Below are positions 1 to 64,000 of a DNA stretch of 64,000 nt, one piece after another. The notes under the pieces were generated by a model that saw only the letters and a list, made by a program, of their open reading frames with translations, searched no databases and had not been told where the DNA came from. The DNA comes from Mariniphaga sp. (GTDB lineage: Bacteria > Bacteroidota > Bacteroidia > Bacteroidales > Prolixibacteraceae). Position numbers and translations under genes: made by a program. The first letter of the stretch is position 1; each line of letters begins with the position of its first letter. Location: positions 1 through 64,000 of the forward strand of contig JAHYIT010000002.1 in assembly GCA_019429205.1 (NCBI GenBank), in the 5' to 3' direction.

Positions 1-75
1 ATCACTTTCAAACACTTGCGCATCAGAAAATTGAATATAAATAACATCCGATTCCTTATTGTATTTAATAACCAT
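1..75 (-). CDS. DUF2283 family small protein, N-terminal part (cut by window edge)
   Basis: Twenty-five codons are visible from an ATG at 73-75 reading leftward out of the window: MVIKYNKESDVIYIQFSD and a few more residues. This resembles the start of DUF2283 proteins, small beta-rich proteins of unknown function that often sit beside DUF4258 toxin-like genes. The ATG overlaps the stop of the preceding reading frame by 11 bases, as expected for translationally coupled genes. The remainder lies outside the window, so length and integrity cannot be judged. Confidence 0.55.
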   Translation of the reverse strand, partial: MVIKYNKESDVIYIQFSDAQVFESD

Positions 76-238
76 ATTTTTCAATTTTAGTGGTTTTATA
101 CACAGTAATCACAACAGGCGGTTGCTTTGTTTCATTCACAAAAACACGATAAAGATACAATTTATTATTCTTCTTCAATATTGAATAATTTTGCTCTAAG
201 TCATAAATAAAATCTCTTATGTAGTATGTTGGTGCGCT
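65..238 (-). pseudogene. DUF4258-like C-terminal remnant without a start codon
   Basis: An open frame of about 57 codons follows directly, in frame, after the TAG stop of the AddB-like gene and ends with TAA at 65-67, inside the start of the DUF2283 gene. It has no ATG. Its C-terminal half, with KKNNKLYLYRVFV and then VVITVYKTTKIEKY, matches the pattern seen at the end of DUF4258-type toxin-like proteins (hydrophobic strand followed by T-x-Y-x-T-x-x-I). The N-terminal half is missing. I read it as a truncated partner of the DUF2283 gene; the family call rests on a short stretch. Confidence 0.4.
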
Positions 239-3106
239 CTAATACTTTTGACAAATTCTATTGTACGGGCAATACTGGCAAAATTTTTCGTGTGGTGTCT
301 GATAAAACCGCCCGGATTCCGAAAGCATTTCAGCCATCAGGATTTGCAGTTGTGCGGTAAATTCTTCTTCGATTTCCTGAAATGAAAAAGTCTGGAAATT
401 TCTTTTTATTTCCGGAGAAAAGTTTTCATCGAACAATTTCCGCAAGCTGTATATTCCCGGCTGTAAATCAGTCGTTTCACAGGTATTTTTCCTATAAATC
501 AAACAGTAAATCAGTGCTTGCAGAATTTCTTTCTTAGGTTTTTCCTTATCTTTTTCAAACAATTCATCCAATTCCTTAAAAGAAAAAGAATCTACATTTC
601 CGGTTTTATAATCCAGAATACGAAGTGTGTCATTTACCATGTCAACCCGGTCTATTTTTCCGCCAATTCGCACAGAAATTTGTTTTCCATTCAACGATAT
701 TTCTAAAGATGCCTGGTAATCTCCTTCCAAAGAAACCAGCTTGAAGGGAGTTTGCTGCATATCTATTTCCAACACACGCTGTATAAAGGTTTTTGTGTTT
801 TCGTAAATCAATATGGTTTTGCCTTCCAGTTTTACGGTTTTTGTCGTTGGGTCTTTTTGTCTGAAATAGTGTTTGCCGATGGCCTTTCGGATTTCATTTT
901 CAATCAACACTTTGTTCTTGCTGATTTTTTCCAAATCAACTTTGTTAACCATTTTGCCCTCAAATGGTTTATACAGATTTTCAACCACTTCGTGAAAAAT
1001 ACTTCCAAACACCGGACTATCAATTTCATCTTTCATTTCATCGGGCTCGGGGAGTTTTAAAATGTAACGAAAATAAAACCGAAGGCTGCACTGCAACCAG
1101 GTATTGATTGCTGTTGGAGAAAGTGGTTTTTCGTTTGAAATCCGGTTCAAAAGTGTGGCACTTTTTTCTGGCGACCCCAGTATTTCAACAGGTAAAACCG
1201 GTTCGTTTGAAAACTTAAAATCGAGTGTTGATTTTCGCACATCAAGACCCGAATCATAAAGCAGTTGAAATCCATAACGGCTTAATTCTCCAGTGCCAAT
1301 TCCCTCTTTCAGAGTACTGTAGGTAGCAGTTACATTTTTTGCACGCTGAGTTAACCGGTAAAAGTAGTAAGCATACATGGCATCCTGCTCGTCGATTCCC
1401 GGCAGGCCGAATCCTTTTCGTAAACTAAACGGTATAAAAGACGGTGCTGTAAAAGTGCGCGGCCATTTGTTTTCATTCAGGCCTAAAATAATCAGGTTTT
1501 CAAAATCGAGGCAGCGTGTTTCCAGAATTCCCATCACCTGCATCCCGCTAAGCGGTTCCCCTTCAAACGCAACTGCTACCTGTCCCAGGTATTGACCAAA
1601 CAGTCGAAAAAAAACCGCATCGCTGATTTCACGCCGTTGGTTTAAAACTACATCGGAAATTACTGAATTCAATTTTTCAATGGCCTGGTAAATGGAATAA
1701 ATCAGTTCCTGCAATAGTTTATTTTCTGTATCATTTTCCCTGACAATCTCATAAAACCAGTTCAGAATTTCTAAAAACCAGGGACTAAAATCTTTTACAT
1801 TTTCTGGTGTCGAAAAAATAAGGCGATGGAATTGGGAAAAATTCACTTCGTCGAGTGGCACCGTAATCTGATTTTTATCTTTCAATTTAATCAGGAATTC
1901 TGTTGCTTTTTCGGGTTCAATGTTCCCCAGTAACTGGTGGTTCAAAATGTCGGTTAAATAGCGGTGATAGATCAAAAACCGTCCTTCATTGTTTTTTCTT
2001 CGGTTTTTTAAAAGATTAACCAAAAGAAGCAGAAAACCGTAAACCACCGAATTTTTTACCGGATATCCCATGGTTATGTTCACTTTTCCAACATCTGATG
2101 GAATGGCGCCAAGGGCAGGATAAAGCAGCGATTCATCGGCCAAAACCACAGCAGTGTTGTCAAACTCTTTTTCAAACCCCGATTTTATTTCTTCAAAAAA
2201 ACGCGGAATTTCCTGTGCCTGGCCGTAATTGGACGAAACAGCAACCAATTTGATATTTTTCTTTTCTGAAAATTGCAAGGTATCCAGGGTAAAATCTTCA
2301 GGTGGCGGAAATTGTTTCAGGTTCTCGCGGATAAACCGGCCTGCTTCATTTATTTTGTCATCAATATAAAAAGAGTCGTAATCCCATAAAAACTCAATTT
2401 TTTGTTGTTGTTTCATCAGGTTAAAAAATGCTTTTTCACAGTTGTTTAAAGCATTCAGCCCAATGATGTAATTTTTTTTGAATTCAAACTGCAGTTCCTC
2501 ATTCCGGAATTTTTCAATCACCGCCCTGGAAATCATTCCACCATAAGCCATTTCCTTTTCCTGCAAAACTTCTTTTAATTCTGCATAAACCGGGTAAAGA
2601 TTTTGCCAAATGGAAATGAACTTTTCATGGTGAGACTTTTGCCCTGTGCCCGCCAGACTCCCCCAAAACCTTTCAATTACTGCTTTTTGCTCCGGGGTCA
2701 TATAGTCGAACAAACCTTCAATTTCTTTCAAATCGGACAAGTTGGTAAACAAATCTTTGGCGTTTACCAGGTAGTTGTCAATATCGTTGAAATCGGCCAG
2801 CAATACTTCGCCCCAAAAATAAAAATCATCGAAACTCTCGGAGGTTTGGGTATGCTTTTGAAATATATCGTACAGTATTGAAATAAGTTGAAGTTTCTCT
2901 CCCTGATGCAGTCTGGAATATCCCGAGATAAGCTCATTTACAGTAATTATTTTGGGCCCGATTACAGGAGCCGAAAGTTGTTTTTGCAAATACGCATTAA
3001 AAAAAACGCCGGCCCTGCGGTTTGGAAATACCAGGCAAATTTCGTGAAGCTCGTTTGTATGCTTTTCAAAAATGTATTTTGCGCAACGGGAAAGAAATCG
3101 TTCCAT
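239..3106 (-). CDS. PD-(D/E)XK nuclease, AddB-like helicase/exonuclease subunit
   Basis: A large protein (955 aa from the ATG at 3106) resembling the AddB subunit of AddAB-type recombination machines that resect double-strand breaks. The N-terminus (CLVFPNRRAGVFF) occupies the Walker A position but lacks a proper GxxGxGKT, as usual for AddB. The C-terminal third has nuclease motifs: a conserved His in GSIFHEVVENLY, then an Asp and the D-Y-K of RILDYKTGN. The last residues contain FCQYCPYNRIC, consistent with the AddB iron-sulfur cysteine set. A GTG six codons upstream (3124) is possible, but TATCTTCG, a near -7 box, lies just before it, so I prefer the ATG. No AddA-like helicase gene is adjacent, although the two are usually neighbours. 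Confidence 0.8.
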   Translation of the reverse strand: MERFLSRCAKYIFEKHTNELHEICLVFPNRRAGVFFNAYLQKQLSAPVIGPKIITVNELISGYSRLHQGEKLQLISILYDIFQKHTQTSESFDDFYFWGEVLLADFNDIDNYLVNAKDLFTNLSDLKEIEGLFDYMTPEQKAVIERFWGSLAGTGQKSHHEKFISIWQNLYPVYAELKEVLQEKEMAYGGMISRAVIEKFRNEELQFEFKKNYIIGLNALNNCEKAFFNLMKQQQKIEFLWDYDSFYIDDKINEAGRFIRENLKQFPPPEDFTLDTLQFSEKKNIKLVAVSSNYGQAQEIPRFFEEIKSGFEKEFDNTAVVLADESLLYPALGAIPSDVGKVNITMGYPVKNSVVYGFLLLLVNLLKNRRKNNEGRFLIYHRYLTDILNHQLLGNIEPEKATEFLIKLKDKNQITVPLDEVNFSQFHRLIFSTPENVKDFSPWFLEILNWFYEIVRENDTENKLLQELIYSIYQAIEKLNSVISDVVLNQRREISDAVFFRLFGQYLGQVAVAFEGEPLSGMQVMGILETRCLDFENLIILGLNENKWPRTFTAPSFIPFSLRKGFGLPGIDEQDAMYAYYFYRLTQRAKNVTATYSTLKEGIGTGELSRYGFQLLYDSGLDVRKSTLDFKFSNEPVLPVEILGSPEKSATLLNRISNEKPLSPTAINTWLQCSLRFYFRYILKLPEPDEMKDEIDSPVFGSIFHEVVENLYKPFEGKMVNKVDLEKISKNKVLIENEIRKAIGKHYFRQKDPTTKTVKLEGKTILIYENTKTFIQRVLEIDMQQTPFKLVSLEGDYQASLEISLNGKQISVRIGGKIDRVDMVNDTLRILDYKTGNVDSFSFKELDELFEKDKEKPKKEILQALIYCLIYRKNTCETTDLQPGIYSLRKLFDENFSPEIKRNFQTFSFQEIEEEFTAQLQILMAEMLSESGRFYQTPHEKFCQYCPYNRICQKY

Positions 3107-3203
3107 CTTATAAAAAATTTTCACGAAGATAAAGAATGACAGTCAGAATAGAAACGAAAATTTTGTAACAATGAGGAATAAATGCTGGTATCTTGATCAA
3201 AAA

Positions 3204-3259
3204 AGTCCCGGCTCAACAACCGGGACTCCACCTATGTAAAAAAACGCAACGCAAGTTGC
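3204..3259 (-). terminator. Two tandem leftward terminator-like hairpins
   Basis: Read on the minus strand there are two hairpins in a row, each followed by T-runs. The first is GCAAC-TTGC-GTTGC (3246-3259) followed by T7. The second is AGTCCCGG with an 8-base loop and CCGGGACT (3204-3227) followed by T6. They sit between two divergent genes, upstream of the AddB-like gene, where no leftward gene is visible to be terminated. They may block antisense transcription or mark a lost gene. Confidence 0.45.
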
Positions 3260-3405
3260 ATTGTTTATTGGTCATTCGACAAGGTAAAAACAATATGGTT
3301 TAATCAAATTGTATTATTTTGTTTGAGTTCTTTTTATGCTGAGGTTTAAAATTGTTCTTTCCATTTTTTTTAATGATTTTTACCACTTCAAAAATTTTGA
3401 ACCCA

Positions 3406-4065
3406 ATGAAGGATTTGATTCTAAAAAACCGCTGGTTTTTTCTACCCTATTCTGTTTTTTTGTTAATCTGTGCTGTTTTACTTTTTAGCTTTTCAAAAAC
3501 CGACCTGCATATTTTTCTTAACAAAGCTCATTCTCCTTTTTTTGATGTTTTTTTTAAGTATGTCACCCATTTGGGCGACGGGACTCTGATTGCAATTCTC
3601 GGAATAATTTTTCTTTTTATAAAATACAGGTATGTTTTTGCTTTTCTTTTGGGCAGTCTCAGCGCTGCCGTTGTGGTAAACCTGTTTAAAAAAGTTGTTT
3701 TTACCGAAATGTACCGTCCAGCAAAGTATTTTGAGTTGTTTGAAACATACAAACTTCATTTGGTTGAAGGTGTAAATCAGCACAGTTTGCAAAGTTTTCC
3801 TTCAGGACACACGGCATCTGCATTTAGCATATTTCTAATGCTGGCTTTAATAACCAAAAACCGGTGGGGAAAGCTGGCGCTGTTTTTTGGAGCAAATGTG
3901 GTGGCCTACTCGCGGGTTTATATTTCGCAACATTTTGTGGTTGATATCACTGCAGGTTCCATTTTATCAGTACTTTTAATGGTACTTTCATTTTTATTTG
4001 TTGAAAAATGGGAAAAACCCTGGCTCAATAATTCATTGTTAACCAAAGTAAATCGTTCGAAATGA
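3406..4065 (+). CDS. PAP2-superfamily membrane phosphatase
   Basis: Integral membrane acid phosphatase of the PAP2 (type 2 phosphatidic acid phosphatase) superfamily, 219 aa from the ATG at 3406; an upstream in-frame ATG at 3352 would add 18 unusual residues. Hydrophobic segments flank the three PAP2 motifs: a Lys followed by RP (KVVFTEMYRP), PSGHTAS, and SRVYISQHFVVD with the catalytic His and Asp. Such enzymes dephosphorylate lipid phosphates, undecaprenyl pyrophosphate or lipid A. The stop overlaps the start of the ArnT-like gene (ATGA), so the two are translationally coupled, suggesting a shared role in envelope lipid or lipid A modification. The substrate is not determinable from sequence. 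Confidence 0.85.
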   Translation: MKDLILKNRWFFLPYSVFLLICAVLLFSFSKTDLHIFLNKAHSPFFDVFFKYVTHLGDGTLIAILGIIFLFIKYRYVFAFLLGSLSAAVVVNLFKKVVFTEMYRPAKYFELFETYKLHLVEGVNQHSLQSFPSGHTASAFSIFLMLALITKNRWGKLALFFGANVVAYSRVYISQHFVVDITAGSILSVLLMVLSFLFVEKWEKPWLNNSLLTKVNRSK

Positions 4066-5720
4066 TTGAAAAAACAAACCGGCTAAATCCAACAACCATT
4101 CGTTTTTTTATTGCGGCTATTGCAGCCCTTTTATTTATCCCTTTTTTAGGCGGCGAACATTTATTCGACTGGGACGAAATTAACTTTGCCGAATCGGCCC
4201 GCGAAATGATTGTAACCGGCGATTACCTTACGGTTCAGATTAATTTTCAACCCTTTTGGGAAAAACCGCCACTGTTTATCTGGATGCAGGTACTCTCCAT
4301 GAAACTTTTCGGTATTAATGAGTTTGCTGCCCGCTTTCCCAACGCTGTTTGCGGAATTATAACGCTACTTGTTCTTTTCAACATTGGCCGGAAAATACGG
4401 AATAACCTGTTTGGTTTATTGTGGGTGCTGGCTTATGCAGGTTCGGTTTTGCCGTTTTTCTATTTTAAATCGGGCATCATCGACCCCTGGTTCAACCTGT
4501 TCATATTTCTGGGCGTTTACTTTTTAATGCTGTATGCTTTTCCTGAAAACAAGCACAAATTACGAAACATTGTTCTTGCTGCAACTTTTGCCGGCCTCGC
4601 CATTCTTACAAAAGGCCCGGTTGGTTTTTTACTGATAGCCCTCACCGGGGGTGTTTTTCTGCTTTGGGTGAAATTCAAAGTGAAAGTTCGGGTGATGGAT
4701 GTGGTCACCTACTTTGTGGTTCTTGCGCTGGTGGGCGGTTCGTGGTTTATTATTCAGATTTTTGCCGGAAATTTCGATATGGTAGTTGAATTTATTGTTT
4801 ACCAGGTTCGGCTGTTTCAAACCCAGGATGCCGGGCATGGCGGCTTTTTCGGATACCATTTTGTGGTGCTGTTTTTCGGCGTTTTCCCCTCTTCCATTCT
4901 GGCGCTGAAAGCTTTTGGCAAAGAACCAGCGGAGGAGCCATTTTACCCGTTTATGAAAAAATGGATGGTCATTCTTTTTTGGGTGGTGCTCATTCTGTTT
5001 TCCATTGTAAAAACCAAAATTGTGCATTACTCTTCGCTGACCTATTTTCCGCTTACCTTTCTGGCTGCGGCATTTGTTTACCGGGCCTGGCAGAACCAAT
5101 TCAAATGGAGCAAATGGATGTCGGCGATTATTATAACCATTTCGGCTTTGGTAGCTTTGCCGGTTATGCTGTTGCCGTTTGTTGATAAATTCAAAAATAA
5201 AATCATTGAAAGCAATTTGATTAACGACCAATTTGCCGTTGAAAACCTGAAGGCGGAGGCCAACTGGACCGGGTTTGAATTTTTGCCCGGGCTTTTCTTT
5301 CTGGTGGCCATTGTTATCATTTTTACACGAATTAAAAGCACCGAACCACTGAAACGTGCTGTGTTTTTATGGGGAACTACAATGGTTTTTACCCTTTCGG
5401 TGATTCTCCTTTTGGTTCCCCGCATTGAAAAATATTCGCAAAATGCCCTCATCGAATTTTTTATATCGAAAGCCGGACAGGATGTTTATCTGAAAAACAT
5501 CTATTTTAAATCGTATGCTACGTATTTTTACGGAGAAACGCAGCCTCCTTCCAATCCAAATTTTTACGATGAAGACTGGCTTTTAACGGGCGAAATTGAC
5601 AAAGATGTGCATTTTGTAACCAAAATTCACCGGGTGCCACTGATGGAAAAATACGATGATATTGAAGAAACCGGACGAAAAAACGGCTTTGTATTTTATG
5701 TGCGAAGGGCCAAAAAGTAA
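4062..5720 (+). CDS. ArnT-like glycosyltransferase (GT39/GT83 type), membrane protein
   Basis: A 552-aa polytopic protein of the dolichyl-phosphate-mannose/ArnT glycosyltransferase superfamily. The first extracytoplasmic loop holds the acidic signature FDWDEINFAESAREM (about residues 33-47), the position of the catalytic Asp in GT-C enzymes, followed by WEKPPLFIW, typical of ArnT-like proteins. About eleven hydrophobic segments and a soluble C-terminal tail follow. These enzymes move a sugar from an undecaprenyl-phosphate donor onto lipid A or another glycan in the periplasm. It overlaps the PAP2 gene by four bases, so joint action on lipid-linked substrates is likely; donor and acceptor are unknown. 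Confidence 0.8.
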   Translation: MIEKTNRLNPTTIRFFIAAIAALLFIPFLGGEHLFDWDEINFAESAREMIVTGDYLTVQINFQPFWEKPPLFIWMQVLSMKLFGINEFAARFPNAVCGIITLLVLFNIGRKIRNNLFGLLWVLAYAGSVLPFFYFKSGIIDPWFNLFIFLGVYFLMLYAFPENKHKLRNIVLAATFAGLAILTKGPVGFLLIALTGGVFLLWVKFKVKVRVMDVVTYFVVLALVGGSWFIIQIFAGNFDMVVEFIVYQVRLFQTQDAGHGGFFGYHFVVLFFGVFPSSILALKAFGKEPAEEPFYPFMKKWMVILFWVVLILFSIVKTKIVHYSSLTYFPLTFLAAAFVYRAWQNQFKWSKWMSAIIITISALVALPVMLLPFVDKFKNKIIESNLINDQFAVENLKAEANWTGFEFLPGLFFLVAIVIIFTRIKSTEPLKRAVFLWGTTMVFTLSVILLLVPRIEKYSQNALIEFFISKAGQDVYLKNIYFKSYATYFYGETQPPSNPNFYDEDWLLTGEIDKDVHFVTKIHRVPLMEKYDDIEETGRKNGFVFYVRRAKK

Positions 5721-5754
5721 AACACTCATTCAATCATCTTCGCGAAATGAAAAA

Positions 5755-5853
5755 TATACCCGATAGGGTATAAATTCAAACATTAATAACATTTTATACC
5801 CGAAAAGGTATAATCTTCACATTTATTGTTATTTTTATACCCGAAAAGGTATA
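5755..5853 (+). promoter_or_regulatory. Three HipB-type operators upstream of hipB
   Basis: Three copies of TATACC-N6-GGTATA lie at 5755-5772, 5795-5812 and 5836-5853. The spacers are CGATAG, CGAAAA and CGAAAA. Centres are 40 and 41 bp apart, about four helical turns. The last ends four bases before the hipB ATG, where a ribosome binding site would be. The form resembles the E. coli HipB operator (TATCC-N8-GGATA), which supports autoregulation by the protein encoded immediately downstream. Confidence 0.75.
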
Positions 5854-5857
5854 AATA

Positions 5858-6061
5858 ATGCAATTAAGTGAATTTATAAAAGAAAAACGCAATTCCGTGA
5901 AGTTAACACAACCCGAACTGGCAGAAAAAGCAGGTGTTGGGTTGCGGTTTATCCGTGAATTGGAACAGGGCAAAGTAACTGTTCGTCTGGATAAGGTAAA
6001 TCAGGTCTTAAAACTTTTCGGATACCAGGCAGGGGCTGTTAAAATCGAAACAAATGAATAA
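5858..6061 (+). CDS. HipB-like XRE-family antitoxin/repressor
   Basis: A 67-aa helix-turn-helix protein of the y4mF/HipB type. The HTH spans about residues 15-45 (LTQPELAEKAGVG then IRELEQGK). In complete HipBA systems this protein neutralises the HipA Ser/Thr kinase and represses the operon. It appears intact and is preceded by three matching palindromic operators. The next frame starts inside its end (8-base overlap), but that frame is only the tail of a HipA protein, so this antitoxin is now an orphan. It may persist as a DNA-binding regulator or to neutralise a HipA encoded elsewhere. Confidence 0.85.
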   Translation: MQLSEFIKEKRNSVKLTQPELAEKAGVGLRFIRELEQGKVTVRLDKVNQVLKLFGYQAGAVKIETNE

Positions 6062-6263
6062 TGGCAAAAAGAAAAAGATAAACCGAAATGATTTTACTGC
6101 CTTTTTTAACACCTTAAAACTGGACACCAAACAACAGCAAAACATTTTCAAAAAAATGGTCACAAACAAAACCAAATGGGTTAAAAGAATCGACGAAAGT
6201 TTTTTAACTGATGAATTTAAATCTGAGTACAAACTACTGATTGACAACAGGTTTAACAGGTGA
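6054..6263 (+). pseudogene. HipA kinase C-terminal remnant
   Basis: Sixty-nine codons overlapping the end of hipB. The sequence INRNDFTAFFNTLKL then WVKRIDESFLTDEFKSEY matches the last helices of Bacteroidetes HipA proteins (I-x-x-x-DF, then a helix with I-x-x-S-F/M-L and a terminal Y-x-x-L-I-x-x-R). A full HipA is several hundred residues; the N-terminal domain, kinase core and any separate HipN-type gene are absent. An in-frame deletion appears to have removed them while leaving the operon start and end. It starts with its own ATG, so it could still be translated as a short peptide. Confidence 0.7.
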
Positions 6264-6276
6264 GATAAACATTTTC

Positions 6277-6301
6277 CAACACCCCTTTTGTCTTGGGGTT
6301 G
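6277..6301. terminator. Hairpin between convergent genes
   Basis: CAAC-A-CCCC pairs with GGGGTTG across a 9-base loop, with one bulged base. It is followed on the plus strand by a T-rich stretch (GTTTTTAA). It lies between the end of the HipA remnant and the end of the leftward TPR lipoprotein gene. Confidence 0.4.
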
Positions 6302-6318
6302 AACAGTTTTTAATAAAG

Positions 6319-7203
6319 CTATTCCACAAAACTCCGGTAGTAACTCGCCTTTTGCTCGTTGTTGAATCTAACGTGAATGTTTGACATATAACCGGCATAA
6401 TCTTTTCGGGATTCAGGTTTGAATTCCCACAATTTTTCGAAATAGCCCAGTGCCACTCTAAAATCAGCAGTCACTTTGTCAAGTTCTTTCAGCAAAATGC
6501 GGTACTGGCTTCGTGTGCGGTTGTTCTCGTATCTGGCCATTTCGCGCTGGTAACGTTCTTCGGCCTGGTGGTAAAATTTTGTAGCATTCCATTCAAGGCC
6601 GTTCACATTCTCCGGATTTAATTCCAGCAAAACAATACTCACTGAATCAAGTATTTCATCATTGCCCAGTTGTTTGTTCAGTTCAAAATACTTTTCCAAA
6701 TTTGGTTCAGTGCCTTTTGCTTCCTGCGGCATTTCCTCCCATACATCCAGTGCCTTTTCAGTCATATCAATTTCATTGTAAATGGCAAACAAACGGCTGT
6801 TCACACCTTCAACCTCGCCGTCAAAATTTTCCTGCAAAAATTCCAGCGAAGAAAGTTCTCTGGAAAGATTATCCTGTTTCCGGTAAATTTCTGCCAGCGT
6901 GGAATACATCTCAGCACTGGCAAAGTCGCGAAAACGGGCCTGGTCGAACCAGTCAACAGCCTGATCGATTTCACCGGCATTGTAGGCGGCTTGTGCTGCC
7001 TGTGCATAAACACTACCATCCAAATCATTCATTCCGGGAAACTGCTTCAAATATTGTTTCCATGCGATTGCTGCTTTTTCATAATCTCCCTGCAATTCCG
7101 CTTGTTCGGCATTCAATTTATAATCAACCAAAACTTTTGGGGCAGAGCAGGAAACAACAAATATTCCAATACTAATTATAGAAATTCTCAAACCTAACTT
7201 CAT
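6319..7203 (-). CDS. TPR-containing lipoprotein
   Basis: A 294-aa predicted lipoprotein: a hydrophobic signal ends in the lipobox VVSC at about residue 19, followed by alpha-helical tetratricopeptide-type repeats (for example GDYEKAAIAWKQYLKQFP and GEIDQAVDWFDQARF). The C-terminal part is charged and helical. The repeats suggest a protein-interaction scaffold on the periplasmic side of a membrane, but no catalytic motif or specific family is recognisable. It stands alone, convergent with the hipB region, and a MITE-like repeat begins 12 bases upstream of its start, so that repeat may supply or interrupt its promoter. Confidence 0.7.
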   Translation of the reverse strand: MKLGLRISIISIGIFVVSCSAPKVLVDYKLNAEQAELQGDYEKAAIAWKQYLKQFPGMNDLDGSVYAQAAQAAYNAGEIDQAVDWFDQARFRDFASAEMYSTLAEIYRKQDNLSRELSSLEFLQENFDGEVEGVNSRLFAIYNEIDMTEKALDVWEEMPQEAKGTEPNLEKYFELNKQLGNDEILDSVSIVLLELNPENVNGLEWNATKFYHQAEERYQREMARYENNRTRSQYRILLKELDKVTADFRVALGYFEKLWEFKPESRKDYAGYMSNIHVRFNNEQKASYYRSFVE

Positions 7204-7519
7204 AATTCAATTTATATACTTCGCACGGGATAAAATGTGCCAACTAAATTTAGTTGGTCCCGAGCATTCGGGAGCAAAATTGCAGTTGGAAAGTCCTTTT
7301 GCCAACTGCTAATTGCTTATTGCCAACTTACATAAATGTATAAATTTATCCCGTTTTTAGTATAGTTAAACGGCAAAACTACAACAAATCATGTTTTTTG
7401 ACCCGTTTTTTTGGTTAATCAGCAAAAAAGCTATAATCTTAATAAGGTCTTTAAAATTATCCACTTCAACCTGATTTTAAGCAGGATTTCACTATATTTC
7501 GACTAAAATTTCAAAAACT
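7204..7519. other. Intergenic region between divergent genes, partly filled by a repeat
   Basis: The left half is occupied by the 150-bp MITE-like repeat (7215-7364). The remainder is AT-rich. A near-consensus -7 box, TATATTTC (7493-7500), precedes the Gfo/Idh/MocA gene at 7520. No small gene or RNA was recognised. Confidence 0.5.
7215..7364 (-). repeat. MITE-like palindromic repeat, copy 1
   Basis: A 150-bp element that recurs in the opposite orientation at 24518-24677 with clear similarity along almost its whole length. The ends are imperfect inverted repeats, TATACT-N4-ACGGGATAAA at each end (left end here read as written, right end as reverse complement). Internally there is a short palindrome around CCCGAGCATTCGGG and blocks such as CCAACTAAATTTAGTTGG. 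There is no reading frame of note. The form fits a miniature inverted-repeat element or other dispersed palindromic repeat. A target-site duplication was not resolved. Confidence 0.7.
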
Positions 7520-8884
7520 ATGAAAAACCAGGCCTTTTCACTTTCGCGCAGGAAATTTATTCAAGCCGCTACTACTGCGGTAATCGGCGCACCATTTATT
7601 CTCGAATCATGTGCTACAAAAGGAACTTTGAACCACGCTTGCATCGGCGTGGGAGGAATGATGGGCTTAAGCGATCTTAAAAACTTTTTAAGCCACCCCA
7701 ATGTAAAAATTGTAGCCATTTGCGATGTAGATAAAAATATGCTGGAAAAAGCATCAGAACTGGTTCCCGATGCCCGGAAATATACTGACTGGCGCGAGAT
7801 GTTCGAAAAAGAGGATGGGAAGTTCGATTCGGTTAATGTAACAGTTCCTGACCATAATCACTTCATTATTGCCTGGAATGCCATTCAGAAAGGGAAACAT
7901 GTTTACTGCCAGAAACCTATGTGCCACGATGTTGCCGAAGTGCGCAAATTAACCGAAGCATCGGTTGAAAAAGGCGTTATTACACAGCTTGGTACGCAAC
8001 ATGCTTCTTCTGCCAACGATCGCCGTGCAGTTAAACTTATAAAAGATGGCGCAGTTGGAAAAATAAAACATGTTTACCTCTGTTCAAACAGGCCGGGAGC
8101 TGTTGAAAATTACAGGCTGGCCGGTCCGCGCCCCGAAATTGGTGAATCAGTTCCCGACTTTCTCAACTGGGATCTTTGGATTGGAACGGCTCCCATGCGG
8201 GAATATGCACAAAAAATTTATCATCCGTGGTTATGGCGTGGATGGCTCGATTTTGGAACCGGCTGGTCGGGAGATATTGGTTGCCACCTGTTCGATGCAG
8301 TTTGGAAAGGGCTTGATTTAAAAGCGCCAAAAACTGTTATTGCAGAAGTCCAGAAATCCTGGCAGGAGTCATTCGAACGCCGCGCCGATAACTGGCCACA
8401 GGCAAATCATATCACCTGGATGTTTCCGGGAAACGACCGCACTGAATCAGATGAACTCCCGGTTGAATGGTTCGACGGTGAATTTTTCCCTCCGCAGGAA
8501 ATTATGGATTTATTCCCCGGCGATCCTTACCCTCCTGAATCGGCTATGCTGGTTGGAACCAAGGGCGCCCTGCTGATAGCCCATGGAAACGATTTGGTAC
8601 TTTTGCCACAAAGTAAATTTTCCGGTTACAAACTCCCTAATTTTAAAGAAAGAAATCATTATCACCATTTTGTGGATGCTTGTTTGGGAGGTGAAATAAC
8701 GGAATCACATTTTGCCCAATCCGGCCCCATGACCGAAGCAATTCTTCTGGGAACTATTGCCGTTCGAATTCCCGAAACATTGCTGCAATGGGATGCTGAA
8801 AATATGAAAATACCCAATTATCCTGAAGCAGAAAAACTTCTTGGCCGGGTTTATCGGGACGGGTGGAAAACAGCCGGATTTTGA
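7520..8884 (+). CDS. Gfo/Idh/MocA-family oxidoreductase, Tat-exported lipoprotein
   Basis: A 454-aa NAD(P)-dependent oxidoreductase-like protein. The N-terminus carries a twin-arginine signal (SRRKFIQAA) ending in a lipobox-like LESC at about residue 31, so export as a folded, cofactor-loaded lipoprotein is likely. The Rossmann region GVGGMMGLSDL, the strand VKIVAICDVD and the family EKP-like site, here CQKPMCHDV, are present. Bacteroidetes members of this class oxidise or reduce sugars and 3-keto-sugars in the periplasm with a tightly bound nicotinamide cofactor. It stands alone with about 250 bp of non-coding DNA on each side. The specific substrate cannot be read from sequence. Confidence 0.85.
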   Translation: MKNQAFSLSRRKFIQAATTAVIGAPFILESCATKGTLNHACIGVGGMMGLSDLKNFLSHPNVKIVAICDVDKNMLEKASELVPDARKYTDWREMFEKEDGKFDSVNVTVPDHNHFIIAWNAIQKGKHVYCQKPMCHDVAEVRKLTEASVEKGVITQLGTQHASSANDRRAVKLIKDGAVGKIKHVYLCSNRPGAVENYRLAGPRPEIGESVPDFLNWDLWIGTAPMREYAQKIYHPWLWRGWLDFGTGWSGDIGCHLFDAVWKGLDLKAPKTVIAEVQKSWQESFERRADNWPQANHITWMFPGNDRTESDELPVEWFDGEFFPPQEIMDLFPGDPYPPESAMLVGTKGALLIAHGNDLVLLPQSKFSGYKLPNFKERNHYHHFVDACLGGEITESHFAQSGPMTEAILLGTIAVRIPETLLQWDAENMKIPNYPEAEKLLGRVYRDGWKTAGF

Positions 8885-8939
8885 ATCCACTGTTTGTTGG
8901 CAAAACAAAAGTTCAATGTGAAAAGATGGTTCTTATATT

Positions 8940-8983
8940 ACGTTCAATAAAAGACCCGGAAGCTTTAATAACAATTTGAACGT
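8940..8983. repeat. 8-bp inverted repeat in an intergenic region
   Basis: ACGTTCAA at 8940-8947 is matched by TTGAACGT at 8976-8983, with a 28-base spacer containing AAGCTT. It lies between the oxidoreductase gene and the DUF5916 remnant. It may be an operator or a weak hairpin; nothing else was seen in this 258-bp gap. Confidence 0.3.
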
Positions 8984-9142
8984 GATAAAAATATACAGTT
9001 CACCCAATTTTTTTTCATTTGCCATCTTATTTGGGTAAACATTTCATAGAAAAGCAAAAAAATAACCAAAACCTTAAAAATTTTAAAATTTTGTGTAACG
9101 TTTTATTGGCCCCTCCTGTCTTAACACTAAAAGCCAATTTTC

Positions 9143-10611
9143 ATGAAAAACAAAGCCATGTTCTTCCTGTGTTTTTTTATTACCGGAATAATTAATGGGC
9201 AGGAAACAGAGAAAAAACTTTACATCGCCAACCAGGTAAACGGGTATGATATTACAATTGACGGGAAACTGGACGAAACAGCCTGGCAATCGGTTCAGTG
9301 GGAAGATCATTTTACCCAATTTCAGCCACATGAAGGCCGGTCTCCACATCAGCAAACTGAATTTGCCCTACTTTATGATGAACACAACATTTATGTTGCC
9401 ATAAAAGCACTGGACAAAAATCCCGACAGCATTACCATGAGATTGACCCGTCGCGATGTAATGGATGGCGACCAGGTTGGAATTGCTTTTGACACTTATC
9501 TCGACAGGCGAACAGCTTTTCTTTTTGCTGTTTCGGCTGTGGGCGTTAAAGCCGATTGGGTAATCAGCAACGATGGCGAAAATGAAGATTTTACCTGGGA
9601 TCCAATTTGGTGGGTAAAAACCAGCAAAACAGAATATGGCTGGATTGCCGAAATGCGAATTCCGTTAACCCAATTACGATTCGATAAGGACGGCGAACAA
9701 ATGTGGGGATTGCAGGTATTCAGGCAGGTTTTCAGAAAAGAGGAATTGTCTGTATGGCAACCGATGAAACGAAGTGTTTCTGGTTTTGTTTCCAGTTTGG
9801 AAATATGAACGGCTTGAAAAACATTCAACCCAAAAATACAATAGATATAATGCCTTATGTGGTTGCCCGGACAGAACGTTTTGAGAAGGAGCCGAAGAAT
9901 CCGTTCAGAAAAAACGGCAAAGACAATGGATTGAATGCAGGACTTGATGCAAAAATAGGACTAACCCACTACCTCACCCTCGATGTTACTATAAATCCTG
10001 ATTTCGGCCAGGTAGAAGCAGATCCGTCGGAAGTAAACCTTACTACGTACGAAACATTTTTTGAGGAAAAACGGCCGTTTTTTATTGAAGGAAAAAATAT
10101 TCTGAAATATAAACTAATGTTTGGCGACGGCGATCTGGCATACGACGGACTGTTTTATTCACGCCGAATTGGCCGGCGTCCGTATTATTCCCCTGATTTA
10201 GAAGATAATGAATATGCCAGGGTGCCTGAATTTTCACGTATATTGGGGGCAGCAAAAATAACCGGCAAAACAAAAAGTGGCTGGTCGGTTGGCGTTTTGG
10301 AAAGCATTACAGGAGAAGAGCATGCTGAAATAAAAGGTATTGGAAACAGCAGGGAACAAACCGTGGACCCGTTTACCAATTATTTTGTTTCGCGCGTTCA
10401 AAAAGATTTTAATGTTAAAGAATTCCTTTCCAACATGGTTGTACGCTGGGAATACCAGCCTGGTTCAACGGTTTTTTTGGTTTGGTCGCAAACCCGCAGC
10501 GATTTTAAAAACGACGGTTCGTTCGATTTTTCCCGCGATTTTGAAGGATTGTTCAATGAAAAACCACACAACATTTTTCTGCTGAAATTTTCGTATCGGT
10601 TTGGAAGATAA
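9143..10611 (+). pseudogene. DUF5916 family protein, frameshifted and internally deleted
   Basis: Two frames together make a shortened DUF5916 protein (exported, N-terminal CBM9-like domain followed by an outer-membrane-type barrel). Frame one (9143-9808) has a signal peptide ending near NGQ and the CBM9-like part (ITIDGKLDETAW, WDPIWWVKTSKTEYGWIAEMRIPL). It leaves frame in GFVSSLEI near 9793; one added base there would restore the usual GFVSQFGNMNGL reading continued in the second frame. The second frame runs to 10611 and includes FGQVEADPSEVNLTTYETFFEEKRPFF, split here only by length rules. Near 10411 the text jumps from RVQKDFN to VKEFLSNMVVRWEY, which belongs to the last 100 residues of the family, so several hundred residues of barrel are missing. 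Confidence 0.8.
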
Positions 10612-10661
10612 ACAGGTTGGCTTTATATTCTGTTTTATTACTTTTAATTCAACGCTATAAA

Positions 10662-10694
10662 TTTTGTTTTGTACGACAAAATACCGTACATTTG
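10662..10694 (+). promoter_or_regulatory. Promoter with overlapping operator for the TacAT-like pair
   Basis: A Bacteroidetes-type promoter is readable: -33 TTTTG at 10662-10666 and -7 TACATTTG at 10687-10694, with a 20-base spacer. An inverted repeat, TGTACG-N9-CGTACA (10670-10690), fills the spacer and the edge of the -7 box, the expected place for autorepression by the antitoxin complex. The ATG follows at 10706. Confidence 0.6.
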
Positions 10695-10705
10695 CTTAAA
10701 AAATT

Positions 10706-10990
10706 ATGGAAACGCTGATAAATAAGGATGAACGAATTGAGATAAGAATTTCATCGTATGATAAACGAATCTTTCAAAAAGCTCAAAAACTAAGCGGAGA
10801 TAAATCGTTTAGCAGTTTTATTGTTCGAATTGTAAAAGAACAAGCTGAAAAAATTGTTGCAAAAAACGATAGAATTATTGCCAGCGAAAGAGACCGGGAA
10901 ATATTCTTTAATGCTGTATTTGAAAATAGCAAACCAAATCAAAATTTAGTAGAAGCAGCAAAAAAATACAAATCTCAAACCTCCCAATAG
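10706..10990 (+). CDS. DUF1778 (TacA-type) antitoxin
   Basis: A 94-aa protein with an N-terminal ribbon-helix-helix DUF1778 domain: the strand ERIEIRISSYDKRIFQKA followed by helices with SFSSFIVRIVKEQAE. The C-terminal tail (about residues 65-94) is charged and probably wraps the toxin. DUF1778 antitoxins bind and neutralise GNAT acetyltransferase toxins and repress their own operon with them. The stop overlaps the GTG start of the next gene by one base, and a palindrome overlaps the promoter. Both genes look intact, in contrast to the decayed hip locus nearby. Confidence 0.88.
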   Translation: METLINKDERIEIRISSYDKRIFQKAQKLSGDKSFSSFIVRIVKEQAEKIVAKNDRIIASERDREIFFNAVFENSKPNQNLVEAAKKYKSQTSQ

Positions 10991-11481
10991 TGAAAATTCA
11001 ACTTTTGGATAAAAATCACAACAGAAAAAATTTTACCTGTGAAGAAGAATCACTGAATAATTACATCAGAAAACAGGTTAGTCAGGATATTCGAAAAAAA
11101 CTGGCAACTTGTTTTGTAGCTATCGACAAAGAACAAAATGTTATCGGGTATTATACACTTTCGAGCGAAAGTCTGGGCAGAGAATTGATACCCGAAAAAT
11201 ACATGAAACAAATACCAAAAAAATACAATGCACCAGTAATATTATTAGGCCGTCTGGCAAGAGACATTTCAGCAAGAGGAACCGGGCTTGGCGAACATCT
11301 TCTTTTAGATGCCTTATTCAGAAGTTACGATTTATCGGTTAAAAGCATTGGAGCAATGGCTGTTGTAGCAGAACCAATAAATGAGAAAGCGGTTGCTTTT
11401 TATAAAGATTATGGTTTTGAACAGTTGCCTGACAGCGAAAAAATGTTTCTTCCGATGAAAGTTATCGGACAATTAATTTGA
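10990..11481 (+). CDS. GNAT-family acetyltransferase toxin (TacT-type)
   Basis: A 163-aa GNAT acetyltransferase beginning with GTG directly at the antitoxin stop. Family features are visible: an N-terminal CEEESLNNYIRKQ helix, the strand CFVAIDKEQNVIGYYTLSS, the acetyl-CoA loop RLARDISARGTGLGEHLL (R-G-x-G-L-G), and the C-terminal AVAFYKDYGFEQLP with the catalytic-position Tyr. Proteins of this class acetylate the aminoacyl group of charged tRNAs and stop translation until neutralised by the DUF1778 partner. Residue motifs show no damage, so the pair is probably active. Confidence 0.87.
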   Translation: MKIQLLDKNHNRKNFTCEEESLNNYIRKQVSQDIRKKLATCFVAIDKEQNVIGYYTLSSESLGRELIPEKYMKQIPKKYNAPVILLGRLARDISARGTGLGEHLLLDALFRSYDLSVKSIGAMAVVAEPINEKAVAFYKDYGFEQLPDSEKMFLPMKVIGQLI

Positions 11482-11527
11482 GCGAAAACATTTGCATTGC
11501 AGAGAATAAATATATGACAATAACCTT

Positions 11528-12229
11528 GTGAAAAATTATCTCAAAAATCATCCGTTTGCCCCAACCGGACTCTTCATTTTCCCCATTCTGGCATTGGCTT
11601 TTTTCATGGAGTTTTATTTGCCCTCCGGCGCACCTGAAGGGTACAAAAGTTTTATTATAGCTTTCGAATTTGCCAGAGCGCCTGCTGAAATTCAAAACCT
11701 TTTCTCTGGCCTCTCCCCGGAAACCATTAAAAACATTGACAAAGCAAACTACATCGATTTCGGTTTTATGCTGACCTATTCCCTCTTTTTAGGGCTGATG
11801 TTCAAAAAGGCTGCATCTGTTTTTAAACGACGCTGGTTGCTTTGGGGAGTTTTGCTTTCTGCATTCATTTTTCTGACCGATTTTATTGAAAATATTTTGT
11901 TGCTAAATATTACCAAAATTTATTTGTCAGGTACAGAAATTGCAATTTTGATGCCCATCCTGAAAAACCTTCACCTGATTACCTGGCTCAAATGGGGCGG
12001 TTTGGCTGTGGCTTTTGTGCTGCTTTTCTTCGGAATGAAAAAGAATACCGGTATTGCAAAATTCACCGGGGCCGCTTTGTTACTGTCTTTTCCACTTGCT
12101 TTTTGGGCATTAACCCACAATCCGGTAGCCGAAACCTGGTTTGTTTTCTCGGTGTTCGGGGCGTTTGCCGGAATGTTTGTTTTGGCGTTTTGGGAAACGG
12201 GTGGCGCGATTTCCGAATCGCGCATTTAG
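11528..12229 (+). CDS. Polytopic membrane protein of unknown function
   Basis: A 233-aa protein starting with GTG at 11528. There are about six hydrophobic segments (around residues 13-29, 77-92, 101-126, 145-168, 176-194 and 203-223). A soluble loop of about 45 residues follows the first segment (YLPSGAPEGYKSF to NIDKANYIDFGF). The two acidic residues in FIFLTDFIENILLL sit within a membrane segment. I recognise no family. Its last codons lie inside one arm of an inverted repeat (12209-12220), so the C-terminus may have been altered by an insertion. It stands alone after the toxin-antitoxin pair. Confidence 0.6.
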   Translation: MKNYLKNHPFAPTGLFIFPILALAFFMEFYLPSGAPEGYKSFIIAFEFARAPAEIQNLFSGLSPETIKNIDKANYIDFGFMLTYSLFLGLMFKKAASVFKRRWLLWGVLLSAFIFLTDFIENILLLNITKIYLSGTEIAILMPILKNLHLITWLKWGGLAVAFVLLFFGMKKNTGIAKFTGAALLLSFPLAFWALTHNPVAETWFVFSVFGAFAGMFVLAFWETGGAISESRI

Positions 12230-12348
12230 ATTTGAGCTATTCTCGTATAAGATGTTTGCACTAAAGCCCAAAAGAATTCATTCAGCATATTTCTTTGGGT
12301 TAACCTGCTATACAAAATTCAAAGTTTTTTAAATCAGCGATTCGGAAA
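12209..12348. repeat. Nested inverted-repeat element
   Basis: A 12-base inverted repeat, TTTCCGAATCGC at 12209-12220 and GCGATTCGGAAA at 12337-12348, encloses a second hairpin, CCCAAAAGAA with TTCTTTGGG at 12267-12299. The outer left arm also forms part of a small palindrome, GCGATTTCCGAATCGC. It has no coding potential. It could be a miniature mobile element or a structured 3' region of the preceding gene. Confidence 0.5.
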
Positions 12349-12392
12349 CCGCTGTACCCGGAACCTCTACAATTGTTATTCCATCTAACCAG

Positions 12393-12423
12393 GGAACCGT
12401 TCTTTCAAAAAGAGAACGGTTCC
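12393..12423. terminator. Strong hairpin, possible terminator
   Basis: GGAACCGTTCT (12393-12403) and AGAACGGTTCC (12413-12423) form an 11-bp perfect stem with a 9-base loop. No immediate T-run follows, although CACTTTTTT occurs ten bases on. It separates the membrane-protein gene from the dehydrogenase operon. Confidence 0.45.
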
Positions 12424-12472
12424 ATTTAAATCACTTTTTTAGAATCATTCCGTATTAACTAAGGAGACCCGG

Positions 12473-12498
12473 TTTTTTCAAACCAATCCTTAAATTTG
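12473..12498 (+). promoter_or_regulatory. Putative promoter of the dehydrogenase operon
   Basis: TAAATTTG at 12491-12498 matches the Bacteroidetes -7 consensus TAnnTTTG exactly. A T-rich TTTTTTC at 12473-12479 stands at about the -33 position without a clear TTG. The predicted start of transcription is about 20 bases before the ATG at 12525. Confidence 0.45.
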
Positions 12499-12524
12499 CT
12501 TTCGTCAATATAAACCAGAAAATT

Positions 12525-13097
12525 ATGGAAACCAGCAGAAGGGAGTTCCTTCGCCAGCTTAGCCTGGCCTGCGGAAGTGTTTTGTTTATTCCAGCCTGTG
12601 CAGGTTATGATTCTCCCTGGCGTTTTTTCAGTGAAAAAGAAGCCCGTACCGTAATTGCATTTGCCGGGCAAATTATTCCTGCTGACCAGGATGCCGGCGC
12701 TACGGATGCCAACGTGGTCAATTTTATTGACAAACAACTGATTGGACCTTATACCCGATTTCAGGAAGAATACCGAAAAGGCATTTCTGCCATCGAAAAT
12801 TCAGCCCAAAAACTGTTTCAAAAGGCATTTTATGAACTTGACCGGGATAACCAGACCGGGTTTATGGAGCAAATGGAAGCCGGAAAACTTCCCGAAGAAT
12901 TCTGGACAGAAGTCAACCAGCGCAGTTTTTTCAACTTGGTGCTCGACCATTCCATGCAGGGATTTTACGGGTCTCCGCGCCACGGAGGGAATAAAAACTA
13001 TGTAAGCTACAAAATGATGCGGCTGGATTATCCGCATGTTTTGGGACAAAACCGCTACGAATCGAAATGTGCCACTGCCAAATTAATGGAGTTATGA
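12525..13097 (+). CDS. Gluconate 2-dehydrogenase subunit 3-like protein (Tat signal)
   Basis: A 190-aa protein with a twin-arginine signal (SRREFLRQLSLACG) and a Cys at about residue 25 (IPACAG) that may be lipidated. The mature part has the family pattern FFSEKEARTVIAFAGQIIPAD and the C-terminal MQGFYGSPRHGGNKNYVSYKM. Members are small hitch-hiker subunits that carry a GMC flavoprotein, which has no signal of its own, through the Tat system as a folded complex. It overlaps the GMC gene by four bases (ATGA), consistent with a stoichiometric complex. The partner type suggests a gluconate, sorbitol or glucoside-3-dehydrogenase; which one is not determinable. Confidence 0.9.
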   Translation: METSRREFLRQLSLACGSVLFIPACAGYDSPWRFFSEKEARTVIAFAGQIIPADQDAGATDANVVNFIDKQLIGPYTRFQEEYRKGISAIENSAQKLFQKAFYELDRDNQTGFMEQMEAGKLPEEFWTEVNQRSFFNLVLDHSMQGFYGSPRHGGNKNYVSYKMMRLDYPHVLGQNRYESKCATAKLMEL

Positions 13098-14746
13098 AGA
13101 ACAAACATGTAAATGCAATAGTGGTAGGCGCCGGCGCAGGAGGTGGAATAGTGGCCAAGGAACTGGCTGTTGCCGGTCTTTCGGTTGTGCTATTCGAACG
13201 CGGCGGCTGGGCTACTTATGACGATCACAATGATGATGAGTTGATTTCGCAGCGTACCACGGTGCTGGGAAATGCATTCGGACCAGATGATAAACGACAT
13301 CGCCGGGTGGTTGTGAACAGCGACGGTTCCACCCGGATTGTTCTGCCAAGCGAAGGAAGTTACAGCAACAATGCAGCCTGCGTAGGTTCGGGTACCGTAA
13401 GTTACGGCGCTATGGCCTGGCGTTTTATGGAAAAAGATTTCACCATGAAATCTACCTACGGGCATGTGGAAGGTTCCACACTCGACGACTGGCCCATTAA
13501 CTATTTTGATTTGGAACCTTATTATGAAAAGGCGGAATGGGAAATTGGCGTTTCGGGCGAAAGCGGCGCCAATCCGTTCGAATCGCACCGGGAAAAACCT
13601 TACCCCATGCCTCCTTTTGCATACAACCATTCGGCAAATATACTGGCAGATGCTGCTAAAAGGTTGGGATATTCGCCTTTCCCAATTCCCATGTTACGGA
13701 ACTCGGTTAGGTACGGTGGCAGGCCAGCCTGTTACCGTATGCGGAGTTGCGTGGGATTTGCCTGTCCGGTAAATGCCAAATGTGGAACACATAACACAGT
13801 TATACCAACTGCTTTAGATTCCGGCAATTGCGAATTACGCACCCATTGCCAGGTGGCCGAAATTATGCTCGACGAAAAAGGGCGGGCTACCGGCGTAAAA
13901 TATTTCGACGAAAAAGACAAAGGACAGATTCAAACTGCCGATATCGTGGTTGTTTCAGCGGCAGCCGTTGAAACTGCCCGGTTGCTGCTCAATTCTAAAT
14001 CAAAATTGTTCCCAAACGGGGCAGGAAACAATAACGACTGGGTGGGCCGCAATCTTCAGGGACATGCATACACCGGCGCCCACGGGTTAATGAACGATGA
14101 TGTTTACGACGATGTTGGGCCGGGAGCTACCCTTGCCATTGCCGACTTTAACCACGATAACCCGGGAATAGTTGGAGGAGGAGTTTTGTGCAATGAATTT
14201 ACCGCTATGCCTTACCTTTTTTCCAAAATGCGTCCTCCGGGTGCCAAACGATGGGGACCGGAGCATAAAGAATACCAGCGCAGTCAGTTTAAAAAACTTA
14301 TTCGGCTGCATGGTCCGTTTCAGGAAATTCCAAATTTTGAGGCTCGGGTTACAGTGGATTCTGAAGTAAAAGATCATTGGGGTATTCCGGTGGCCCGGTT
14401 ATCAGGATCACGCCACCCGTATGATCCCACAGGTTGCCAATATATGTCAGAAAGGGCTGAAGAAATCCTGAAGGAAGCTGGTGCTTACCATACCTGGCAA
14501 AGAGTTGGAGGAAGAGGACTAAGCGGAGGACAACATCAGGCCGGTACTACCAGAATGGGCAACGACCCCAAAATTTCGGTCACAAATAAATTCGGACAAG
14601 TACACGAAATCGACAACCTCTTTATTGCCGATGGAAGTCTTTGTGTAACCAATGGAGGGTTCAATCCGGCGCTTACCATTATGGCGCTGGGATATTGGGT
14701 AGGCGATTACATTGTAAAAAACTGGAACGGAAGTAAGTTCAAATAG
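13094..14746 (+). CDS. GMC-family FAD-dependent sugar dehydrogenase, large subunit
   Basis: A 550-aa flavoprotein from the ATG at 13094; an upstream ATG at 13067 would overlap the previous gene by 31 bases and is unlikely. The FAD-binding Rossmann motif VVGAGAGGG is at residues 10-18. The GMC C-terminal domain has GGQHQAGTTRMG (His481) and GGFNPALT (Asn524), the usual catalytic His/Asn pair. Cys213, Cys219, Cys224 and Cys230 cluster around CVGFACPVNAKC; in bacterial FAD-glucose and glucoside-3-dehydrogenases a cluster in this region holds a [3Fe-4S] centre that passes electrons to a cytochrome c. It has no signal peptide, as expected if the Tat partner carries it. Substrate unknown. Confidence 0.88.
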   Translation: MKNKHVNAIVVGAGAGGGIVAKELAVAGLSVVLFERGGWATYDDHNDDELISQRTTVLGNAFGPDDKRHRRVVVNSDGSTRIVLPSEGSYSNNAACVGSGTVSYGAMAWRFMEKDFTMKSTYGHVEGSTLDDWPINYFDLEPYYEKAEWEIGVSGESGANPFESHREKPYPMPPFAYNHSANILADAAKRLGYSPFPIPMLRNSVRYGGRPACYRMRSCVGFACPVNAKCGTHNTVIPTALDSGNCELRTHCQVAEIMLDEKGRATGVKYFDEKDKGQIQTADIVVVSAAAVETARLLLNSKSKLFPNGAGNNNDWVGRNLQGHAYTGAHGLMNDDVYDDVGPGATLAIADFNHDNPGIVGGGVLCNEFTAMPYLFSKMRPPGAKRWGPEHKEYQRSQFKKLIRLHGPFQEIPNFEARVTVDSEVKDHWGIPVARLSGSRHPYDPTGCQYMSERAEEILKEAGAYHTWQRVGGRGLSGGQHQAGTTRMGNDPKISVTNKFGQVHEIDNLFIADGSLCVTNGGFNPALTIMALGYWVGDYIVKNWNGSKFK

Positions 14747-14877
14747 GCAAAGGCGGAGGCGAAGGAAGAGGAAGGGAAAGAAGCGACAGTTGGCAGTTGG
14801 CAGAAAAAAATCAAACTTCAATAGAATAATAAAACTATTGTATTCTATGCGTCTATGTAGTTTAAAATAAAATCTTT

Positions 14878-15939
14878 ATGAAAAATAAAATCTTTCGAAA
14901 CATCATACGATCATTACTTATTCTGTTTGTAATTCTTATTATTTTGGGAGGTTCCTATACCTGGTGGAACGCGGCCAGCCCGGAAAGAACATGTGCCAGT
15001 TGCCATGAGATAAGTCCGTCTCACACTACCTGGACGGCCTCGGCGCACCGCGATATTTCCTGTTTCAAATGCCACGGAACCGCACTCGAAAACGGCTGGC
15101 ACAGCCTGTCTGAAAAAACACGGATGGTAATGCGGCATATTCAAAACAAACCACACCCCGACGATATCCGTTTATCCGAAGCTCAGATTTTTGAAACCAT
15201 GGAGCGATGTATTTCCTGCCATCAGACCGAATATGCCAACTGGCTGGCCGGCGGGCACTCGGCTACTTATGCCGACATTTTGCTGGATGAAACGCACAAC
15301 ACCACAGAACAACTCAATTTCGACTGCCTGCGCTGCCATGGAATGTTTTATGAAGGCACTATTCCCGATTTGGTTGAACCCATTTCGCAACATGGTCCGT
15401 GGAGCATGAAGGACAAAAAAATAGCAGACAAACCCACCATGCCTTGTATGACCTGCCACCAGATTCACAGCAAAGGCGAACCAGCCCAACGACCGGATTA
15501 TTCATCTCCAAATAATATTTTTTACAGCAGAAACATGGAAAACAATTCCCTCGGTTTTTTTATCCGGAACGAAAAAATTCATTTTGATCTGGCCAATCTG
15601 CCCACGCCAGTTATTCTGAACGGAACCGACACAGTACAAACGCCGGCTGATCTGGTTTACCGGTTGTGTGTGCAGTGCCATGCTCCATCGGTTTGGCACC
15701 AGGCCGGCAGCCACGACGACCGCACTCCCACCGGCGTGCACGAGGGAATCAGTTGCCGGGCATGCCATGAGCCACATTCAAACTACCAGCGAAATTCATG
15801 CGATAAATGCCATCCGGGCGAATCAAAAAACTGCAGACTGGATGTAAAAACCATGAATACCACCTATTTTTTGCCTTCAAGCGAAAACGATATTCATTTT
15901 GTTTCGTGCGACGATTGCCATGAAAACCAAATCCGGTAA
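14878..15939 (+). CDS. Nine-heme membrane-anchored cytochrome c (NapC/NrfH-like N-terminus)
   Basis: A 353-aa protein with one N-terminal membrane anchor (about residues 9-27) and nine CXXCH heme sites, starting at Cys 39, 62, 111, 150, 190, 264, 293, 308 and 344. The first two sites, in CASCHEISPSH and CFKCHG, recall the NapC/NrfH quinol dehydrogenases, which take electrons from or give them to menaquinone. The gene starts 131 bp after the GMC gene, so it probably replaces the usual tri-heme cytochrome c subunit of three-component sugar dehydrogenases. The direction of electron flow and the terminal acceptor are inferences. Confidence 0.85.
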   Translation: MKNKIFRNIIRSLLILFVILIILGGSYTWWNAASPERTCASCHEISPSHTTWTASAHRDISCFKCHGTALENGWHSLSEKTRMVMRHIQNKPHPDDIRLSEAQIFETMERCISCHQTEYANWLAGGHSATYADILLDETHNTTEQLNFDCLRCHGMFYEGTIPDLVEPISQHGPWSMKDKKIADKPTMPCMTCHQIHSKGEPAQRPDYSSPNNIFYSRNMENNSLGFFIRNEKIHFDLANLPTPVILNGTDTVQTPADLVYRLCVQCHAPSVWHQAGSHDDRTPTGVHEGISCRACHEPHSNYQRNSCDKCHPGESKNCRLDVKTMNTTYFLPSSENDIHFVSCDDCHENQIR

Positions 15940-16013
15940 ATTCAACTGAACATGGAACTTCTCCAAATGAAGATATTTTACTACTTTTCAATCGGAATTC
16001 TAAATTTTAATTT

Positions 16014-16724
16014 ATGTTCAGAATAAAAGTTTTTGCACTAGTATTATTGCTGTTTCCGGGATGGGTTGCCAGTGCTCAGGATAATGTTTTAAAAGCCGGT
16101 TTGAGTGGTGCTTTTTTGGGTGATTTTAACCTGGCTTACGAAAGAATGCTTAACTCAAACCGTTCCCTCCAAATAAAAATCGGCTATTTAAACCCTGTTG
16201 CCAGCCCTTTTTTCACTGTAGAAGCGATAACGCCCGAGGCTTATTCCTTTATTCAGGAAAACGGTGGAATGTCAGCCTCGCTGGAATACAGGTTTTTCAT
16301 CTCGGAAAAATTGTCGGCTGAAGGATTTTACATAGCCCCTTATCTCCGTTATTTCAATCAGTTTGTAGATTATAAGGATGAAATTGAAAGCCGAATTTAT
16401 ACTGTGAACACAAAACTTAACACGGTTGGCATAGGTGCACAATTGGGATACCAATGGATTATAAATGAACTATTCACTATAGATTTTCATTTCCTTGGTA
16501 TAGGTTTGGATTATTATATGACTTCCTTAAAATACTCTGTGGAACCCAAACCGGAAGGGTTTGATTACAGCGTAGTTACTCCACATATCGAGGATGTTTT
16601 CAGCGATATTATTTACCTGAAAAACAGACTAAAACACGAAGTTAACGAAGATAACCATACATCAAAATTACCTTTCTTTTTCCCGGGATTCAGGATGGGA
16701 ATTAGTTTGGGAATTGCATTTTAA
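16014..16724 (+). CDS. Outer-membrane beta-barrel protein (DUF3575-like)
   Basis: A 236-aa protein with a signal peptide cleaved after about residue 21 (VASAQ). Alternating-residue strands follow: LKAGLSGAFLGDFNLAYERML, LQIKIGYLN, MSASLEYRFFIS, FYIAPYLRYF, VGIGAQLGYQW and FRMGISLGIAF. The last strand ends in an aromatic Phe, typical of outer-membrane insertion. The size fits an 8- to 10-strand barrel. It is 74 bp after the cytochrome gene and 17 bp before a transporter gene, so it is probably cotranscribed with them. A diffusion or structural role is possible; nothing identifies a ligand. Confidence 0.7.
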   Translation: MFRIKVFALVLLLFPGWVASAQDNVLKAGLSGAFLGDFNLAYERMLNSNRSLQIKIGYLNPVASPFFTVEAITPEAYSFIQENGGMSASLEYRFFISEKLSAEGFYIAPYLRYFNQFVDYKDEIESRIYTVNTKLNTVGIGAQLGYQWIINELFTIDFHFLGIGLDYYMTSLKYSVEPKPEGFDYSVVTPHIEDVFSDIIYLKNRLKHEVNEDNHTSKLPFFFPGFRMGISLGIAF

Positions 16725-16741
16725 ATCACCTTTATTAGTTT

Positions 16742-18190
16742 ATGATTGTTGTTTTCATTTTATACCTGGTTGTTCTGATTGGAATTGTGGTCTGGTCGGC
16801 CCGGCGTTCCAAAACCAATATCGATTTTGTAATTGGCGGAAAAAAAATTTCAGGATATTCGCTGGCATTGTCGGAACGGGCTACGGGTGAATCGGCGTGG
16901 TTGCTGCTTGGGCTGACCGGACATGCGTATGCCGAAGGAATGGCTGCCATTTGGGTGGCGTTTGGTTGTGTGGCCGGAATCCTTTTTCTTTGGACATTTC
17001 TGGCCCAACCGCTGCAAAGAATCACAGAAAAAACCGGAGCACTGACTGTTCCCGGACTATTTTCCGGAACCTTTAAAGGAACCACTAAAAGTTTCAGCCT
17101 GCTTTCGTCGCTGGTTATCATTTTCTTTTTTGTGCTTTACATTGCTGCCCAGTTTAGCGGAGCTGGAAAAATTTTCAACGACACCTTTAATATCGATCCG
17201 TTTTGGGGAATGGTCATCGGTTCGGCACTGGTTACGCTCTACACCATGCTGGGAGGTTTTATCACGGTGGTTGCCACCGATGCATTTCAGGCCATTCTCA
17301 TGGTTGTCACTTGTGTAGTTTTACCCATTATTGCATTGGGCATTGCAGCCACTTACGACATTTCCATCGCCGAAACTATTTTAGCTTCCAGTTATACCAT
17401 TCCGTTAAATATCGAAACCGTAAAGCAAGCCACAGGCGGATTGCTCATATTGAACGGATTAAGCTGGGCATTTGGTTACACGGGTCAGCCGCAATTAATT
17501 TCACGTATGATGGCCATGCGCTCTGAAAAAGAAACCCGGCAAAGCCGGTGGGTTGCAGTTTTGTGGACTTTGCTGGCTTATGGCGGAGCATTTATGATTG
17601 GAATTATTGGTTATAAACTGGTGCAGGCAGGCGCTTTGGGCGATGCAGCAGCCAGCGTTGCCACTGATTCCGAAAAAATTATGCCTGCCATGGTCATGAC
17701 GCTGCTCAATCCCATTCTGGCGGGAATCCTTTTATCGGGTGCCGTTTCAGCCATGATGTCCACCGCTTCGTCGCAACTAATGGTGGTTTCCTCATCCATG
17801 ACCGAAGATGTGTATTTGCAGGTAACGCGGAAAAAAATCAGGGAAAAACGGTTGCTCTTTCTGAATAAAATTTTGACACTTGCCGTTGGATTGATTGGTT
17901 TCCTGCTGGCCATTACCATGCAGGATACGGTTTACGGTCTGGTTTCTTACGCCTGGAGCGGAATAGGGGCATCGTTTGGACCAGCTATTGTTTTACTGGT
18001 TTTCTGGAAAAACTTTTCCCGTGCCGGAGCATTTGCCAGTCTGATTACCGGTACTGTTTCAGCCGTGGTCTGGAAAACCTGGCTCGCCGAACCTACCGGA
18101 ATTTCAGAACGTCTGGCCAGTTACCTGCTCGCTTTTGGCATGGCAGTCCTTTTCAGTTTAATTTTTCCTGAAAAAAGAAACGCTGCCTGA
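16742..18190 (+). CDS. Sodium:solute symporter (SSS/PutP family)
   Basis: A 482-aa polytopic protein of the SSS family (LeuT fold, about 13 helices). Visible signatures are FVIGGKKISGYSLALSERATGESAW, shortened here to its recognisable parts GGKKISG and ATGESAW, the helix VTLYTMLGGFITVVATDAFQA, and the conserved GAVSAMMSTASSQLM with the Ser/Thr residues of the second sodium site. It resembles PutP-type sodium/proline carriers, but sugar-carrying members look similar. As the last gene of a run with the GMC/cytochrome genes, import of the oxidised product or a related solute is a reasonable inference. Confidence 0.85.
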   Translation: MIVVFILYLVVLIGIVVWSARRSKTNIDFVIGGKKISGYSLALSERATGESAWLLLGLTGHAYAEGMAAIWVAFGCVAGILFLWTFLAQPLQRITEKTGALTVPGLFSGTFKGTTKSFSLLSSLVIIFFFVLYIAAQFSGAGKIFNDTFNIDPFWGMVIGSALVTLYTMLGGFITVVATDAFQAILMVVTCVVLPIIALGIAATYDISIAETILASSYTIPLNIETVKQATGGLLILNGLSWAFGYTGQPQLISRMMAMRSEKETRQSRWVAVLWTLLAYGGAFMIGIIGYKLVQAGALGDAAASVATDSEKIMPAMVMTLLNPILAGILLSGAVSAMMSTASSQLMVVSSSMTEDVYLQVTRKKIREKRLLFLNKILTLAVGLIGFLLAITMQDTVYGLVSYAWSGIGASFGPAIVLLVFWKNFSRAGAFASLITGTVSAVVWKTWLAEPTGISERLASYLLAFGMAVLFSLIFPEKRNAA

Positions 18191-18266
18191 AAATCAAACT
18201 TCCGAAAAATGAAACCAGGAACATCAGTTTTCTAATTCATTTTTTTACTTACGCCTTTATACATTT

Positions 18267-18319
18267 ACATATTCCTGCATTTATGCATTATTACATTCAA
18301 CATTCCCGCATTCATGCAT
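18267..18319. repeat. Short degenerate direct repeat
   Basis: ATTCCTGCATTTATGCAT and ATTCCCGCATTCATGCAT occur about 32 bp apart, within a T/A/C-rich tract between the convergent symporter and rtcB genes. It is probably simple-sequence decay; no function is evident. Confidence 0.35.
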
Positions 18320-18324
18320 ATCTC

Positions 18325-19722
18325 CTACTCCATCCGCACAATCCTCGGATAAAATTTCCCCAAAACCTCTACTAAATCTTTCTGGTGTTTCATCACATCA
18401 TGAATGTTTTTATAGGCAAACGGCGATTCGTCGATTCCCCCGCCCAGCAGTTCCACGCCCTGTTCGGCCAGGTATTTTTTCATCTGGCTTTCGGTAAAAG
18501 TTTGTTTGGCCACATTGCGCGACATTAATCTTCCGGCGCCGTGGGAAGCAGAATTCAGGGCATCTTCATTTCCTTTTCCGGTAACAATAAACGCCGGCGA
18601 TGCCATAGTGCCGGGAATAATTCCCAAATTGCCAGTGCCTGCGGGAGTAGCCCCTTTCCGGTGAATGATAATTTCTTCACCTGTATCCAATGTCTCTTTC
18701 CATGCAAAATTGTGGTGGTTTTCGATAATGGTAAGTGGTTTTTCGCCAAAAGCTTTTGCCAGTCTGCGGTGAATAATACGGTGATTGGCATGGGAATAGT
18801 CGCCGGCCAGGTTCATTGCCGCCCAGTACTCCTGCCCTTCTTCCGAATCGAGTTCCAGCCAGGCCAGATGTGCCGCTTCGCCCGAAAGTTCCAGCTTGTC
18901 TTTGGCAATGCGCGTGTAATGTTTGCAAACCTCAGAACCAAAGTTACGTGAACCTGAGTGACTTAAAACAGCGAAGTATTCTCCCGGCTGAAGTCCTGCA
19001 ATTTCAGAAAAGGCCTGAATTTTCACAAAACCCACATCCACAAAATGATTTCCGTGGCCTGATGTTCCCAACTGACTGGCAAACTTTTTTTGCAGGGTTT
19101 TTAAAAATTTTATTTCCTGAAACTCTTTTCTTTCCAGAATTTCATGATCCTGCTCATCTTTGAACTCTGCCAATCCGAAACGGGTTTCGTTCATCAGAAT
19201 GTTTTTAATCCGGTCGCACTCTCCGTCAATTTTTTTGGGCGAAAAAGGAAAAACCGAAAGGCACATACGGCAGCCAATGTCCATTCCCACCCCGTAGGGA
19301 ATGACGGCATTATAGGCCGCCAGCACCCCGCCGATTGGCAGTCCGTATCCCACATGTGCATCGGCCATCAGGGCGCCTTTTACTGAAATGGGTAGTTTCA
19401 TGGCAGTTTCCATCTGGCGAATGGCTTCCGGGTCGATGTTATCTTCGCCATAAATTTTGAATTCCAGCGCCGCTTTGTTCAGCACCGGTTTCTTTTTGTT
19501 TTTGGCTGGTTTTTCTGTTAAAAGTTGTGCCAGTTCACCCCAAACCGGGTCCTTTAAATAGTTTTTCGGACTGAGGTTTACCTTTTCCAGGGTTTCAAGA
19601 AGCTCAACTTTATCCGAACGTTTAAAATGCCGGCTGACAATGTTAATAGCCAGCGAAATAGCCCGGTCGCTGGTGTAACCGAGTCGTTTGAGTTCTTTCC
19701 CCCGAAGTTTTATCTTCTTCAT
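18325..19722 (-). CDS. RtcB-family RNA ligase
   Basis: A 465-aa member of the RtcB family, GTP-dependent ligases joining 3'-phosphate or 2',3'-cyclic phosphate RNA ends to 5'-OH. Metal and guanylate-binding motifs are present: DAHVGYGLPIGG, GVGMDIGCRM (Asp148 and Cys151, equivalent to the D-x-x-C manganese ligands), SGHGNHFVDVG, SHSGSRNFG, the ENHHNFAWKE histidines, and the C-terminal HGAGRLMSR with the His that becomes guanylylated. The form belongs to the Bacteroidetes subgroup with a charged N-terminal extension (first about 85 residues). No archease, RtcA or RtcR gene is adjacent. It is divergent from the Nif3-like gene with only 46 bp between. Confidence 0.87.
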   Translation of the reverse strand: MKKIKLRGKELKRLGYTSDRAISLAINIVSRHFKRSDKVELLETLEKVNLSPKNYLKDPVWGELAQLLTEKPAKNKKKPVLNKAALEFKIYGEDNIDPEAIRQMETAMKLPISVKGALMADAHVGYGLPIGGVLAAYNAVIPYGVGMDIGCRMCLSVFPFSPKKIDGECDRIKNILMNETRFGLAEFKDEQDHEILERKEFQEIKFLKTLQKKFASQLGTSGHGNHFVDVGFVKIQAFSEIAGLQPGEYFAVLSHSGSRNFGSEVCKHYTRIAKDKLELSGEAAHLAWLELDSEEGQEYWAAMNLAGDYSHANHRIIHRRLAKAFGEKPLTIIENHHNFAWKETLDTGEEIIIHRKGATPAGTGNLGIIPGTMASPAFIVTGKGNEDALNSASHGAGRLMSRNVAKQTFTESQMKKYLAEQGVELLGGGIDESPFAYKNIHDVMKHQKDLVEVLGKFYPRIVRME

Positions 19723-19768
19723 AACAAAAAATCATTTACTTTTATAGCTGAATCAACCACAACTTATT

Positions 19769-20614
19769 ATGAAAACGAAATTATTTGCCGCATTGTTCCT
19801 TTTAACCCCATTCTTTTCTATGGGCCAAATAACCCCGGAAGATATTGTAACCCGGATAAAAAAACAAGTGACCTGCCCCTGGGCCGACCAGACTGTTGAT
19901 ACATTTAAGGCTGGTGAACCTCAAACTGAACTGACCGGGATAGCCGTTTGCATGTTTGCCGATATGCAGGTTTTAAGGCAGGCAGTTGAAAAAGGCTGCA
20001 ATTTCATAATCACTCACGAGCCGGTGTTTTTCAACCACGCAGACCAAACCGAATCTTTTCAAAACGATCCGGTTTTTTTGGAGAAAATGGAATTTATCAA
20101 AAAAAACGGGCTGGTCATTTTCCGTTTCCACGATCACATTCACATGACTGAGCCAGATGGAATTTCTTTTGGTATGATACGAAAACTGAAATTGAACCAA
20201 TTTGCTGTAAATGGTTCGCAAACTTTTTTTCGGATTCCTGAAAAAACCCTCAAAAATTATGCAAATGATCTTAAACAAAAATTCGAATTGGAAAGCATCC
20301 GTTTTATCGGCAATCCAGACTTGAAATTTACCAAAATTGCATTTATGGCTGGCGCACCTGGCGGACAGCGGCATATTCAAATGCTGCGAAACGATGATGT
20401 TGAAGTTTTAATTGCCGGCGAAGCGCCCGAATGGGAAACTTATTTGTACGTTAACGATGCAGTGAATCAGGGGAAAAACAAAGCGGTTATTTTCCTGGGG
20501 CACATTAAATCGGAAGAAGCCGGGATGGAATACTGTGCAGAATGGCTCAGGGAATTTGTTAATGAAGTACCTGTTCATTTTATTGAAAACCGGCCTAATT
20601 TCAAAACTTTTTAA
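19769..20614 (+). CDS. Exported Nif3-like (DUF34) dinuclear-metal protein
   Basis: A 281-aa protein with a clear signal peptide (cleavage near FSMGQ, residue 20) joined to a Nif3/YbgI-like domain. Candidate ligands of the two-metal site are visible: the His in ITHEPVFF, the cluster FRFHDHIHM, and LGHIKSEEAGMEY near the C-terminus. Nif3 proteins form hexamers with a hydrolase-like metal centre, and most are cytoplasmic. Here the signal peptide places it in the periplasm. It precedes the GntP permease by 10 bp and a DUF1080 gene, so a hydrolytic step on an imported sugar-acid-type compound is possible. The actual reaction is unknown. Confidence 0.78.
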   Translation: MKTKLFAALFLLTPFFSMGQITPEDIVTRIKKQVTCPWADQTVDTFKAGEPQTELTGIAVCMFADMQVLRQAVEKGCNFIITHEPVFFNHADQTESFQNDPVFLEKMEFIKKNGLVIFRFHDHIHMTEPDGISFGMIRKLKLNQFAVNGSQTFFRIPEKTLKNYANDLKQKFELESIRFIGNPDLKFTKIAFMAGAPGGQRHIQMLRNDDVEVLIAGEAPEWETYLYVNDAVNQGKNKAVIFLGHIKSEEAGMEYCAEWLREFVNEVPVHFIENRPNFKTF

Positions 20615-20624
20615 AAGCTGAACT

Positions 20625-21971
20625 ATGCCCGAAGGACTTTGGCTCATTTTAGTTCTGATTATTTCCGTATTGTTTATCATTCTGGGAACCACCAGGTTGA
20701 AACTTCACCCGTTTGTTGTTTTGCTGCTGGCATCATACCTGGCAGGTGCTCTGGCGGGATTACCGGTTGAAAACATTGCCGTTTCCATTGCCCGCGGGTT
20801 TGGCGACATTATGGCCTATATTGGAATTGTTATCGTTTTGGGAACCATTATCGGAATCATTCTGGAAAAATCGAATGCCGCGATTAAACTTGCCGAACTG
20901 GTTTTGAAACTGGTGGGCAAACGGTTTCCTGCGCTGGCCATGTCTATAATTGGCTACATCGTTTCCATACCGGTTTTCTGCGATTCGGCTTATGTGATTC
21001 TATCCTCGCTGAAAAAATCGCTGGTGCACCAAACCAAAAAACCTTCGGTGGCGCTTTCCATTGCGCTGGCCACCGGACTTTACGCCACCCACACTTTTGT
21101 TCCGCCAACACCCGGCCCCATTGCAGCCGCCGGTAACCTGGGACTCGATGACCAACTCGGGCTGGTTATTCTTTTCGGTTTGGCTGTTGCTTCGGTGGCT
21201 CTTTTTGCCGGGTATCTCTGGGCATCGTATGCCGGCAAAAAATATAAAACCAGCGAAGACTCCGAAACATTTATCCAAAACATTTCGGAAAACATTAAAC
21301 TTCCATCTGCAACCAAATCGTTATTGCCTATTTTAATTCCGATACTTCTCATTGCACTGCGTTCAATTGCTACTTATCCGGCCAAACCTTTTGGCACCGG
21401 GTTCTTTTTTACCTTTCTCGATTTTACCGGCCAACCGGTAAATGCGCTGTTGATTGGATTTTTACTGTCGTTTTTACTTTTTCCGAAGTTCAACCAGGAA
21501 ACCCTCACCGGCTGGATTGGAGACGGCATTTCAGCAGCGGCTCCCATTTTACTTATTACGGGAGCAGGCGGCGCTTTCGGAACCATTCTAAAAGAAACAC
21601 AAATTGGCGAAACCATCGGAAATATGCTGGCCGGTTATCAACTGGGAATTTTTCTGCCGTTTATTATTGCAGCGGCTTTTAAAACAGCACAGGGTTCTTC
21701 TACTGTTTCGCTGGTAGCTACTTCGGCGCTCATTGCCCCGCTGCTTTCAACCATCGGGCTCGATTCGCTGAACGGAAAAGTGCTTGCAGTGATGGCCACG
21801 GGCGCGGGCGCCATGACCATCTCACACGCCAACGACAGCTTTTTCTGGGTGGTTACCCAGTTTTCGGGAATGGATGTGAAAACCGGGTACAAAACCCATA
21901 CGATGGCCACACTAATTCAAGGAGTTACGGCGATGATTTTCATATTTATTCTTAACTTGATATTCATTTAA
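20625..21971 (+). CDS. GntP-family gluconate/organic acid permease
   Basis: A 448-aa polytopic permease of the GntP family (gluconate:H+ symporters and relatives). Typical segments are LKLHPFVVLLLASYLAG, ARGFGDIMAYIGIVIVLG, the motif SIPVFCDSAYVIL and ATHTFVPPTPGPIAAAGNLG, and the late repeat AAFKTAQGSSTVS and SHANDSFFWVV. Characterised relatives carry gluconate, fructuronate or D-serine. It is coupled to the exported Nif3-like gene upstream (10 bp) and the DUF1080 gene downstream (10 bp), so the three probably serve one compound, most likely a sugar acid. Confidence 0.9.
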   Translation: MPEGLWLILVLIISVLFIILGTTRLKLHPFVVLLLASYLAGALAGLPVENIAVSIARGFGDIMAYIGIVIVLGTIIGIILEKSNAAIKLAELVLKLVGKRFPALAMSIIGYIVSIPVFCDSAYVILSSLKKSLVHQTKKPSVALSIALATGLYATHTFVPPTPGPIAAAGNLGLDDQLGLVILFGLAVASVALFAGYLWASYAGKKYKTSEDSETFIQNISENIKLPSATKSLLPILIPILLIALRSIATYPAKPFGTGFFFTFLDFTGQPVNALLIGFLLSFLLFPKFNQETLTGWIGDGISAAAPILLITGAGGAFGTILKETQIGETIGNMLAGYQLGIFLPFIIAAAFKTAQGSSTVSLVATSALIAPLLSTIGLDSLNGKVLAVMATGAGAMTISHANDSFFWVVTQFSGMDVKTGYKTHTMATLIQGVTAMIFIFILNLIFI

Positions 21972-21981
21972 AATTTAAACC

Positions 21982-22800
21982 ATGTCAAAAAAATTCCTTA
22001 TTGCCACTTTTGTCCTTTTACAGTCGTTATTATCTTTAGCAAATCGTTATGACCCACCGGGTAATCAAATGAATCCAGAGCCAGTTCAACTTTTTAATGG
22101 CAAAAACCTGGATGGCTGGTACACCTTTTTACAGCACAGCGGAAAAAACAACGACCCAAAAAATGTTTTTACGGTGAAAGATGGAATGATCCGGATATCC
22201 GGCGAAGAGTGGGGTTGCATTACAACAAATGAGGAATTTGAAAATTACCGTTTAATTACTGAGTTCAAATGGGGTAAAAAAACCTTTGAGCCCCGGCTCA
22301 ACAATGCCCGCGACTGCGGTATTCTTCTGCATTCGGTTGGTGAAGACGGGGCTTCGGGTGGTATCTGGATGCACTCGATAGAATGTCAGATTATTGAAGG
22401 CGGAACAGGTGACATTATTGTTGTTGGCGACGGTTCAGAAAATTTCAGCGTAACTTGTGAAGTTGCCAGCGAAAAACAAGGCAATTCGTACGTATTTCAA
22501 CCGGGCGGGAAAAAAGCAACAGTTAACTCAGGCCGTATCAACTGGTTTAACCGCGATCCGGAGTGGAAAGATGTGCTGGATTTCAGAGGAGAACATGAAG
22601 TTAAACATCCGGTTGGCGAATGGAACACACTTGAATGTATTGCTAACGGCGATAAACTTACCTTCATTTTAAACGGAATTGTAGTAAATGAAGCAACCAA
22701 TGTTAAACCGGAAAAAGGCAAAATTCAAATTCAATCTGAAGCAGCTGAAATTTTCTTTCGGAAAATAGAACTCATCCCTCTTCATAATAGCAAACCTTAA
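21982..22800 (+). CDS. DUF1080 protein (3-keto-glycoside hydrolase-like), exported
   Basis: A 272-aa protein with a signal peptide (cleaved near residue 20) and one DUF1080 concanavalin-like domain. Recognisable parts are LFNGKNLDGWYTF, the strand NYRLITEFKWG, RDCGILLHSVG, WMHSIECQIIEGG and GEWNTLECIANGDKLTFILNG. DUF1080 domains include enzymes that hydrolyse 3-keto-disaccharides, and others act as binding modules. It ends the Nif3-GntP-DUF1080 run. Tat-exported oxidoreductases and a GMC dehydrogenase elsewhere in the window could supply 3-keto substrates, but that link is inferred. Confidence 0.85.
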   Translation: MSKKFLIATFVLLQSLLSLANRYDPPGNQMNPEPVQLFNGKNLDGWYTFLQHSGKNNDPKNVFTVKDGMIRISGEEWGCITTNEEFENYRLITEFKWGKKTFEPRLNNARDCGILLHSVGEDGASGGIWMHSIECQIIEGGTGDIIVVGDGSENFSVTCEVASEKQGNSYVFQPGGKKATVNSGRINWFNRDPEWKDVLDFRGEHEVKHPVGEWNTLECIANGDKLTFILNGIVVNEATNVKPEKGKIQIQSEAAEIFFRKIELIPLHNSKP

Positions 22801-23193
22801 AACTTTCAGTTTATTTTCTTAAAAAAAGGCCCTCAAAAAAATTTAATGGCATATTGCTTTTAAGATAAAAATGTCTTAAATTGTTGCTCCATTAAATTAT
22901 AAACGATGTATAAAAAAAAATTATTCTGCGAACACTATCTTTCAATAAAGTATCGTAAATTGTTTTACATTTTATTCATCCATCTAAAACCAGTTACAAA
23001 AAGCCAGGGTTTATCGCACACAAAATTTTTAACTAATTTATTTATGAGTAACATAAACAGGTTATTCCGAATTAATTATTTAGTTGTTTTTTTCAACTGT
23101 AATATTTTGAATTTCAATGTATTTTCACACTGCCTGAATAAATTTCCGGCAGAATAAATTCTAATAAATCACAATCATTAAAATCAAAAGAAA
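22801..23193. other. AT-rich intergenic region without a recognised gene
   Basis: Small hairpins occur at 22860-22879 (TTAAGA with TCTTAA) and 23130-23152 (CTGCC with GGCAG). A plus-strand frame of 83 codons at 22906-23157 has an atypical Phe/Leu/Asn-rich composition with no homology that I recognise and was not called. The high AT content contrasts with the flanking genes. Confidence 0.5.
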
Positions 23194-24498
23194 ATGGACA
23201 AAGTAACAAATTTGAATGTGGGTGCCATCAACCCCTATGCCCTTACCGAAGCGTTAGTTGGCAGAAAAATTGATTGGACGAAAAAGGAATCCATTGAAGT
23301 GATGGAAGACGCACTGGAAACGGATTACAATGAATTGTTCGACATGAAGTTTAATTCGCCCATTTATGCCGGATTAAAACTCAATGACAAAAACATGGCT
23401 GAACCGGTTGCTGCGTCTGCAATTACAATCAGGGGCGACAACGAATCAGAAACACCGGATGTATCAGGCATTACCAATCTGGGCGAGCTCAAAAAGCTTG
23501 GAGTAAAAAGTATAAACACCACAAAAATCCGCTCGGGGGTACTTACACGTGGTGTACTGAACCTGAAACTTGACCTCCCGCAAATGGATCATACGCTTTC
23601 AAAAACACTGTTAAGCAAGCCGCTTGCGGCAATTCTTTTAGGCAAGGCTGCTACTTCGGGTGACTGGACCCCAGAAAACGCTGTTTGGAAAGATATGGGA
23701 GATTTTTTCAAAGATGTGATCGAATTTTCCGATCCGGTTCAGGGAGCCATTGGAAACTGCTATTTTATTGCCGCTGTTTCGGCCATTGCATGGGCCGATC
23801 CTTACCGGATTGTTCACCGGAACCGTGCAACGGGTACAGGCGAAACTGACCGGGTGAATGCCATTCAGTTTTATTCAAAAGGCGGAGGAAAAAATGCGCC
23901 CACAAAACTGGTTGAAGTTACAGACAAAACACTGGTACGCACTTCAAACAACCTGCCCATTTATTGCCGGTCGAGAGATGCGGGAGAAATTTATCCGGCA
24001 CTTTACGAAAAGGCATTTGCCAAATGGATTCTGAAAACCAATTCAGATAAACCCGATATTACCAAAACGGCATTTGGCGACCCGGTAAAAGCTACTGCTC
24101 AATTAAACAACAAAACGCCTCATTACTACAATACAGGCAGCAGAACCGGAGACCAACTCTATACTATTGTTCGCGAAAATTCAATGAGTTACAAAACTAT
24201 CCATCCGATGACAGCCTGGACGTATGGTTCGAGCAAGGATTACACAGGCACCAATGTTGTTGGGAACCACGCCTATACAGTTTTAGGCTGGGCATACAAA
24301 AACAATAAAAAGTACATTGTCCTCAGAAACCCATGGGGGGTAACCGAACCAGCCGGAATGAACACGTATCAGGGGGTTCTTTCCTTTTTCGACAAAAGCT
24401 TTTGGAGGCCAATAAATATGATTGGGAACGATGGTGTTTTTGCCATTGAAGCCAACTCGTTCCAAAACCTTTTTGCAGGACTTGGAGTAGCCAAATAA
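23194..24498 (+). CDS. Calpain-like C2-family cysteine protease
   Basis: A 434-aa protein whose C-terminal 260 residues form a papain-fold calpain domain with the full triad: Cys189 in VQGAIGNCYFIAA, His359 in GNHAYTVLG and Asn379 in LRNPWG. The first 170 residues are not recognised; they contain a run of short beta-prone segments and no signal peptide or lipobox. Bacterial calpain-like proteases are poorly characterised, and calcium sites cannot be judged. It stands in AT-rich DNA, followed by a MITE-like repeat and a CHAP/peptidoglycan-binding gene. Whether it acts inside the cell or leaves by a non-Sec route is open. Confidence 0.85.
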   Translation: MDKVTNLNVGAINPYALTEALVGRKIDWTKKESIEVMEDALETDYNELFDMKFNSPIYAGLKLNDKNMAEPVAASAITIRGDNESETPDVSGITNLGELKKLGVKSINTTKIRSGVLTRGVLNLKLDLPQMDHTLSKTLLSKPLAAILLGKAATSGDWTPENAVWKDMGDFFKDVIEFSDPVQGAIGNCYFIAAVSAIAWADPYRIVHRNRATGTGETDRVNAIQFYSKGGGKNAPTKLVEVTDKTLVRTSNNLPIYCRSRDAGEIYPALYEKAFAKWILKTNSDKPDITKTAFGDPVKATAQLNNKTPHYYNTGSRTGDQLYTIVRENSMSYKTIHPMTAWTYGSSKDYTGTNVVGNHAYTVLGWAYKNNKKYIVLRNPWGVTEPAGMNTYQGVLSFFDKSFWRPINMIGNDGVFAIEANSFQNLFAGLGVAK

Positions 24499-24517
24499 AT
24501 AAAATTGAGGAGAATAT

Positions 24518-24677
24518 TATACTAAAAACGGGATAAATTTATACATTTATGTAAGTTAGCAAAAAGCAATTGGTCCCGAGTAATCGGGATCAAGTCATTT
24601 TGCCAACTGCACTTTTGCTCCCGAATGCTCGGGACCAACTAAATTTGGTTGGCACATTTTATCCCGTGCGAAGTATA
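24518..24677 (+). repeat. MITE-like palindromic repeat, copy 2
   Basis: A 160-bp element, the reverse-orientation counterpart of 7215-7364. Ends read TATACTAAAAACGGGATAAA on the left and, as reverse complement, TATACTTCGCACGGGATAAA on the right. The two copies share long identical stretches (for example ACGGGATAAATTTATACAT and CTCGGGACCAACTAAATT). Copy 2 has about ten extra bases in the centre, including a second TCCCGAGTAATCGGGA palindrome. It has no coding capacity. It separates the calpain-like gene from the CHAP gene. Confidence 0.7.
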
Positions 24678-24691
24678 CAAGGTTTGGAATA

Positions 24692-24699
24692 TAACTTTG
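24692..24699 (+). promoter_or_regulatory. Possible -7 box upstream of the CHAP gene
   Basis: TAACTTTG matches TAnnTTTG and lies 15 bp beyond the repeat end. No good -33 TTG stands at the usual distance, so the upstream part would fall within the repeat end. The gene starts at 24743. Confidence 0.3.
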
Positions 24700-24742
24700 A
24701 ATATTCGTCTTTACAATTTTTATATAAAAAAGAATAAAAACA

Positions 24743-25408
24743 ATGGATGAACTTTTAAAAATTGCATTTAATGAGTTGGGTACCGAAGAGATTGAAGGGG
24801 ACCAACATAATCCTCAAATTTTGAAATATGCCAGTGACACCGGAATAAAAGGCGTTACCAGCGATGAAATTCCCTGGTGCAGTACGTTTGTTAACTGGGT
24901 TGCGTGGAAAGCCGGCCTTCAGCACTCGGGAAAACCAAATGCCCGCTCATGGCTGAATGTGGGTACGCGTGTAACTACGCCCGAACCTGGAGACATTGTG
25001 GTTTTCTGGCGCGAAAGTCCTGAGTCGTGGAAGGGTCATGTAGGTTTTTTCCTGGGTGTTTCAACCGATAAAAAAAGGGTATATTGCTTGGGAGGAAACC
25101 AGGGAAACCGCGTTTCAGTTTCGGCCTACCGGCTAAATACCGTGTTGGCATTTCAGCGATTGGCACCGGTAAACAAACTTGTAATTCCTGAACCCACGTT
25201 ACAATTGGGAAGCCGCGGACAGGCTGTTGTTGCACTTCAGGATGCGCTGAAACTTCTGAATATTGACGTTGGAACGTCTGACGGAGCCTTTGGACCAAAA
25301 ACAGAAACCGGCGTTAAAGAACTGCAAACCCGAATGCCAAACCTCGCAATTGACGGAGTTTACAATGATATGACACGGGATTTGCTTGAATCACAATTTC
25401 AGGCATAA
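24743..25408 (+). CDS. CHAP/TIGR02594-type peptidase with peptidoglycan-binding domain
   Basis: A 221-aa two-domain protein. Residues 1-140 form an NlpC/P60-like CHAP domain of the TIGR02594 kind: Cys46 in IPWCSTFVNW, His99 in KGHVGFFLG and Asn119 in CLGGNQGNRVSVSAY. Residues 153-218 form a PG-binding-1 domain (LQLGSRGQAVVALQDAL, then DGAFGPKTETGVKELQ). Such enzymes cut peptide bonds or the amide in peptidoglycan. It has no signal peptide, which is more like a phage endolysin or an injected effector than a resident wall enzyme. No holin or immunity gene is evident next to it. Confidence 0.85.
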   Translation: MDELLKIAFNELGTEEIEGDQHNPQILKYASDTGIKGVTSDEIPWCSTFVNWVAWKAGLQHSGKPNARSWLNVGTRVTTPEPGDIVVFWRESPESWKGHVGFFLGVSTDKKRVYCLGGNQGNRVSVSAYRLNTVLAFQRLAPVNKLVIPEPTLQLGSRGQAVVALQDALKLLNIDVGTSDGAFGPKTETGVKELQTRMPNLAIDGVYNDMTRDLLESQFQA

Positions 25409-25598
25409 AGTTATTTCACAATTTAATATTCAAAACCATGGCAAAAAAAATTTCTGATATGTGATTGAATTGATTGTTAATTAAGCAATTAAAAACATGA
25501 TTTAAATAAAAATCTGAATAAATACTTGTTTCTCATTTTTTCAACCCATTAAAGCAATAGCTGGTTAGTTGAATATAAAAAACAGAAAGGCATAATGT

Positions 25599-25616
25599 CC
25601 AATTCAGATGAATTGG
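25599..25616. promoter_or_regulatory. Perfect 18-bp palindrome upstream of an oxidoreductase gene
   Basis: CCAATTCA-GA-TGAATTGG is a perfect inverted repeat with a two-base centre. It may be an operator, or the first of two RNA hairpins in a leader. It lies 62 bp before the ATG at 25679 and inside a 23-codon frame (25595-25666). Confidence 0.4.
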
Positions 25617-25627
25617 TTATTTTTGAG

Positions 25628-25658
25628 CGATGGGTTTTGCGTTACGCAAAACCCATCG
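25628..25658 (+). terminator. Intrinsic terminator or attenuator
   Basis: CGATGGGTTTTGCG and CGCAAAACCCATCG form a perfect 14-bp stem with a TTA loop, followed by TTTTATAA. It lies 220 bp after the CHAP gene and only 20 bp before the start of the Gfo/Idh/MocA gene. It could end the upstream transcript or attenuate the downstream gene. Confidence 0.65.
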
Positions 25659-25678
25659 TTTTATAAGTATAGTAAAAA

Positions 25679-26806
25679 ATGAAAAAAAAGGAATTCAACA
25701 TCGCAATATTGGGATGCGGCAAAGTAGCGCACCTCCACGCAAACGCTATACAAAATCTTCCCAATGCAAAACTGGCTGCAGTTTGGAGCCGTACAAAAAA
25801 AACGGCTGAAGAGTTTGCCCGGCAATACGAAACAAAAATTTTTGAACATATTTCTGATATGATAAAAATGGCAGAAATTGATTTAGCCATTGTTTGCACC
25901 CCCCACCCTTTTCACCGCGAACCGGCCATAGAAGCAGCTCATGCCGGCGCTCATGTTTTGGTTGAAAAACCTTTGGCATCCACCCTCGAAGATTCTGATG
26001 CCATTATTGAAGCCTGTAAAAATTCAGGGGTAAAACTGGGAGTCATAAGTCAGCGCCGCTGGTACGCACCGGTTATGCGGGTAAAAAAAGCCATTGAAGC
26101 CGGCAAAATTGGGAAACCGGTTTTTGGAACAATTAACATGCTGGGCTGGCGCGACAAAAACTATTACGATGCTGATGCATGGCGCGGTACCTGGAAAATG
26201 GAGGGCGGCGGAGTGCTGGTAAACCAGGCGCCACACCAACTCGATTTGCTGCTGTGGTACATGGGCGAAATCGACGAGGTTTACGGATTGTGGAAAAACC
26301 TGAACCATCCGTACATTGAAGTGGAAGACACTGCCGTTGCCATTGTAAAATTCAAAAACGGCGGAATCGGAAACATAATCGTCAGCAATTCACAGAAACC
26401 CGGAATTTACGGAAAAGTGCAAATTCATGGTGAAAACGGAGCTTCGGTGGGTGTCCAAACCGATGGCGGGGCCATGTTTGTTGCCGGAATGTCAAACGTT
26501 TTGGAACCGCCGGTAAATGATTTGTGGACCGTGCCGGGTGAAGAAAAGCTGCTTGCAAAATGGGTGAAAAAGGATTCGGAACTGTTCGATTCAATAGACC
26601 CAACAGTTTTTTATATGGAAAGGCAAATCGAAGATTTTCTGGAAGCCCTGGAAACCAACAGGGAACCTTTGGTATCCGGCGAAGATGGGCGGCGAACCGT
26701 TGAGCTTTTTACGGCCATTTACCGTTCAACACGCGACAATAAACCAGTTAAATTTCCGCTGGAACCTGAACATAGAAACGATATGGACGGAAGACTTGAG
26801 TTATAG
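25679..26806 (+). CDS. Gfo/Idh/MocA-family oxidoreductase, cytoplasmic
   Basis: A 375-aa NAD(P)-dependent oxidoreductase without a signal peptide. The Rossmann motif ILGCGKVAHLHANAI begins at about residue 9. The family VEKPLAST motif is at about residue 99, with the conserved Lys. The central GGGVLVNQAPHQLDLLLWYMG contains the usual Asp-x-x-x-His-type catalytic region in the form NQAPHQLD. Relatives act on myo-inositol, sugar acids or 3-keto-sugars; substrate unknown. It converges with folE with a six-base overlap of coding ends. A hairpin pair lies just upstream, so control by attenuation is possible. Confidence 0.85.
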   Translation: MKKKEFNIAILGCGKVAHLHANAIQNLPNAKLAAVWSRTKKTAEEFARQYETKIFEHISDMIKMAEIDLAIVCTPHPFHREPAIEAAHAGAHVLVEKPLASTLEDSDAIIEACKNSGVKLGVISQRRWYAPVMRVKKAIEAGKIGKPVFGTINMLGWRDKNYYDADAWRGTWKMEGGGVLVNQAPHQLDLLLWYMGEIDEVYGLWKNLNHPYIEVEDTAVAIVKFKNGGIGNIIVSNSQKPGIYGKVQIHGENGASVGVQTDGGAMFVAGMSNVLEPPVNDLWTVPGEEKLLAKWVKKDSELFDSIDPTVFYMERQIEDFLEALETNREPLVSGEDGRRTVELFTAIYRSTRDNKPVKFPLEPEHRNDMDGRLEL

Positions 26807-27529
26807 CCCGATATATTTCAAAAACTCTTCCCGAACTGCTCTGTCTTTAAATCTTCCGCAATATTCGGCAGTCAAGGTGGTACTGCTTTCGTCGCCAATT
26901 CCACGGCACGAAACACACATGTGTTTGGCATCGATAAGGACGGCCACATCGTCAGTTTTTAAAACTTTTTTCAACTCGTTGGCAATTTGCATGGTTAGCC
27001 TTTCCTGCACTTGCGGACGGCGGGCAAAATAATCTACAATGCGGTTAATTTTACTCAGGCCAATTACCTGGCCACTTGGAATGTAGGCCACATGAGCTTT
27101 TCCAACTATCGGTAAAAAGTGGTGTTCACAAAAGGAATTCATGTTAATATCACGCTCGAGCAACATTTCGTTGTATTTGAACTTGTTATCGAACACCGAT
27201 ATTTTGGGCTTGTTGGCCGGGTTCAGTCCGTAAAATATCTCTTTCACAAACATTTTGGCAACTCTGTGCGGTGTTCCCTGCAAACTATCATCCGTTAAAT
27301 CGAGACCAATAACTTCCATTATATCGCGAAACTTATCTTCGATTAACGAAATTTTTTCGTCATCCGATTTTTCAAATGCATCAAATCTCAGTGGGGTTTC
27401 GGCTGATGTTCCAACATGATGATCGCCCAGTGTTTCAAACCCGTTAATTTTTTCATACGAATAACCATTCCCGTTTAACTTCGCTTTATCATTTCCATTT
27501 AACGGCTTAATTAATAATTCTTTTTGCAT
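26801..27529 (-). CDS. folE: GTP cyclohydrolase I
   Basis: A 242-aa FolE, catalysing GTP to 7,8-dihydroneopterin triphosphate, the first step of tetrahydrofolate synthesis. The conserved core begins at about residue 60. Zinc ligands are Cys134 and His137 in NSFCEHHFLP and the Cys in MCVSCRGI (about residue 205); the motif GKAHVAYIPSGQVIGLSK surrounds the active site. The first 55 residues are a variable extension rich in Asn and Gly, longer than in E. coli FolE. The gene is divergent from the Cmk-like gene across 369 bp and converges with the oxidoreductase. Confidence 0.95.
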   Translation of the reverse strand: MQKELLIKPLNGNDKAKLNGNGYSYEKINGFETLGDHHVGTSAETPLRFDAFEKSDDEKISLIEDKFRDIMEVIGLDLTDDSLQGTPHRVAKMFVKEIFYGLNPANKPKISVFDNKFKYNEMLLERDINMNSFCEHHFLPIVGKAHVAYIPSGQVIGLSKINRIVDYFARRPQVQERLTMQIANELKKVLKTDDVAVLIDAKHMCVSCRGIGDESSTTLTAEYCGRFKDRAVREEFLKYIGL

Positions 27530-27898
27530 ATTTTCAACTTTTAAATTTTATTTCGTTTCTACTTTTTTCACGAAAACAAAACACCCTTATTCCCATTTTG
27601 TTTAAATTTATTCTGAAAATAAATAAACAAAATTCAATGTATATAGTATATATCAAACAAATGCTTAAAACTTACAAGCTGAAATATTAAGTAATGAAAA
27701 AAAATAATATAAAATACTCTTGAAAAGAAAATGATATGGCACATCATTTCTCACACGAAAGGCAAAATTCACAAAATACTGGTTATAAATACCATGCACC
27801 AGAAGACACCATTCTTTTTCATTATAATCAAATTCTTATTTTTAAAAACATATTGAATTTCATTTTATTCATGTAATTTAGTAACAAAAGCAAAAATT
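27530..27898. other. AT-rich intergenic region between divergent genes
   Basis: This region holds the 5' sides of folE and the Cmk-like kinase gene. TAATTTAG shortly before 27899 is a weak -7-like match. An alternating TATATAGTATATA stretch lies near 27640-27652. No coding sequence, hairpin with T-run or repeat was recognised. Confidence 0.5.
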
Positions 27899-28618
27899 AT
27901 GGGTAACGCATTACTTGAATATTTAACAAAGCGAATGGGAGACCAAAAAGTTTATTCTAATCCGAATAAATTACCGGGTCCCCTTATTACTATTTCAAGA
28001 GAAGTAGGTTGTAACGGTGTAAAACTGGCGAATAAAATTGCATCCAGGCTGAATCAACGTCATTTGGGGCCCGAATGGAAAGTGCTGAGTAAAGAGGTGT
28101 TTTTCCAGAGCGCCAAAGAGCTTGATATGGAACCGGAAAAAGTAAAACGGGTTTTTAAATATTCGAGCAGTTATACTTTTAATGACATTTTGAATGCTTT
28201 TGGAACCAAAAAATTTAAAAGCGAAAAGAAGGTCATAAAAACTGTAAATGAGGTTATTCGTACATTTGCAGAAGAAGGTTTTTGTATTATTGTGGGGCGA
28301 GCTGCCCACATTATTGCCCATGACATCAAAAATGCTTTACATCTTCGGTTTCTTGCTCCACTTGAATACCGTATAAAAACTATTATAGACAATAACCACC
28401 TGAACCGGGAGGAGGCCATTGAATTTATTCAAAAAGTTGAAAATGAAAGAAAAGCCTTCCGCAAATCCATCAGACAGGAAAAACCTGAAGATGACTTATT
28501 TGACCTTTGTATAAACAGGGCAGTATTTACAGATGAGGATGCAATTGACCTTATTGAAATGGCAGCAGAAAAGAAAAACATTTTTAAAGATTACGGCAAA
28601 CAATTCGATTTTTATTAG
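27899..28618 (+). CDS. Cytidylate kinase-like family protein
   Basis: A 239-aa P-loop-type protein of the cytidylate kinase-like family (Cmk2, PF13189 type). It opens with a variable 25 residues, then LITISREVGCNGVKLANKIASRL, recognisable by SREVGC-N-G as a modified P-loop. EGFCIIVGRAAHIIAHD and the LID-like RKAFRKSIRQEKPED follow. Members are widespread in Bacteroidetes and their real substrate is unproven; nucleoside monophosphate phosphorylation is presumed. It converges with the uracil-DNA glycosylase gene with a four-base overlap of ends. Confidence 0.8.
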   Translation: MGNALLEYLTKRMGDQKVYSNPNKLPGPLITISREVGCNGVKLANKIASRLNQRHLGPEWKVLSKEVFFQSAKELDMEPEKVKRVFKYSSSYTFNDILNAFGTKKFKSEKKVIKTVNEVIRTFAEEGFCIIVGRAAHIIAHDIKNALHLRFLAPLEYRIKTIIDNNHLNREEAIEFIQKVENERKAFRKSIRQEKPEDDLFDLCINRAVFTDEDAIDLIEMAAEKKNIFKDYGKQFDFY

Positions 28619-29379
28619 AAAAGCAAGGGTGCGTTCTTCATTCCTTTTTTCAATCCAAATCCCGTCCAGTCAATTTCACCAATAAATGGTTCAAAACAAT
28701 TGGTTTTCCCGTAAAGAAAATCGGAATCTCTGTCTGGTGATTCATGACACATCATGGGATGCATTGTTTTTATACTTTTGGGCAAACCAAGATTTTTTGT
28801 GGCTTCGCGGGCATGATTTCCCCATAAAAACCATGTAGCTTCCGGGGCCTTATTTTGAATAAAAACCAAAAGTCGCGAGGTAAATTCTTCCCACAATATC
28901 TGATGGCTTCCCGGTTTTCCGGGTTCGCAGGTAAAAGAAGTATTCAACAACAAAACGCCCTGTTTTTCCCAGTGTTCAAAAAGCTTTCCGGGGGGCAAAA
29001 CCGGAAATTCATTGTCAAACTTTTCCTTTAACTGGCTGAATTTAATTACTTCACCGGTGTAGGCTTTGTAAAGTGCGCGTAAAATATTTTTTAACGAAAT
29101 GTTTTTAAAAGGCTGGTTCCACGATTTCAGCGTGCCCACTTCAAAAGCACGGCCTGTAGCAACGCCCGGTTGCGGATAAGGGTCCTGCCCCAAAATGATA
29201 ATTTTTGCAGAAGATAGCGGAAAAGATAAAAACCGCAGAACTTTGCCAGCCGGTGGAGTGAAGCCGTTTATTTTCACTTCAGATTCAATATCAAAAATCA
29301 GCGACCGGTTTTCATCAGTTAAAAACGAAAACCAGTCGCTGTGTATATTTTGTTCTTTTAAAAAGAGGGAATCTTTCAT
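28615..29379 (-). CDS. Uracil-DNA glycosylase family protein, divergent
   Basis: A 254-aa protein of the UDG superfamily that resembles family 1 in layout. The catalytic water-activating Asp is in LGQDPYPQPGVATGRAFEVG, where the usual GQDPYH is GQDPYP. The uracil-contact stretch LLLNTSFTCEPGKPGSH is present. The leucine loop, normally HPSPLS, reads HPMMCHESP. Excision of uracil from DNA is the likely role, but the altered motifs could change specificity. The gene starts six bases after the end of the DUF1080-PHP gene, so the two may be cotranscribed without an obvious functional link. Confidence 0.8.
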   Translation of the reverse strand: MKDSLFLKEQNIHSDWFSFLTDENRSLIFDIESEVKINGFTPPAGKVLRFLSFPLSSAKIIILGQDPYPQPGVATGRAFEVGTLKSWNQPFKNISLKNILRALYKAYTGEVIKFSQLKEKFDNEFPVLPPGKLFEHWEKQGVLLLNTSFTCEPGKPGSHQILWEEFTSRLLVFIQNKAPEATWFLWGNHAREATKNLGLPKSIKTMHPMMCHESPDRDSDFLYGKTNCFEPFIGEIDWTGFGLKKGMKNAPLLF

Positions 29380-29384
29380 GCCAA

Positions 29385-30854
29385 TCAGCCTGTAATCTTA
29401 TCGGGCAAACCTTTTACGTTTACCGGTTTCAAATGGTCAGGTTTAATTTCGAACATGTCATTTGGTGTGAGTTTGCACTCTTCAATCATTTGAATGCAAT
29501 ACTCAAGCCGGCCCAAATCGCGGCCCGTATTGTTCGTGCCAAAACTGAATTTTACACCGGCTTCTTTGGCCATTTTAATCATTTCGGCTGAAGGTGTTTT
29601 GTAACGGGCATTGATTTCGAGTGCAATATTATTATCGGCCAAAACTTTAATCACGCGTTCCATTCGCTCTTTGGTCCAAAGTTCATCGTACTCATCCATT
29701 AACTGAGCTGGCAAAACCGTTGGATTCACATAAATATCAACTGGTTCCTGCGACATGATGGCTTCAATTTTTTCCACCATTTGCTCCATAAACTGCTGTT
29801 TGTTGTCCACCCAAACTTCTTCGGGAATCCAGATGCGGTTCCGCCGCCCTTTGGAATCGGTAAAAGTCATGGCATCGGTAAACACATAATCGAATTTGGC
29901 CACTGCTTCAGGCGAAAAGAGGGTAATCCACTCGCGACCCTCGGCCTGCATCCCTTTAAAAGTTGGACTGCCTTTTACCGATTCAATGTATTCGTTTAGT
30001 GACTCATCATCGGTAACCGGAAAATGCAATCCGCAATTGGGCGCCACGCCATAGTTTATTCCAATTTTCTGAGAATTTTCAACCAGTTCTTCGATGGTCA
30101 GGCCGCCTTTCAGATGCACATGGTAATCAACAAGCGGGAACCCGGCACGCATCAGTTTGGTTACCAAAGTATCCCACTCCTTGTCCACTTCCGGGGCTTT
30201 CCGTTCGCTATCGGGTAAAACTTTTACCTTGAGATTGCGGTAAAACGTGGTGCTTCCCGGGTCGTGAGACTGCAATGCAAAAGTTCCCTTACCAAGTTTC
30301 AATCCTTCTCCGCCATCGGGCCTCCATGGATTTTCAGGTTCAATGTATTCATTCACTTTTACGTCATTCACAAAAACCTCGATGTGATTTTCCACCACTT
30401 TAATCCGCATTTTAAACCACTCATTATCTTCAACAATTGGAAAATATACATTGCGGATGTTGTAAACACTGCCGGTTTTTCTGCGTTCCGGATTGTTTTC
30501 ATTTCCGCGGAAGGAATTATTCACCTGAATTTCGTACCCTTTTTGCGGCCAGCCTTCAGCCTGATAACTGGTGTGAATAAAAATTCCGGAATTGGCTTTC
30601 TCCTGGGTTTTCACTTCGGTTTCGAACTCAAAGTTTTTAAAATCACCTTCATAAAAAAGATGTGCTCGTTCACCGAAACACTTAATAGCTCCGTCTTCAA
30701 CGGTCAAACTTTCAGGATTTTCGGCTGATTTTTTCCAACCTTTCAGGGTTTCGCCATCGAAAATGGAAATCCACTCACCGGTTTGAAATTTGGGTTGGCA
30801 AGCTCCCGGAAAAAGGGCAGCCAGAAAAAGGTAAAACAATGCTGATTTTTTCAT
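29385..30854 (-). CDS. DUF1080-PHP domain fusion lipoprotein
   Basis: A 489-aa lipoprotein (lipobox at Cys19, FPGACQ). Residues about 27-212 form a DUF1080 domain (WISIFDGETLKGW, NSGIFIHTSYQ, GYEIQVNNS). Residues about 238-480 resemble a PHP/amidohydrolase-like metal-dependent phosphoesterase: H-x-H at His245/His247 in VDYHVHLKGG, a further His at 277, and a late FSFGTNNTGRD segment. A DUF1080 sugar hydrolase or binding module joined to a PHP-type metal site suggests a bifunctional enzyme acting on an extracytoplasmic carbohydrate derivative. The individual domain calls are fair; the combined reaction is unknown. Confidence 0.75.
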   Translation of the reverse strand: MKKSALFYLFLAALFPGACQPKFQTGEWISIFDGETLKGWKKSAENPESLTVEDGAIKCFGERAHLFYEGDFKNFEFETEVKTQEKANSGIFIHTSYQAEGWPQKGYEIQVNNSFRGNENNPERRKTGSVYNIRNVYFPIVEDNEWFKMRIKVVENHIEVFVNDVKVNEYIEPENPWRPDGGEGLKLGKGTFALQSHDPGSTTFYRNLKVKVLPDSERKAPEVDKEWDTLVTKLMRAGFPLVDYHVHLKGGLTIEELVENSQKIGINYGVAPNCGLHFPVTDDESLNEYIESVKGSPTFKGMQAEGREWITLFSPEAVAKFDYVFTDAMTFTDSKGRRNRIWIPEEVWVDNKQQFMEQMVEKIEAIMSQEPVDIYVNPTVLPAQLMDEYDELWTKERMERVIKVLADNNIALEINARYKTPSAEMIKMAKEAGVKFSFGTNNTGRDLGRLEYCIQMIEECKLTPNDMFEIKPDHLKPVNVKGLPDKITG

Positions 30855-30918
30855 GTTCTTCTATTTTAGGTTTATTAAACGAACGTTTTTGCCCGTGCAA
30901 TTTGTTGATGATCCAAAA

Positions 30919-32265
30919 TTAATCATTTGATTCCTCAAATTCGAATTTATCCTGAGGATTATTTCCCTTGTAACTAAAAATGAGAATCACTAGAATTATA
31001 GCCGCCAATCCTAAAAAAGCATAACGATAGCTTCCAAGTTTGGTGTAAGAGAGGCTGTATAATAATGGAGCAAGAGCGCTGGCAAAAACAATAAGCGACA
31101 TCACAAATCCGGTAATACTTCCCAAATATTTGCGGCCGTAAAACCGGGGCCAGGTTACGGTCATTAACACATTAAAAAGCCCGCTCACCATTCCGTGGCC
31201 TAAAATAAAGCCATAATAAAAAAAACCGTCGTTCAAATATGCCAGCGAAAGAAGAGCAATTAGTTCGCCCGTCAATACAAAATACAGCAGGTATTTTAAA
31301 CGAATGCGGTCGCTTATCCAACCTCCCAACAATGAAATTCCAACGGATAAAAAAGAAACCGGTATAAAAATAGCCAGGGCCCTTTCGCGGTCCATTCCGG
31401 CAACTTCAAAAATTGAAACCAAATGAAACGTAAACCCTGTGATGTAAAGCGAGTAAAAAGCAAGGGGCAACGAAAAAAGCCAAAAAGGCAATGTTTTGCG
31501 TGCTTCGGTAAGTGTAAATTGTTTGAACGGTTTTATGATTACATGCTTTCTTCTGTTTGCATGTTTTTCGCCATCCGGAACCATTTCCATATCTTCGGGG
31601 TTATCACGAAAAAAGACAAAGGCGAGGATTAAAAAACCGATACCAATGGCAGCTCCCATAATAATCCAGGCAATCCTCCAGGAAGTATTCTGAATAAGTC
31701 CGTCGAAAGTGAGGGGGGCAATGGAAAAACCAAGTGCAATGAAAACTGATGAAATTCCATTTACAAAACCACGACGGGAGATAAACCATTTCATAAGCAT
31801 GTTACGCGAAACCATGGTAAGCACACCCTGCCCTGAAAACCGGAGCATAAAAAAAAGAAGTAACATAATTGCAATTGCAACACCTGAATAAACAGCGGAA
31901 TCAGTGTTTTTTACAAATATCCGAATAATCCTGTCGCTCTGACTTAATAAGAAAAGGGTGATTGCCAAAAGCAAAGCTGATGCCATTGCTGTCCACCGGG
32001 CTCCGTATTTATCGTATTGCCTGCCAGCCCAGGTAAGCATAAAAGAACTTGCAATAGTTCCAAACATATAGGCTGTGCTAATCTGGTTCCGGGATATTTT
32101 TATATGCTCAATTAAATAATCCGTAAAAGTGGAAACCCCCATGGTTTGGCCGGGGCCGCTCGCTAAAACACCTATTGTTGCAACAAATAAAATGACCCAT
32201 CCATAAAAAAAAGGAATTTTATCTGGCCTAAAAGGAAAATTATTTCCTCTTTCTCTAATCTCCAT
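30919..32265 (-). CDS. MFS transporter
   Basis: A 448-aa major facilitator with about 12 membrane helices and a central charged loop near residues 225-245. The N-terminal ending of helix 2 and the loop AGRQYDKYGARW correspond to MFS motif A (G-x-x-x-D-x-x-G-x-R). The layout resembles the oxalate/formate-antiporter and monocarboxylate group. It ends 64 bp before the start of the DUF1080-PHP gene in the same direction, so uptake of a substrate for that enzyme is plausible. TATTTTTG (minus strand, 32280-32287), a -7 match, precedes its start. Confidence 0.85.
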   Translation of the reverse strand: MEIRERGNNFPFRPDKIPFFYGWVILFVATIGVLASGPGQTMGVSTFTDYLIEHIKISRNQISTAYMFGTIASSFMLTWAGRQYDKYGARWTAMASALLLAITLFLLSQSDRIIRIFVKNTDSAVYSGVAIAIMLLLFFMLRFSGQGVLTMVSRNMLMKWFISRRGFVNGISSVFIALGFSIAPLTFDGLIQNTSWRIAWIIMGAAIGIGFLILAFVFFRDNPEDMEMVPDGEKHANRRKHVIIKPFKQFTLTEARKTLPFWLFSLPLAFYSLYITGFTFHLVSIFEVAGMDRERALAIFIPVSFLSVGISLLGGWISDRIRLKYLLYFVLTGELIALLSLAYLNDGFFYYGFILGHGMVSGLFNVLMTVTWPRFYGRKYLGSITGFVMSLIVFASALAPLLYSLSYTKLGSYRYAFLGLAAIILVILIFSYKGNNPQDKFEFEESND

Positions 32266-32279
32266 AAATGAATTTTAAA

Positions 32280-32287
32280 CAAAAATA
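32280..32287 (-). promoter_or_regulatory. Possible -7 box of the MFS gene
   Basis: Read on the minus strand, TATTTTTG matches TAnnTTTG and lies 15-22 bases before the ATG at 32265. No TTG was found at the proper -33 distance. Confidence 0.3.
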
Positions 32288-32491
32288 CAGATTGATTGGC
32301 TGATTGTTTAATGTAAAGGTCTGAAAATAGTTGAAACGGAAAAGATTAATTTTCAGGAAAGATTACCTTGATTAAAAATTTCATATATCCGATTATCCTT
32401 TTTTATGAATTCGCTCAGAAATTTGAATCACCGATTATATTATTTTTGCCCGTGCAATAAATGTATCAGTTAAAGATTTAATTACCAAAAA

Positions 32492-34783
32492 ATGAAATTA
32501 TCCATTTTTCTCTTATCCGTTTTTATTCTGTTCTCAGCATGTTCGCAATCCGAAAAAAACAACTTCTTAACCGACCCGGTTGAGCTGGTAAACCCGCTAA
32601 TGGGCACCGATTCAGAATTCAGTCTGAGTAATGGCAACACTTATCCCGCCATTGCGCGCCCGTGGGGTATGAACTTCTGGGCTCCGCAGACAAATAAAAT
32701 GGGCGACGGTTGGATGTACCAGTACGATGCCTACAAACTTCGCGGATTTAAACAAACTCACCAGCCAAGTCCGTGGATTAACGACTACGGCCAGTTTTCA
32801 GTTTTTGCGACTACCGGTAAGCCGGTTTTTAACGAAGACCAAAGGGCAAGCTGGTTTTCGCACAAGGCCGAAACAGTAAAACCCTATTTATATGAAGTTT
32901 ACCTTGCCGACTACGATGTGGAAGCTGCGTTTACAGCCACCGAAAGGGCTGCCTTTTTTGAATTCACCTTTCCTGAAAATGACAGTTCGAACCTTATAAT
33001 TGATGCATTTGACGGAGGTTCGTACATCAAAATCATTCCTGAAGAAAATAAAGTAATTGGCTACACCACCAAAAACAGCGGCGGCGTTCCCGGCAACTTC
33101 AAAAACTGGTTTGTGGTGCAGTTCGATAAACCTTTTGAGACTTTTTATACTACCGACAACGAAACCCTTTTTGCAGGCGAAACAGAACTAAAGGACCTGC
33201 ACACCGGCGCTGTACTTCAGTTTAAAACCAAACGGAAAGAGAAAGTTTCGCTAAAAATTGCCTCATCATTTATCAGTCTGGAACAAGCAGAACTCAATCT
33301 GATACAGGAAATTGCAGATAAATCTTTTACAGCATTGATTGCCGAAGGAAAAGCTGAGTGGAATAAAGAGCTTGAAAAAATTAAAATTCAGACTTCGAAT
33401 ATTGACTATGCACGCACATTTTACAGCACGTTGTACCGCTGTTTGCTCTTCCCCAGAAAATTTTACGAAATTGATGCTTCGGGTGAAATTATGCATTACA
33501 GTCCGTACAACGGCGAAGTTTTACCTGGCTACATGTTTACCGACAATGGTTTTTGGGACACCTTCCGCGCTGTTTTCCCATTTTTTACGCTAATGTACCC
33601 CGAACTGAACAGCCAGATTATGGAAGGGTTGGTGAACGCTTACAAAGAAAGCGGCTGGTTGCCCGAGTGGGCAAGTCCCGGGCACCGCGACTGCATGATT
33701 GGTTCCAATTCGGCTTCGCTGATTGCCGATTCGTATCTGAAAGGAATTCGCGGTTACGAAATTGAAACCTTGTACGAAGCCATCCTGAAAAACACCGAAG
33801 GTCATGGCCCGGTAAGTTCGGTGGGCAGATACGGAGCTGAATATTACAACGAACTGGGTTACATTCCTTACAATGTGGGAATCCGTGAAAATACCGCCCG
33901 GACATTGGAATATGCTTATGCCGATTTTTGTATTGCCAAACTGGGAAAAGCCCTTGGCAAACCAGCAAAAGAGATTCAGCTTTTTGAAAAACGAGCACAA
34001 AATTACCACAACGTTTTCGACCCGGAAACCAAACTGATGCGTGGGAAAAATGAAAACGGAGAGTTTCAGTCACCTTTCAATCCATACAAATGGGGCGATG
34101 CCTTTACCGAAGGGAATAGCTGGCATTACACCTGGAGCGTTTTCCACGATGTGGAAGGCCTGGCCCAACTTATGGGCGGTCACCAAAATTTTGTTGAAAT
34201 GCTCGATTCCATATTTGTTGTTCCACCCATTTTCGATGATTCCTATTACGGCTTTCCCATTCACGAAATCAGGGAAATGCAGATTGTGAACATGGGGAAC
34301 TACGCACATGGGAATCAGCCCATTCAGCACATGATTTATTTGTATAATTACGCCGGGCAACCCTGGAAAACTCAACAACGAATACGCGAGGTACTGACCA
34401 AACTTTACCAGCCCACACCCGATGGTTATTGCGGAGATGAAGATAACGGCCAGACTTCAGCATGGTATGTTTTTTCATCGCTTGGATTTTACCCTGTTTG
34501 CCCCGGAACACCGGAGTATGTAATTGGTTCGCCACTGTTTGAAAAAGTGCAGGTGGAATTGCCCAACGGCAAAACACTTACCATCGAGGCGCCGGGAGCA
34601 GACCAATCGGAGTACATTCAAAAAACCACCCGAAATGGAAAAACATGGAATAAATCCTTTTTCACCCACGATGATTTGCTGAACGGCGGAAACATCCGGT
34701 TTGAAATGGGACCAAATCCCAACAAAAAACTATGGAATTCTACCGAAAGTTTTCCATCATCGGTTACATCTTTTAAAAACTAA
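32492..34783 (+). CDS. GH92 family alpha-mannosidase-like lipoprotein
   Basis: A 763-aa glycoside hydrolase of family GH92, calcium-dependent exo-acting alpha-mannosidases. A lipoprotein signal ends at FSACS (Cys17). N-terminal beta-sandwich: VELVNPLMGTDSEFSLSNGN, which includes the family V-N-x-x-x-G-T. The (alpha/alpha)6 domain has DNGFWDTFRAVFP, the general-base-type region GDEDNGQTSAWYVFSSLG, GNQPIQHMIYLYNYAG and the end GTPEYVIGSPLF. The length is normal. It would trim mannose-containing glycans at the cell surface or in the periplasm. It is followed 30 bp later by a YitT-like gene. Confidence 0.92.
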   Translation: MKLSIFLLSVFILFSACSQSEKNNFLTDPVELVNPLMGTDSEFSLSNGNTYPAIARPWGMNFWAPQTNKMGDGWMYQYDAYKLRGFKQTHQPSPWINDYGQFSVFATTGKPVFNEDQRASWFSHKAETVKPYLYEVYLADYDVEAAFTATERAAFFEFTFPENDSSNLIIDAFDGGSYIKIIPEENKVIGYTTKNSGGVPGNFKNWFVVQFDKPFETFYTTDNETLFAGETELKDLHTGAVLQFKTKRKEKVSLKIASSFISLEQAELNLIQEIADKSFTALIAEGKAEWNKELEKIKIQTSNIDYARTFYSTLYRCLLFPRKFYEIDASGEIMHYSPYNGEVLPGYMFTDNGFWDTFRAVFPFFTLMYPELNSQIMEGLVNAYKESGWLPEWASPGHRDCMIGSNSASLIADSYLKGIRGYEIETLYEAILKNTEGHGPVSSVGRYGAEYYNELGYIPYNVGIRENTARTLEYAYADFCIAKLGKALGKPAKEIQLFEKRAQNYHNVFDPETKLMRGKNENGEFQSPFNPYKWGDAFTEGNSWHYTWSVFHDVEGLAQLMGGHQNFVEMLDSIFVVPPIFDDSYYGFPIHEIREMQIVNMGNYAHGNQPIQHMIYLYNYAGQPWKTQQRIREVLTKLYQPTPDGYCGDEDNGQTSAWYVFSSLGFYPVCPGTPEYVIGSPLFEKVQVELPNGKTLTIEAPGADQSEYIQKTTRNGKTWNKSFFTHDDLLNGGNIRFEMGPNPNKKLWNSTESFPSSVTSFKN

Positions 34784-34813
34784 AACAGCACCTAACCTTT
34801 TCAATTTCAGATT

Positions 34814-35740
34814 ATGGCTTTTCTGGCAAAACAAAAAATGTTCAGTAAGCAGTGGTTTATTGACTACACGCTTATACTGTTTGGATCCTTCATACTGGCA
34901 GTCGGTTTTGTGTATTTTGTAACGCCGCATAAAATTGTGCCCGGCGGGGTTTATGGAATCGCCATTGTGGTGCATTACCTTACTGCCGGTATGTTTTCAT
35001 TTTGGCCCGACGGAATTCCCATTGGCTTGTTTGGTCTGGTTTTGAACATTCCTCTCACCATTGCCGGAATTAAAATTCTTGGCCCCCGGTTTGGGGTGAA
35101 AACCATCATTGGTTTTATTCTCACCTCGTTTTTTATTGATGGAATTTCATGGTTACGACCCGTTGGCAACGCACCGCTGGTGGATGATGTGCTGCTTTCC
35201 AGTGTTTTTGCAGGAGTACTGATTGGTATAGGGCTGGGACTGATTTTTAAATCGAGGGCCACTTCGGGCGGCTCCGACATTATTGCCATGATTATTGCCA
35301 AGTACACCAATCTGCAATTGGGCAAACTAATGATTTATGTAGATTCGGTGATTGTACTCATGGGCTTGGTTGCATTCAGAGACTGGCATATTCCGCTTTA
35401 TTCCTGGGTGGTTATTTACATCACAGGCCGCGCCATTGACATGATTCTGGAAGGTTCAGATTACAATAAAGCACTGCTTATCGTTTCAAAAAAACATCAG
35501 GATATTAAAAACAAAATACTGGTTGATTTGGAACGTGGCGGAACCTACCTTCGGGGTGAAGGGATGTTTACAGGAGAAGAAAAACATATAATTTATACCG
35601 TGGTCAGCCGCCGGGAAGTGGCCATTTTACAGGAATATATTGGTACTATTGATCCCGATGCATTTATAACGGTTATGGATGCACGTGAAATTCTGGGCGA
35701 AGGTTTTCAAAGCCTGGGTAAAAAAATGGAAGCAGGGTAA
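34814..35740 (+). CDS. YitT family membrane protein (DUF161/DUF2179)
   Basis: A 308-aa protein with five to six membrane segments (YitT_membrane) and a C-terminal cytoplasmic DUF2179 domain (about residues 225-300: LERGGTYLRGEGMFTGEEK, YTVVSRREV, DPDAFITVMDAREILG). YitT proteins are common, with unproven function; roles in transport of small molecules have been proposed. The sequence is complete and of normal length. It lies 30 bp downstream of the GH92 gene and may share its transcript, but no functional tie is known. Confidence 0.88.
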   Translation: MAFLAKQKMFSKQWFIDYTLILFGSFILAVGFVYFVTPHKIVPGGVYGIAIVVHYLTAGMFSFWPDGIPIGLFGLVLNIPLTIAGIKILGPRFGVKTIIGFILTSFFIDGISWLRPVGNAPLVDDVLLSSVFAGVLIGIGLGLIFKSRATSGGSDIIAMIIAKYTNLQLGKLMIYVDSVIVLMGLVAFRDWHIPLYSWVVIYITGRAIDMILEGSDYNKALLIVSKKHQDIKNKILVDLERGGTYLRGEGMFTGEEKHIIYTVVSRREVAILQEYIGTIDPDAFITVMDAREILGEGFQSLGKKMEAG

Positions 35741-35833
35741 GATTCATTTCTGTATTCACATTGGATTTTCGACTTTTCACCGAAAAAATTCGGTTCAATT
35801 TCCTTAACAGATAAAATGAGGCCACTTTTTTTG

Positions 35834-35841
35834 TAAATTTG
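35834..35841 (+). promoter_or_regulatory. Putative -7 box of the patatin gene
   Basis: TAAATTTG matches the Bacteroidetes -7 consensus and lies 29 bp before the ATG at 35870. The -33 region is not obvious. Confidence 0.4.
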
Positions 35842-35869
35842 GTACCGTTCAGAACGTATCATTCAAGCC

Positions 35870-38161
35870 ATGAATAAAAGTCTGTTATATATTTTTTTTA
35901 TCCTGCTTTTTGCTGTTGAAATTTCGGCCCAGTCGGTTGGACTGGTTTTAAGTGGCGGTGGCGCCAAAGGGATTGCACACATTGAAGTCATTCGGACTTT
36001 GGAAGAAAATAATATTCCCATCGATTACATTGCAGGAACTTCCATAGGTGCCATTGTTGGAGGATTGTATGCTGCCGGATATTCGCCTGATGAAATGGAA
36101 GACCTGTTCCGTTCAGATGATTTTTATTTCTGGTCAACCGGACGGATTCAAAAAGAATACAGGTATTTTTTCACACGCCCCGAGCCAGACCCGTCGTGGC
36201 TGGAACTTCGGATAGCCCGGCAGGAAGATAAACTGACTTTACTTCCTCCGACAAACATCATTCCTGAAAAACAAATGGATTTTGCTTTTATGGAACTGCT
36301 TGCAACTACCAATGCAGCCTGCACAAACAATTTCGACAGCCTGATGGTTCCGTTTTTTTGTGTAGCTACCGATGTACATACTAACCAGCCGGTAGTTTTA
36401 CGAAAAGGGGATTTGGGTGAGGCAATCAGAGCTTCCATGACATTCCCGCTCTATTTTAAAGCCATTCAAATAGACGGAAAATTATTGTTCGATGGAGGTA
36501 TTGTAAATAATTTCCCTCAAGACCTTATGGAAGATATTTACAATCCTGATTTTATTATTGGACACAAAGTTGCAGATGATACAAAATTACCTGGCACAGA
36601 CAACCTGATGGAACAGATTACCAACCTGGTTATGCGACCTACAAGCTATGAAATTCAACCGGAAAAAGGAATTTTTATGGAAACTAGGTTGCAAAATGTC
36701 AGCTTGCTCGATTTTCAGAAATACGACCAAATTGCCAGTGAAGGAAGGAAAACGGCAAACCAGTTTATTGACAGCATAAAAACCCGGATTAACAGAAGAG
36801 TGGCTTCTGACAAAATAACAAAAAAAAGAGAGGAATTTAATACAAAAAAACCGGAACTCTATTTTCAAAATGTGCAGGTAGAAGGAGTTACCGACCCTAT
36901 GCAACGTAAATTTATCATCCAGTCCATAAAACACCGGTACAACATTGTTTCGTTAGGTGAGTTGAAAAAGGAATACTTTAAATTAATTGCCGATGAACAT
37001 CTGAAATCAATCAGGCCCGTTGCCTATTACAATACTGAAACAGGATATTATGATTTGCACCTGAAAGTGGAGCCGGAAAAAAAGATGCGGATAAACATAG
37101 GTGGAAACATTTCAACCAAACCTATTAACCAGGGATTTGCCAGTTTCGATTACCGCACATACCAGGGCCGGGCTTACACGTTGAGTTCAAATATCTATTT
37201 TGGAAGATTTTACAGTTCTTTTAAAGTGGGTGGCCGAATCGATTTTCCAACATCCCTCCCCTTTTATATTGCCGGATATTCAACATTAAACCGTTGGGAT
37301 TTTTTCTCTTCCAGTTCCGAACTGTTTTTCGAAGACGTACGTCCTCCATATATTATTCAGGATGAATACAATTTGCGCTTCGAAGCTGGTATTCCACTGG
37401 GCCTCCATTCCAAATTATGCGCCGAGGGGGCTTTTGCCAATTCTACAGACGAATATTACCAAACCGATATTTTCAAAAAAGAAGATATTCCGGATGAAAC
37501 AACTTTTAATGCATTTGCAAGTAGTGTTTGCCTTGAAAACAATTCACTCAATTTTAAACAATTTGCCACCGAAGGAGAACATATTGCACTTATTTTCAAA
37601 TACATTGCAGGCAGAGAAACGAATAAGCCAGGAACAACTTCAGCCGCAACGGCAAAAACCAATCGTTATCACGACTATTTTATGTTGCAGGCCCAATCAA
37701 CCAGGTACTACAACATAATCAGAAACATCACCCTGGGAACTCAGATGGAAGGTGTTTACAGCAATAAAAAATTATTCCAAAATTACCGTTCTACCATGTT
37801 AAGTTCTCCTGGTTATTATCCTACGCCACACAGCCGGTCGCTGTTTATTGAGAATTTTCATTCGAATAATTACCTTGCCGGAGGGATCAAACTGCTTTAT
37901 CATTTTAATCCCTCGCTCCATTTACGGCTCGAAGGACATGTTTTTGTACCGGTTAAAGAGGAGTTGCCAAATGAGGATTTAACCGCTTTCCAAAATGCCA
38001 CATATTTTTCCAATTACTATTTGCAAGGGATGGCGGCATTGGTTTACCACACAGGAGTTGGCCCAGTAGGTCTTTCTCTTAGTTATTACGAAAAACCAAA
38101 CACCGACTTATACCTGACATTAAATTTCGGATATATCCTCTTTAATAAAAGGGGTTACTAA
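35870..38161 (+). CDS. Patatin-like phospholipase with outer-membrane barrel
   Basis: A 763-aa exported protein. Signal peptide of about 20 residues, then a patatin domain (about residues 22-300) with the oxyanion hole GGGAKG, the nucleophile Ser58 in GTSIG and the second catalytic Asp208 in FDGG. A POTRA-like segment (PELYFQNVQVEGVTDP onward, about 330-400) and a C-terminal BamA/Omp85-type 16-strand barrel follow, ending in strands such as LYLTLNFGYILF. The architecture is that of type Vd-like patatin proteins, which expose or release a lipase through their own barrel. Phospholipase activity on membrane lipids is expected. It converges with a dsrE gene (four-base overlap of ends). Confidence 0.88.
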   Translation: MNKSLLYIFFILLFAVEISAQSVGLVLSGGGAKGIAHIEVIRTLEENNIPIDYIAGTSIGAIVGGLYAAGYSPDEMEDLFRSDDFYFWSTGRIQKEYRYFFTRPEPDPSWLELRIARQEDKLTLLPPTNIIPEKQMDFAFMELLATTNAACTNNFDSLMVPFFCVATDVHTNQPVVLRKGDLGEAIRASMTFPLYFKAIQIDGKLLFDGGIVNNFPQDLMEDIYNPDFIIGHKVADDTKLPGTDNLMEQITNLVMRPTSYEIQPEKGIFMETRLQNVSLLDFQKYDQIASEGRKTANQFIDSIKTRINRRVASDKITKKREEFNTKKPELYFQNVQVEGVTDPMQRKFIIQSIKHRYNIVSLGELKKEYFKLIADEHLKSIRPVAYYNTETGYYDLHLKVEPEKKMRINIGGNISTKPINQGFASFDYRTYQGRAYTLSSNIYFGRFYSSFKVGGRIDFPTSLPFYIAGYSTLNRWDFFSSSSELFFEDVRPPYIIQDEYNLRFEAGIPLGLHSKLCAEGAFANSTDEYYQTDIFKKEDIPDETTFNAFASSVCLENNSLNFKQFATEGEHIALIFKYIAGRETNKPGTTSAATAKTNRYHDYFMLQAQSTRYYNIIRNITLGTQMEGVYSNKKLFQNYRSTMLSSPGYYPTPHSRSLFIENFHSNNYLAGGIKLLYHFNPSLHLRLEGHVFVPVKEELPNEDLTAFQNATYFSNYYLQGMAALVYHTGVGPVGLSLSYYEKPNTDLYLTLNFGYILFNKRGY

Positions 38162-38514
38162 AACGTAATCACCTTGTCGCTGTCAACTACCCACTGGGTA
38201 AGTTCTGCCATGGTGCTGATTTCAGTACCTTTAATAAGCTCAGCGTTTTTCAATCCACGGGAATCGGCGCAAGAGCCGCAAATTTTTACTTTAGCGCCTT
38301 TGTTAATGGATAATTTCATCATTCGTTCGATATTGTAATACCCGTTGGGCGTGGATTGACCGGCAACGGCGCACGATGCTGCATCGGCCATTAAAAAAAT
38401 CCGCACTTCCACATCTTCGTGGGCTTTGTTTAACTGGTTAGCCAGGCGTAATCCGTTGTAAGCTTTTTCTGTTCCGTAAGGTCCGTCGTTAATTAAAATC
38501 AAAATTTTTTGCAT
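38158..38514 (-). CDS. DsrE family protein, cytoplasmic
   Basis: A 118-aa DsrE/TusD-like protein: KILILINDGPYGTEKAYNGLRLA, VEVRIFLMADAASCAVAG and the conserved KICGSCADSRGL with a CxxC (about residues 79-82). The DsrE fold carries persulfide sulfur on a Cys in relay systems. It lacks a signal peptide and is the last gene of a leftward run that contains a second, exported DsrE protein, a cysteine desulfurase and an ArsR-rhodanese regulator, so sulfur transfer is the likely job. It starts 11 bp after the exported homologue. Confidence 0.85.
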   Translation of the reverse strand: MQKILILINDGPYGTEKAYNGLRLANQLNKAHEDVEVRIFLMADAASCAVAGQSTPNGYYNIERMMKLSINKGAKVKICGSCADSRGLKNAELIKGTEISTMAELTQWVVDSDKVITF

Positions 38515-38525
38515 GTTGTTCTTTT

Positions 38526-38954
38526 TTAAAATGTTAATACAATTTTGTTTTTACGAATCACGGCGTATAAATCGGCCAGTGATGAAAAAGTGCAAATTTG
38601 GGGTCCGTCCATATTGCGGCTTTGCAAGCACGTGCCACAACCCTGAATTTGGCCACCTTTTCCAAGAAAAGCATCAACCTGTTCTTTCAAATCTTTGTTT
38701 TCTTTCACCAGATTATCTACTTCCACCCCTTTTGCAAGGAGGAAAATCTGAACTGTGTCGCCCTGGTTTTTTGAGTGGTTGGCCAGCCTGAATGCATTCC
38801 AAACTGTTTCAACATCGTTGGAGTAAATGACCATTCCGATGGATGTGGGTGAGTGCTTTTTTTTCTGTGGCTGAGGATTAAACTGCTCCTGTGCCGAAAT
38901 GCTGTATGCCAGAAACAGTAAAATAACGGTTAGTGAAAAGATTGCTTTTTTCAT
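38526..38954 (-). CDS. DsrE family protein, exported
   Basis: A 142-aa DsrE-type protein with a signal peptide (MKKAIFSLTVILLFLA then SISAQ, cleavage near residue 21). The domain contains IGMVIYSNDVETVWNAFRLA, VQIFLLAKGVEVDNL and GCGTCLQSRNMDG with a CxxC in the same place as in its cytoplasmic neighbour. The pair therefore seems to arise from duplication, with one copy moved to the periplasm. A role in handling periplasmic sulfane sulfur is inferred from the operon. The gap to the desulfurase gene is 23 bp. Confidence 0.83.
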   Translation of the reverse strand: MKKAIFSLTVILLFLAYSISAQEQFNPQPQKKKHSPTSIGMVIYSNDVETVWNAFRLANHSKNQGDTVQIFLLAKGVEVDNLVKENKDLKEQVDAFLGKGGQIQGCGTCLQSRNMDGPQICTFSSLADLYAVIRKNKIVLTF

Positions 38955-38977
38955 AAAAATTGAGTTATTAAAATGAT

Positions 38978-40117
38978 TTATACTAATTTATTTACAGTTT
39001 CCGAAATGATTTCAACAGCCCGGTCGATTTCATCTTTTGTGGTGAATTTACCCGTTGAAATACGCACCGTTCCGGCGGCTGTTTTCCGGTCGGTTTGCAT
39101 GGCTTTTAACACCGGCGATATTTCAATGGAATCGGCATGGCAGGCCGAACCGATTGAAAAACTTACCTCGCTGCTGACAAATGACGCCAGCGTATGCGCT
39201 TCAACCCCGTCGAATGCAATGCTCAAAGTATTGGGCAGGCAATTATTTGGGTCGGCATTCAGCTTAATTCCGGTCTGTACTTTGCCTTTTAACCCATCCA
39301 ACAAACGTTGCCTCATTTGAAACAGGTGCTGTTTGTTCCCATCCAGATTTTCTTTGGCCAGTTCACAGGCTTTGCCCAGTGCGACAATGTAAGGCACATT
39401 CTCCGTTCCGGGGCGCAATCCATGTTCCTGACCAGCACCAAAAATCAGGTTTTCCAGCTTCACTCCCTTCCGAATATACAGAGCGCCGATGCCTTTTGGT
39501 CCATACAATTTATGCCCGGCAATGGAAAGCAAATCAACATTCAGTTCATTTACATCGGTTTCAATTTTGCCAACCGATTGGGCGGCATCGGTATGGAAAA
39601 GCACACAGTGCTTTTTTGCAATTTCCCCCATTTCTTTTATGGGCTGAATGGTGCCCACTTCGTTGTTGGCGTGCATAATGGAAATCAGCACGGTATCGGG
39701 CCGAACTGCTTTTTCAATAGCTGCCGGGTTTACTTTCCCGAAGGCATCAACCGGGACCCAGGTAATTTCGTAACCCTGTTTTTCCAGGTAGTTGCAAACC
39801 TCCGTCACTGCCGGATGTTCAACCTCCGAAGTGATAATGTGTTTGCCTTTTTGCTGATTGGAAAAAACTGCCCCCCGGATGGCATGGTTGTTCGATTCAG
39901 TGCCACCGCTGGCAAAAATGATTTCTTCGGGCAAAGCGCCGATAAGGTTTGCAACCTGCATCCGCGCCTTTTCCATGGCTTCCTTGTTGTGCCTTCCACT
40001 GGCGTAACTGCTGGAAGGATTCCCAAAATGCGCCTGAAAATATGGCAACATTTCCTCTGCCACTTCCGGGGCAATAGGCGTGGTAGCGTTATAATCAAGA
40101 TAAATTGGTCCGCTCAT
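38978..40117 (-). CDS. Cysteine desulfurase (NifS/IscS type)
   Basis: A 379-aa PLP-dependent enzyme from the ATG at 40117, whose sequence begins MSGPIYLDYNATTP; an upstream in-frame ATG at 40156 would overlap the regulator gene by 34 bases. PLP-binding motifs: HTDAAQSVGK and the Schiff-base Lys in SIAGHKLYGPKGIG. The active-site Cys is in FSIGSACHADSIEISPVL, followed by VRISTGKFTT. It converts cysteine to alanine and an enzyme persulfide. There is no IscU or NifU scaffold gene beside it; instead two DsrE proteins and a rhodanese-bearing regulator are its neighbours. This suggests sulfur relay rather than Fe-S assembly as its local role. Confidence 0.9.
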   Translation of the reverse strand: MSGPIYLDYNATTPIAPEVAEEMLPYFQAHFGNPSSSYASGRHNKEAMEKARMQVANLIGALPEEIIFASGGTESNNHAIRGAVFSNQQKGKHIITSEVEHPAVTEVCNYLEKQGYEITWVPVDAFGKVNPAAIEKAVRPDTVLISIMHANNEVGTIQPIKEMGEIAKKHCVLFHTDAAQSVGKIETDVNELNVDLLSIAGHKLYGPKGIGALYIRKGVKLENLIFGAGQEHGLRPGTENVPYIVALGKACELAKENLDGNKQHLFQMRQRLLDGLKGKVQTGIKLNADPNNCLPNTLSIAFDGVEAHTLASFVSSEVSFSIGSACHADSIEISPVLKAMQTDRKTAAGTVRISTGKFTTKDEIDRAVEIISETVNKLV

Positions 40118-40122
40118 TCTTT

Positions 40123-40782
40123 TTACTGATTTGATTCCAGTTGCCTCATTTTCCATTCAGGATAGCCTTCGTCCAATCTTCTGACTTTAAACCCGTTTTC
40201 AGAAAGTATTCGCACCGCTTCATCAGCCAAAACACAAAATGGTCCGCGGCAGTATGCAATAATTTCCTGCTCTTTCGAAAAATCTTTCAGACAACACAGT
40301 AATTCGTTCATAGGCACAGAAACCGCCCCGGTAATGTGGTCGAACTCGTATTCTGCCGAGGGCCTGACATCCATCAACAATACATTTTTGTTGTGAATCA
40401 TCATTTCCAGTTCGTCAAGGCTTACCGGGTTGAGCGCTTTATTGTCTTCGCGTTGCCGGTTCAACGTTTTCTCCAGTTCGGCAATTTCGGTAACGGCGTA
40501 TTTCGTAATGTGTTGGTAAAGCGCCAGAAATTCGCTATTCACAAGGGAATAATAAACGTAATGTCCTTCTTTCCTGAATTTCACAATGTTGTTGTTTTTG
40601 AGCACCTGCAGGTGTTGCGAAGCATTAGCCACTGTCAGGTTGGTGGCTGCCACAACCCCTTCCACGCTCTTTTCACCTTGCGAAAGCATTTCGATGATTT
40701 CCAATCGGGCAGGGTTGGCCAGGGCTTTCATCAATTTTGCAAGCCCATCGTACATGGCATCTTTGAATTCACGTCCTTTCAT
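40123..40782 (-). CDS. ArsR-family regulator fused to a rhodanese domain
   Basis: A 219-aa two-domain protein. Residues 8-100 form an ArsR/SmtB winged helix (LMKALANPARLEIIEML, VANASQHLQVLKNN, GHYVYYSLVN). Residues 125-212 form a rhodanese domain (LLMDVRPSAEYEFDHITGA) with its active loop in YCRGPFCVLADEA. The winged helix has no cysteine, so metal or thiol sensing through the classical ArsR sites is unlikely; the rhodanese Cys is the obvious sensor of persulfide. It heads an operon with a desulfurase and two DsrE genes, and its own promoter carries an inverted repeat over the -33 box. Confidence 0.9.
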   Translation of the reverse strand: MKGREFKDAMYDGLAKLMKALANPARLEIIEMLSQGEKSVEGVVAATNLTVANASQHLQVLKNNNIVKFRKEGHYVYYSLVNSEFLALYQHITKYAVTEIAELEKTLNRQREDNKALNPVSLDELEMMIHNKNVLLMDVRPSAEYEFDHITGAVSVPMNELLCCLKDFSKEQEIIAYCRGPFCVLADEAVRILSENGFKVRRLDEGYPEWKMRQLESNQ

Positions 40783-40804
40783 TTTCTTCGTTTTAACGAT
40801 TTGG

Positions 40805-40847
40805 CAAATATAACACTTAATTCAATTATTCAAGAGATTTGTTGAAT
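40805..40847 (-). promoter_or_regulatory. Promoter and operator of the ArsR-rhodanese sulfur operon
   Basis: On the minus strand: -33 TTG (complement of 40831-40833), an 18-base spacer and -7 TATATTTG (complement of 40805-40812). An inverted repeat, ATTCAA-N8-TTGAAT at 40828-40847, covers the -33 element; its flanks extend the match by several bases with one unpaired base. The position fits repression by the ArsR-type protein encoded at once downstream. Confidence 0.65.
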
Positions 40848-40921
40848 AAATTGAAAAACTTTAATTCTTCAAATATCAGGATTCTGATAATGGCAAGCAG
40901 GAATTATTCGTCATTTAAAAC

Positions 40922-40952
40922 TTGACCATCCGCGGTTAGTTTTTTATCTTTG
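40922..40952 (+). promoter_or_regulatory. Promoter of the macro-domain gene
   Basis: TTG at 40922-40924 and TATCTTTG at 40945-40952, with a 20-base spacer, are a near-perfect Bacteroidetes promoter. The ATG is 17 bases beyond the -7 box, so the 5' leader should be very short. Confidence 0.6.
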
Positions 40953-40969
40953 AGGGTAAAATTTCAAAA

Positions 40970-41509
40970 ATGAACACCATGAAAAAACAGTTAGGTGAAA
41001 TGACATTGGAAGCCGTTCATGGTGACATTGCCAATCAGCCCGACATGAAGGCCATAGTGAATGCAGCTAATGCTGAATTAATGCCGGGAGGCGGTGTGGC
41101 AGGAGCTATTCACCGTGCAGCCGGTCCCGGGCTTGCCGAAGAGTGCCGGCCTATGGCGCCCATCGAACCCGGAGAAGCGGTCATTTCCGGTGCACACCAA
41201 CTTCCCAACACATACGTTATTCATTGCCTCGGTCCGGTTTACGGAATGGATAAGCCCGAAAACAAGCTTCTGGCCGAATGCTACCGAAATGCCCTGCAGC
41301 TAGCCGACGAAAAACAAATTGATTCCGTTGCATTTCCCGCTATTTCCACAGGCGCATTCGGTTATCCTTTTGATGCAGCAACTGATATTGCCCTGCAAAC
41401 CATACTGGAAGTTATTCCTGATTTAAAAGTTGTCCGGCACATTCGTTTTGTACTTTTTGGTGAAGAAGATTTTGAGGTTTATGTGGGAAGATTGAGAAGG
41501 TTAAAATAA
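40970..41509 (+). CDS. Macro-domain protein, ADP-ribose deacetylase-like
   Basis: A 179-aa single macro domain of the YmdB/MacroD type: VHGDIANQPDMKAIVNAANAEL, recognisable by GDIA and IVNAANAELMPGGGVAGAIH, then HCLGPVYG and AFPAISTGAFGYP for phosphate contacts. Relatives remove ADP-ribose from acidic residues and deacetylate O-acetyl-ADP-ribose. A second ATG at 40979 (MKKQLGEM) is an alternative start. It stands alone between the divergent sulfur operon and convergent TauE/DoxX sequence. No ADP-ribosyltransferase gene was seen in the window. Confidence 0.88.
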   Translation: MNTMKKQLGEMTLEAVHGDIANQPDMKAIVNAANAELMPGGGVAGAIHRAAGPGLAEECRPMAPIEPGEAVISGAHQLPNTYVIHCLGPVYGMDKPENKLLAECYRNALQLADEKQIDSVAFPAISTGAFGYPFDAATDIALQTILEVIPDLKVVRHIRFVLFGEEDFEVYVGRLRRLK

Positions 41510-41602
41510 ATTATAGTCCAGTGACCACTTTCCTGCCCCGTAAATCAACAAAAATATCAGTAGCATGGTCATGGCAAAATCGGTTCGGGCGGCGTGGGCC
41601 AT
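41501..41602 (-). pseudogene. DoxX family C-terminal remnant
   Basis: On the minus strand an ATG-started frame of 33 codons ends at 41501-41503, just inside the macro-domain gene end. It reads MAHAARTDFAM, then a hydrophobic helix and YGAGKWSLDYNLF. The motif G-x-G-K/R-W/Y-S-L-D after a last membrane helix is characteristic of the C-terminus of DoxX family membrane proteins. The remaining three helices are missing. It follows the TauE/SafE gene directly, so a TauE-DoxX operon may have lost most of its second gene. Confidence 0.45.
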
Positions 41603-41616
41603 AAACCAGATAAGAC

Positions 41617-42390
41617 TTAAATGATTCCGGTTCCCAGTCCGATTGAAATAAAAATCAGCATTACAACCACCAAAATTTGAACGGCCTTGAAAGTTACTTT
41701 TTTCAGTAACTTTTTCCCTGCAAAAGCGCCTGCAATGGCAGCCAGGGTTGCGGAAACAAGCAATACCACATTCTCCGACAAACCAGAGGAAGTAAACCGT
41801 GACGCATATACCGACAACCTCGTGATGTCAACCAGAGAAGCAATGATAACGCCGGTGGCAATAAATGCCTCTTTGGTAAGTCCGCTTTTAATTAAAAAAG
41901 CACTCCGGAAAGCGCCCTGAATACCGGCAAGGCCACCGAAAAAACCACTTAGCACGCCACCAAGTATAAGCCGGTTTCCGCCAAACTCAATTTTTTGTAA
42001 AACCGGCAAAACCTCGAGCAGGGAGAAAAACAGCAGTAAAATAGCGATGATAAGCTTTACGGGAGTAATTTCGAAAGTATTTCCCCACAATTCATATTCG
42101 TAAACCGAGGGTAATCCGGTAATCCGGATCAAAATCCACGCACCGGCAAAAGAAGACAGAATGGCCGGTATGCCAAACCGGATGAGCACCGGTTTGCTGG
42201 CCATTTTTCCCACCAGGCCTATTTTGAAAATATTGTTTATAAAATGTACCACACCTGTTAATGCAATGGCAATGTCCACAGGAAAAAACAGGGCAAAAAC
42301 CGGCATTAAAATGGTACCAAGCCCAAACCCGGAAAAAAAAGTTAGAATGGCGGTAAAAAATGCGGCGATACTAATAATTACGATTTCCAT
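41617..42390 (-). CDS. TauE/SafE family anion permease
   Basis: A 257-aa polytopic protein of the sulfite exporter TauE/SafE family (DUF81): FFSGFGLGTILMPVFALFF near the N-terminus, the mid-protein repeat GGVLSGFFGGLAGIQGAFRSAFLIKSG, recognisable by GFFGGLAGIQG, and about eight hydrophobic helices. Members export sulfite, sulfoacetate or other sulfur anions. It is near, but not cotranscribed with, the ArsR-rhodanese operon, since the macro gene lies between on the other strand. A link to sulfur metabolism is suggestive only. Confidence 0.85.
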   Translation of the reverse strand: MEIVIISIAAFFTAILTFFSGFGLGTILMPVFALFFPVDIAIALTGVVHFINNIFKIGLVGKMASKPVLIRFGIPAILSSFAGAWILIRITGLPSVYEYELWGNTFEITPVKLIIAILLLFFSLLEVLPVLQKIEFGGNRLILGGVLSGFFGGLAGIQGAFRSAFLIKSGLTKEAFIATGVIIASLVDITRLSVYASRFTSSGLSENVVLLVSATLAAIAGAFAGKKLLKKVTFKAVQILVVVMLIFISIGLGTGII

Positions 42391-42447
42391 TGAAATTCAG
42401 ATTATTAAAAACTGAACCTCACAAGAGGTCACATGTTTATAGAAATT

Positions 42448-42540
42448 TCAAAAAGTCAAAACTTTTGCATCGCTTTTCAGGTAGTCGGAAAGCGGTTTTC
42501 CCATACCCTTCACCTCAAAATTAAGGTTTTTCAATTTCAT
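42448..42540 (-). CDS. Possible 30-residue peptide upstream of tauE/safE
   Basis: A short frame reads MKLKNLNFEVKG, then MGKPLSDYLKSD and a hydrophobic end. It has an ATG and stop and is colinear with the TauE/SafE gene. The residue mix looks protein-like, and it may be the N-terminus of a lost gene or a leader. A small hairpin, ACCTC-ACAA-GAGGT (42416-42429), lies between it and the permease gene. I recognise no family. Confidence 0.2.
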   Translation of the reverse strand: MKLKNLNFEVKGMGKPLSDYLKSDAKVLTF

Positions 42541-42668
42541 CGCTGAAAATTTAAATGGTCAAAAAATTGTCAAAAAAATATATCAATCTGATTAAAGTAA
42601 ACTACCACCAGTTTGGCATCGGGAATACTTTTGTCGGTAAGCCAATCTATTTCATAGGACTAAGGAAT

Positions 42669-44495
42669 CTATTTCTTTTTATAACACTTTATCCATTCTG
42701 TTTGAAAACGAACCGGCAACAGAGAACCCGGAACCTGGCTGATCACCAGACTAAAAAGGCTAATATGAAGCGGAAAATCAATATGTCTGTTTTCCAGTCT
42801 TAGCACCTCTGTTTCGTTAATCTTCCAAACCAAACTATTGTCCGATTTTTCCAGTGTAAAAATGTACCATTTCCCTTTTTTCAGGTTTGAAATATCCAGT
42901 CCATTTATTGTCAGTTTTCCCTTTTCGTTCTGCGATGAAATTCCAATCCGGTTTTTTGCGCCCATTTCAAGTAAATAAATTCCGGGGTAGGCTTTTTCTC
43001 CCTGCAAAACAAAAGAACTAACTGTTTCTTTTACCGGATTGAATTTTATTTTGGCTTCAAAAATTCCATCTTCCTGCCGGAAACTTTTCGCAGTTGAAAC
43101 CAATCCTGAAGTGTAATCAAATTCAGCTGGAATAAAACCAGCAGACATTTTCCAAATCATACCATCAACCTTTTCCTTGCGTGTTTCAATCACCAGTTTC
43201 GATTCACATGTAATATTTTCACCGTTTGTGTAAACATGCAAATCTCCGGGCAAAGAATAATTGCGCCCAATTGCTTTATCAGCCCAGGGTGACAGCGTGG
43301 ACCATTTTTCAACGTCTAACTTTCCTCCCTGAAAAGCATCTTCAAAACTCACATCCCAATAAGTATAAAAATCAAAAGCATCGGTTCCTTTGTATTTAAA
43401 GTATTTTACCAGGTGCGGCCGTTTTTTCATTTCCAGATACTTTTGCTCTCTGGCATATTCTTCCGATTTTCCCCATTTTTTTGAATCTTCGAGGTAGGCT
43501 TTTCGTTTTAAAAAATCTTCGGAAGCAATAAGGCTGCTCAACTCATTAAATCGCTTTAAATCTGCAGAATCAGCCACTTTGTAATAGTTATCAAGCTGTG
43601 GAGACTTTTCAAACTTCAGAAAAAACTTTATATCGTCGCTGGAAGCAAGCTCCTTAAAACGGCTCCAGTTTTTAAAGGCTTCGGTTTTTTCAAATTTCTT
43701 TTTGTCTTTTAAATAATCAATCCTTTTTTTGAATGCTTCGCTTTCAATTTCAACCTTTAATTCTTCAAATCTTTTCAGGTTGTAACTGTCTGCCGTTTCC
43801 CGGTAAAGTTTCAGTTTTTTTGAATGCTCTAATTTCAGGTAGCTTTTAATTTCATTGTCGTTTTTAAGTTTCTTTAATTCGTGTTTCTTTTCCTTGTCTG
43901 CTACCGAAATGTTTTTCAGTTCGAGGTATTTTTTTAGTTTTTCAGTATGCGAAATGGCATCATGGCGTTTTAAAATTTCCGATTGATGCAATTCATAAAA
44001 GATTTTTATTCCGGGCTGTTTTTTCAATTTGTTATATTCTTTTTCCTTACTTTGCTCAACAGAACCTTTAAAAACCAACCGGTGCATTTCTTCCTTCTCT
44101 TTACTAAAATTGCCGTTTTCAACATATTCCTTAAGTTGATGGTATTCTTTCAGTTTATCCGAACCTTTTAGTGTTATAAACCTTTTAAGCTGGGGTGAAT
44201 CTTTCAGTTTAAAATACTTTTTAATATGCCCGGCCTTTTTTAGCTGTTCAAATTCCTTTAGCAATTTTTCTTCCTTACTTCCTTTAAATTGCATTCGTTG
44301 AATTTCCTTTTTCCGGTTAACAAATTCAGCAGATTGAATGAATTTTTCCAAATCCAAATATTCCTTTAACTCGTCAGAATTTTCAACCTGAAGAAATTCC
44401 TGGTAATCATTCCAAAGATTTTTCCGTTGGATTTCAATTTTTTCAACAGGCTTAATTTTGCCTAAAAGTTGAAGGGAAAAGATTTTAAAAGACAT
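42669..44495 (-). CDS. Charged helical repeat protein with GH16-like lectin domain
   Basis: A 608-aa protein with no signal peptide. Residues about 15-385 are extremely rich in Lys and Glu and consist of degenerate helical repeats of roughly 30-40 residues with a shared core of the type LKxYLELxxxxxSxxxK (for example LKEYLDLEKFIQS, HIKKYFKLKDSPQLKRF, EIKSYLKLEHSKKLKLY). Residues about 390-608 are a GH16-like jelly roll: GGKLDVEKWSTL, FDYTSGLVSTAKSFRQEDGIFEAKI, KGKWYIFTLEKSDNSLVWKINETEV, RFQTEWIKCY. The usual catalytic E-I-D-x-x-E is PGIYLLEMG (504-512), so the nucleophile Glu and middle Asp are replaced. I infer a binding rather than hydrolytic role. Confidence 0.75.
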   Translation of the reverse strand: MSFKIFSLQLLGKIKPVEKIEIQRKNLWNDYQEFLQVENSDELKEYLDLEKFIQSAEFVNRKKEIQRMQFKGSKEEKLLKEFEQLKKAGHIKKYFKLKDSPQLKRFITLKGSDKLKEYHQLKEYVENGNFSKEKEEMHRLVFKGSVEQSKEKEYNKLKKQPGIKIFYELHQSEILKRHDAISHTEKLKKYLELKNISVADKEKKHELKKLKNDNEIKSYLKLEHSKKLKLYRETADSYNLKRFEELKVEIESEAFKKRIDYLKDKKKFEKTEAFKNWSRFKELASSDDIKFFLKFEKSPQLDNYYKVADSADLKRFNELSSLIASEDFLKRKAYLEDSKKWGKSEEYAREQKYLEMKKRPHLVKYFKYKGTDAFDFYTYWDVSFEDAFQGGKLDVEKWSTLSPWADKAIGRNYSLPGDLHVYTNGENITCESKLVIETRKEKVDGMIWKMSAGFIPAEFDYTSGLVSTAKSFRQEDGIFEAKIKFNPVKETVSSFVLQGEKAYPGIYLLEMGAKNRIGISSQNEKGKLTINGLDISNLKKGKWYIFTLEKSDNSLVWKINETEVLRLENRHIDFPLHISLFSLVISQVPGSLLPVRFQTEWIKCYKKK

Positions 44496-44707
44496 AGGTC
44501 AAAATTTTTGTTTTACAAATTCAAAAGTAAAAATTTAAGTCATTAAATTCTAATAATTTCGTAATTCAAAATCACTTTAAACTGTTAAGTTGTTAACATA
44601 TTTAGGATTTTACAAAGAAATGTAAAACCCAATGTTTATATTTTTTTCACTAAACTATTGACTATTAATCATTTTTTGAATAGTTTTAACCTCTTAATTA
44701 CGACAAA

Positions 44708-45577
44708 ATGATATTAAATTCGGAATTAATTTTAAACAGCGACGGTACAATTTTCCATTTACACCTGAAACCGGAAAACATTGCAGACCAAATAATTCTG
44801 GTTGGTGATCAGGCACGGGTTGAAATAGTGGCAGGTTTTTTTGACAAGATGGATTTTTCTGTTAAAAACCGGGAATTCAGCACAATAACAGGCTGGTATA
44901 AGGACAAAAAATTTTCGGTTATTTCTACTGGAATCGGTACCGACAATATCGACATAGTATTAAATGAACTGGATGCCCTTGTAAACATAGATTTGGAAAC
45001 GCGGGAAATTAACCATGAAAAAAAATCGCTGAATATAGTGCGGATAGGAACTTCGGGAAGCCTGCAGGAGGATAACCCGGTGAACTCATTTCTTGTTTCG
45101 CAAAAATCAATAGGTTTTGACGGCATGTTAAATTTTTACGCCAACCGTGAACAGGTTTGCGATTTACCCTTTGAAAAAGCGTTTAAACAATTTACCGGTT
45201 GGAACGAATTCCTTCCGACACCTTACGTTGTTGATGCCTCCAGACGCATGATTTCAAAATTCGAAACGCCCGAATTCAGAAAAGGTGTTACCATATCGGC
45301 GCCTGGATTTTACGGACCTCAGGGGCGAGTTTTAAGGCTTCCGTTAGCCATGCCTCAATTGAATAAACTCTTGGAAGAGTTCCGGTTCGAAGACCATAAA
45401 ATTACCAATTTTGAAATGGAAAGTTCAGCCATTTACGGACTTTCAAAGATGCTTGGACACCAGGCATTAACAATTTGCCTGATAATTGCCAACCGGGTAA
45501 CGAAACAGGCCAACGAAAATTACAGGCCGGTAATGGAAGATCTGATTAAAAAAGTGCTGGATAATTTAACAAATTAA
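44708..45577 (+). CDS. Nucleoside phosphorylase (uridine phosphorylase-like)
   Basis: A 289-aa member of the PNP/UDP superfamily: GDQARVEIVAGFFD near the N-terminus, the STGIGTDNIDIVLNEL segment, the phosphate-binding VRIGTSGSLQ, and the substrate-binding TNFEMESSAIYGLSKMLGH (E-M-E-S). It would split a nucleoside with phosphate for salvage of the base and ribose-1-phosphate. Base preference is not determinable; the sequence is nearer uridine phosphorylases than purine enzymes. It is followed seven bases later by a SirB1-like gene in the same direction, so the two are probably cotranscribed. Confidence 0.85.
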   Translation: MILNSELILNSDGTIFHLHLKPENIADQIILVGDQARVEIVAGFFDKMDFSVKNREFSTITGWYKDKKFSVISTGIGTDNIDIVLNELDALVNIDLETREINHEKKSLNIVRIGTSGSLQEDNPVNSFLVSQKSIGFDGMLNFYANREQVCDLPFEKAFKQFTGWNEFLPTPYVVDASRRMISKFETPEFRKGVTISAPGFYGPQGRVLRLPLAMPQLNKLLEEFRFEDHKITNFEMESSAIYGLSKMLGHQALTICLIIANRVTKQANENYRPVMEDLIKKVLDNLTN

Positions 45578-45583
45578 TCTCTG

Positions 45584-46468
45584 ATGAAACGAAGCAGGCT
45601 AAAGGCATTAATCAATTTATTAGACGACCCCGATAACCTGGTTTTTAAAACCGTTGAAAAAGAATTGTTAAAAGAAAATTACACTATAATTCCTGCGCTT
45701 GAAAAAAAATGGGAAAACAGTTTTGACGAAACGAGCCAGGAACGCATTGAAAACCTGATTCAGGATTTGCAGTTCAAAAAAACCAGAAATTTGCTAAAGA
45801 CCTGGACTTCTTCTTCTGAAAACGATTTACTGGAAGGTTTTCTTACGATTGATAAGTTTCAGTATCCTGATATAAATCAGATGGGGATCAATCAAAAAAT
45901 CGAAAAAATTAAAAATTCGATTTGGCTGGAGCTGAATGATTCTCTGACTTTGCTGGAAAAAACCACCATTTTAAACCATTTCCTGTTTAATGTTCACGGT
46001 TTTTCAATTAATCATAACAATATTCAGTCGCCTCAAAATTGCTATCTGAACCAGCTTTTGGAAACGAAAAAAGGAAATTCTGTTTCACTGAGTTTGTTTT
46101 ATACCATTTTGGCCCGGCAGCTTGGGCTTCCGGCTTATTTTACAGATTTTCCGAAAAATCCGCTGGTAGCCATTGTTGACAGCGATTTGGCCCGAAGAGT
46201 GCACGGAAAAAATTCGTCTTCCGATGTGTTATTTTACATTAATCCCTCCAACAAAGGTTCCATTGCCAGTCGCAAAGAAGTGGATTACCATCTGAAAAAA
46301 AACAATTATTCTCCGTCTGAAAAATTTGCAGAACCTCAACCGGATAAGCTGTTTGTAAAACGCTTGCTTGAATCACTTCACAATTCTTTTCATGCAGTCG
46401 GATTTCAGGAAAAAGAAATGCGAACGGCGGAATTACTCAGCTTATTTAGTCAGGTTGTAAACACTTGA
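45584..46468 (+). CDS. SirB1-like transglutaminase-fold protein
   Basis: A 294-aa protein of the SirB1/transglutaminase-like family. The N-terminal 100 residues are helical. The core has LFNVHGFSINHNNIQSPQNCYLNQLLETKKGNSVSLSLFY, recognisable by the family motif KKGNSVSLSLFYTILARQLGLP, where typical transglutaminases have the catalytic Cys; here that place is Ser, so catalysis is doubtful. The family is widespread with no firm function. It follows the nucleoside phosphorylase gene by seven bases and converges with the sugar isomerase-like gene. Confidence 0.8.
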   Translation: MKRSRLKALINLLDDPDNLVFKTVEKELLKENYTIIPALEKKWENSFDETSQERIENLIQDLQFKKTRNLLKTWTSSSENDLLEGFLTIDKFQYPDINQMGINQKIEKIKNSIWLELNDSLTLLEKTTILNHFLFNVHGFSINHNNIQSPQNCYLNQLLETKKGNSVSLSLFYTILARQLGLPAYFTDFPKNPLVAIVDSDLARRVHGKNSSSDVLFYINPSNKGSIASRKEVDYHLKKNNYSPSEKFAEPQPDKLFVKRLLESLHNSFHAVGFQEKEMRTAELLSLFSQVVNT

Positions 46469-46475
46469 GTTGCTG

Positions 46476-47474
46476 TTACACCAGTATATCTTTGCAATAC
46501 TCCACACATTTAATTATTTCCTTTTGCGCATTTGAATTCTCCGGGACAGGATATTCCAGTTCAATATCGCAGAATATGGGCCATTTATTTTTCTGAATCA
46601 GTTTCAGAATATCGGCAACAGGCGTATCGCCTTCGCCCCAGGGCATGTTGGTATTGGCCGGGTTGGCATCCTTCCCTGTTTTATCTTTTAAATGAATGCT
46701 GTAAATACGGTTGTGCAACCGTTCAATCACTTCGTTCGGATGGTTTCCGGTGGATCCAAAATAGTGCCCCACATCAAAATTCAACATGTTTCTTGGTGAA
46801 TAATCGAGAAAGTCTTTAAAGGAAAAACCAGGTTCGCCAGGCTGGGCGTGATTATGGTAAATGGCGTACAAGTTATGTTTTTCGGCATATTTTCCCAGGC
46901 GGGCACAGGCTTCATGTCCAATTTCGTTGGTAATGCCTTTGGCGCCTAAAACTTTTGCTGAGTTAAAAGCGTAATCAATTTCTTCGTTGGTCCAGTTGCC
47001 CGGCGCAAATTTCACAATGTGAATGTTAACGCCCGCCTTGTTAAATAATTTACGCAATTCAGTGTACTTTTTCATCGAAGCGGAAAGCCGCCATTTGCGC
47101 TGTCCTTCTTTTGCTAAATCTGCATCGCGCTGGTAAGCTGCGCGTTCTGCATCAGTGGCATCTCTGGCGGGCCGTGGCGGCATGGGTGGTATTCCGGCAT
47201 ATTCTTCGGCCACGTTTCCCATCAGTTCAATGGAACTGATACCGGCATCAACACAGTAATTCAAAATATCCTGAGCTGAAGACGGCATACTCCGCCAACT
47301 GTAGGTTATGGCTCCAATCTGCACACCTTTAAACCGGGAGTTGGGTTTTCCGGTTCCACTGAGAGAACCGGCTAAAACAGTTGGAGAAAGTGAAATTCCG
47401 GCGGCCACGGCTGTTGCCGAACCGATAAATTTCCTGCGTGAAAATCCGATGTTTGATTTTGAATATTGATCCAT
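46476..47474 (-). CDS. Tat-exported sugar phosphate isomerase/epimerase-like protein
   Basis: A 332-aa TIM-barrel protein from the ATG at 47474 (MDQYSKSNIGF); an upstream ATG at 47540 would add 22 residues before the Tat signal. The signal has FSRRKFIGSATAVAAG. The barrel carries VQIGAITYSW, SSIELMGN, the metal-site-type IYHNHAQPGEPGF, NFDVGHYFGS, YSIHLKDK and CDIELEYP, the pattern of xylose isomerase-like/AP-endonuclease-2 domains. Related exported enzymes in Bacteroidetes take part in 3-keto-glycoside breakdown by elimination. The exact reaction here is inferred. Confidence 0.85.
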   Translation of the reverse strand: MDQYSKSNIGFSRRKFIGSATAVAAGISLSPTVLAGSLSGTGKPNSRFKGVQIGAITYSWRSMPSSAQDILNYCVDAGISSIELMGNVAEEYAGIPPMPPRPARDATDAERAAYQRDADLAKEGQRKWRLSASMKKYTELRKLFNKAGVNIHIVKFAPGNWTNEEIDYAFNSAKVLGAKGITNEIGHEACARLGKYAEKHNLYAIYHNHAQPGEPGFSFKDFLDYSPRNMLNFDVGHYFGSTGNHPNEVIERLHNRIYSIHLKDKTGKDANPANTNMPWGEGDTPVADILKLIQKNKWPIFCDIELEYPVPENSNAQKEIIKCVEYCKDILV

Positions 47475-47654
47475 GATATAAATTTTTGTTGATTTAAGCG
47501 GGATAAAAATAATGGAATTAACTGGAAAGGGATGGAACACTTGAATTTAAAAAGGCAAAAAATTGGATTTTAATATCTATAAGTTTAACTTTATCTGACA
47601 AAAATCAATCTTGCGAAACTAAAATGTACTGCAGGCCGCCAAAAAAGAACAAAA

Positions 47655-50207
47655 ATGAAAACTTCTTTGATAATCACCGGATTTCTTCTTTTCTTCTGTC
47701 TGACAACCAATTCTCAAAATCTGGTTGTTCCCGGTAAAACATGGACTTATTTGCTTGGCGCAGATTTTCCTGAACCAAATATTACAGGAGATATGTGTTA
47801 CAAAATCGAAGGTGATACAACGATTCAAGAAATAGTGTATAAAAAACTGGGGTTCTGGCATAATTGCAATAATCGCAGGTATATCAGGGGTTTTTTAAGA
47901 GAAACAGAAGAGGGCAAAGTGTATTTCCGCGATAATGATATCCATAATTTCAATGAATATTTGCTTTATGATTTCGGAATGAAAGTTGGCGACACAGTAC
48001 ATAACGGAATAAATAACTCTTCATATGTTCTGGATTCTGTTAAAATAGGCAGTGACGGTAAAAAACGGTATCATATCAGTGAAATTCCCGGTATTAAAGA
48101 TATTTGGATTGAGGAAGTCGGGTCAGTTTTAGGATTATTAAAGGAAATCATTACCGGTGGTTTCCAAATATTTACCTGTTGTATTACAGGCGACGAATCG
48201 TTGTATCATAATCCGGATTTTGGAAGTTGTTATTTAGAAGATAAAAGTTTTTCAGTGGATGCTGGAAACGATACTACCTTTTGCAGTGGTTTTGGCCAAA
48301 CCGACACCCTTTTTCCCGGTAGCGGTTTAAAAATTGAAAATGGTGCTCCTCCCTATTCTTACCGTTGGGAAACTAAATTGGAACTTACACCAAATCTAAT
48401 TTTCACAGCAAGTGATTTTTTAAATGACACAACTTCGGCCAATCCCTATTTTATTGATTGGCTGGCATTACCAAACCGAATCCGGTTTACTGTTTATGTT
48501 ACAGACGCAGAAAACAATACTGCAAAAGATAGCATCACCGTTGGATTTTCAGGATGTGCTTGTTACACAGGATATCAGGTAATCCATTTAAACATAGGCG
48601 ACAGCGTTTGGCTGGATGCGGGAATTCCTTCAGGAAACATCGAAAAAATTTACTGGGAGCCCGCATACGGTTTATCAAATCCCGACAGTTCAGCAACCTG
48701 GTGCAAACCCGGTTCCACCATGAACTATTCCATTGTTTCTGTTGACACGTTTGGTTGTGTTTGTTCGTGTCATGCTTATGAAATAAGGGTGAATGAAGAC
48801 ATTTATTCTCAGCAAGATTACCGATCAATTCATCCCCAACGTGAGGTGTTATTCAGAAATCAGGCAAACCGGATTATCGGATTTCGGGTAGATTCGGTGA
48901 AAATCTCACCTGATACCATTTTGTATCCGTTTGCAACTATCCAGGAAATTTCTCCTGATGGCTGTTTTTCTCCATACGAGGCATCCTGGATTGGCAAAAA
49001 AGTAGTGATAAAACAGGATGGTTCCAACCTGTTTTTTAATCGCAATGGCGATACCATTTCCCTAAAAACCCAGGCGCAGATAGATGAATCGTGGATTGCA
49101 TTTCATTGTGCAGATAATTTTCAGGTGGAAGCCAAAGTGAAATCGGTAAGTTTTGAAGATTTTTTGGGTCTTAAAGACTCGGTAAAAACAATTACTTTTC
49201 AGGTGATCGGCAAGCAGGGAAATACAATTGACCATGATTTAAACAACCTGAAGGTAAAAATCAGCAAAAACTACGGCTTTGTTGAAACGCTTAATTTTTA
49301 CCTTTTCCCGGATTTTATTGTTAATTATCCTCCTGACAGGCTTGGACCATATACACTTGCCGGGCTTACGAATCCTGAAGCAGGTGTGCAAAACCTGAAA
49401 TGGTTTGATGTGTATAACTTTAATATTGGTGATGAAATACATGTTCAGGAACTCAAAATCCAATATGGTCCGTTTTCATTTTTAAAAGAATACGACAACA
49501 GATGTATTTACAAATACCTAGAGCGAACAGACTACGCCGATTCCATTGTTTATCACTATGCACGTAAACAAAGTATTGAAACTGTTACCAACGAAAGTTC
49601 ATTATTGGTTACATTCAACGATACGGTTCGATCAGTTATTTTGGCCAATCCCGTTTTTGACAAATTGCCCGGAGAGCCCGTCATTGATACCTATTCGGTT
49701 TATGCTTTTTACATGCGGGATGATGAATTCCCTATGAAAATTGATCCATCTGATATCGAAATATTTTTGCTTAATGAGAATTGTTTCTCTGTTCCTGTAA
49801 TTGAAGGATGCCTTAGGGAAAAAGTATATTTCGCCGGTTTGGGCGGACCTTATTATTCCTGTACCGGTTATGTCGGGGATTTTGAAGAACGGAAACTGGT
49901 TTATTTCAGGAAGGGCGAAACGGAATGGGGTGAACGATTGCCCATTACAAGTGTATCGAAATATAAGATGGACAATAGTTTACAAGTTTTCCCCAATCCG
50001 GCAACAGATAAAATCACCATTTACTCGCAAAACAGTAGAATTTTAGCGGTGGAAATTTATGATTTGAGCGGAACCTGTGTTTACCAAAGCTTAAATGCCG
50101 GTTCCAACCGGGTTGATTTGGAAACAGACAAATTACCAAAAGGGATGTATGTTTTGAAAGTCAGGGATGAACGGGATACGATTTCGCAAAAAATTGTAAT
50201 TAAGTAG
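47655..50207 (+). CDS. Large T9SS-secreted protein
   Basis: An 850-aa exported protein. Signal peptide of about 20 residues (cleavage near TTNSQ). Central beta-rich sequence with a PKD/SprB-like stretch (VDAGNDTTFCSG, PPYSYRWE) and several paired Cys. The last 80 residues are a type A T9SS sorting domain: LQVFPNPATDKITIYSQ, VEIYDLSGTCVYQ, LPKGMYVLKV and IVIK at the end. This routes it through the type IX system to the cell surface or medium. No catalytic domain is recognisable. It stands alone, convergent with the ribosomal operons. Confidence 0.82.
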   Translation: MKTSLIITGFLLFFCLTTNSQNLVVPGKTWTYLLGADFPEPNITGDMCYKIEGDTTIQEIVYKKLGFWHNCNNRRYIRGFLRETEEGKVYFRDNDIHNFNEYLLYDFGMKVGDTVHNGINNSSYVLDSVKIGSDGKKRYHISEIPGIKDIWIEEVGSVLGLLKEIITGGFQIFTCCITGDESLYHNPDFGSCYLEDKSFSVDAGNDTTFCSGFGQTDTLFPGSGLKIENGAPPYSYRWETKLELTPNLIFTASDFLNDTTSANPYFIDWLALPNRIRFTVYVTDAENNTAKDSITVGFSGCACYTGYQVIHLNIGDSVWLDAGIPSGNIEKIYWEPAYGLSNPDSSATWCKPGSTMNYSIVSVDTFGCVCSCHAYEIRVNEDIYSQQDYRSIHPQREVLFRNQANRIIGFRVDSVKISPDTILYPFATIQEISPDGCFSPYEASWIGKKVVIKQDGSNLFFNRNGDTISLKTQAQIDESWIAFHCADNFQVEAKVKSVSFEDFLGLKDSVKTITFQVIGKQGNTIDHDLNNLKVKISKNYGFVETLNFYLFPDFIVNYPPDRLGPYTLAGLTNPEAGVQNLKWFDVYNFNIGDEIHVQELKIQYGPFSFLKEYDNRCIYKYLERTDYADSIVYHYARKQSIETVTNESSLLVTFNDTVRSVILANPVFDKLPGEPVIDTYSVYAFYMRDDEFPMKIDPSDIEIFLLNENCFSVPVIEGCLREKVYFAGLGGPYYSCTGYVGDFEERKLVYFRKGETEWGERLPITSVSKYKMDNSLQVFPNPATDKITIYSQNSRILAVEIYDLSGTCVYQSLNAGSNRVDLETDKLPKGMYVLKVRDERDTISQKIVIK

Positions 50208-50221
50208 ATCTGGAATAATAT

Positions 50222-50236
50222 GGCGGATGATCCGCC
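50222..50236 (+). terminator. Small hairpin after the T9SS protein gene
   Basis: GGCGGA-TGA-TCCGCC, 15 bases downstream of the stop. No T-run follows on the plus strand, so termination is uncertain. Confidence 0.3.
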
Positions 50237-50259
50237 AGTCGGTGGACACCAACTAAAGC

Positions 50260-50289
50260 AAAAAAAACCGGCCTGAATCAGACCGGTTT
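50260..50289 (-). terminator. Intrinsic terminator of the ribosomal operons
   Basis: Read on the minus strand, AAACCGGTCTGA and TCAGGCCGGTTT form a stem with one mismatch, followed directly by a run of eight T. It lies 23 bases after the rplQ stop. Confidence 0.8.
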
Positions 50290-50312
50290 CCATTTTATCT
50301 TTGAGAATACAA

Positions 50313-50984
50313 TTATTCTTCTTTTTTATCCTCTTCTGCATCATCAGCAGGTTCCTCTTTTACTTCAGGTTCCTGTGCTTCAGCTTTCGGAGTTTCTTCA
50401 GCAGGTGTTTCTGCTTTTGGAGTTTCCTCAGCAGGTTTTTCTGCTTTTGGCTCTTCAGCCTTTGGTTCTTCTTCTTTTACCACTTTGGCCGGTGCTGCTT
50501 TTTCAGCTTTCGGTTTTTCCTTTTTAGTTGTTTCAGCTACCGGACTTTCCGATTTTTTAGCTCCTCCACGGCGTGAACGGCGGCGTTTTGGTTTTGCAGC
50601 CTCTTCGCCGGTACTCAGCATGGCTTCGTTGTAATCAACCAGTTCGATGATGCACATTTCAGCATTGTCGCCCAAACGGTTTCCGGTGCGTAAAATACGT
50701 GTATATCCACCCGGACGATCGGCCACTTTTTCAGCCACATCGCGAAACAGTTCCGAAACGGCTTCTTTACTCTGAAGATGGCTAAAAACAACCCTGCGCG
50801 AGTGCGTGGTATCGTCCTTAGCTTTTGTAATAAGCGGCTCTACATAAGTGCGCAGTGCTTTCGCTTTAGCCACTGTTGTGGAAATACGCTTGCTTTCAAT
50901 AAGCGAACTGGCCATATTGGCCAGCATGGCTTTACGGTGCGAACTTTGACGGCCTAAATGATTAAATTTTTTGTTATGTCTCAT
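50313..50984 (-). CDS. rplQ: 50S ribosomal protein L17 with acidic repeat tail
   Basis: L17 is recognisable in residues 1-125 ([20 protein letters not shown], then [16 protein letters not shown]). The protein is 223 aa, about 100 residues longer than E. coli L17. The extension is low-complexity: a basic patch [11 protein letters not shown] followed by Glu/Pro/Ala/Lys repeats (PAEETPKAE repeated). Similar tails occur in other Bacteroidetes; their role is unknown. It is the last gene of the operon, six bases after rpoA, followed by a strong terminator. Confidence 0.95.
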
Positions 50985-50990
50985 TGCCTT

Positions 50991-51983
50991 TTATTCCTTG
51001 TCAAGTTTATACTTACTTATATCCATCCCAAAACTCAACCCCATGTTATCAAGCAGGTCATCCAGTTCGGTGAGTGATTTTTTACCGAAGTTTCTGAATT
51101 TAAGCAAATCGTTACGGTTGTATGTAACCAAATCGCCCAGCGTATCCACGTCGGCAGCTTTGAGGCAGTTTAATGCCCTAACCGAAAGGTCGAGATCGAC
51201 CAGTTTGGTTTTCAGCAACTGACGCATGTGCAGCACTTCTTCGTCAAATTCTTCGTTTGCAAATTTCTCATCAGAGTCGATGGTAATCTTCTCATCAGAA
51301 AACAACATCAAGTGATAAATCAGAATTTTTGCTGCTTCTTTCAAGGCATCTTTGGGTTGAATGGAACCGTCGGTACTAATTTCAAGAATCAGTTTTTCGT
51401 AGTCGGTTTTTTGTTCAACCCTAAAGTTTTCAACTGCATATTTCACCTTTTTAATTGGTGTATAAATGGAGTCGATTGGGATTAAGCCGAACTCTGTTTC
51501 CTCCGGTTTATTTTCAACAGCGGGAACGTAACCGCGACCTTTGCTAATGGAAAGTTCGAGTTGCAGTTTTACATCGGGCTCCATTCTGCAAATAACCATG
51601 TCAGGATTTAAAACCCTGAAACCAGTCATAAACTTGTTAATGTCGCCGGCAGTAAATTTTTCCTGCCCCGAAATTGAAACAGTTACTTTTTCACTGTCGA
51701 AATCTTCCACCTCATTTTTGAAACGAATTTGCTTGAGATTAAGGATAATATCTGTAACATCTTCAATAACTCCCTTAATCGTAGAAAATTCATGGTCAAC
51801 GCCTTCAACTTTCACACTGGTGATTGCATACCCCTCGAGCGATGATAAAAGGATTCGGCGCAGGGCATTACCAATTGTAATACCATAGCCGGGTTCCAAC
51901 GGACGAAATTCGAATTTTCCGAATTTATCATCGGACTCAATCATTATCACCTTGTCGGGCTTTTGGAATGCTAATATTGCCAT
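50991..51983 (-). CDS. rpoA: RNA polymerase alpha subunit
   Basis: A 330-aa alpha subunit. The N-terminal domain has [25 protein letters not shown], recognisable by [11 protein letters not shown], used for dimerisation and beta/beta' assembly. The C-terminal domain (about 250-320) has [18 protein letters not shown] and [16 protein letters not shown], the UP-element-binding helix-hairpin-helix. It lies in the usual alpha-operon position between rpsD (18 bp) and rplQ (6 bp). Confidence 0.98.
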
Positions 51984-52001
51984 AATAACCTATGTAAATT
52001 T

Positions 52002-52610
52002 TTATTTTGAATACAACTCTACGATAAGTTGCTCTTTGATGTTTTCAGGTATTTCTTCACGTTCGGGAACGTTCAGGTATTTTCCGGCCATCTGGTCTCT
52101 GTCCCATTCAAGCCATTCGTAACGTGTGCTCCGGCGCGAATGCAATGAGTCTGTAATTTCTTCCATCGCTTTTGATTTTTCCCGAACTCCAATAAGGTCG
52201 CCGGGTTTAAGCAGGTACGAAGGAATATTCACTACTTTTCCGTTCACTACAATATGTTTGTGCGTAACAAACTGACGGGCGGCATCCCGTGTTTTTGCAA
52301 TACCCAGGCGGAAAACCACATTGTCGAGCCTTGATTCAAGTAACTGAAGTAGTACCTCACCGGTAATACCTTTTGATGAATTCGCTTTTTCAAAGAGGTT
52401 TCGGAATTGTTTTTCCAAAACACCATAGGTATATTTTGCCTTTTGCTTTTCTTTTAACTGTAGCCCGTATTCTGACACTTTTCTCCTTCGGGCAGACACG
52501 CCGTGCATTCCCGGAGGGTAGTTTTTGTGCTCAAACACTTTATCGGGTCCGAAAATGGGTTCACCGAATTTACGGGCAATTTTAGATTTTGGTCCTCTGT
52601 ATCTCGCCAT
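52002..52610 (-). CDS. rpsD: 30S ribosomal protein S4
   Basis: A 202-aa S4, a primary 16S rRNA-binding protein. It begins [20 protein letters not shown] and has the S4 RNA-binding domain at [19 protein letters not shown] and [18 protein letters not shown]. In other bacteria S4 also represses its own operon by binding mRNA; no such site was resolved here. Gap to rpsK is 17 bp. Confidence 0.98.
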
Positions 52611-52627
52611 TACCTTTTGTTTTAAAA

Positions 52628-53017
52628 TTAAACACGTCGTCTTTTAGGAGGCCTGCAACCGTTGTGCGGCAGCGGGGTAACATCAACAATCTCAGTTACC
52701 TGAAGCCCAACTGAAGCAAGCGACCTGATAGCCGACTCGCGGCCATTGCCCGGGCCTTTCACAAAAACTTTTACTTTGCGTAAACCAAGGTCGTAAGCGG
52801 TTTTTCCACACTCTTCCGAAGCAACCTGTGCAGCATACGGAGTGTTCTTTTTAGAACCGCGAAAACCTTTTTTGCCCGCTGACGACCACGAAATAACTTC
52901 GCCATTCATATTGGTCAGCGTAACAATAATGTTATTGAAAGATGAGTGTACGTGGGCCATACCATTGGCTTCCACAACAACCACTCTCTTTTTGCTTGAT
53001 CCTGTTTTTTTTGCCAT
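52628..53017 (-). CDS. rpsK: 30S ribosomal protein S11
   Basis: A 129-aa S11 of the small-subunit platform. Conserved parts are [49 protein letters not shown] and the C-terminal [15 protein letters not shown]. It lies 12 bp after rpsM. Confidence 0.98.
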
Positions 53018-53029
53018 AACTCAAATACC

Positions 53030-53407
53030 TTATTTAGTGGCCATTTTTTTGTTTGCAACAGTTTTACGCTTTCCTTTACGGGTACGGGCGTTGTTTTTTG
53101 TACTTTGCCCGCGAACAGGCAAGCCAATCCGGTGACGGATACCACGGTAGCAACCAATGTCCATCAATCGTTTAATATTCAACTGTACCTCAGAACGAAG
53201 TTCACCTTCAACTTTAAACTGGCTATTGATTACGTTTCGGATTGCTCCAAACTGATCATCATTCCACTCTTGTACCTTTAAGTCCGGGTCAACTTCAGCT
53301 TCTTTAAGGATGGTAATTGCCCTGCTGCGGCCAATGCCGTAAATATAAGTGAGGGCAACCTCACCTCGTTTATTATTCGGAATATCAACACCTACAATAC
53401 GTGCCAT
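53030..53407 (-). CDS. rpsM: 30S ribosomal protein S13
   Basis: A 125-aa S13 of the small-subunit head, contacting the P-site tRNA and the large subunit. It opens [19 protein letters not shown] and carries [10 protein letters not shown] and the C-terminal basic segment [18 protein letters not shown]. It starts 24 bp after rpmJ. Confidence 0.98.
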
Positions 53408-53431
53408 ATCAATTCAATTTTCAAATTAAAA

Positions 53432-53548
53432 TTACCCCTGACGTTGTTTAAACTTCGGGTTCTTTTTATTAATTACGTATAAGCGCCCTTTCCTGCGAAC
53501 GATTTTACATTCTGCACTGCGCTTTTTAACTGAAACTCGGGTTTTCAT
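53432..53548 (-). CDS. rpmJ: 50S ribosomal protein L36
   Basis: A 38-residue L36, beginning [15 protein letters not shown] and ending NPKFKQRQG. It has a single Cys, so it is the form without the four-ligand zinc ribbon, as is usual in Bacteroidetes. It lies between infA (11 bp) and rpsM (24 bp), its normal place. Confidence 0.95.
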
Positions 53549-53559
53549 TATAAAATGAT

Positions 53560-53781
53560 TTAATTTTTATACCTAAACGTTATTCTGCCTTTTGCCAAAT
53601 CATAAGGAGACATTTCAACTTTTACCTTATCTCCCGGTAAAATTTTTATGTAGTGCATTCTCATTTTTCCTGAAATGTGGGCCGTAATAACGTGCCCGTT
53701 TTCCAGTTCAACACGAAACATTGCATTTGACAATGCTTCTATAATTGTTCCGTCCTGTTCAATCGAAGGCTGTTTTGCCAT
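53560..53781 (-). CDS. infA: Translation initiation factor IF-1
   Basis: A 73-aa IF-1 with the OB-fold sequence [20 protein letters not shown], then [19 protein letters not shown] and the end GRITFRYKN. It binds the ribosomal A site during initiation. Its upstream region contains a -7 box, so it may have its own promoter separating the alpha operon from the spc operon. Confidence 0.97.
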
Positions 53782-53938
53782 AAAAATTAACCTGTTTTTT
53801 AAATGTTTAACTAATTAAAAGTTGTTGTACCTGCTTTTTATCTTCAGTTATTTTTTTGCAAAGATAACAGAAGCATTTCATTTTGCATAATTACAATTGC
53901 ATCTCCTTAACAATGACTTAAAAAGACTTCATTCTACG
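53782..53938 (-). promoter_or_regulatory. Intergenic region with a putative infA promoter
   Basis: This is the largest gap in the ribosomal cluster. On the minus strand TATCTTTG (complement of 53859-53866) matches TAnnTTTG exactly, 78 bp before the infA start; the nearest TTG is 27 bases upstream of it, which is too far for an ideal -33 box. In many Bacteroidetes the map gene lies between secY and infA; it is absent here. Confidence 0.45.
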
Positions 53939-55273
53939 TTAAATACCTCCACCTGCGCGACCCTTTATCCGGCCTGATTTGGTCAGCCCGTCGTAATGGC
54001 GCATTAACAAATGGCTTTCAATTTGCTGCAACGTGTCGAGCACTACCCCAACAAGGATAAGCAACGAGGTTCCGCCAAAAAAATAGGCGAACTGCTGGTT
54101 GATACCCATGAGCATGGCAAATGCCGGCAGAATTGTAATCAGCCCCAGGAAAATAGATCCCGGAAGTGTAATTCGCGACATAATGGTGTCGAGAAATTCC
54201 ACTGTCCTTTTTCCTGGTTTAACGCCAGGAATAAAGCCGCCGTTTTTCTTCATGTCTTCGGCCATTTGTGTAGGGTTGATGGTAATTGCCGTATAAAAAT
54301 ACGTAAACGCAACCACCAGCATAAACTGCACAAAATTGTACCAAAACCCGGTAATGTTAGATAAAGCAGCCGCAACACCACTCAGGTTTTCAGAATTTGC
54401 CACACCTACCAGGGTAATTGGAACCATCATTATTGCCTGGGCAAAAATGATAGGCATTACACCTGCAGCGTTAACTTTCAAAGGGATGTACTGACGTACT
54501 CCACCATATTGTTTGTTTCCAACAATCCGTTTGGCATATTGCACCGGTATTCTGCGGGTTCCCTGAACCAACAGAATGGATGCCATAAACACCAGAAAAA
54601 GAATAACAAACTCGATAAGAAACATTACTAGACCTCCGCCCTGCTGGCTGATACGGGAAGCAAATTCCTGTACCACTGCCATTGGCAACTGCGCGATAAT
54701 CCCTATCATGATGATGAGTGAAATCCCGTTACCGATTCCTTTATCGGTAATGCGTTCACCCAACCACATCACAAACATTGACCCGGCCGTTAAAATGATA
54801 ACGGACGACACTGTGAACAGCGCACCGCTCATGGCAAAAGCCGATTCAGGCAGTTGATAGTGCAGGTTAGTTAAATATGCCGGCGACTGGAAAACCAGAA
54901 TGATTACCGTTAAATAACGCGTAATCTGGTTGATTTTCCGTCTTCCTGACTCCCCCTCTTTCTGCAACCTCTGGAAATAGGGTACTGCGATTCCAAGTAA
55001 CTGGATTACAATGGAGGCAGAAATGTACGGCATAATACCTAAAGCGAAGATAGAAGCCTGAGCAAATGCCCCTCCCGAAAACATGTTTATCAGCCCAAGC
55101 AAACCATCTGAAGTTTGATTCTTCAAATTTTGCAATTGGGCAGGGTCAACACCCGGGAGAGAAACAAACGATCCTAACCTGTAAATTAAAATAAAAAACA
55201 AGGTAGTACCGATTCGTATCCTCAAATCTTCAATCTTGTAAATATTCTTTAGGGTTTCTATAAATCGTTTCAT
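53939..55273 (-). CDS. secY: Protein translocase subunit SecY
   Basis: A 444-aa ten-helix SecY. Conserved parts are RLGSFVSLPGVDP, the plug-side FALGIMPYISASIVIQLL, the cytoplasmic loops GIGNGISLIIMIGI and NKQYGGVRQYIPLKVN, and the C-terminal GGTSLLILVGVVLDTLQQIESHLL. It forms the protein-conducting channel with SecE and SecG. It follows rplO by six bases. Confidence 0.98.
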   Translation of the reverse strand: MKRFIETLKNIYKIEDLRIRIGTTLFFILIYRLGSFVSLPGVDPAQLQNLKNQTSDGLLGLINMFSGGAFAQASIFALGIMPYISASIVIQLLGIAVPYFQRLQKEGESGRRKINQITRYLTVIILVFQSPAYLTNLHYQLPESAFAMSGALFTVSSVIILTAGSMFVMWLGERITDKGIGNGISLIIMIGIIAQLPMAVVQEFASRISQQGGGLVMFLIEFVILFLVFMASILLVQGTRRIPVQYAKRIVGNKQYGGVRQYIPLKVNAAGVMPIIFAQAIMMVPITLVGVANSENLSGVAAALSNITGFWYNFVQFMLVVAFTYFYTAITINPTQMAEDMKKNGGFIPGVKPGKRTVEFLDTIMSRITLPGSIFLGLITILPAFAMLMGINQQFAYFFGGTSLLILVGVVLDTLQQIESHLLMRHYDGLTKSGRIKGRAGGGI

Positions 55274-55279
55274 TACAGT

Positions 55280-55726
55280 TTAAAGTATTTCAGTTGTTCC
55301 TTCCAATTTTTCGATAGCCTCTTTAGCACTTTTAGAAAAAGCATGAGCTTTTACATCAAGCTTTTTGTCTAATGTGCCACCGCCAAGAATTTTTATCTTT
55401 TCGTTTTTCGAAGTAATTCCGGCGTTTACAAGTGCGGCAACATCGATTGAGGTCAGGTTTCTTTTTTCAGCCAGCTGTTGCAAAACATCCAAATTGATAG
55501 CTTTGTATTCTATCCGGTTAAAATTTTTAAAACCCGATTTTGGAACTACCCGCTGTAATGGCATCTGTCCACCCTCAAAACCAATTTTTTTGGAGTATCC
55601 AGACCTTGATTTCTGGCCTTTGTGCCCACGTGTGGAAGTACCACCGTAGCCTGAGCCTTGTCCGCGTCCGATACGCCTGGTCTTTTTTGTAGAACCTGAT
55701 GCAGGCTTTAATTTACTTAAATCCAT
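55280..55726 (-). CDS. rplO: 50S ribosomal protein L15
   Basis: A 148-aa L15 from the ATG at 55726 (MDLSKLKPASGST), which matches the usual start; an ATG at 55738 would add MNEI. The glycine-rich RNA-binding part RIGRGQGSGYGGTSTRGHKGQ and FEGGQMPLQRVVPKSGF are intact. It assembles late in the large subunit near the peptidyl transferase centre. Confidence 0.96.
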   Translation of the reverse strand: MDLSKLKPASGSTKKTRRIGRGQGSGYGGTSTRGHKGQKSRSGYSKKIGFEGGQMPLQRVVPKSGFKNFNRIEYKAINLDVLQQLAEKRNLTSIDVAALVNAGITSKNEKIKILGGGTLDKKLDVKAHAFSKSAKEAIEKLEGTTEIL

Positions 55727-55749
55727 AATTTCATTCATTTGAAATATTG

Positions 55750-55929
55750 TTATACTTCTTCAATACTCACTAAATGTCCCACTTTTTTGGCCATTCCAAC
55801 CACTTGCGGGGTAGCTTCATGTTCCACGGTTTGGTTCATTTTACGCAAACCAAGGGCTTCGAGCGTAGCTTTTTGCCTTTTTGTAGAACCGATGCTGCTT
55901 TTTACCTGTTTAATTTTTATTTTAGCCAT
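55750..55929 (-). CDS. rpmD: 50S ribosomal protein L30
   Basis: A 59-aa L30 starting MAKIKIKQVKSSIG at 55929, with KATLEALGLRKMNQTV and GMAKKVGHLV. An ATG 39 bases upstream would overlap rpsE and is not expected. The gap to rpsE is 7 bp. Confidence 0.96.
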   Translation of the reverse strand: MAKIKIKQVKSSIGSTKRQKATLEALGLRKMNQTVEHEATPQVVGMAKKVGHLVSIEEV

Positions 55930-55936
55930 AACTGTG

Positions 55937-56452
55937 TTATCCTTTAAAAACTTTTTCCAATGATACACCTCTATGTTGCGCTACAGCATGTGCATCTCTC
56001 AATTCGAGCAGAGCTTCCATGGTAGCTTTAACCAGGTTGTGCGGATTGGAAGAGCCTTTGGATTTAGCCAAAATATTGTGAATTCCAACACTCTCGAGCA
56101 CAGCACGCATTGCACCCCCGGCTTTTACACCGGTACCCGACGAAGCGGGTTTTAGCAGCACATGAGCACCTCCATACCTTGCAGATTGTTCGTGTGGAAT
56201 GGTTCCGTGAATAACCGGTATTTTTACCAGGTTCTTTTTGGCTGCTTCAACACCTTTGGCAATTGCAGTGGTAACTTCACTGGCTTTACCGAGTCCCCAG
56301 CCAACAATTCCATCCTCATTTCCAACAATCACAATAGCTGAAAAGCTAAAGGTACGGCCACCCTTGGTTACTTTTGTAACACGGTTAATGGCTACCAACC
56401 TGTCTTTTAAATCGAGGTCGCTTGTTTTAACTTTTTTACTTAATGTCGCCAT
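55937..56452 (-). CDS. rpsE: 30S ribosomal protein S5
   Basis: A 171-aa S5. It has the dsRNA-binding-like N-terminal domain with [21 protein letters not shown] and [10 protein letters not shown], and the C-terminal domain with [22 protein letters not shown]. It lies near the mRNA entry site and affects decoding accuracy. It starts 7 bp after rplR. Confidence 0.98.
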
Positions 56453-56459
56453 AACTTAT

Positions 56460-56816
56460 TTAGAATTTAAGGCCACCCTCGCGGGCCGCGGCAGCTAATT
56501 GTTTAACTCTACCATGGTATAAATAACCATTTCTGTCGAAAACAACATTTTCGATTCCGGAAGCCAGTGCTTTTTTAGCAATGAGTTTACCCACAAAAGC
56601 TGCTTTTTCCGTTTTGTTTCCACTTTCACCAGCTACTTCTTTTTCAGTAGAAGAGGCCGCAACAAGAGTGGTTGCACTTATGTCGTCAATTAATTGAGCA
56701 TATATTTGCTTATTGCTTCTGAATACGCTCAAACGCGGACGTTCGGCAGAACCGGTAACAATTTTACGTACCCGGGTTTTTATCCTTACTCGCCTATCTG
56801 TTTTTGTTAATGCCAT
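56460..56816 (-). CDS. rplR: 50S ribosomal protein L18
   Basis: A 118-aa L18 that binds 5S r[23 protein letters not shown] and the C-terminal [23 protein letters not shown], recognisable by the family R-G-Y-x-Y-H-G-R-V. It lies 20 bp after rplF. Confidence 0.97.
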
Positions 56817-56836
56817 AATACCTAATTTTTCAAAAA

Positions 56837-57394
56837 TTATTTAGCGGCGGCTTTACCGGCTTTACGCCTTAACACTTCGCCCACAAACTTAATCCCTTTA
56901 CCTTTGTAGGGTTCGGGTTTACGGAAAGATCTGATTTTTGCAGCAACGTGACCAATCAACTGTTTGTCAGAACTTTTAAGGGTAATAACTGGGTTGCTGC
57001 GTTTGTCAGACAAAGCCTCCACATTCACCTCAGGCGGAAGTTGCAGAAATGTATGGTGTGAGTATCCCAAAACAAGGTCGAGGACATTATTGGGTAACAC
57101 TTCAGCACGATAACCAACACCTACAAGTTCTAATTTAATTTCGTATCCTTTCAAAACACCTTCCACCATGTTGTTCACTAATGAACGTGAAAGACCGTGT
57201 AACGATTTAAGGCGTTTGGTTTCTGCCGACCTGCTAAAACTGATTTGATTGTCTTTTACTTCAATTTCAATTTCAGGTGTTATCTGTTGTTTTAACTCAC
57301 CAAGAGGTCCTTTAACCGAAACAAGGTTGTTTTCGGTGATATTAATTTCAACTCCTGATGGTATTTCAATGGGTAATCTACCTATTCTTGACAT
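56837..57394 (-). CDS. rplF: 50S ribosomal protein L6
   Basis: A 185-aa L6 with two tandem similar domains, starting [25 protein letters not shown] and the C-terminal [19 protein letters not shown] are the family signature. It is near the factor-binding site of the large subunit. Confidence 0.98.
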
Positions 57395-57409
57395 GACCTG
57401 TTCCTTTTT

Positions 57410-57817
57410 TTAATACACGTAACATAAAACTTCACCACCAACATTCTGCTCACGGGCTTCTTTGTCGGTAATCACTCCTTTCGAGGTAGAAATAATTGCA
57501 ATTCCCAAACCATTGAGCACGCGCGGAATGTTATCGCCGTTGCAATACTGGCGCAGCCCTGGTTTACTGATTCTTTTTAAACCTTTAATTGCAGATACTT
57601 TCGTTTCGGGATTGTATTTCAGTGCAATTTTTATGTTGCCCTGGTATCCCTTTTCATCTTCAAACTTAAAATTTAAAATGTAGCCTTTATCCATTAGGAT
57701 TTTGGTCACTTCTTTTTTAATGCCTGATGCAGGAACATCAACTACCCGGTGTTTGGCAAGAATTGCGTTGCGCACTCTTGTCAGATAATCTGCTATTGGA
57801 TCTGATACTTTACTCAT
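57410..57817 (-). CDS. rpsH: 30S ribosomal protein S8
   Basis: A 135-aa S8, a primary 16S rRNA-binding protein: [18 protein letters not shown] and the C-terminal [31 protein letters not shown], recognisable by [12 protein letters not shown]. In E. coli S8 controls the spc operon by binding mRNA near rplE; no such site was resolved here. Confidence 0.98.
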
Positions 57818-57835
57818 TATTCAAGTCTTTTACAA

Positions 57836-58105
57836 TTACCAACTAGCCTTTTTAACTCCTGGAATTAAACCAGACGAAGCCATTTCGCGGAAATTAATTC
57901 TGCTAATGCCAAACTGGCGCATATACCCTTTTGGTCTTCCTGTAAGTTTGCAACGGTTGTGCAAACGAACCCTGGAAGAGTTTTTTGGTAATTTCTGCAA
58001 ACCTTCAGAGTCACCTTCGGCTTTCAGCCTGGCCCTTTTCTCGGCGTATTTTTCAACCAGTTTTGCCCTTTTTACTTCACGGGCTTTCATTGATTCTTTG
58101 GCCAT
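57836..58105 (-). CDS. rpsN: 30S ribosomal protein S14 (zinc-independent long form)
   Basis: An 89-aa S14 of the longer type without the two CxxC pairs: one Cys in [18 protein letters not shown], followed by [11 protein letters not shown] and PGVKKASW. The long form does not need zinc. It lies two bases after rplE. Confidence 0.97.
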
Positions 58106-58107
58106 GC

Positions 58108-58665
58108 TTAGTTCTTTTTAACGTTTTTAAATGGTAAACCTAAACTTTTCAGCAGAGCAAAACCTTCTTCGTCGGTTTCTGCTGAAGTAACAAAGGTAAT
58201 GTTCATCCCGTTGATTTTACTAACTCTGTCGAGTATAATCTCGGGGAATACAATCTGCTCGGGAACGCCAAGCGTGTAGTTTCCGCGTCCGTCCATTTTG
58301 CTTTCGATTCCGCGGAAATCGCGGATACGGGGCAATGCTGCCGAAATGAGACGATCGAGAAATTCATACATGCGTTCGCGGCGCAAAGTAACGCGCACCC
58401 CGATTGGCATTTTCCTTCTCAGTTTAAAATTGGAGATGTCTTTTTTGGAAACGGTTTGAACGGCTTTTTGCCCGGCAATCATTGTCATTTCCGTAGTGGC
58501 TACTTCAATGATTTTTTTGTCGGCAATAGCTGCTCCCACTCCCTGGTTCAACACTATTTTTTCCAATTTCGGAACCTGCATTACTGAAGAGTAGTTGAAC
58601 TCTTTTTTCAAAGCAGGTACTACTTCTTCCTGATATTTCTTTTTAAGAGCTGGTACGTATGCCAT
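58108..58665 (-). CDS. rplE: 50S ribosomal protein L5
   Basis: A 185-aa L5 that holds 5S rRNA in the central protuberance: [39 protein letters not shown] and [17 protein letters not shown]. Its ATG overlaps the rplX stop by one base (TAATG), so translation is probably coupled. Confidence 0.98.
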
Positions 58666-58991
58666 TATTTAATCTCCTCTCCGGTTTTTTTCGAATAACG
58701 AATCAATTTACCTTTACTTTCATCCATCCTGCGACCTACGCGGGTGCGTTCTCCGGTTTTCGGATCGACCAGCATGAGGTTTGAAATATGGATGGATGCT
58801 TCCTGTTCAACAATACCACCCTGCGGATTTTTCGCATTGGGTTTGGTATGTTTTTTCATCAGGTTAACACCTTCAACAATTGCCCTGTCGGTTTTTCTGA
58901 TTACCTCAAGCACGCGGCCTTTCTGGCCTCTGTAGTTGCCGGTAATCACTACCACAGTGTCACCTTTTTTTATATGTAACTTTTTCTGCAT
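58665..58991 (-). CDS. rplX: 50S ribosomal protein L24
   Basis: A 108-aa L24 with the KOW motif [21 protein letters not shown], and the later [23 protein letters not shown]. It is one of the first proteins in large-subunit assembly. Confidence 0.97.
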
Positions 58992-59008
58992 TTTCGAACT
59001 TTTTCGAT

Positions 59009-59374
59009 TTACAATACTTCAGGTGCTAGCGAAATAATCTTCATGTTCTTATCCCTTAATTCGCGAGCCACAGGACCGAAAATACGGGTTCCGCGCATTT
59101 CGCCGGCGTTGTTGAGCAACACAACGGCATTGTCGTCGAACCTGATGTAAGAGCCGTCTGGACGACGAACTTCTTTACGGGTACGCACAACAATTGCTCT
59201 GGAAACAATTCCTTTTTTGACATCGCTGCCAGGGATAGCACTTTTCACTGACACCACAATCGTATCGCCTATTGAGGCATAACGTTTACGGGTACCGCCT
59301 AAAACCCGGATACACAAAACTTCTTTTGCTCCGCTGTTATCGGCAACCCCACATCTGGTTTCTTGTTGTATCAT
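59009..59374 (-). CDS. rplN: 50S ribosomal protein L14
   Basis: A 121-aa L14: [37 protein letters not shown] and the end [22 protein letters not shown], recognisable by RELR-x-x-x-x-K-I-x-S-L-A-P-E-V. It contacts the small subunit in an intersubunit bridge. It lies two bases after rpsQ. Confidence 0.98.
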
Positions 59375-59376
59375 GA

Positions 59377-59643
59377 TTACTTCGCTCTTTCAATTATTTC
59401 AATTAATCTCCAACACTTATTTTTGCTCAACGGACGTGTTTCCATTATTTTGACCAAATCGCCAATGTTGCAGTCATTTTTCTCGTCGTGGGCATAAAAT
59501 TTTGTTGTTTTGTTCAAGAACTTACCATATATGGGGTGCTTCACTTTACGTTTTTCGGCCACCACAATGGTTTTGTCCATTTTATTGGAAACAACAACCC
59601 CGACGCGCTCTTTCCTGAGATTTCTCACTTTATTTTCTTCCAT
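59377..59643 (-). CDS. rpsQ: 30S ribosomal protein S17
   Basis: An 88-aa S17 from the ATG at 59643 ([15 protein letters not shown]), seven bases after rpmC. An earlier ATG at 59667 would overlap rpmC by 17 bases. The OB-fold has [21 protein letters not shown] and [20 protein letters not shown]. Confidence 0.95.
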
Positions 59644-59650
59644 CGCTGAA

Positions 59651-59854
59651 TTAATTCTGATTATCACTTAATTCTCTTTGATGAAGAATAGTTTTGAGCC
59701 GTGCAATATTTTTTTTGGAAACTTTGATTTTCATCGGGTTATCCAGCGGAGACACTGCATGGTTTAAACGGAGGCGAACCAAATTTTCTTTTTCCACCTG
59801 TATTTTCTCGACGATTTCTTTGGTCGTCAATTCTTTAATTTCAGACGTTTTCAT
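59651..59854 (-). CDS. rpmC: 50S ribosomal protein L29
   Basis: A 67-aa two-helix L29: [20 protein letters not shown], then [16 protein letters not shown] and [13 protein letters not shown]. It lies near the polypeptide exit, where trigger factor and SRP dock. Confidence 0.96.
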
Positions 59855-59871
59855 ATTTATTCACCTTTTTT

Positions 59872-60294
59872 TTATTCTTCAACAAAATCACGCCTTACCA
59901 CAAACTTTGTTGTAACCGGCAATTTTTGAGCTGCAAGTCGCAGTGCTTCTTTTGCCAGGCTAAACGGTACGCCGTCGGCTTCAATAATAATTCGCCCGGG
60001 CGTAATCGGAGCAACAAATGCTTCAGGTGCCCCTTTACCTTTACCCATACGAACTTCGGCGGGTTTTTTGGTAATGGGTTTATCGGGGAAAATTCGAATC
60101 CAAATTTGACCCTGACGTTGCATGTGGCGTGTAACCGCAACCCTGGCTGCCTCAATCTGGCGTCCGGTGATCCACGCTTCTTCCAACGATTTTATTCCAA
60201 ATGAACCGAAAGCAAGTTGATTCCCGCGTTGGGCATTTCCCTTCATCCGGCCCTTTTGTACTCTTCTGAATTTTACTTTTTTTGGCTGTAACAT
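59872..60294 (-). CDS. rplP: 50S ribosomal protein L16
   Basis: A 140-aa L16: [40 protein letters not shown] and [21 protein letters not shown]. It helps position tRNA acceptor ends in the A and P sites. Gap to rpsC is 27 bp. Confidence 0.98.
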
Positions 60295-60321
60295 TCTTAC
60301 TTCTTTCTAAGTGTTATACCA

Positions 60322-61041
60322 CTATTTTCTTCTACCTCTGCGGCCATCGCCACCAAAGCCTTTATTACCTCCCGGACGGGCTTGTTTTTGCCCTAAGTTT
60401 GGTGAAAGGTCCCGGTTTCCGTAAACCATACCTTTGCAAATCCAGACTTTTACTCCAATAAGTCCGGTTTTTGTAAGCGCTTCGCCCAATGCATAGTCGA
60501 TATCGGCTCTCAGGGTATGCAACGGAGTACGTCCGTCTTTATACATTTCCGAGCGGGCCATTTCGGCGCCGTTCAGCCTTCCTGATACCAATACTTTAAT
60601 GCCTTCGGCTCCCATTCTCATGGTTGAAGCGATAGCCATTTTCACAGCCCTTCGGTAAGCTACCTTACCCTCGATTTGCCGAGCAATGTTGTTGGCAACA
60701 ATTTTGGCATCGAGTTCCGGGCGTTTAATTTCGAAAATGTTGATCTGAACCTCTTTACTGGTAATTTTTTTCAGCTCTTCCTTCAACTTGTCAACTTCCT
60801 GTCCGCCTTTACCAATAATAATACCTGGGCGCGAAGTATGCACGGTGATGGTGATAAGTTTCAAGGTACGTTCAATAACAATTCTTGAAATACTGGCTTT
60901 GGCCAAACGGGCATTCAAATATTCCCGTATTTTGTGGTCTTCAGTCAGCTTATCGCCGTAATCGTCGCCACCGAACCAATTTGAGTCCCATCCTTTAATG
61001 AATCCCAAACGATTTGAAATTGGATTTACTTTTTGTCCCAT
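60322..61041 (-). CDS. rpsC: 30S ribosomal protein S3
   Basis: A 239-aa S3 with a KH domain ([20 protein letters not shown], with the GxxG as GKGG) and the C-terminal S3 domain ([20 protein letters not shown]). It starts [13 protein letters not shown]. It lies at the mRNA entry channel. The gap to rplV is three bases. Confidence 0.98.
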
Positions 61042-61044
61042 GTA

Positions 61045-61467
61045 CTACTGATTAAGATTTTCTTCGACAACACTTTCTTTCCGGTCAACGTAAATGGTAA
61101 CGTGGTTCGAGCGTTTTTTGATGCGGTGAGCACGACCCTGGGGAGCCGGACGTAACCTTTTCAAAATTCGGCCTGAATCAACCATTACTGTTTTTACGTA
61201 CAAATCACTTTCCTCTAAACGTACTCCTTCGTTTTTAGCCTGCCAGTTGGCAATGGCCGAAAGGAGGAGTTTTTCTACCCTGCGCGATGCTTCTTTCGAG
61301 GAAAACTTAAGAACATCTAACGCTTTATTCACCTCCATGCCGCGGATAGAATCGACTACAAGCCTCATCTTTCTTGGTGAAGTAGGGCAATTTCTTAAAA
61401 CAGCAAAATATTGGTGTTTTTTATCTTCTTTTCTTTTATCTGCTGCTAATCTTTTTCTGGCACCCAT
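61045..61467 (-). CDS. rplV: 50S ribosomal protein L22
   Basis: A 140-aa L22, which lines the nascent peptide tunnel: [20 protein letters not shown], then [11 protein letters not shown] and the C-terminal loop [15 protein letters not shown]. The N-terminus is extended by about 20 basic residues compared with E. coli. Confidence 0.97.
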
Positions 61468-61500
61468 TCTTTTTTCTTTTTAATTTTAATGATACTATGC

Positions 61501-61767
61501 CTATCTTTTGTTACCAGCATGACCCCTGAAGGTTCGTGTAGGTGCAAATTCTCCCAGTTTATGTCCAACCATATTTTCGGTAACATATACAGGGATAAAT
61601 TTATTTCCGTTATGAACGGCGATGGTATGGCCTACAAAATCAGGAGAAATTACTGAAGCTCTGGCCCATGTTTTTACTACTGATTTTTTCCCGCCATCAT
61701 TCATGGTCAGGATTTTTCTTTCCAGTTTATAATTGATAAAAGGCCCTTTTTTTAACGAACGACTCAT
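61501..61767 (-). CDS. rpsS: 30S ribosomal protein S19
   Basis: An 88-aa S19: [39 protein letters not shown] and [19 protein letters not shown]. It lies in the small-subunit head near the A-site tRNA and S13. Confidence 0.98.
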
Positions 61768-61783
61768 AATTCTTTCCCTTTAA

Positions 61784-62608
61784 CTATTTTTTCCTACGTT
61801 CAATAATATACTTGCCGGAAGCTTTCTTTTTGGAACGGGTTTTATACCCTTTCGCGAGCAATCCTTTACGTGAGCGCGGGTGTCCGCCAGATGCACGGCC
61901 TTCGCCGCCACCCATTGGGTGATCAACCGGGTTCATCACAACGCCACGTACACGAGGTCTTCTTCCCAACCAGCGTGAACGGCCGGCTTTACCGGAACGC
62001 TCGAGGTTATGCTCTGCATTTCCAACAGTTCCAACAGTTGCCCTGCAGGATGTAAGTACCATACGAGATTCGCCTGAAGGTAATTTCAATACTGCGTATT
62101 TTCCTTCACGAGAGGTCAATTGCGCATAAGCGCCTGCACTACGTGCCATCGTTCCGCCCTGTCCGGGGCGGAGTTCAATGTTGTGAACCAATGTTCCAAG
62201 AGGAATATCAGATAAGGGGAGTGTATTTCCAATTTCAGGTTCAACCCCGGGACCGCTTTTTAACGTTTGTCCAACTTTCAATCCGTTGGGTGCAACGATG
62301 TACCTTTTTTCGCCATCTTCGTATTGAAGAAGGGCAATTCGGGCAGAGCGGTTAGGATCGTACTGAATGGAATCGACCACAGCAGCAAATCCGTCTTTAT
62401 CGCGTTTAAAGTCGATAATACGGTATTTGCGTTTGTGTCCCCCACCTATATACCTCATTGTCATGCGGCCCTGGTTATTTCTACCTCCAGATTTCCGCAG
62501 GGGCTCCAACAATGATTTTTCAGGTGTAGATGCAGTAATGGTATCAAAGGCGCCCACTATTTTGTGCCTTTGACCCGGAGTTACTGGTTTTAATTTCCTT
62601 ACTGCCAT
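61784..62608 (-). CDS. rplB: 50S ribosomal protein L2
   Basis: A 274-aa L2, needed for peptidyl transferase centre assembly. Conserved parts: [38 protein letters not shown], and [18 protein letters not shown] with the functionally important His. Confidence 0.98.
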
Positions 62609-62616
62609 TTCTATAA

Positions 62617-62907
62617 TTAAATATTACTGTAAAAATCAATACTGTCTCCTTCGGCCAAAGTAACTATGGCCTTCTTATAAGCAGTTGTTTTTCCGGAAAT
62701 GACTCCTGATTTGGTATAGCGTGATTTTACTTTTCCGCCATATACCATGGTGTTAACAGAATCAACCGTTACATCGTACATCCCCTCAATCGCTTTTTTA
62801 ATTTGCGGTTTTGAGGCAGATTTTACAACAACAAACCCGTAACGGTTGTACCGTTCGGACTGCTCATTCATTTTCTCTGTAACCAATGGTTTTATTAAAA
62901 TATCCAT
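62617..62907 (-). CDS. rplW: 50S ribosomal protein L23
   Basis: A 96-aa L23 at the tunnel exit: [21 protein letters not shown], then [22 protein letters not shown]. It is shorter in its tail than some homologues. It lies 8 bp upstream of rplB. Confidence 0.97.
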
Positions 62908-62919
62908 TTTTAAATCGCC

Positions 62920-63549
62920 TTAAAGTTTAAATGCTTCTTCTATTTTCTTCACAGAACCTTCGAGAAGAACAATAGTTTTTGCGTTCAAAATTTGATAAGT
63001 ATTTAATTCAGAAGCTATTACAACCGAAACATCCTGTAAATTTCTGGACGACAAATATATGTTATTATTTTCGGCTGGTAAAACGAAAAGTGACTTTTTA
63101 TCAGCAATTTGCAAATTACTTTTGAGTGCCACTATTTCTTTTGTTTTTGGAGCTTCCAAAATAAAATCTTCCAAAACCACGATGCTGTTTTCACGGGCTT
63201 TGTATGTTAACGCCGATTTCCTTGCAAGTTGCTTCACTTTTTTGTTCAGCTTAAACTCGTAACTTTTGGGGCGCGGACCGAAAACGGTACCACCGCCGCG
63301 AAATACAGGCGATTTTATGCTGCCGGCACGTGCTGTACCGGTACCTTTTTGTTTCTTAATTTTCCGGGTACTTCCAGTTACTTCAGCGCGTTCTTTTGTT
63401 TTATGCGTTCCCTGGCGCTTGTTTGCCATATATTGTTTTACGTCGAGGTAAATGGCATGGTCACTGGGCTCAACTCCAAAAATTCCCTGGTTCAGGGTAA
63501 TTTTCCGCCCGGTATCTTTTCCTTCTTTATTCAGTACACTTAGTTCCAT
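62920..63549 (-). CDS. rplD: 50S ribosomal protein L4
   Basis: A 209-aa L4: [19 protein letters not shown], the tunnel loop with [19 protein letters not shown] and [16 protein letters not shown], and the C-terminal globular part. In E. coli L4 also represses the S10 operon. Its ATG overlaps the end of rplC by ten bases. Confidence 0.98.
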
Positions 63550-64000
63550 TGTTTCCTAATAATTAAGTATGAACCTTTGGCGCCAGGCACTGAACCTTTC
63601 ACCACAATCAAATTCTTTTCAGGAATCACTTTCATTACCATCAGGTTTTCTATGGTAACGGTTTCGTTTCCGGTTCTTCCGGCCATACGCATTCCTTTGA
63701 ATACGCGGCTTGGCCATGATGATGCACCGATAGAACCCGGTGCGCGCAACCTGTTGTGCTGCCCATGGGTTGCATCGTTTACACCACGAAAGTTGTGACG
63801 TTTTACCACTCCCTGAAAACCTTTACCTTTTGAAATACCAACCACATCAACATAATCCAGTTCGTGGAAAATGTTAACAGTGACCGAATCTCCAAGATTG
63901 TAAGCTTCCTTGTAGGTGTTTTTAAATTCAACTACTTCGCGTTTTGGCGTTGTTCCGGCTTTTTTAAAGTGCCCGAATTCAGCTTTCGTAGCTCTTTTTT
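63540..64000 (-). CDS. rplC: 50S ribosomal protein L3, C-terminal part (cut by window edge)
   Basis: The frame is open from the window edge to the stop at 63540. It includes [19 protein letters not shown] near the edge, then [20 protein letters not shown] and [19 protein letters not shown], and ends [10 protein letters not shown]. These are the L3 extension and core that reach the peptidyl transferase centre. The start and any upstream rpsJ are outside the window. The frame continues to the right past the internal Met at 63845. Confidence 0.97.

Follow-up and report, generated by a model that had tools for sequence, protein, structure and literature searches.

A helical repeat array joined to a GH16-derived pseudoenzyme head: a Bacteroidales protein family with a possible role in intracellular signalling

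The window analyzed here is a stretch of 64,000 nucleotides from Mariniphaga sp. (contig JAHYIT010000002.1). It codes for a protein that combines an array of helical repeats with a C-terminal jelly-roll domain and is referred to below as the rod-head protein. The following features were assigned. The five helical units are each based on the structure model, on profile-profile comparison and on a unit model.

42669-44495, minus strand: complete gene for the rod-head protein (608 aa, ATG start, stop codon at 42669-42671)
44448-44495, minus strand: hydrophobic N-terminal segment MSFKIFSLQLLGKIKP (residues 1-16), conserved in the own taxonomic family (19-sequence alignment)
44163-44378, minus strand: helical unit 1 (residues 40-111)
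43947-44162, minus strand: helical unit 2 (residues 112-183)
43788-43946, minus strand: helical unit 3, shortened (residues 184-236)
43569-43787, minus strand: helical unit 4 (residues 237-309)
43383-43568, minus strand: helical unit 5, running into the head (residues 310-371)
42675-43358, minus strand: pseudo-GH16 jelly-roll head (residues 380-607; family profile and fold matches of the model)
42966-42983, minus strand: GIYLLE in place of the catalytic E-I-D-x-x-E (residues 505-510; sequence and family alignment)

The coordinates of the gene are those of the original prediction, while the strand was corrected to minus, as the plus strand is riddled with stop codons in the matching register. 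In its own genome (5.12 Mb, 305 contigs), the only match to the protein is the window gene itself. Upstream are a gene of the nucleoside phosphorylase family (PNP_UDP_1, 44708-45577) and a transglutaminase-like gene, both pointing away. A TauE-family exporter gene (41617-42390) is encoded on the same strand, 278 bases 3' of the rod-head gene. It belongs to a block (38158-42390) that lies between a patatin-like gene and the rod-head gene and resembles a sulphur/persulphide response module. Besides the exporter, this block contains an ArsR-rhodanese fusion (40123-40782) and a macro-domain protein (40970-41509), all three with Pfam support, as well as a cysteine desulfurase-like aminotransferase (38978-40156) and two small DsrE-like proteins (38158-38954), which were named by eye. 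When compared to the flanks (up to 6 kb) of the 22 named loci introduced below, only the macro gene recurs, and only in one locus (L002). A scan for sigma-70-type promoters returned seven matches with 7.1 expected, which is chance level, so that no promoter is claimed. A custom Bacteroidota-type promoter pattern matched twice with 5.1 expected, neither match being at the rod-head gene.

The C-terminal domain had been described as GH16-like with replaced catalytic residues, and both statements hold. The family profile matches GH16 laminarinases in the PDB with an E-value of 1.3e-7 (residues 372-571). The head model retrieves GH16 structures in Foldseek (E 4.7e-14) and aligns with laminarinases in VIA (best Z 23.1, 2.4 A, 204 residues). 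The jelly-roll is shared with the laminarinases 3azx, 4dfs, 4crq/ZgLamC and 6jh5 over approximately residues 376-608 (Z 22-23, 2.3-2.5 A; Z 23 and 2.4-2.5 A for the fold assignment as such). The F, W, Y, G and E core residues are common to both families, and the window protein retains the core fold residues F388, W398, Y461, G477 and W557. Searches with the single sequence returned no match to PF00722 at E up to 1 and only a weak glycanase match in NCBIfam (21.2 bits, cut-off 700). Two of the 19 alignment members match PF00722 (best E 2.6e-15).

At the catalytic site, the window protein has GIYLLE, retaining the last Glu (E510) while the first Glu and the Asp are gone. This extends to the whole family: the triad E-x-D-x-x-E is intact in none of the 95 aligned family rows, which represent 92 different proteins if three truncated copies are disregarded. 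A survey of Glu and Asp loss had been proposed; the triad is indeed lost everywhere, while individual residues persist (first Glu in 9, Asp in 35 and last Glu in 43 of the 95 rows), the two Glu never occurring together. As judged by pattern, the motif is intact in 22 of 26 GH16 proteins encoded by other genomes within the class. A Trp and a His, which we take to be GH16 cleft residues, were also scored in the head alignment. All 22 true GH16 enzymes have the Trp, as do 88% of the 41 rows from the remainder of the order, and it is found in 0/54 rows from the own taxonomic family. The corresponding values for the His are 100%, 22% and 0%, and the catalytic Asp is retained in 15% of the own-family rows. 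As far as can be judged from the alignment, the erosion of the active site looks graded across the family. In a tree of 104 GH16 domains, all 82 pseudo-GH16 rows are on one side of a branch with 100/100 support, and the 22 true domains, which had been selected for an intact motif, are on the other. Because the GH16 fold is present and the catalytic motif is not, the head is best called a GH16-derived pseudoenzyme rather than a GH16 enzyme. We consider both the domain layout and the disappearance of this motif as established.

Compared to the GH16 laminarinases, the family thus lacks E-x-D-x-x-E (95/95 rows), the cleft Trp and His (own taxonomic family) and an export signal, and has an added helical array. 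Subfamily GH16_4 includes the beta-glucan recognition and Gram-negative binding proteins, which are extracellular. The noncatalytic beta-glucan recognition proteins are secreted, whereas the rod-head protein has no signal peptide as judged by hydropathy. Rv0315 from Mycobacterium tuberculosis (4wzf), which presumably lacks a helical array, also resembles the head model (Z 20.8). According to an excerpt of PMC4606783, Rv0315 has a GH16 fold, is inactive and is secreted, and both glutamates are present (Glu-171 and Glu-176); the rod-head family, in contrast, is cytoplasmic-looking and never has both. In excerpts of PMC6827312, catalytic residues are stated to be lost in about 9% of GH16_4, in 0.7% of GH16_3 and in 1% of other GH16 members, the noncatalytic GH16_4 proteins being metazoan and fungal. 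The percentages for GH16_3 and the other members contrast with the rod-head family, in which the loss is family-wide.

The N-terminal part had been predicted to consist of charged, degenerate helical repeats. The charge and the repeats are evident: Lys and Glu account for 32% of residues 1-379, and all ten pairwise profile-profile scores between the units (27.8 to 102) exceed the best of 100 column-shuffled controls (15.0). Instead of being merely degenerate, the repeats are countable. Residues 40-371 comprise five related units of about 72 residues, each with five helices in the model. The unit model detects five units in the window protein and none in 93 shuffled arrays. Across 93 distinct family rows (among them L020, which is frame-broken, and L102-L104, which are truncated by locus ends), the number of units varies from 0 to 9 and is correlated with protein length (r = 0.96, 66.5 aa per unit). 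As the array length is so variable, a fixed-length ruler is unlikely. In two proteins of 775 and 786 aa (L089 from G478 and L090 from G479), two similar long stretches were seen by eye within the array. These paired stretches suggest tandem duplication of whole units.

AlphaFold2 modelled the complete protein with a mean pLDDT of 88.8 and a pTM of 0.57 (19-sequence alignment), with 27 helices over residues 3-379; because of this pTM, the relative placing of the domains is unsure. The helical half alone (21 sequences) was modelled with a pLDDT of 90.7. The array helices mostly have 9-14 residues, many with two-residue links, and a Ser or Thr precedes the helix start in 17 of 23 cases. A Foldseek search of the PDB with the array alone returned nothing at E 0.001. 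VIA, which re-examines only the candidates proposed by Foldseek and could therefore miss folds absent from them, gave a best Z of 8.3 at 10.9 A, taken as no match. The top of the VIA list (SMC arms, chemoreceptors and F-BAR domains) superimposes poorly along long stretches, at about 8 A rmsd or worse, and carries little meaning; some lower-ranked rows fit better, over short stretches. SMC arms and chemoreceptor hairpins are elongated and helical like the array and head its weak structural matches, but they consist of long helices while the array has short helices in repeated units. In Pfam, the window protein matches no family at E up to 1, a search that very diverged repeats can escape, and none of the 14 families matched by any of the 19 alignment members is a repeat family. 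Weak matches of single members (DUF4556 at E 0.0005, RepB_C at E 0.003 and others) were taken as chance. For an ordinary coiled coil or a known solenoid, neither Pfam support nor a Foldseek match at E 0.001 was obtained.

The N-terminus of the protein is itself conserved. In the own taxonomic family it reads MSFKIFSLQL-GKIK, and columns 1, 2, 5, 6, 9, 12 and 15 are invariant or nearly so in 19 sequences. Residues 1-20 are predicted with a pLDDT of 82-93 when the head is included in the model and of 57-67 when it is omitted. As confidence is high only with the head present, the models hint that the N-terminus may fold back and pack onto the head. The hydrophobic moment of this segment is low (0.08 in the window protein, low also in most own-family rows), which speaks against a membrane-anchoring amphipathic helix. 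Hydropathy reveals neither a signal peptide nor a membrane helix in the window protein, which agrees with the earlier impression of a cytoplasmic protein that lacks a signal peptide. Among 93 family rows, four of which lack the true N-terminus, a signal-like hydrophobic stretch exceeds the cut-off only once, in a protein with a doubtful start codon. Since signal peptides are essentially absent, the protein is likely cytoplasmic.

With one genome per species, 84,980 species were scanned for a sequence pattern; this type of search recovers only close relatives and yielded 22 loci. Of these, 18 are from Prolixibacteraceae or its genera (Mariniphaga, Tangfeifania, Draconibacterium, Maribellus) and four from MAGs labelled Bacteroidales, Bacteroidetes or Bacteroidota. 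The closest relative is from Mariniphaga anaerophila (70% identity). Within the own taxonomic family, which we take from these names to be Prolixibacteraceae, matches at E 0.001 occur in 125 of 140 genomes, and 123 of them reach E 5e-23 or better. Among good-quality genomes the share is 96 of 103, and 21 of 23 genera are represented. A sample of the order gave matches in 111 of 393 genomes at E 1e-8, with 105 at 6e-20 or better, of which 100 are outside the own family. In a class sample (395 genomes), the helical part occurs in two genomes, both from the order, and the GH16 part alone in 43 others. In a phylum sample (296 genomes, overlapping the class sample), the helical profile matches only its own genome at E 1e-5. 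The proteins thus form one old family that is spread over the order, strongly conserved and apparently undescribed: no family of this kind is named in Pfam, in NCBIfam or in the open-access PMC literature searched. PADLOC models (E up to 0.01) returned no family for the rod-head protein and none for one PAS partner (see below).

Close pairs show strong purifying selection. In the three closest pairs, which are one trio of Draconibacterium-type sequences, dN/dS is 0.055-0.063 for the array and 0.037-0.054 for the head. In four further pairs, synonymous sites are close to or beyond saturation, and the head dN/dS is 0.054-0.125 where computable. The upper value is that of the window gene and its nearest relative, with synonymous sites near saturation and no value obtained for the array. 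A few copies are damaged. The gene from Draconibacterium orientale FH5T (L020) is frame-broken by small insertions and deletions relative to a close relative, and the genes from two further genomes (G431, G435) have stops or breaks. These frame-broken copies reflect either real decay or sequencing error.

In half of the genomes of the taxonomic family (70 of 140, E 1e-15), a gene for a lone PAS domain of about 110 aa is present. In 69 of these 70 genomes, it is located within 350 bases 3' of the rod-head gene on the same strand, and in 55 of the 69 the gap (to the aligned part) is 8-28 bases. The seventieth PAS gene is 252 bases from a contig end, in a genome with no rod-head gene listed. The PAS gene is thus not seen apart from the rod-head gene. 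The converse fails, as the rod-head gene often lacks the PAS gene. Of 51 own-family rows, 20 are without the latter, and the tree of these rows requires a minimum of about 10 gains or losses; no gene of this kind was found in 40 regions from the order. It is also missing from the window's genome (whole genome, E 0.001) and from its three genus mates. A relic beside the window gene was considered and rejected, since a six-frame profile search of open stretches of at least 40 aa in the window found none.

The assignment of the PAS partner is based on Pfam (PAS_4 with 27.1 bits against a cut-off of 23.1 for one member; hits at E up to 0.01 for 17 of the 18 members). A sequence search of the PDB returned nothing at E 0.01. 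There are 16 invariant columns in 18 sequences, including Cys14, Cys47 and His48. The protein shares its domain with PAS-domain sensors (PAS_4, PAS_9) but differs from them in being a lone domain that lacks an output domain and in being found only at the rod-head locus.

Other signalling genes occur upstream. Among same-strand upstream neighbours within 100 nt, signalling genes were found in 7 of 12 loci as opposed to 5 of 141 control pairs taken from these regions, where the loci are related and the cut-off and seeds were chosen after the neighbours were known. One non-signalling neighbour, at 101 nt, is just past the cut-off. When loci are collapsed by eye to lineages, 3 of 8 remain (binomial p 0.002). 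Directly upstream on the same strand, a PAS histidine kinase is encoded in an own-family locus (L095), and cNMP-binding histidine kinases in L118 and L122. An OmpR-type response regulator is upstream in L133, after a kinase, and in L134, there assigned by similarity only. SiaC is encoded directly upstream in L130 and L135, with kinase and regulator genes farther up. In L130, the histidine kinase, the OmpR-type regulator and SiaC were all assigned by Pfam, as were the kinase and SiaC in L135. We take this setting to be unlike the Pseudomonas siaABCD operon. Over 60 regions (L082-L101, L110-L149), ten have the PAS gene, seven a close-upstream signalling gene and 43 neither. Left out of the count were a SpoIIE-type phosphatase 567 nt upstream of the rod-head gene (L111, 2701-4572) and small divergent receiver-type regulators near it in L132 (4232-4621, by Pfam) and L149 (4205-4594, by eye). 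A neighbouring open frame in L101 (7519-8244, from G251) contains a run of unknown residues.

The reading we tentatively favour is that of a cytoplasmic, non-catalytic scaffold linked to signalling, whose pseudo-GH16 head binds a partner. The cytoplasmic location is supported by the lack of a signal peptide and from neighbours that act in intracellular signalling; the step from anatomy to function is inferred. The head would be a binding module, and the array would be a stalk or scaffold that sets the reach and offers repeated docking surfaces. In this way, the rod-head protein would serve intracellular signalling. In much of the family, it may work with the dedicated one-domain PAS protein. 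A histidine kinase, a response regulator or a SiaC-type phosphoprotein may take the place of this partner in some other lineages. The genus of the window would have lost the PAS partner, so that the protein acts alone or with partners encoded elsewhere.

Four alternatives were weighed. It is unlikely that the protein binds glycans inside the cell, the head holding but not cleaving a polysaccharide or a sugar nucleotide, either stored or on its way to export, and the rod clustering the bound glycan, by a putative analogy to animal beta-glucan recognition proteins. The fold of the head fits, noncatalytic GH16 binding proteins exist in GH16_4 (excerpt of PMC6827312), and the cleft Trp persists in most rows from elsewhere in the order. 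In addition, the third gene upstream resembles a TIM-barrel sugar isomerase (named by eye) in 5 of the 22 named loci. However, no other carbohydrate gene was recognized in the 16 largest neighbour clusters, most of which were named by eye. That all 54 own-family rows lack both the cleft Trp and the cleft His, and that few of them retain the Asp, speaks against a canonical binding mode. Also, the inactive Rv0315 did not bind laminarin in calorimetry, according to the excerpt of PMC4606783. The description of the head as a sugar-binding-type fold thus stands for the fold, while sugar binding should not be read into it.

A structural role, with cytoskeleton-like filaments or spacers in the cytoplasm and incidental neighbour genes, we regard as improbable. 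Rod-like repeats in variable copy number, a near-universal presence, with 96 of 103 good genomes of the taxonomic family having the gene, and the 43 of 60 regions that have neither a PAS gene nor a close signalling gene are consistent with it. It leaves unexplained, however, why the PAS gene depends on the locus, and some members have only 0-1 units.

Even the charge of the array could matter, if it bound a polyanion (nucleic acid, polyphosphate or the inner membrane) while the head acted as a dimerization or regulatory domain, which we consider quite improbable. The net charge of the array is +23 in the window protein and is positive in 83 of 92 family rows (median +13). Members from elsewhere in the order are, however, weakly basic (median +6.5), with some being negative (down to -27), and the low N-terminal hydrophobic moment does not indicate an amphipathic helix that binds the membrane.

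Export from the cell or to its surface by some unrecognized route, with an extracellular role for the head, is very improbable: most GH16 proteins are extracellular and one of the 19 members matches the Pfam type IX secretion tail (Por_Secre_tail, E 0.069, taken as chance), but there is neither a signal peptide nor a membrane helix, the chain terminates with the GH16 domain (19-sequence alignment), and the partners are intracellular signalling domains.

Returning to a signalling-linked cytoplasmic scaffold, it is tempting to speculate, with considerable doubt, that it represents a new scaffold type. This would have a cytoplasmic, non-catalytic GH16 docking head and a modular stalk of five-helix units that are gained and lost as a whole. 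The same doubt attaches to its control by swappable sensor partners, for which the lone PAS protein, histidine kinases with a PAS or cNMP-binding domain, response regulators and SiaC would be the candidates.

What can be said of the family is that, spread over an order, it keeps the GH16 fold without its chemistry and is apparently intracellular, while catalytic loss in GH16 is reported to be rare outside GH16_4. The repeat array is a natural length series for the study of helical-repeat evolution. If the link to PAS, kinase and SiaC proteins is true, the rod-head family would point to a signalling component inside the cells of environmental Bacteroidota that has so far gone undescribed.
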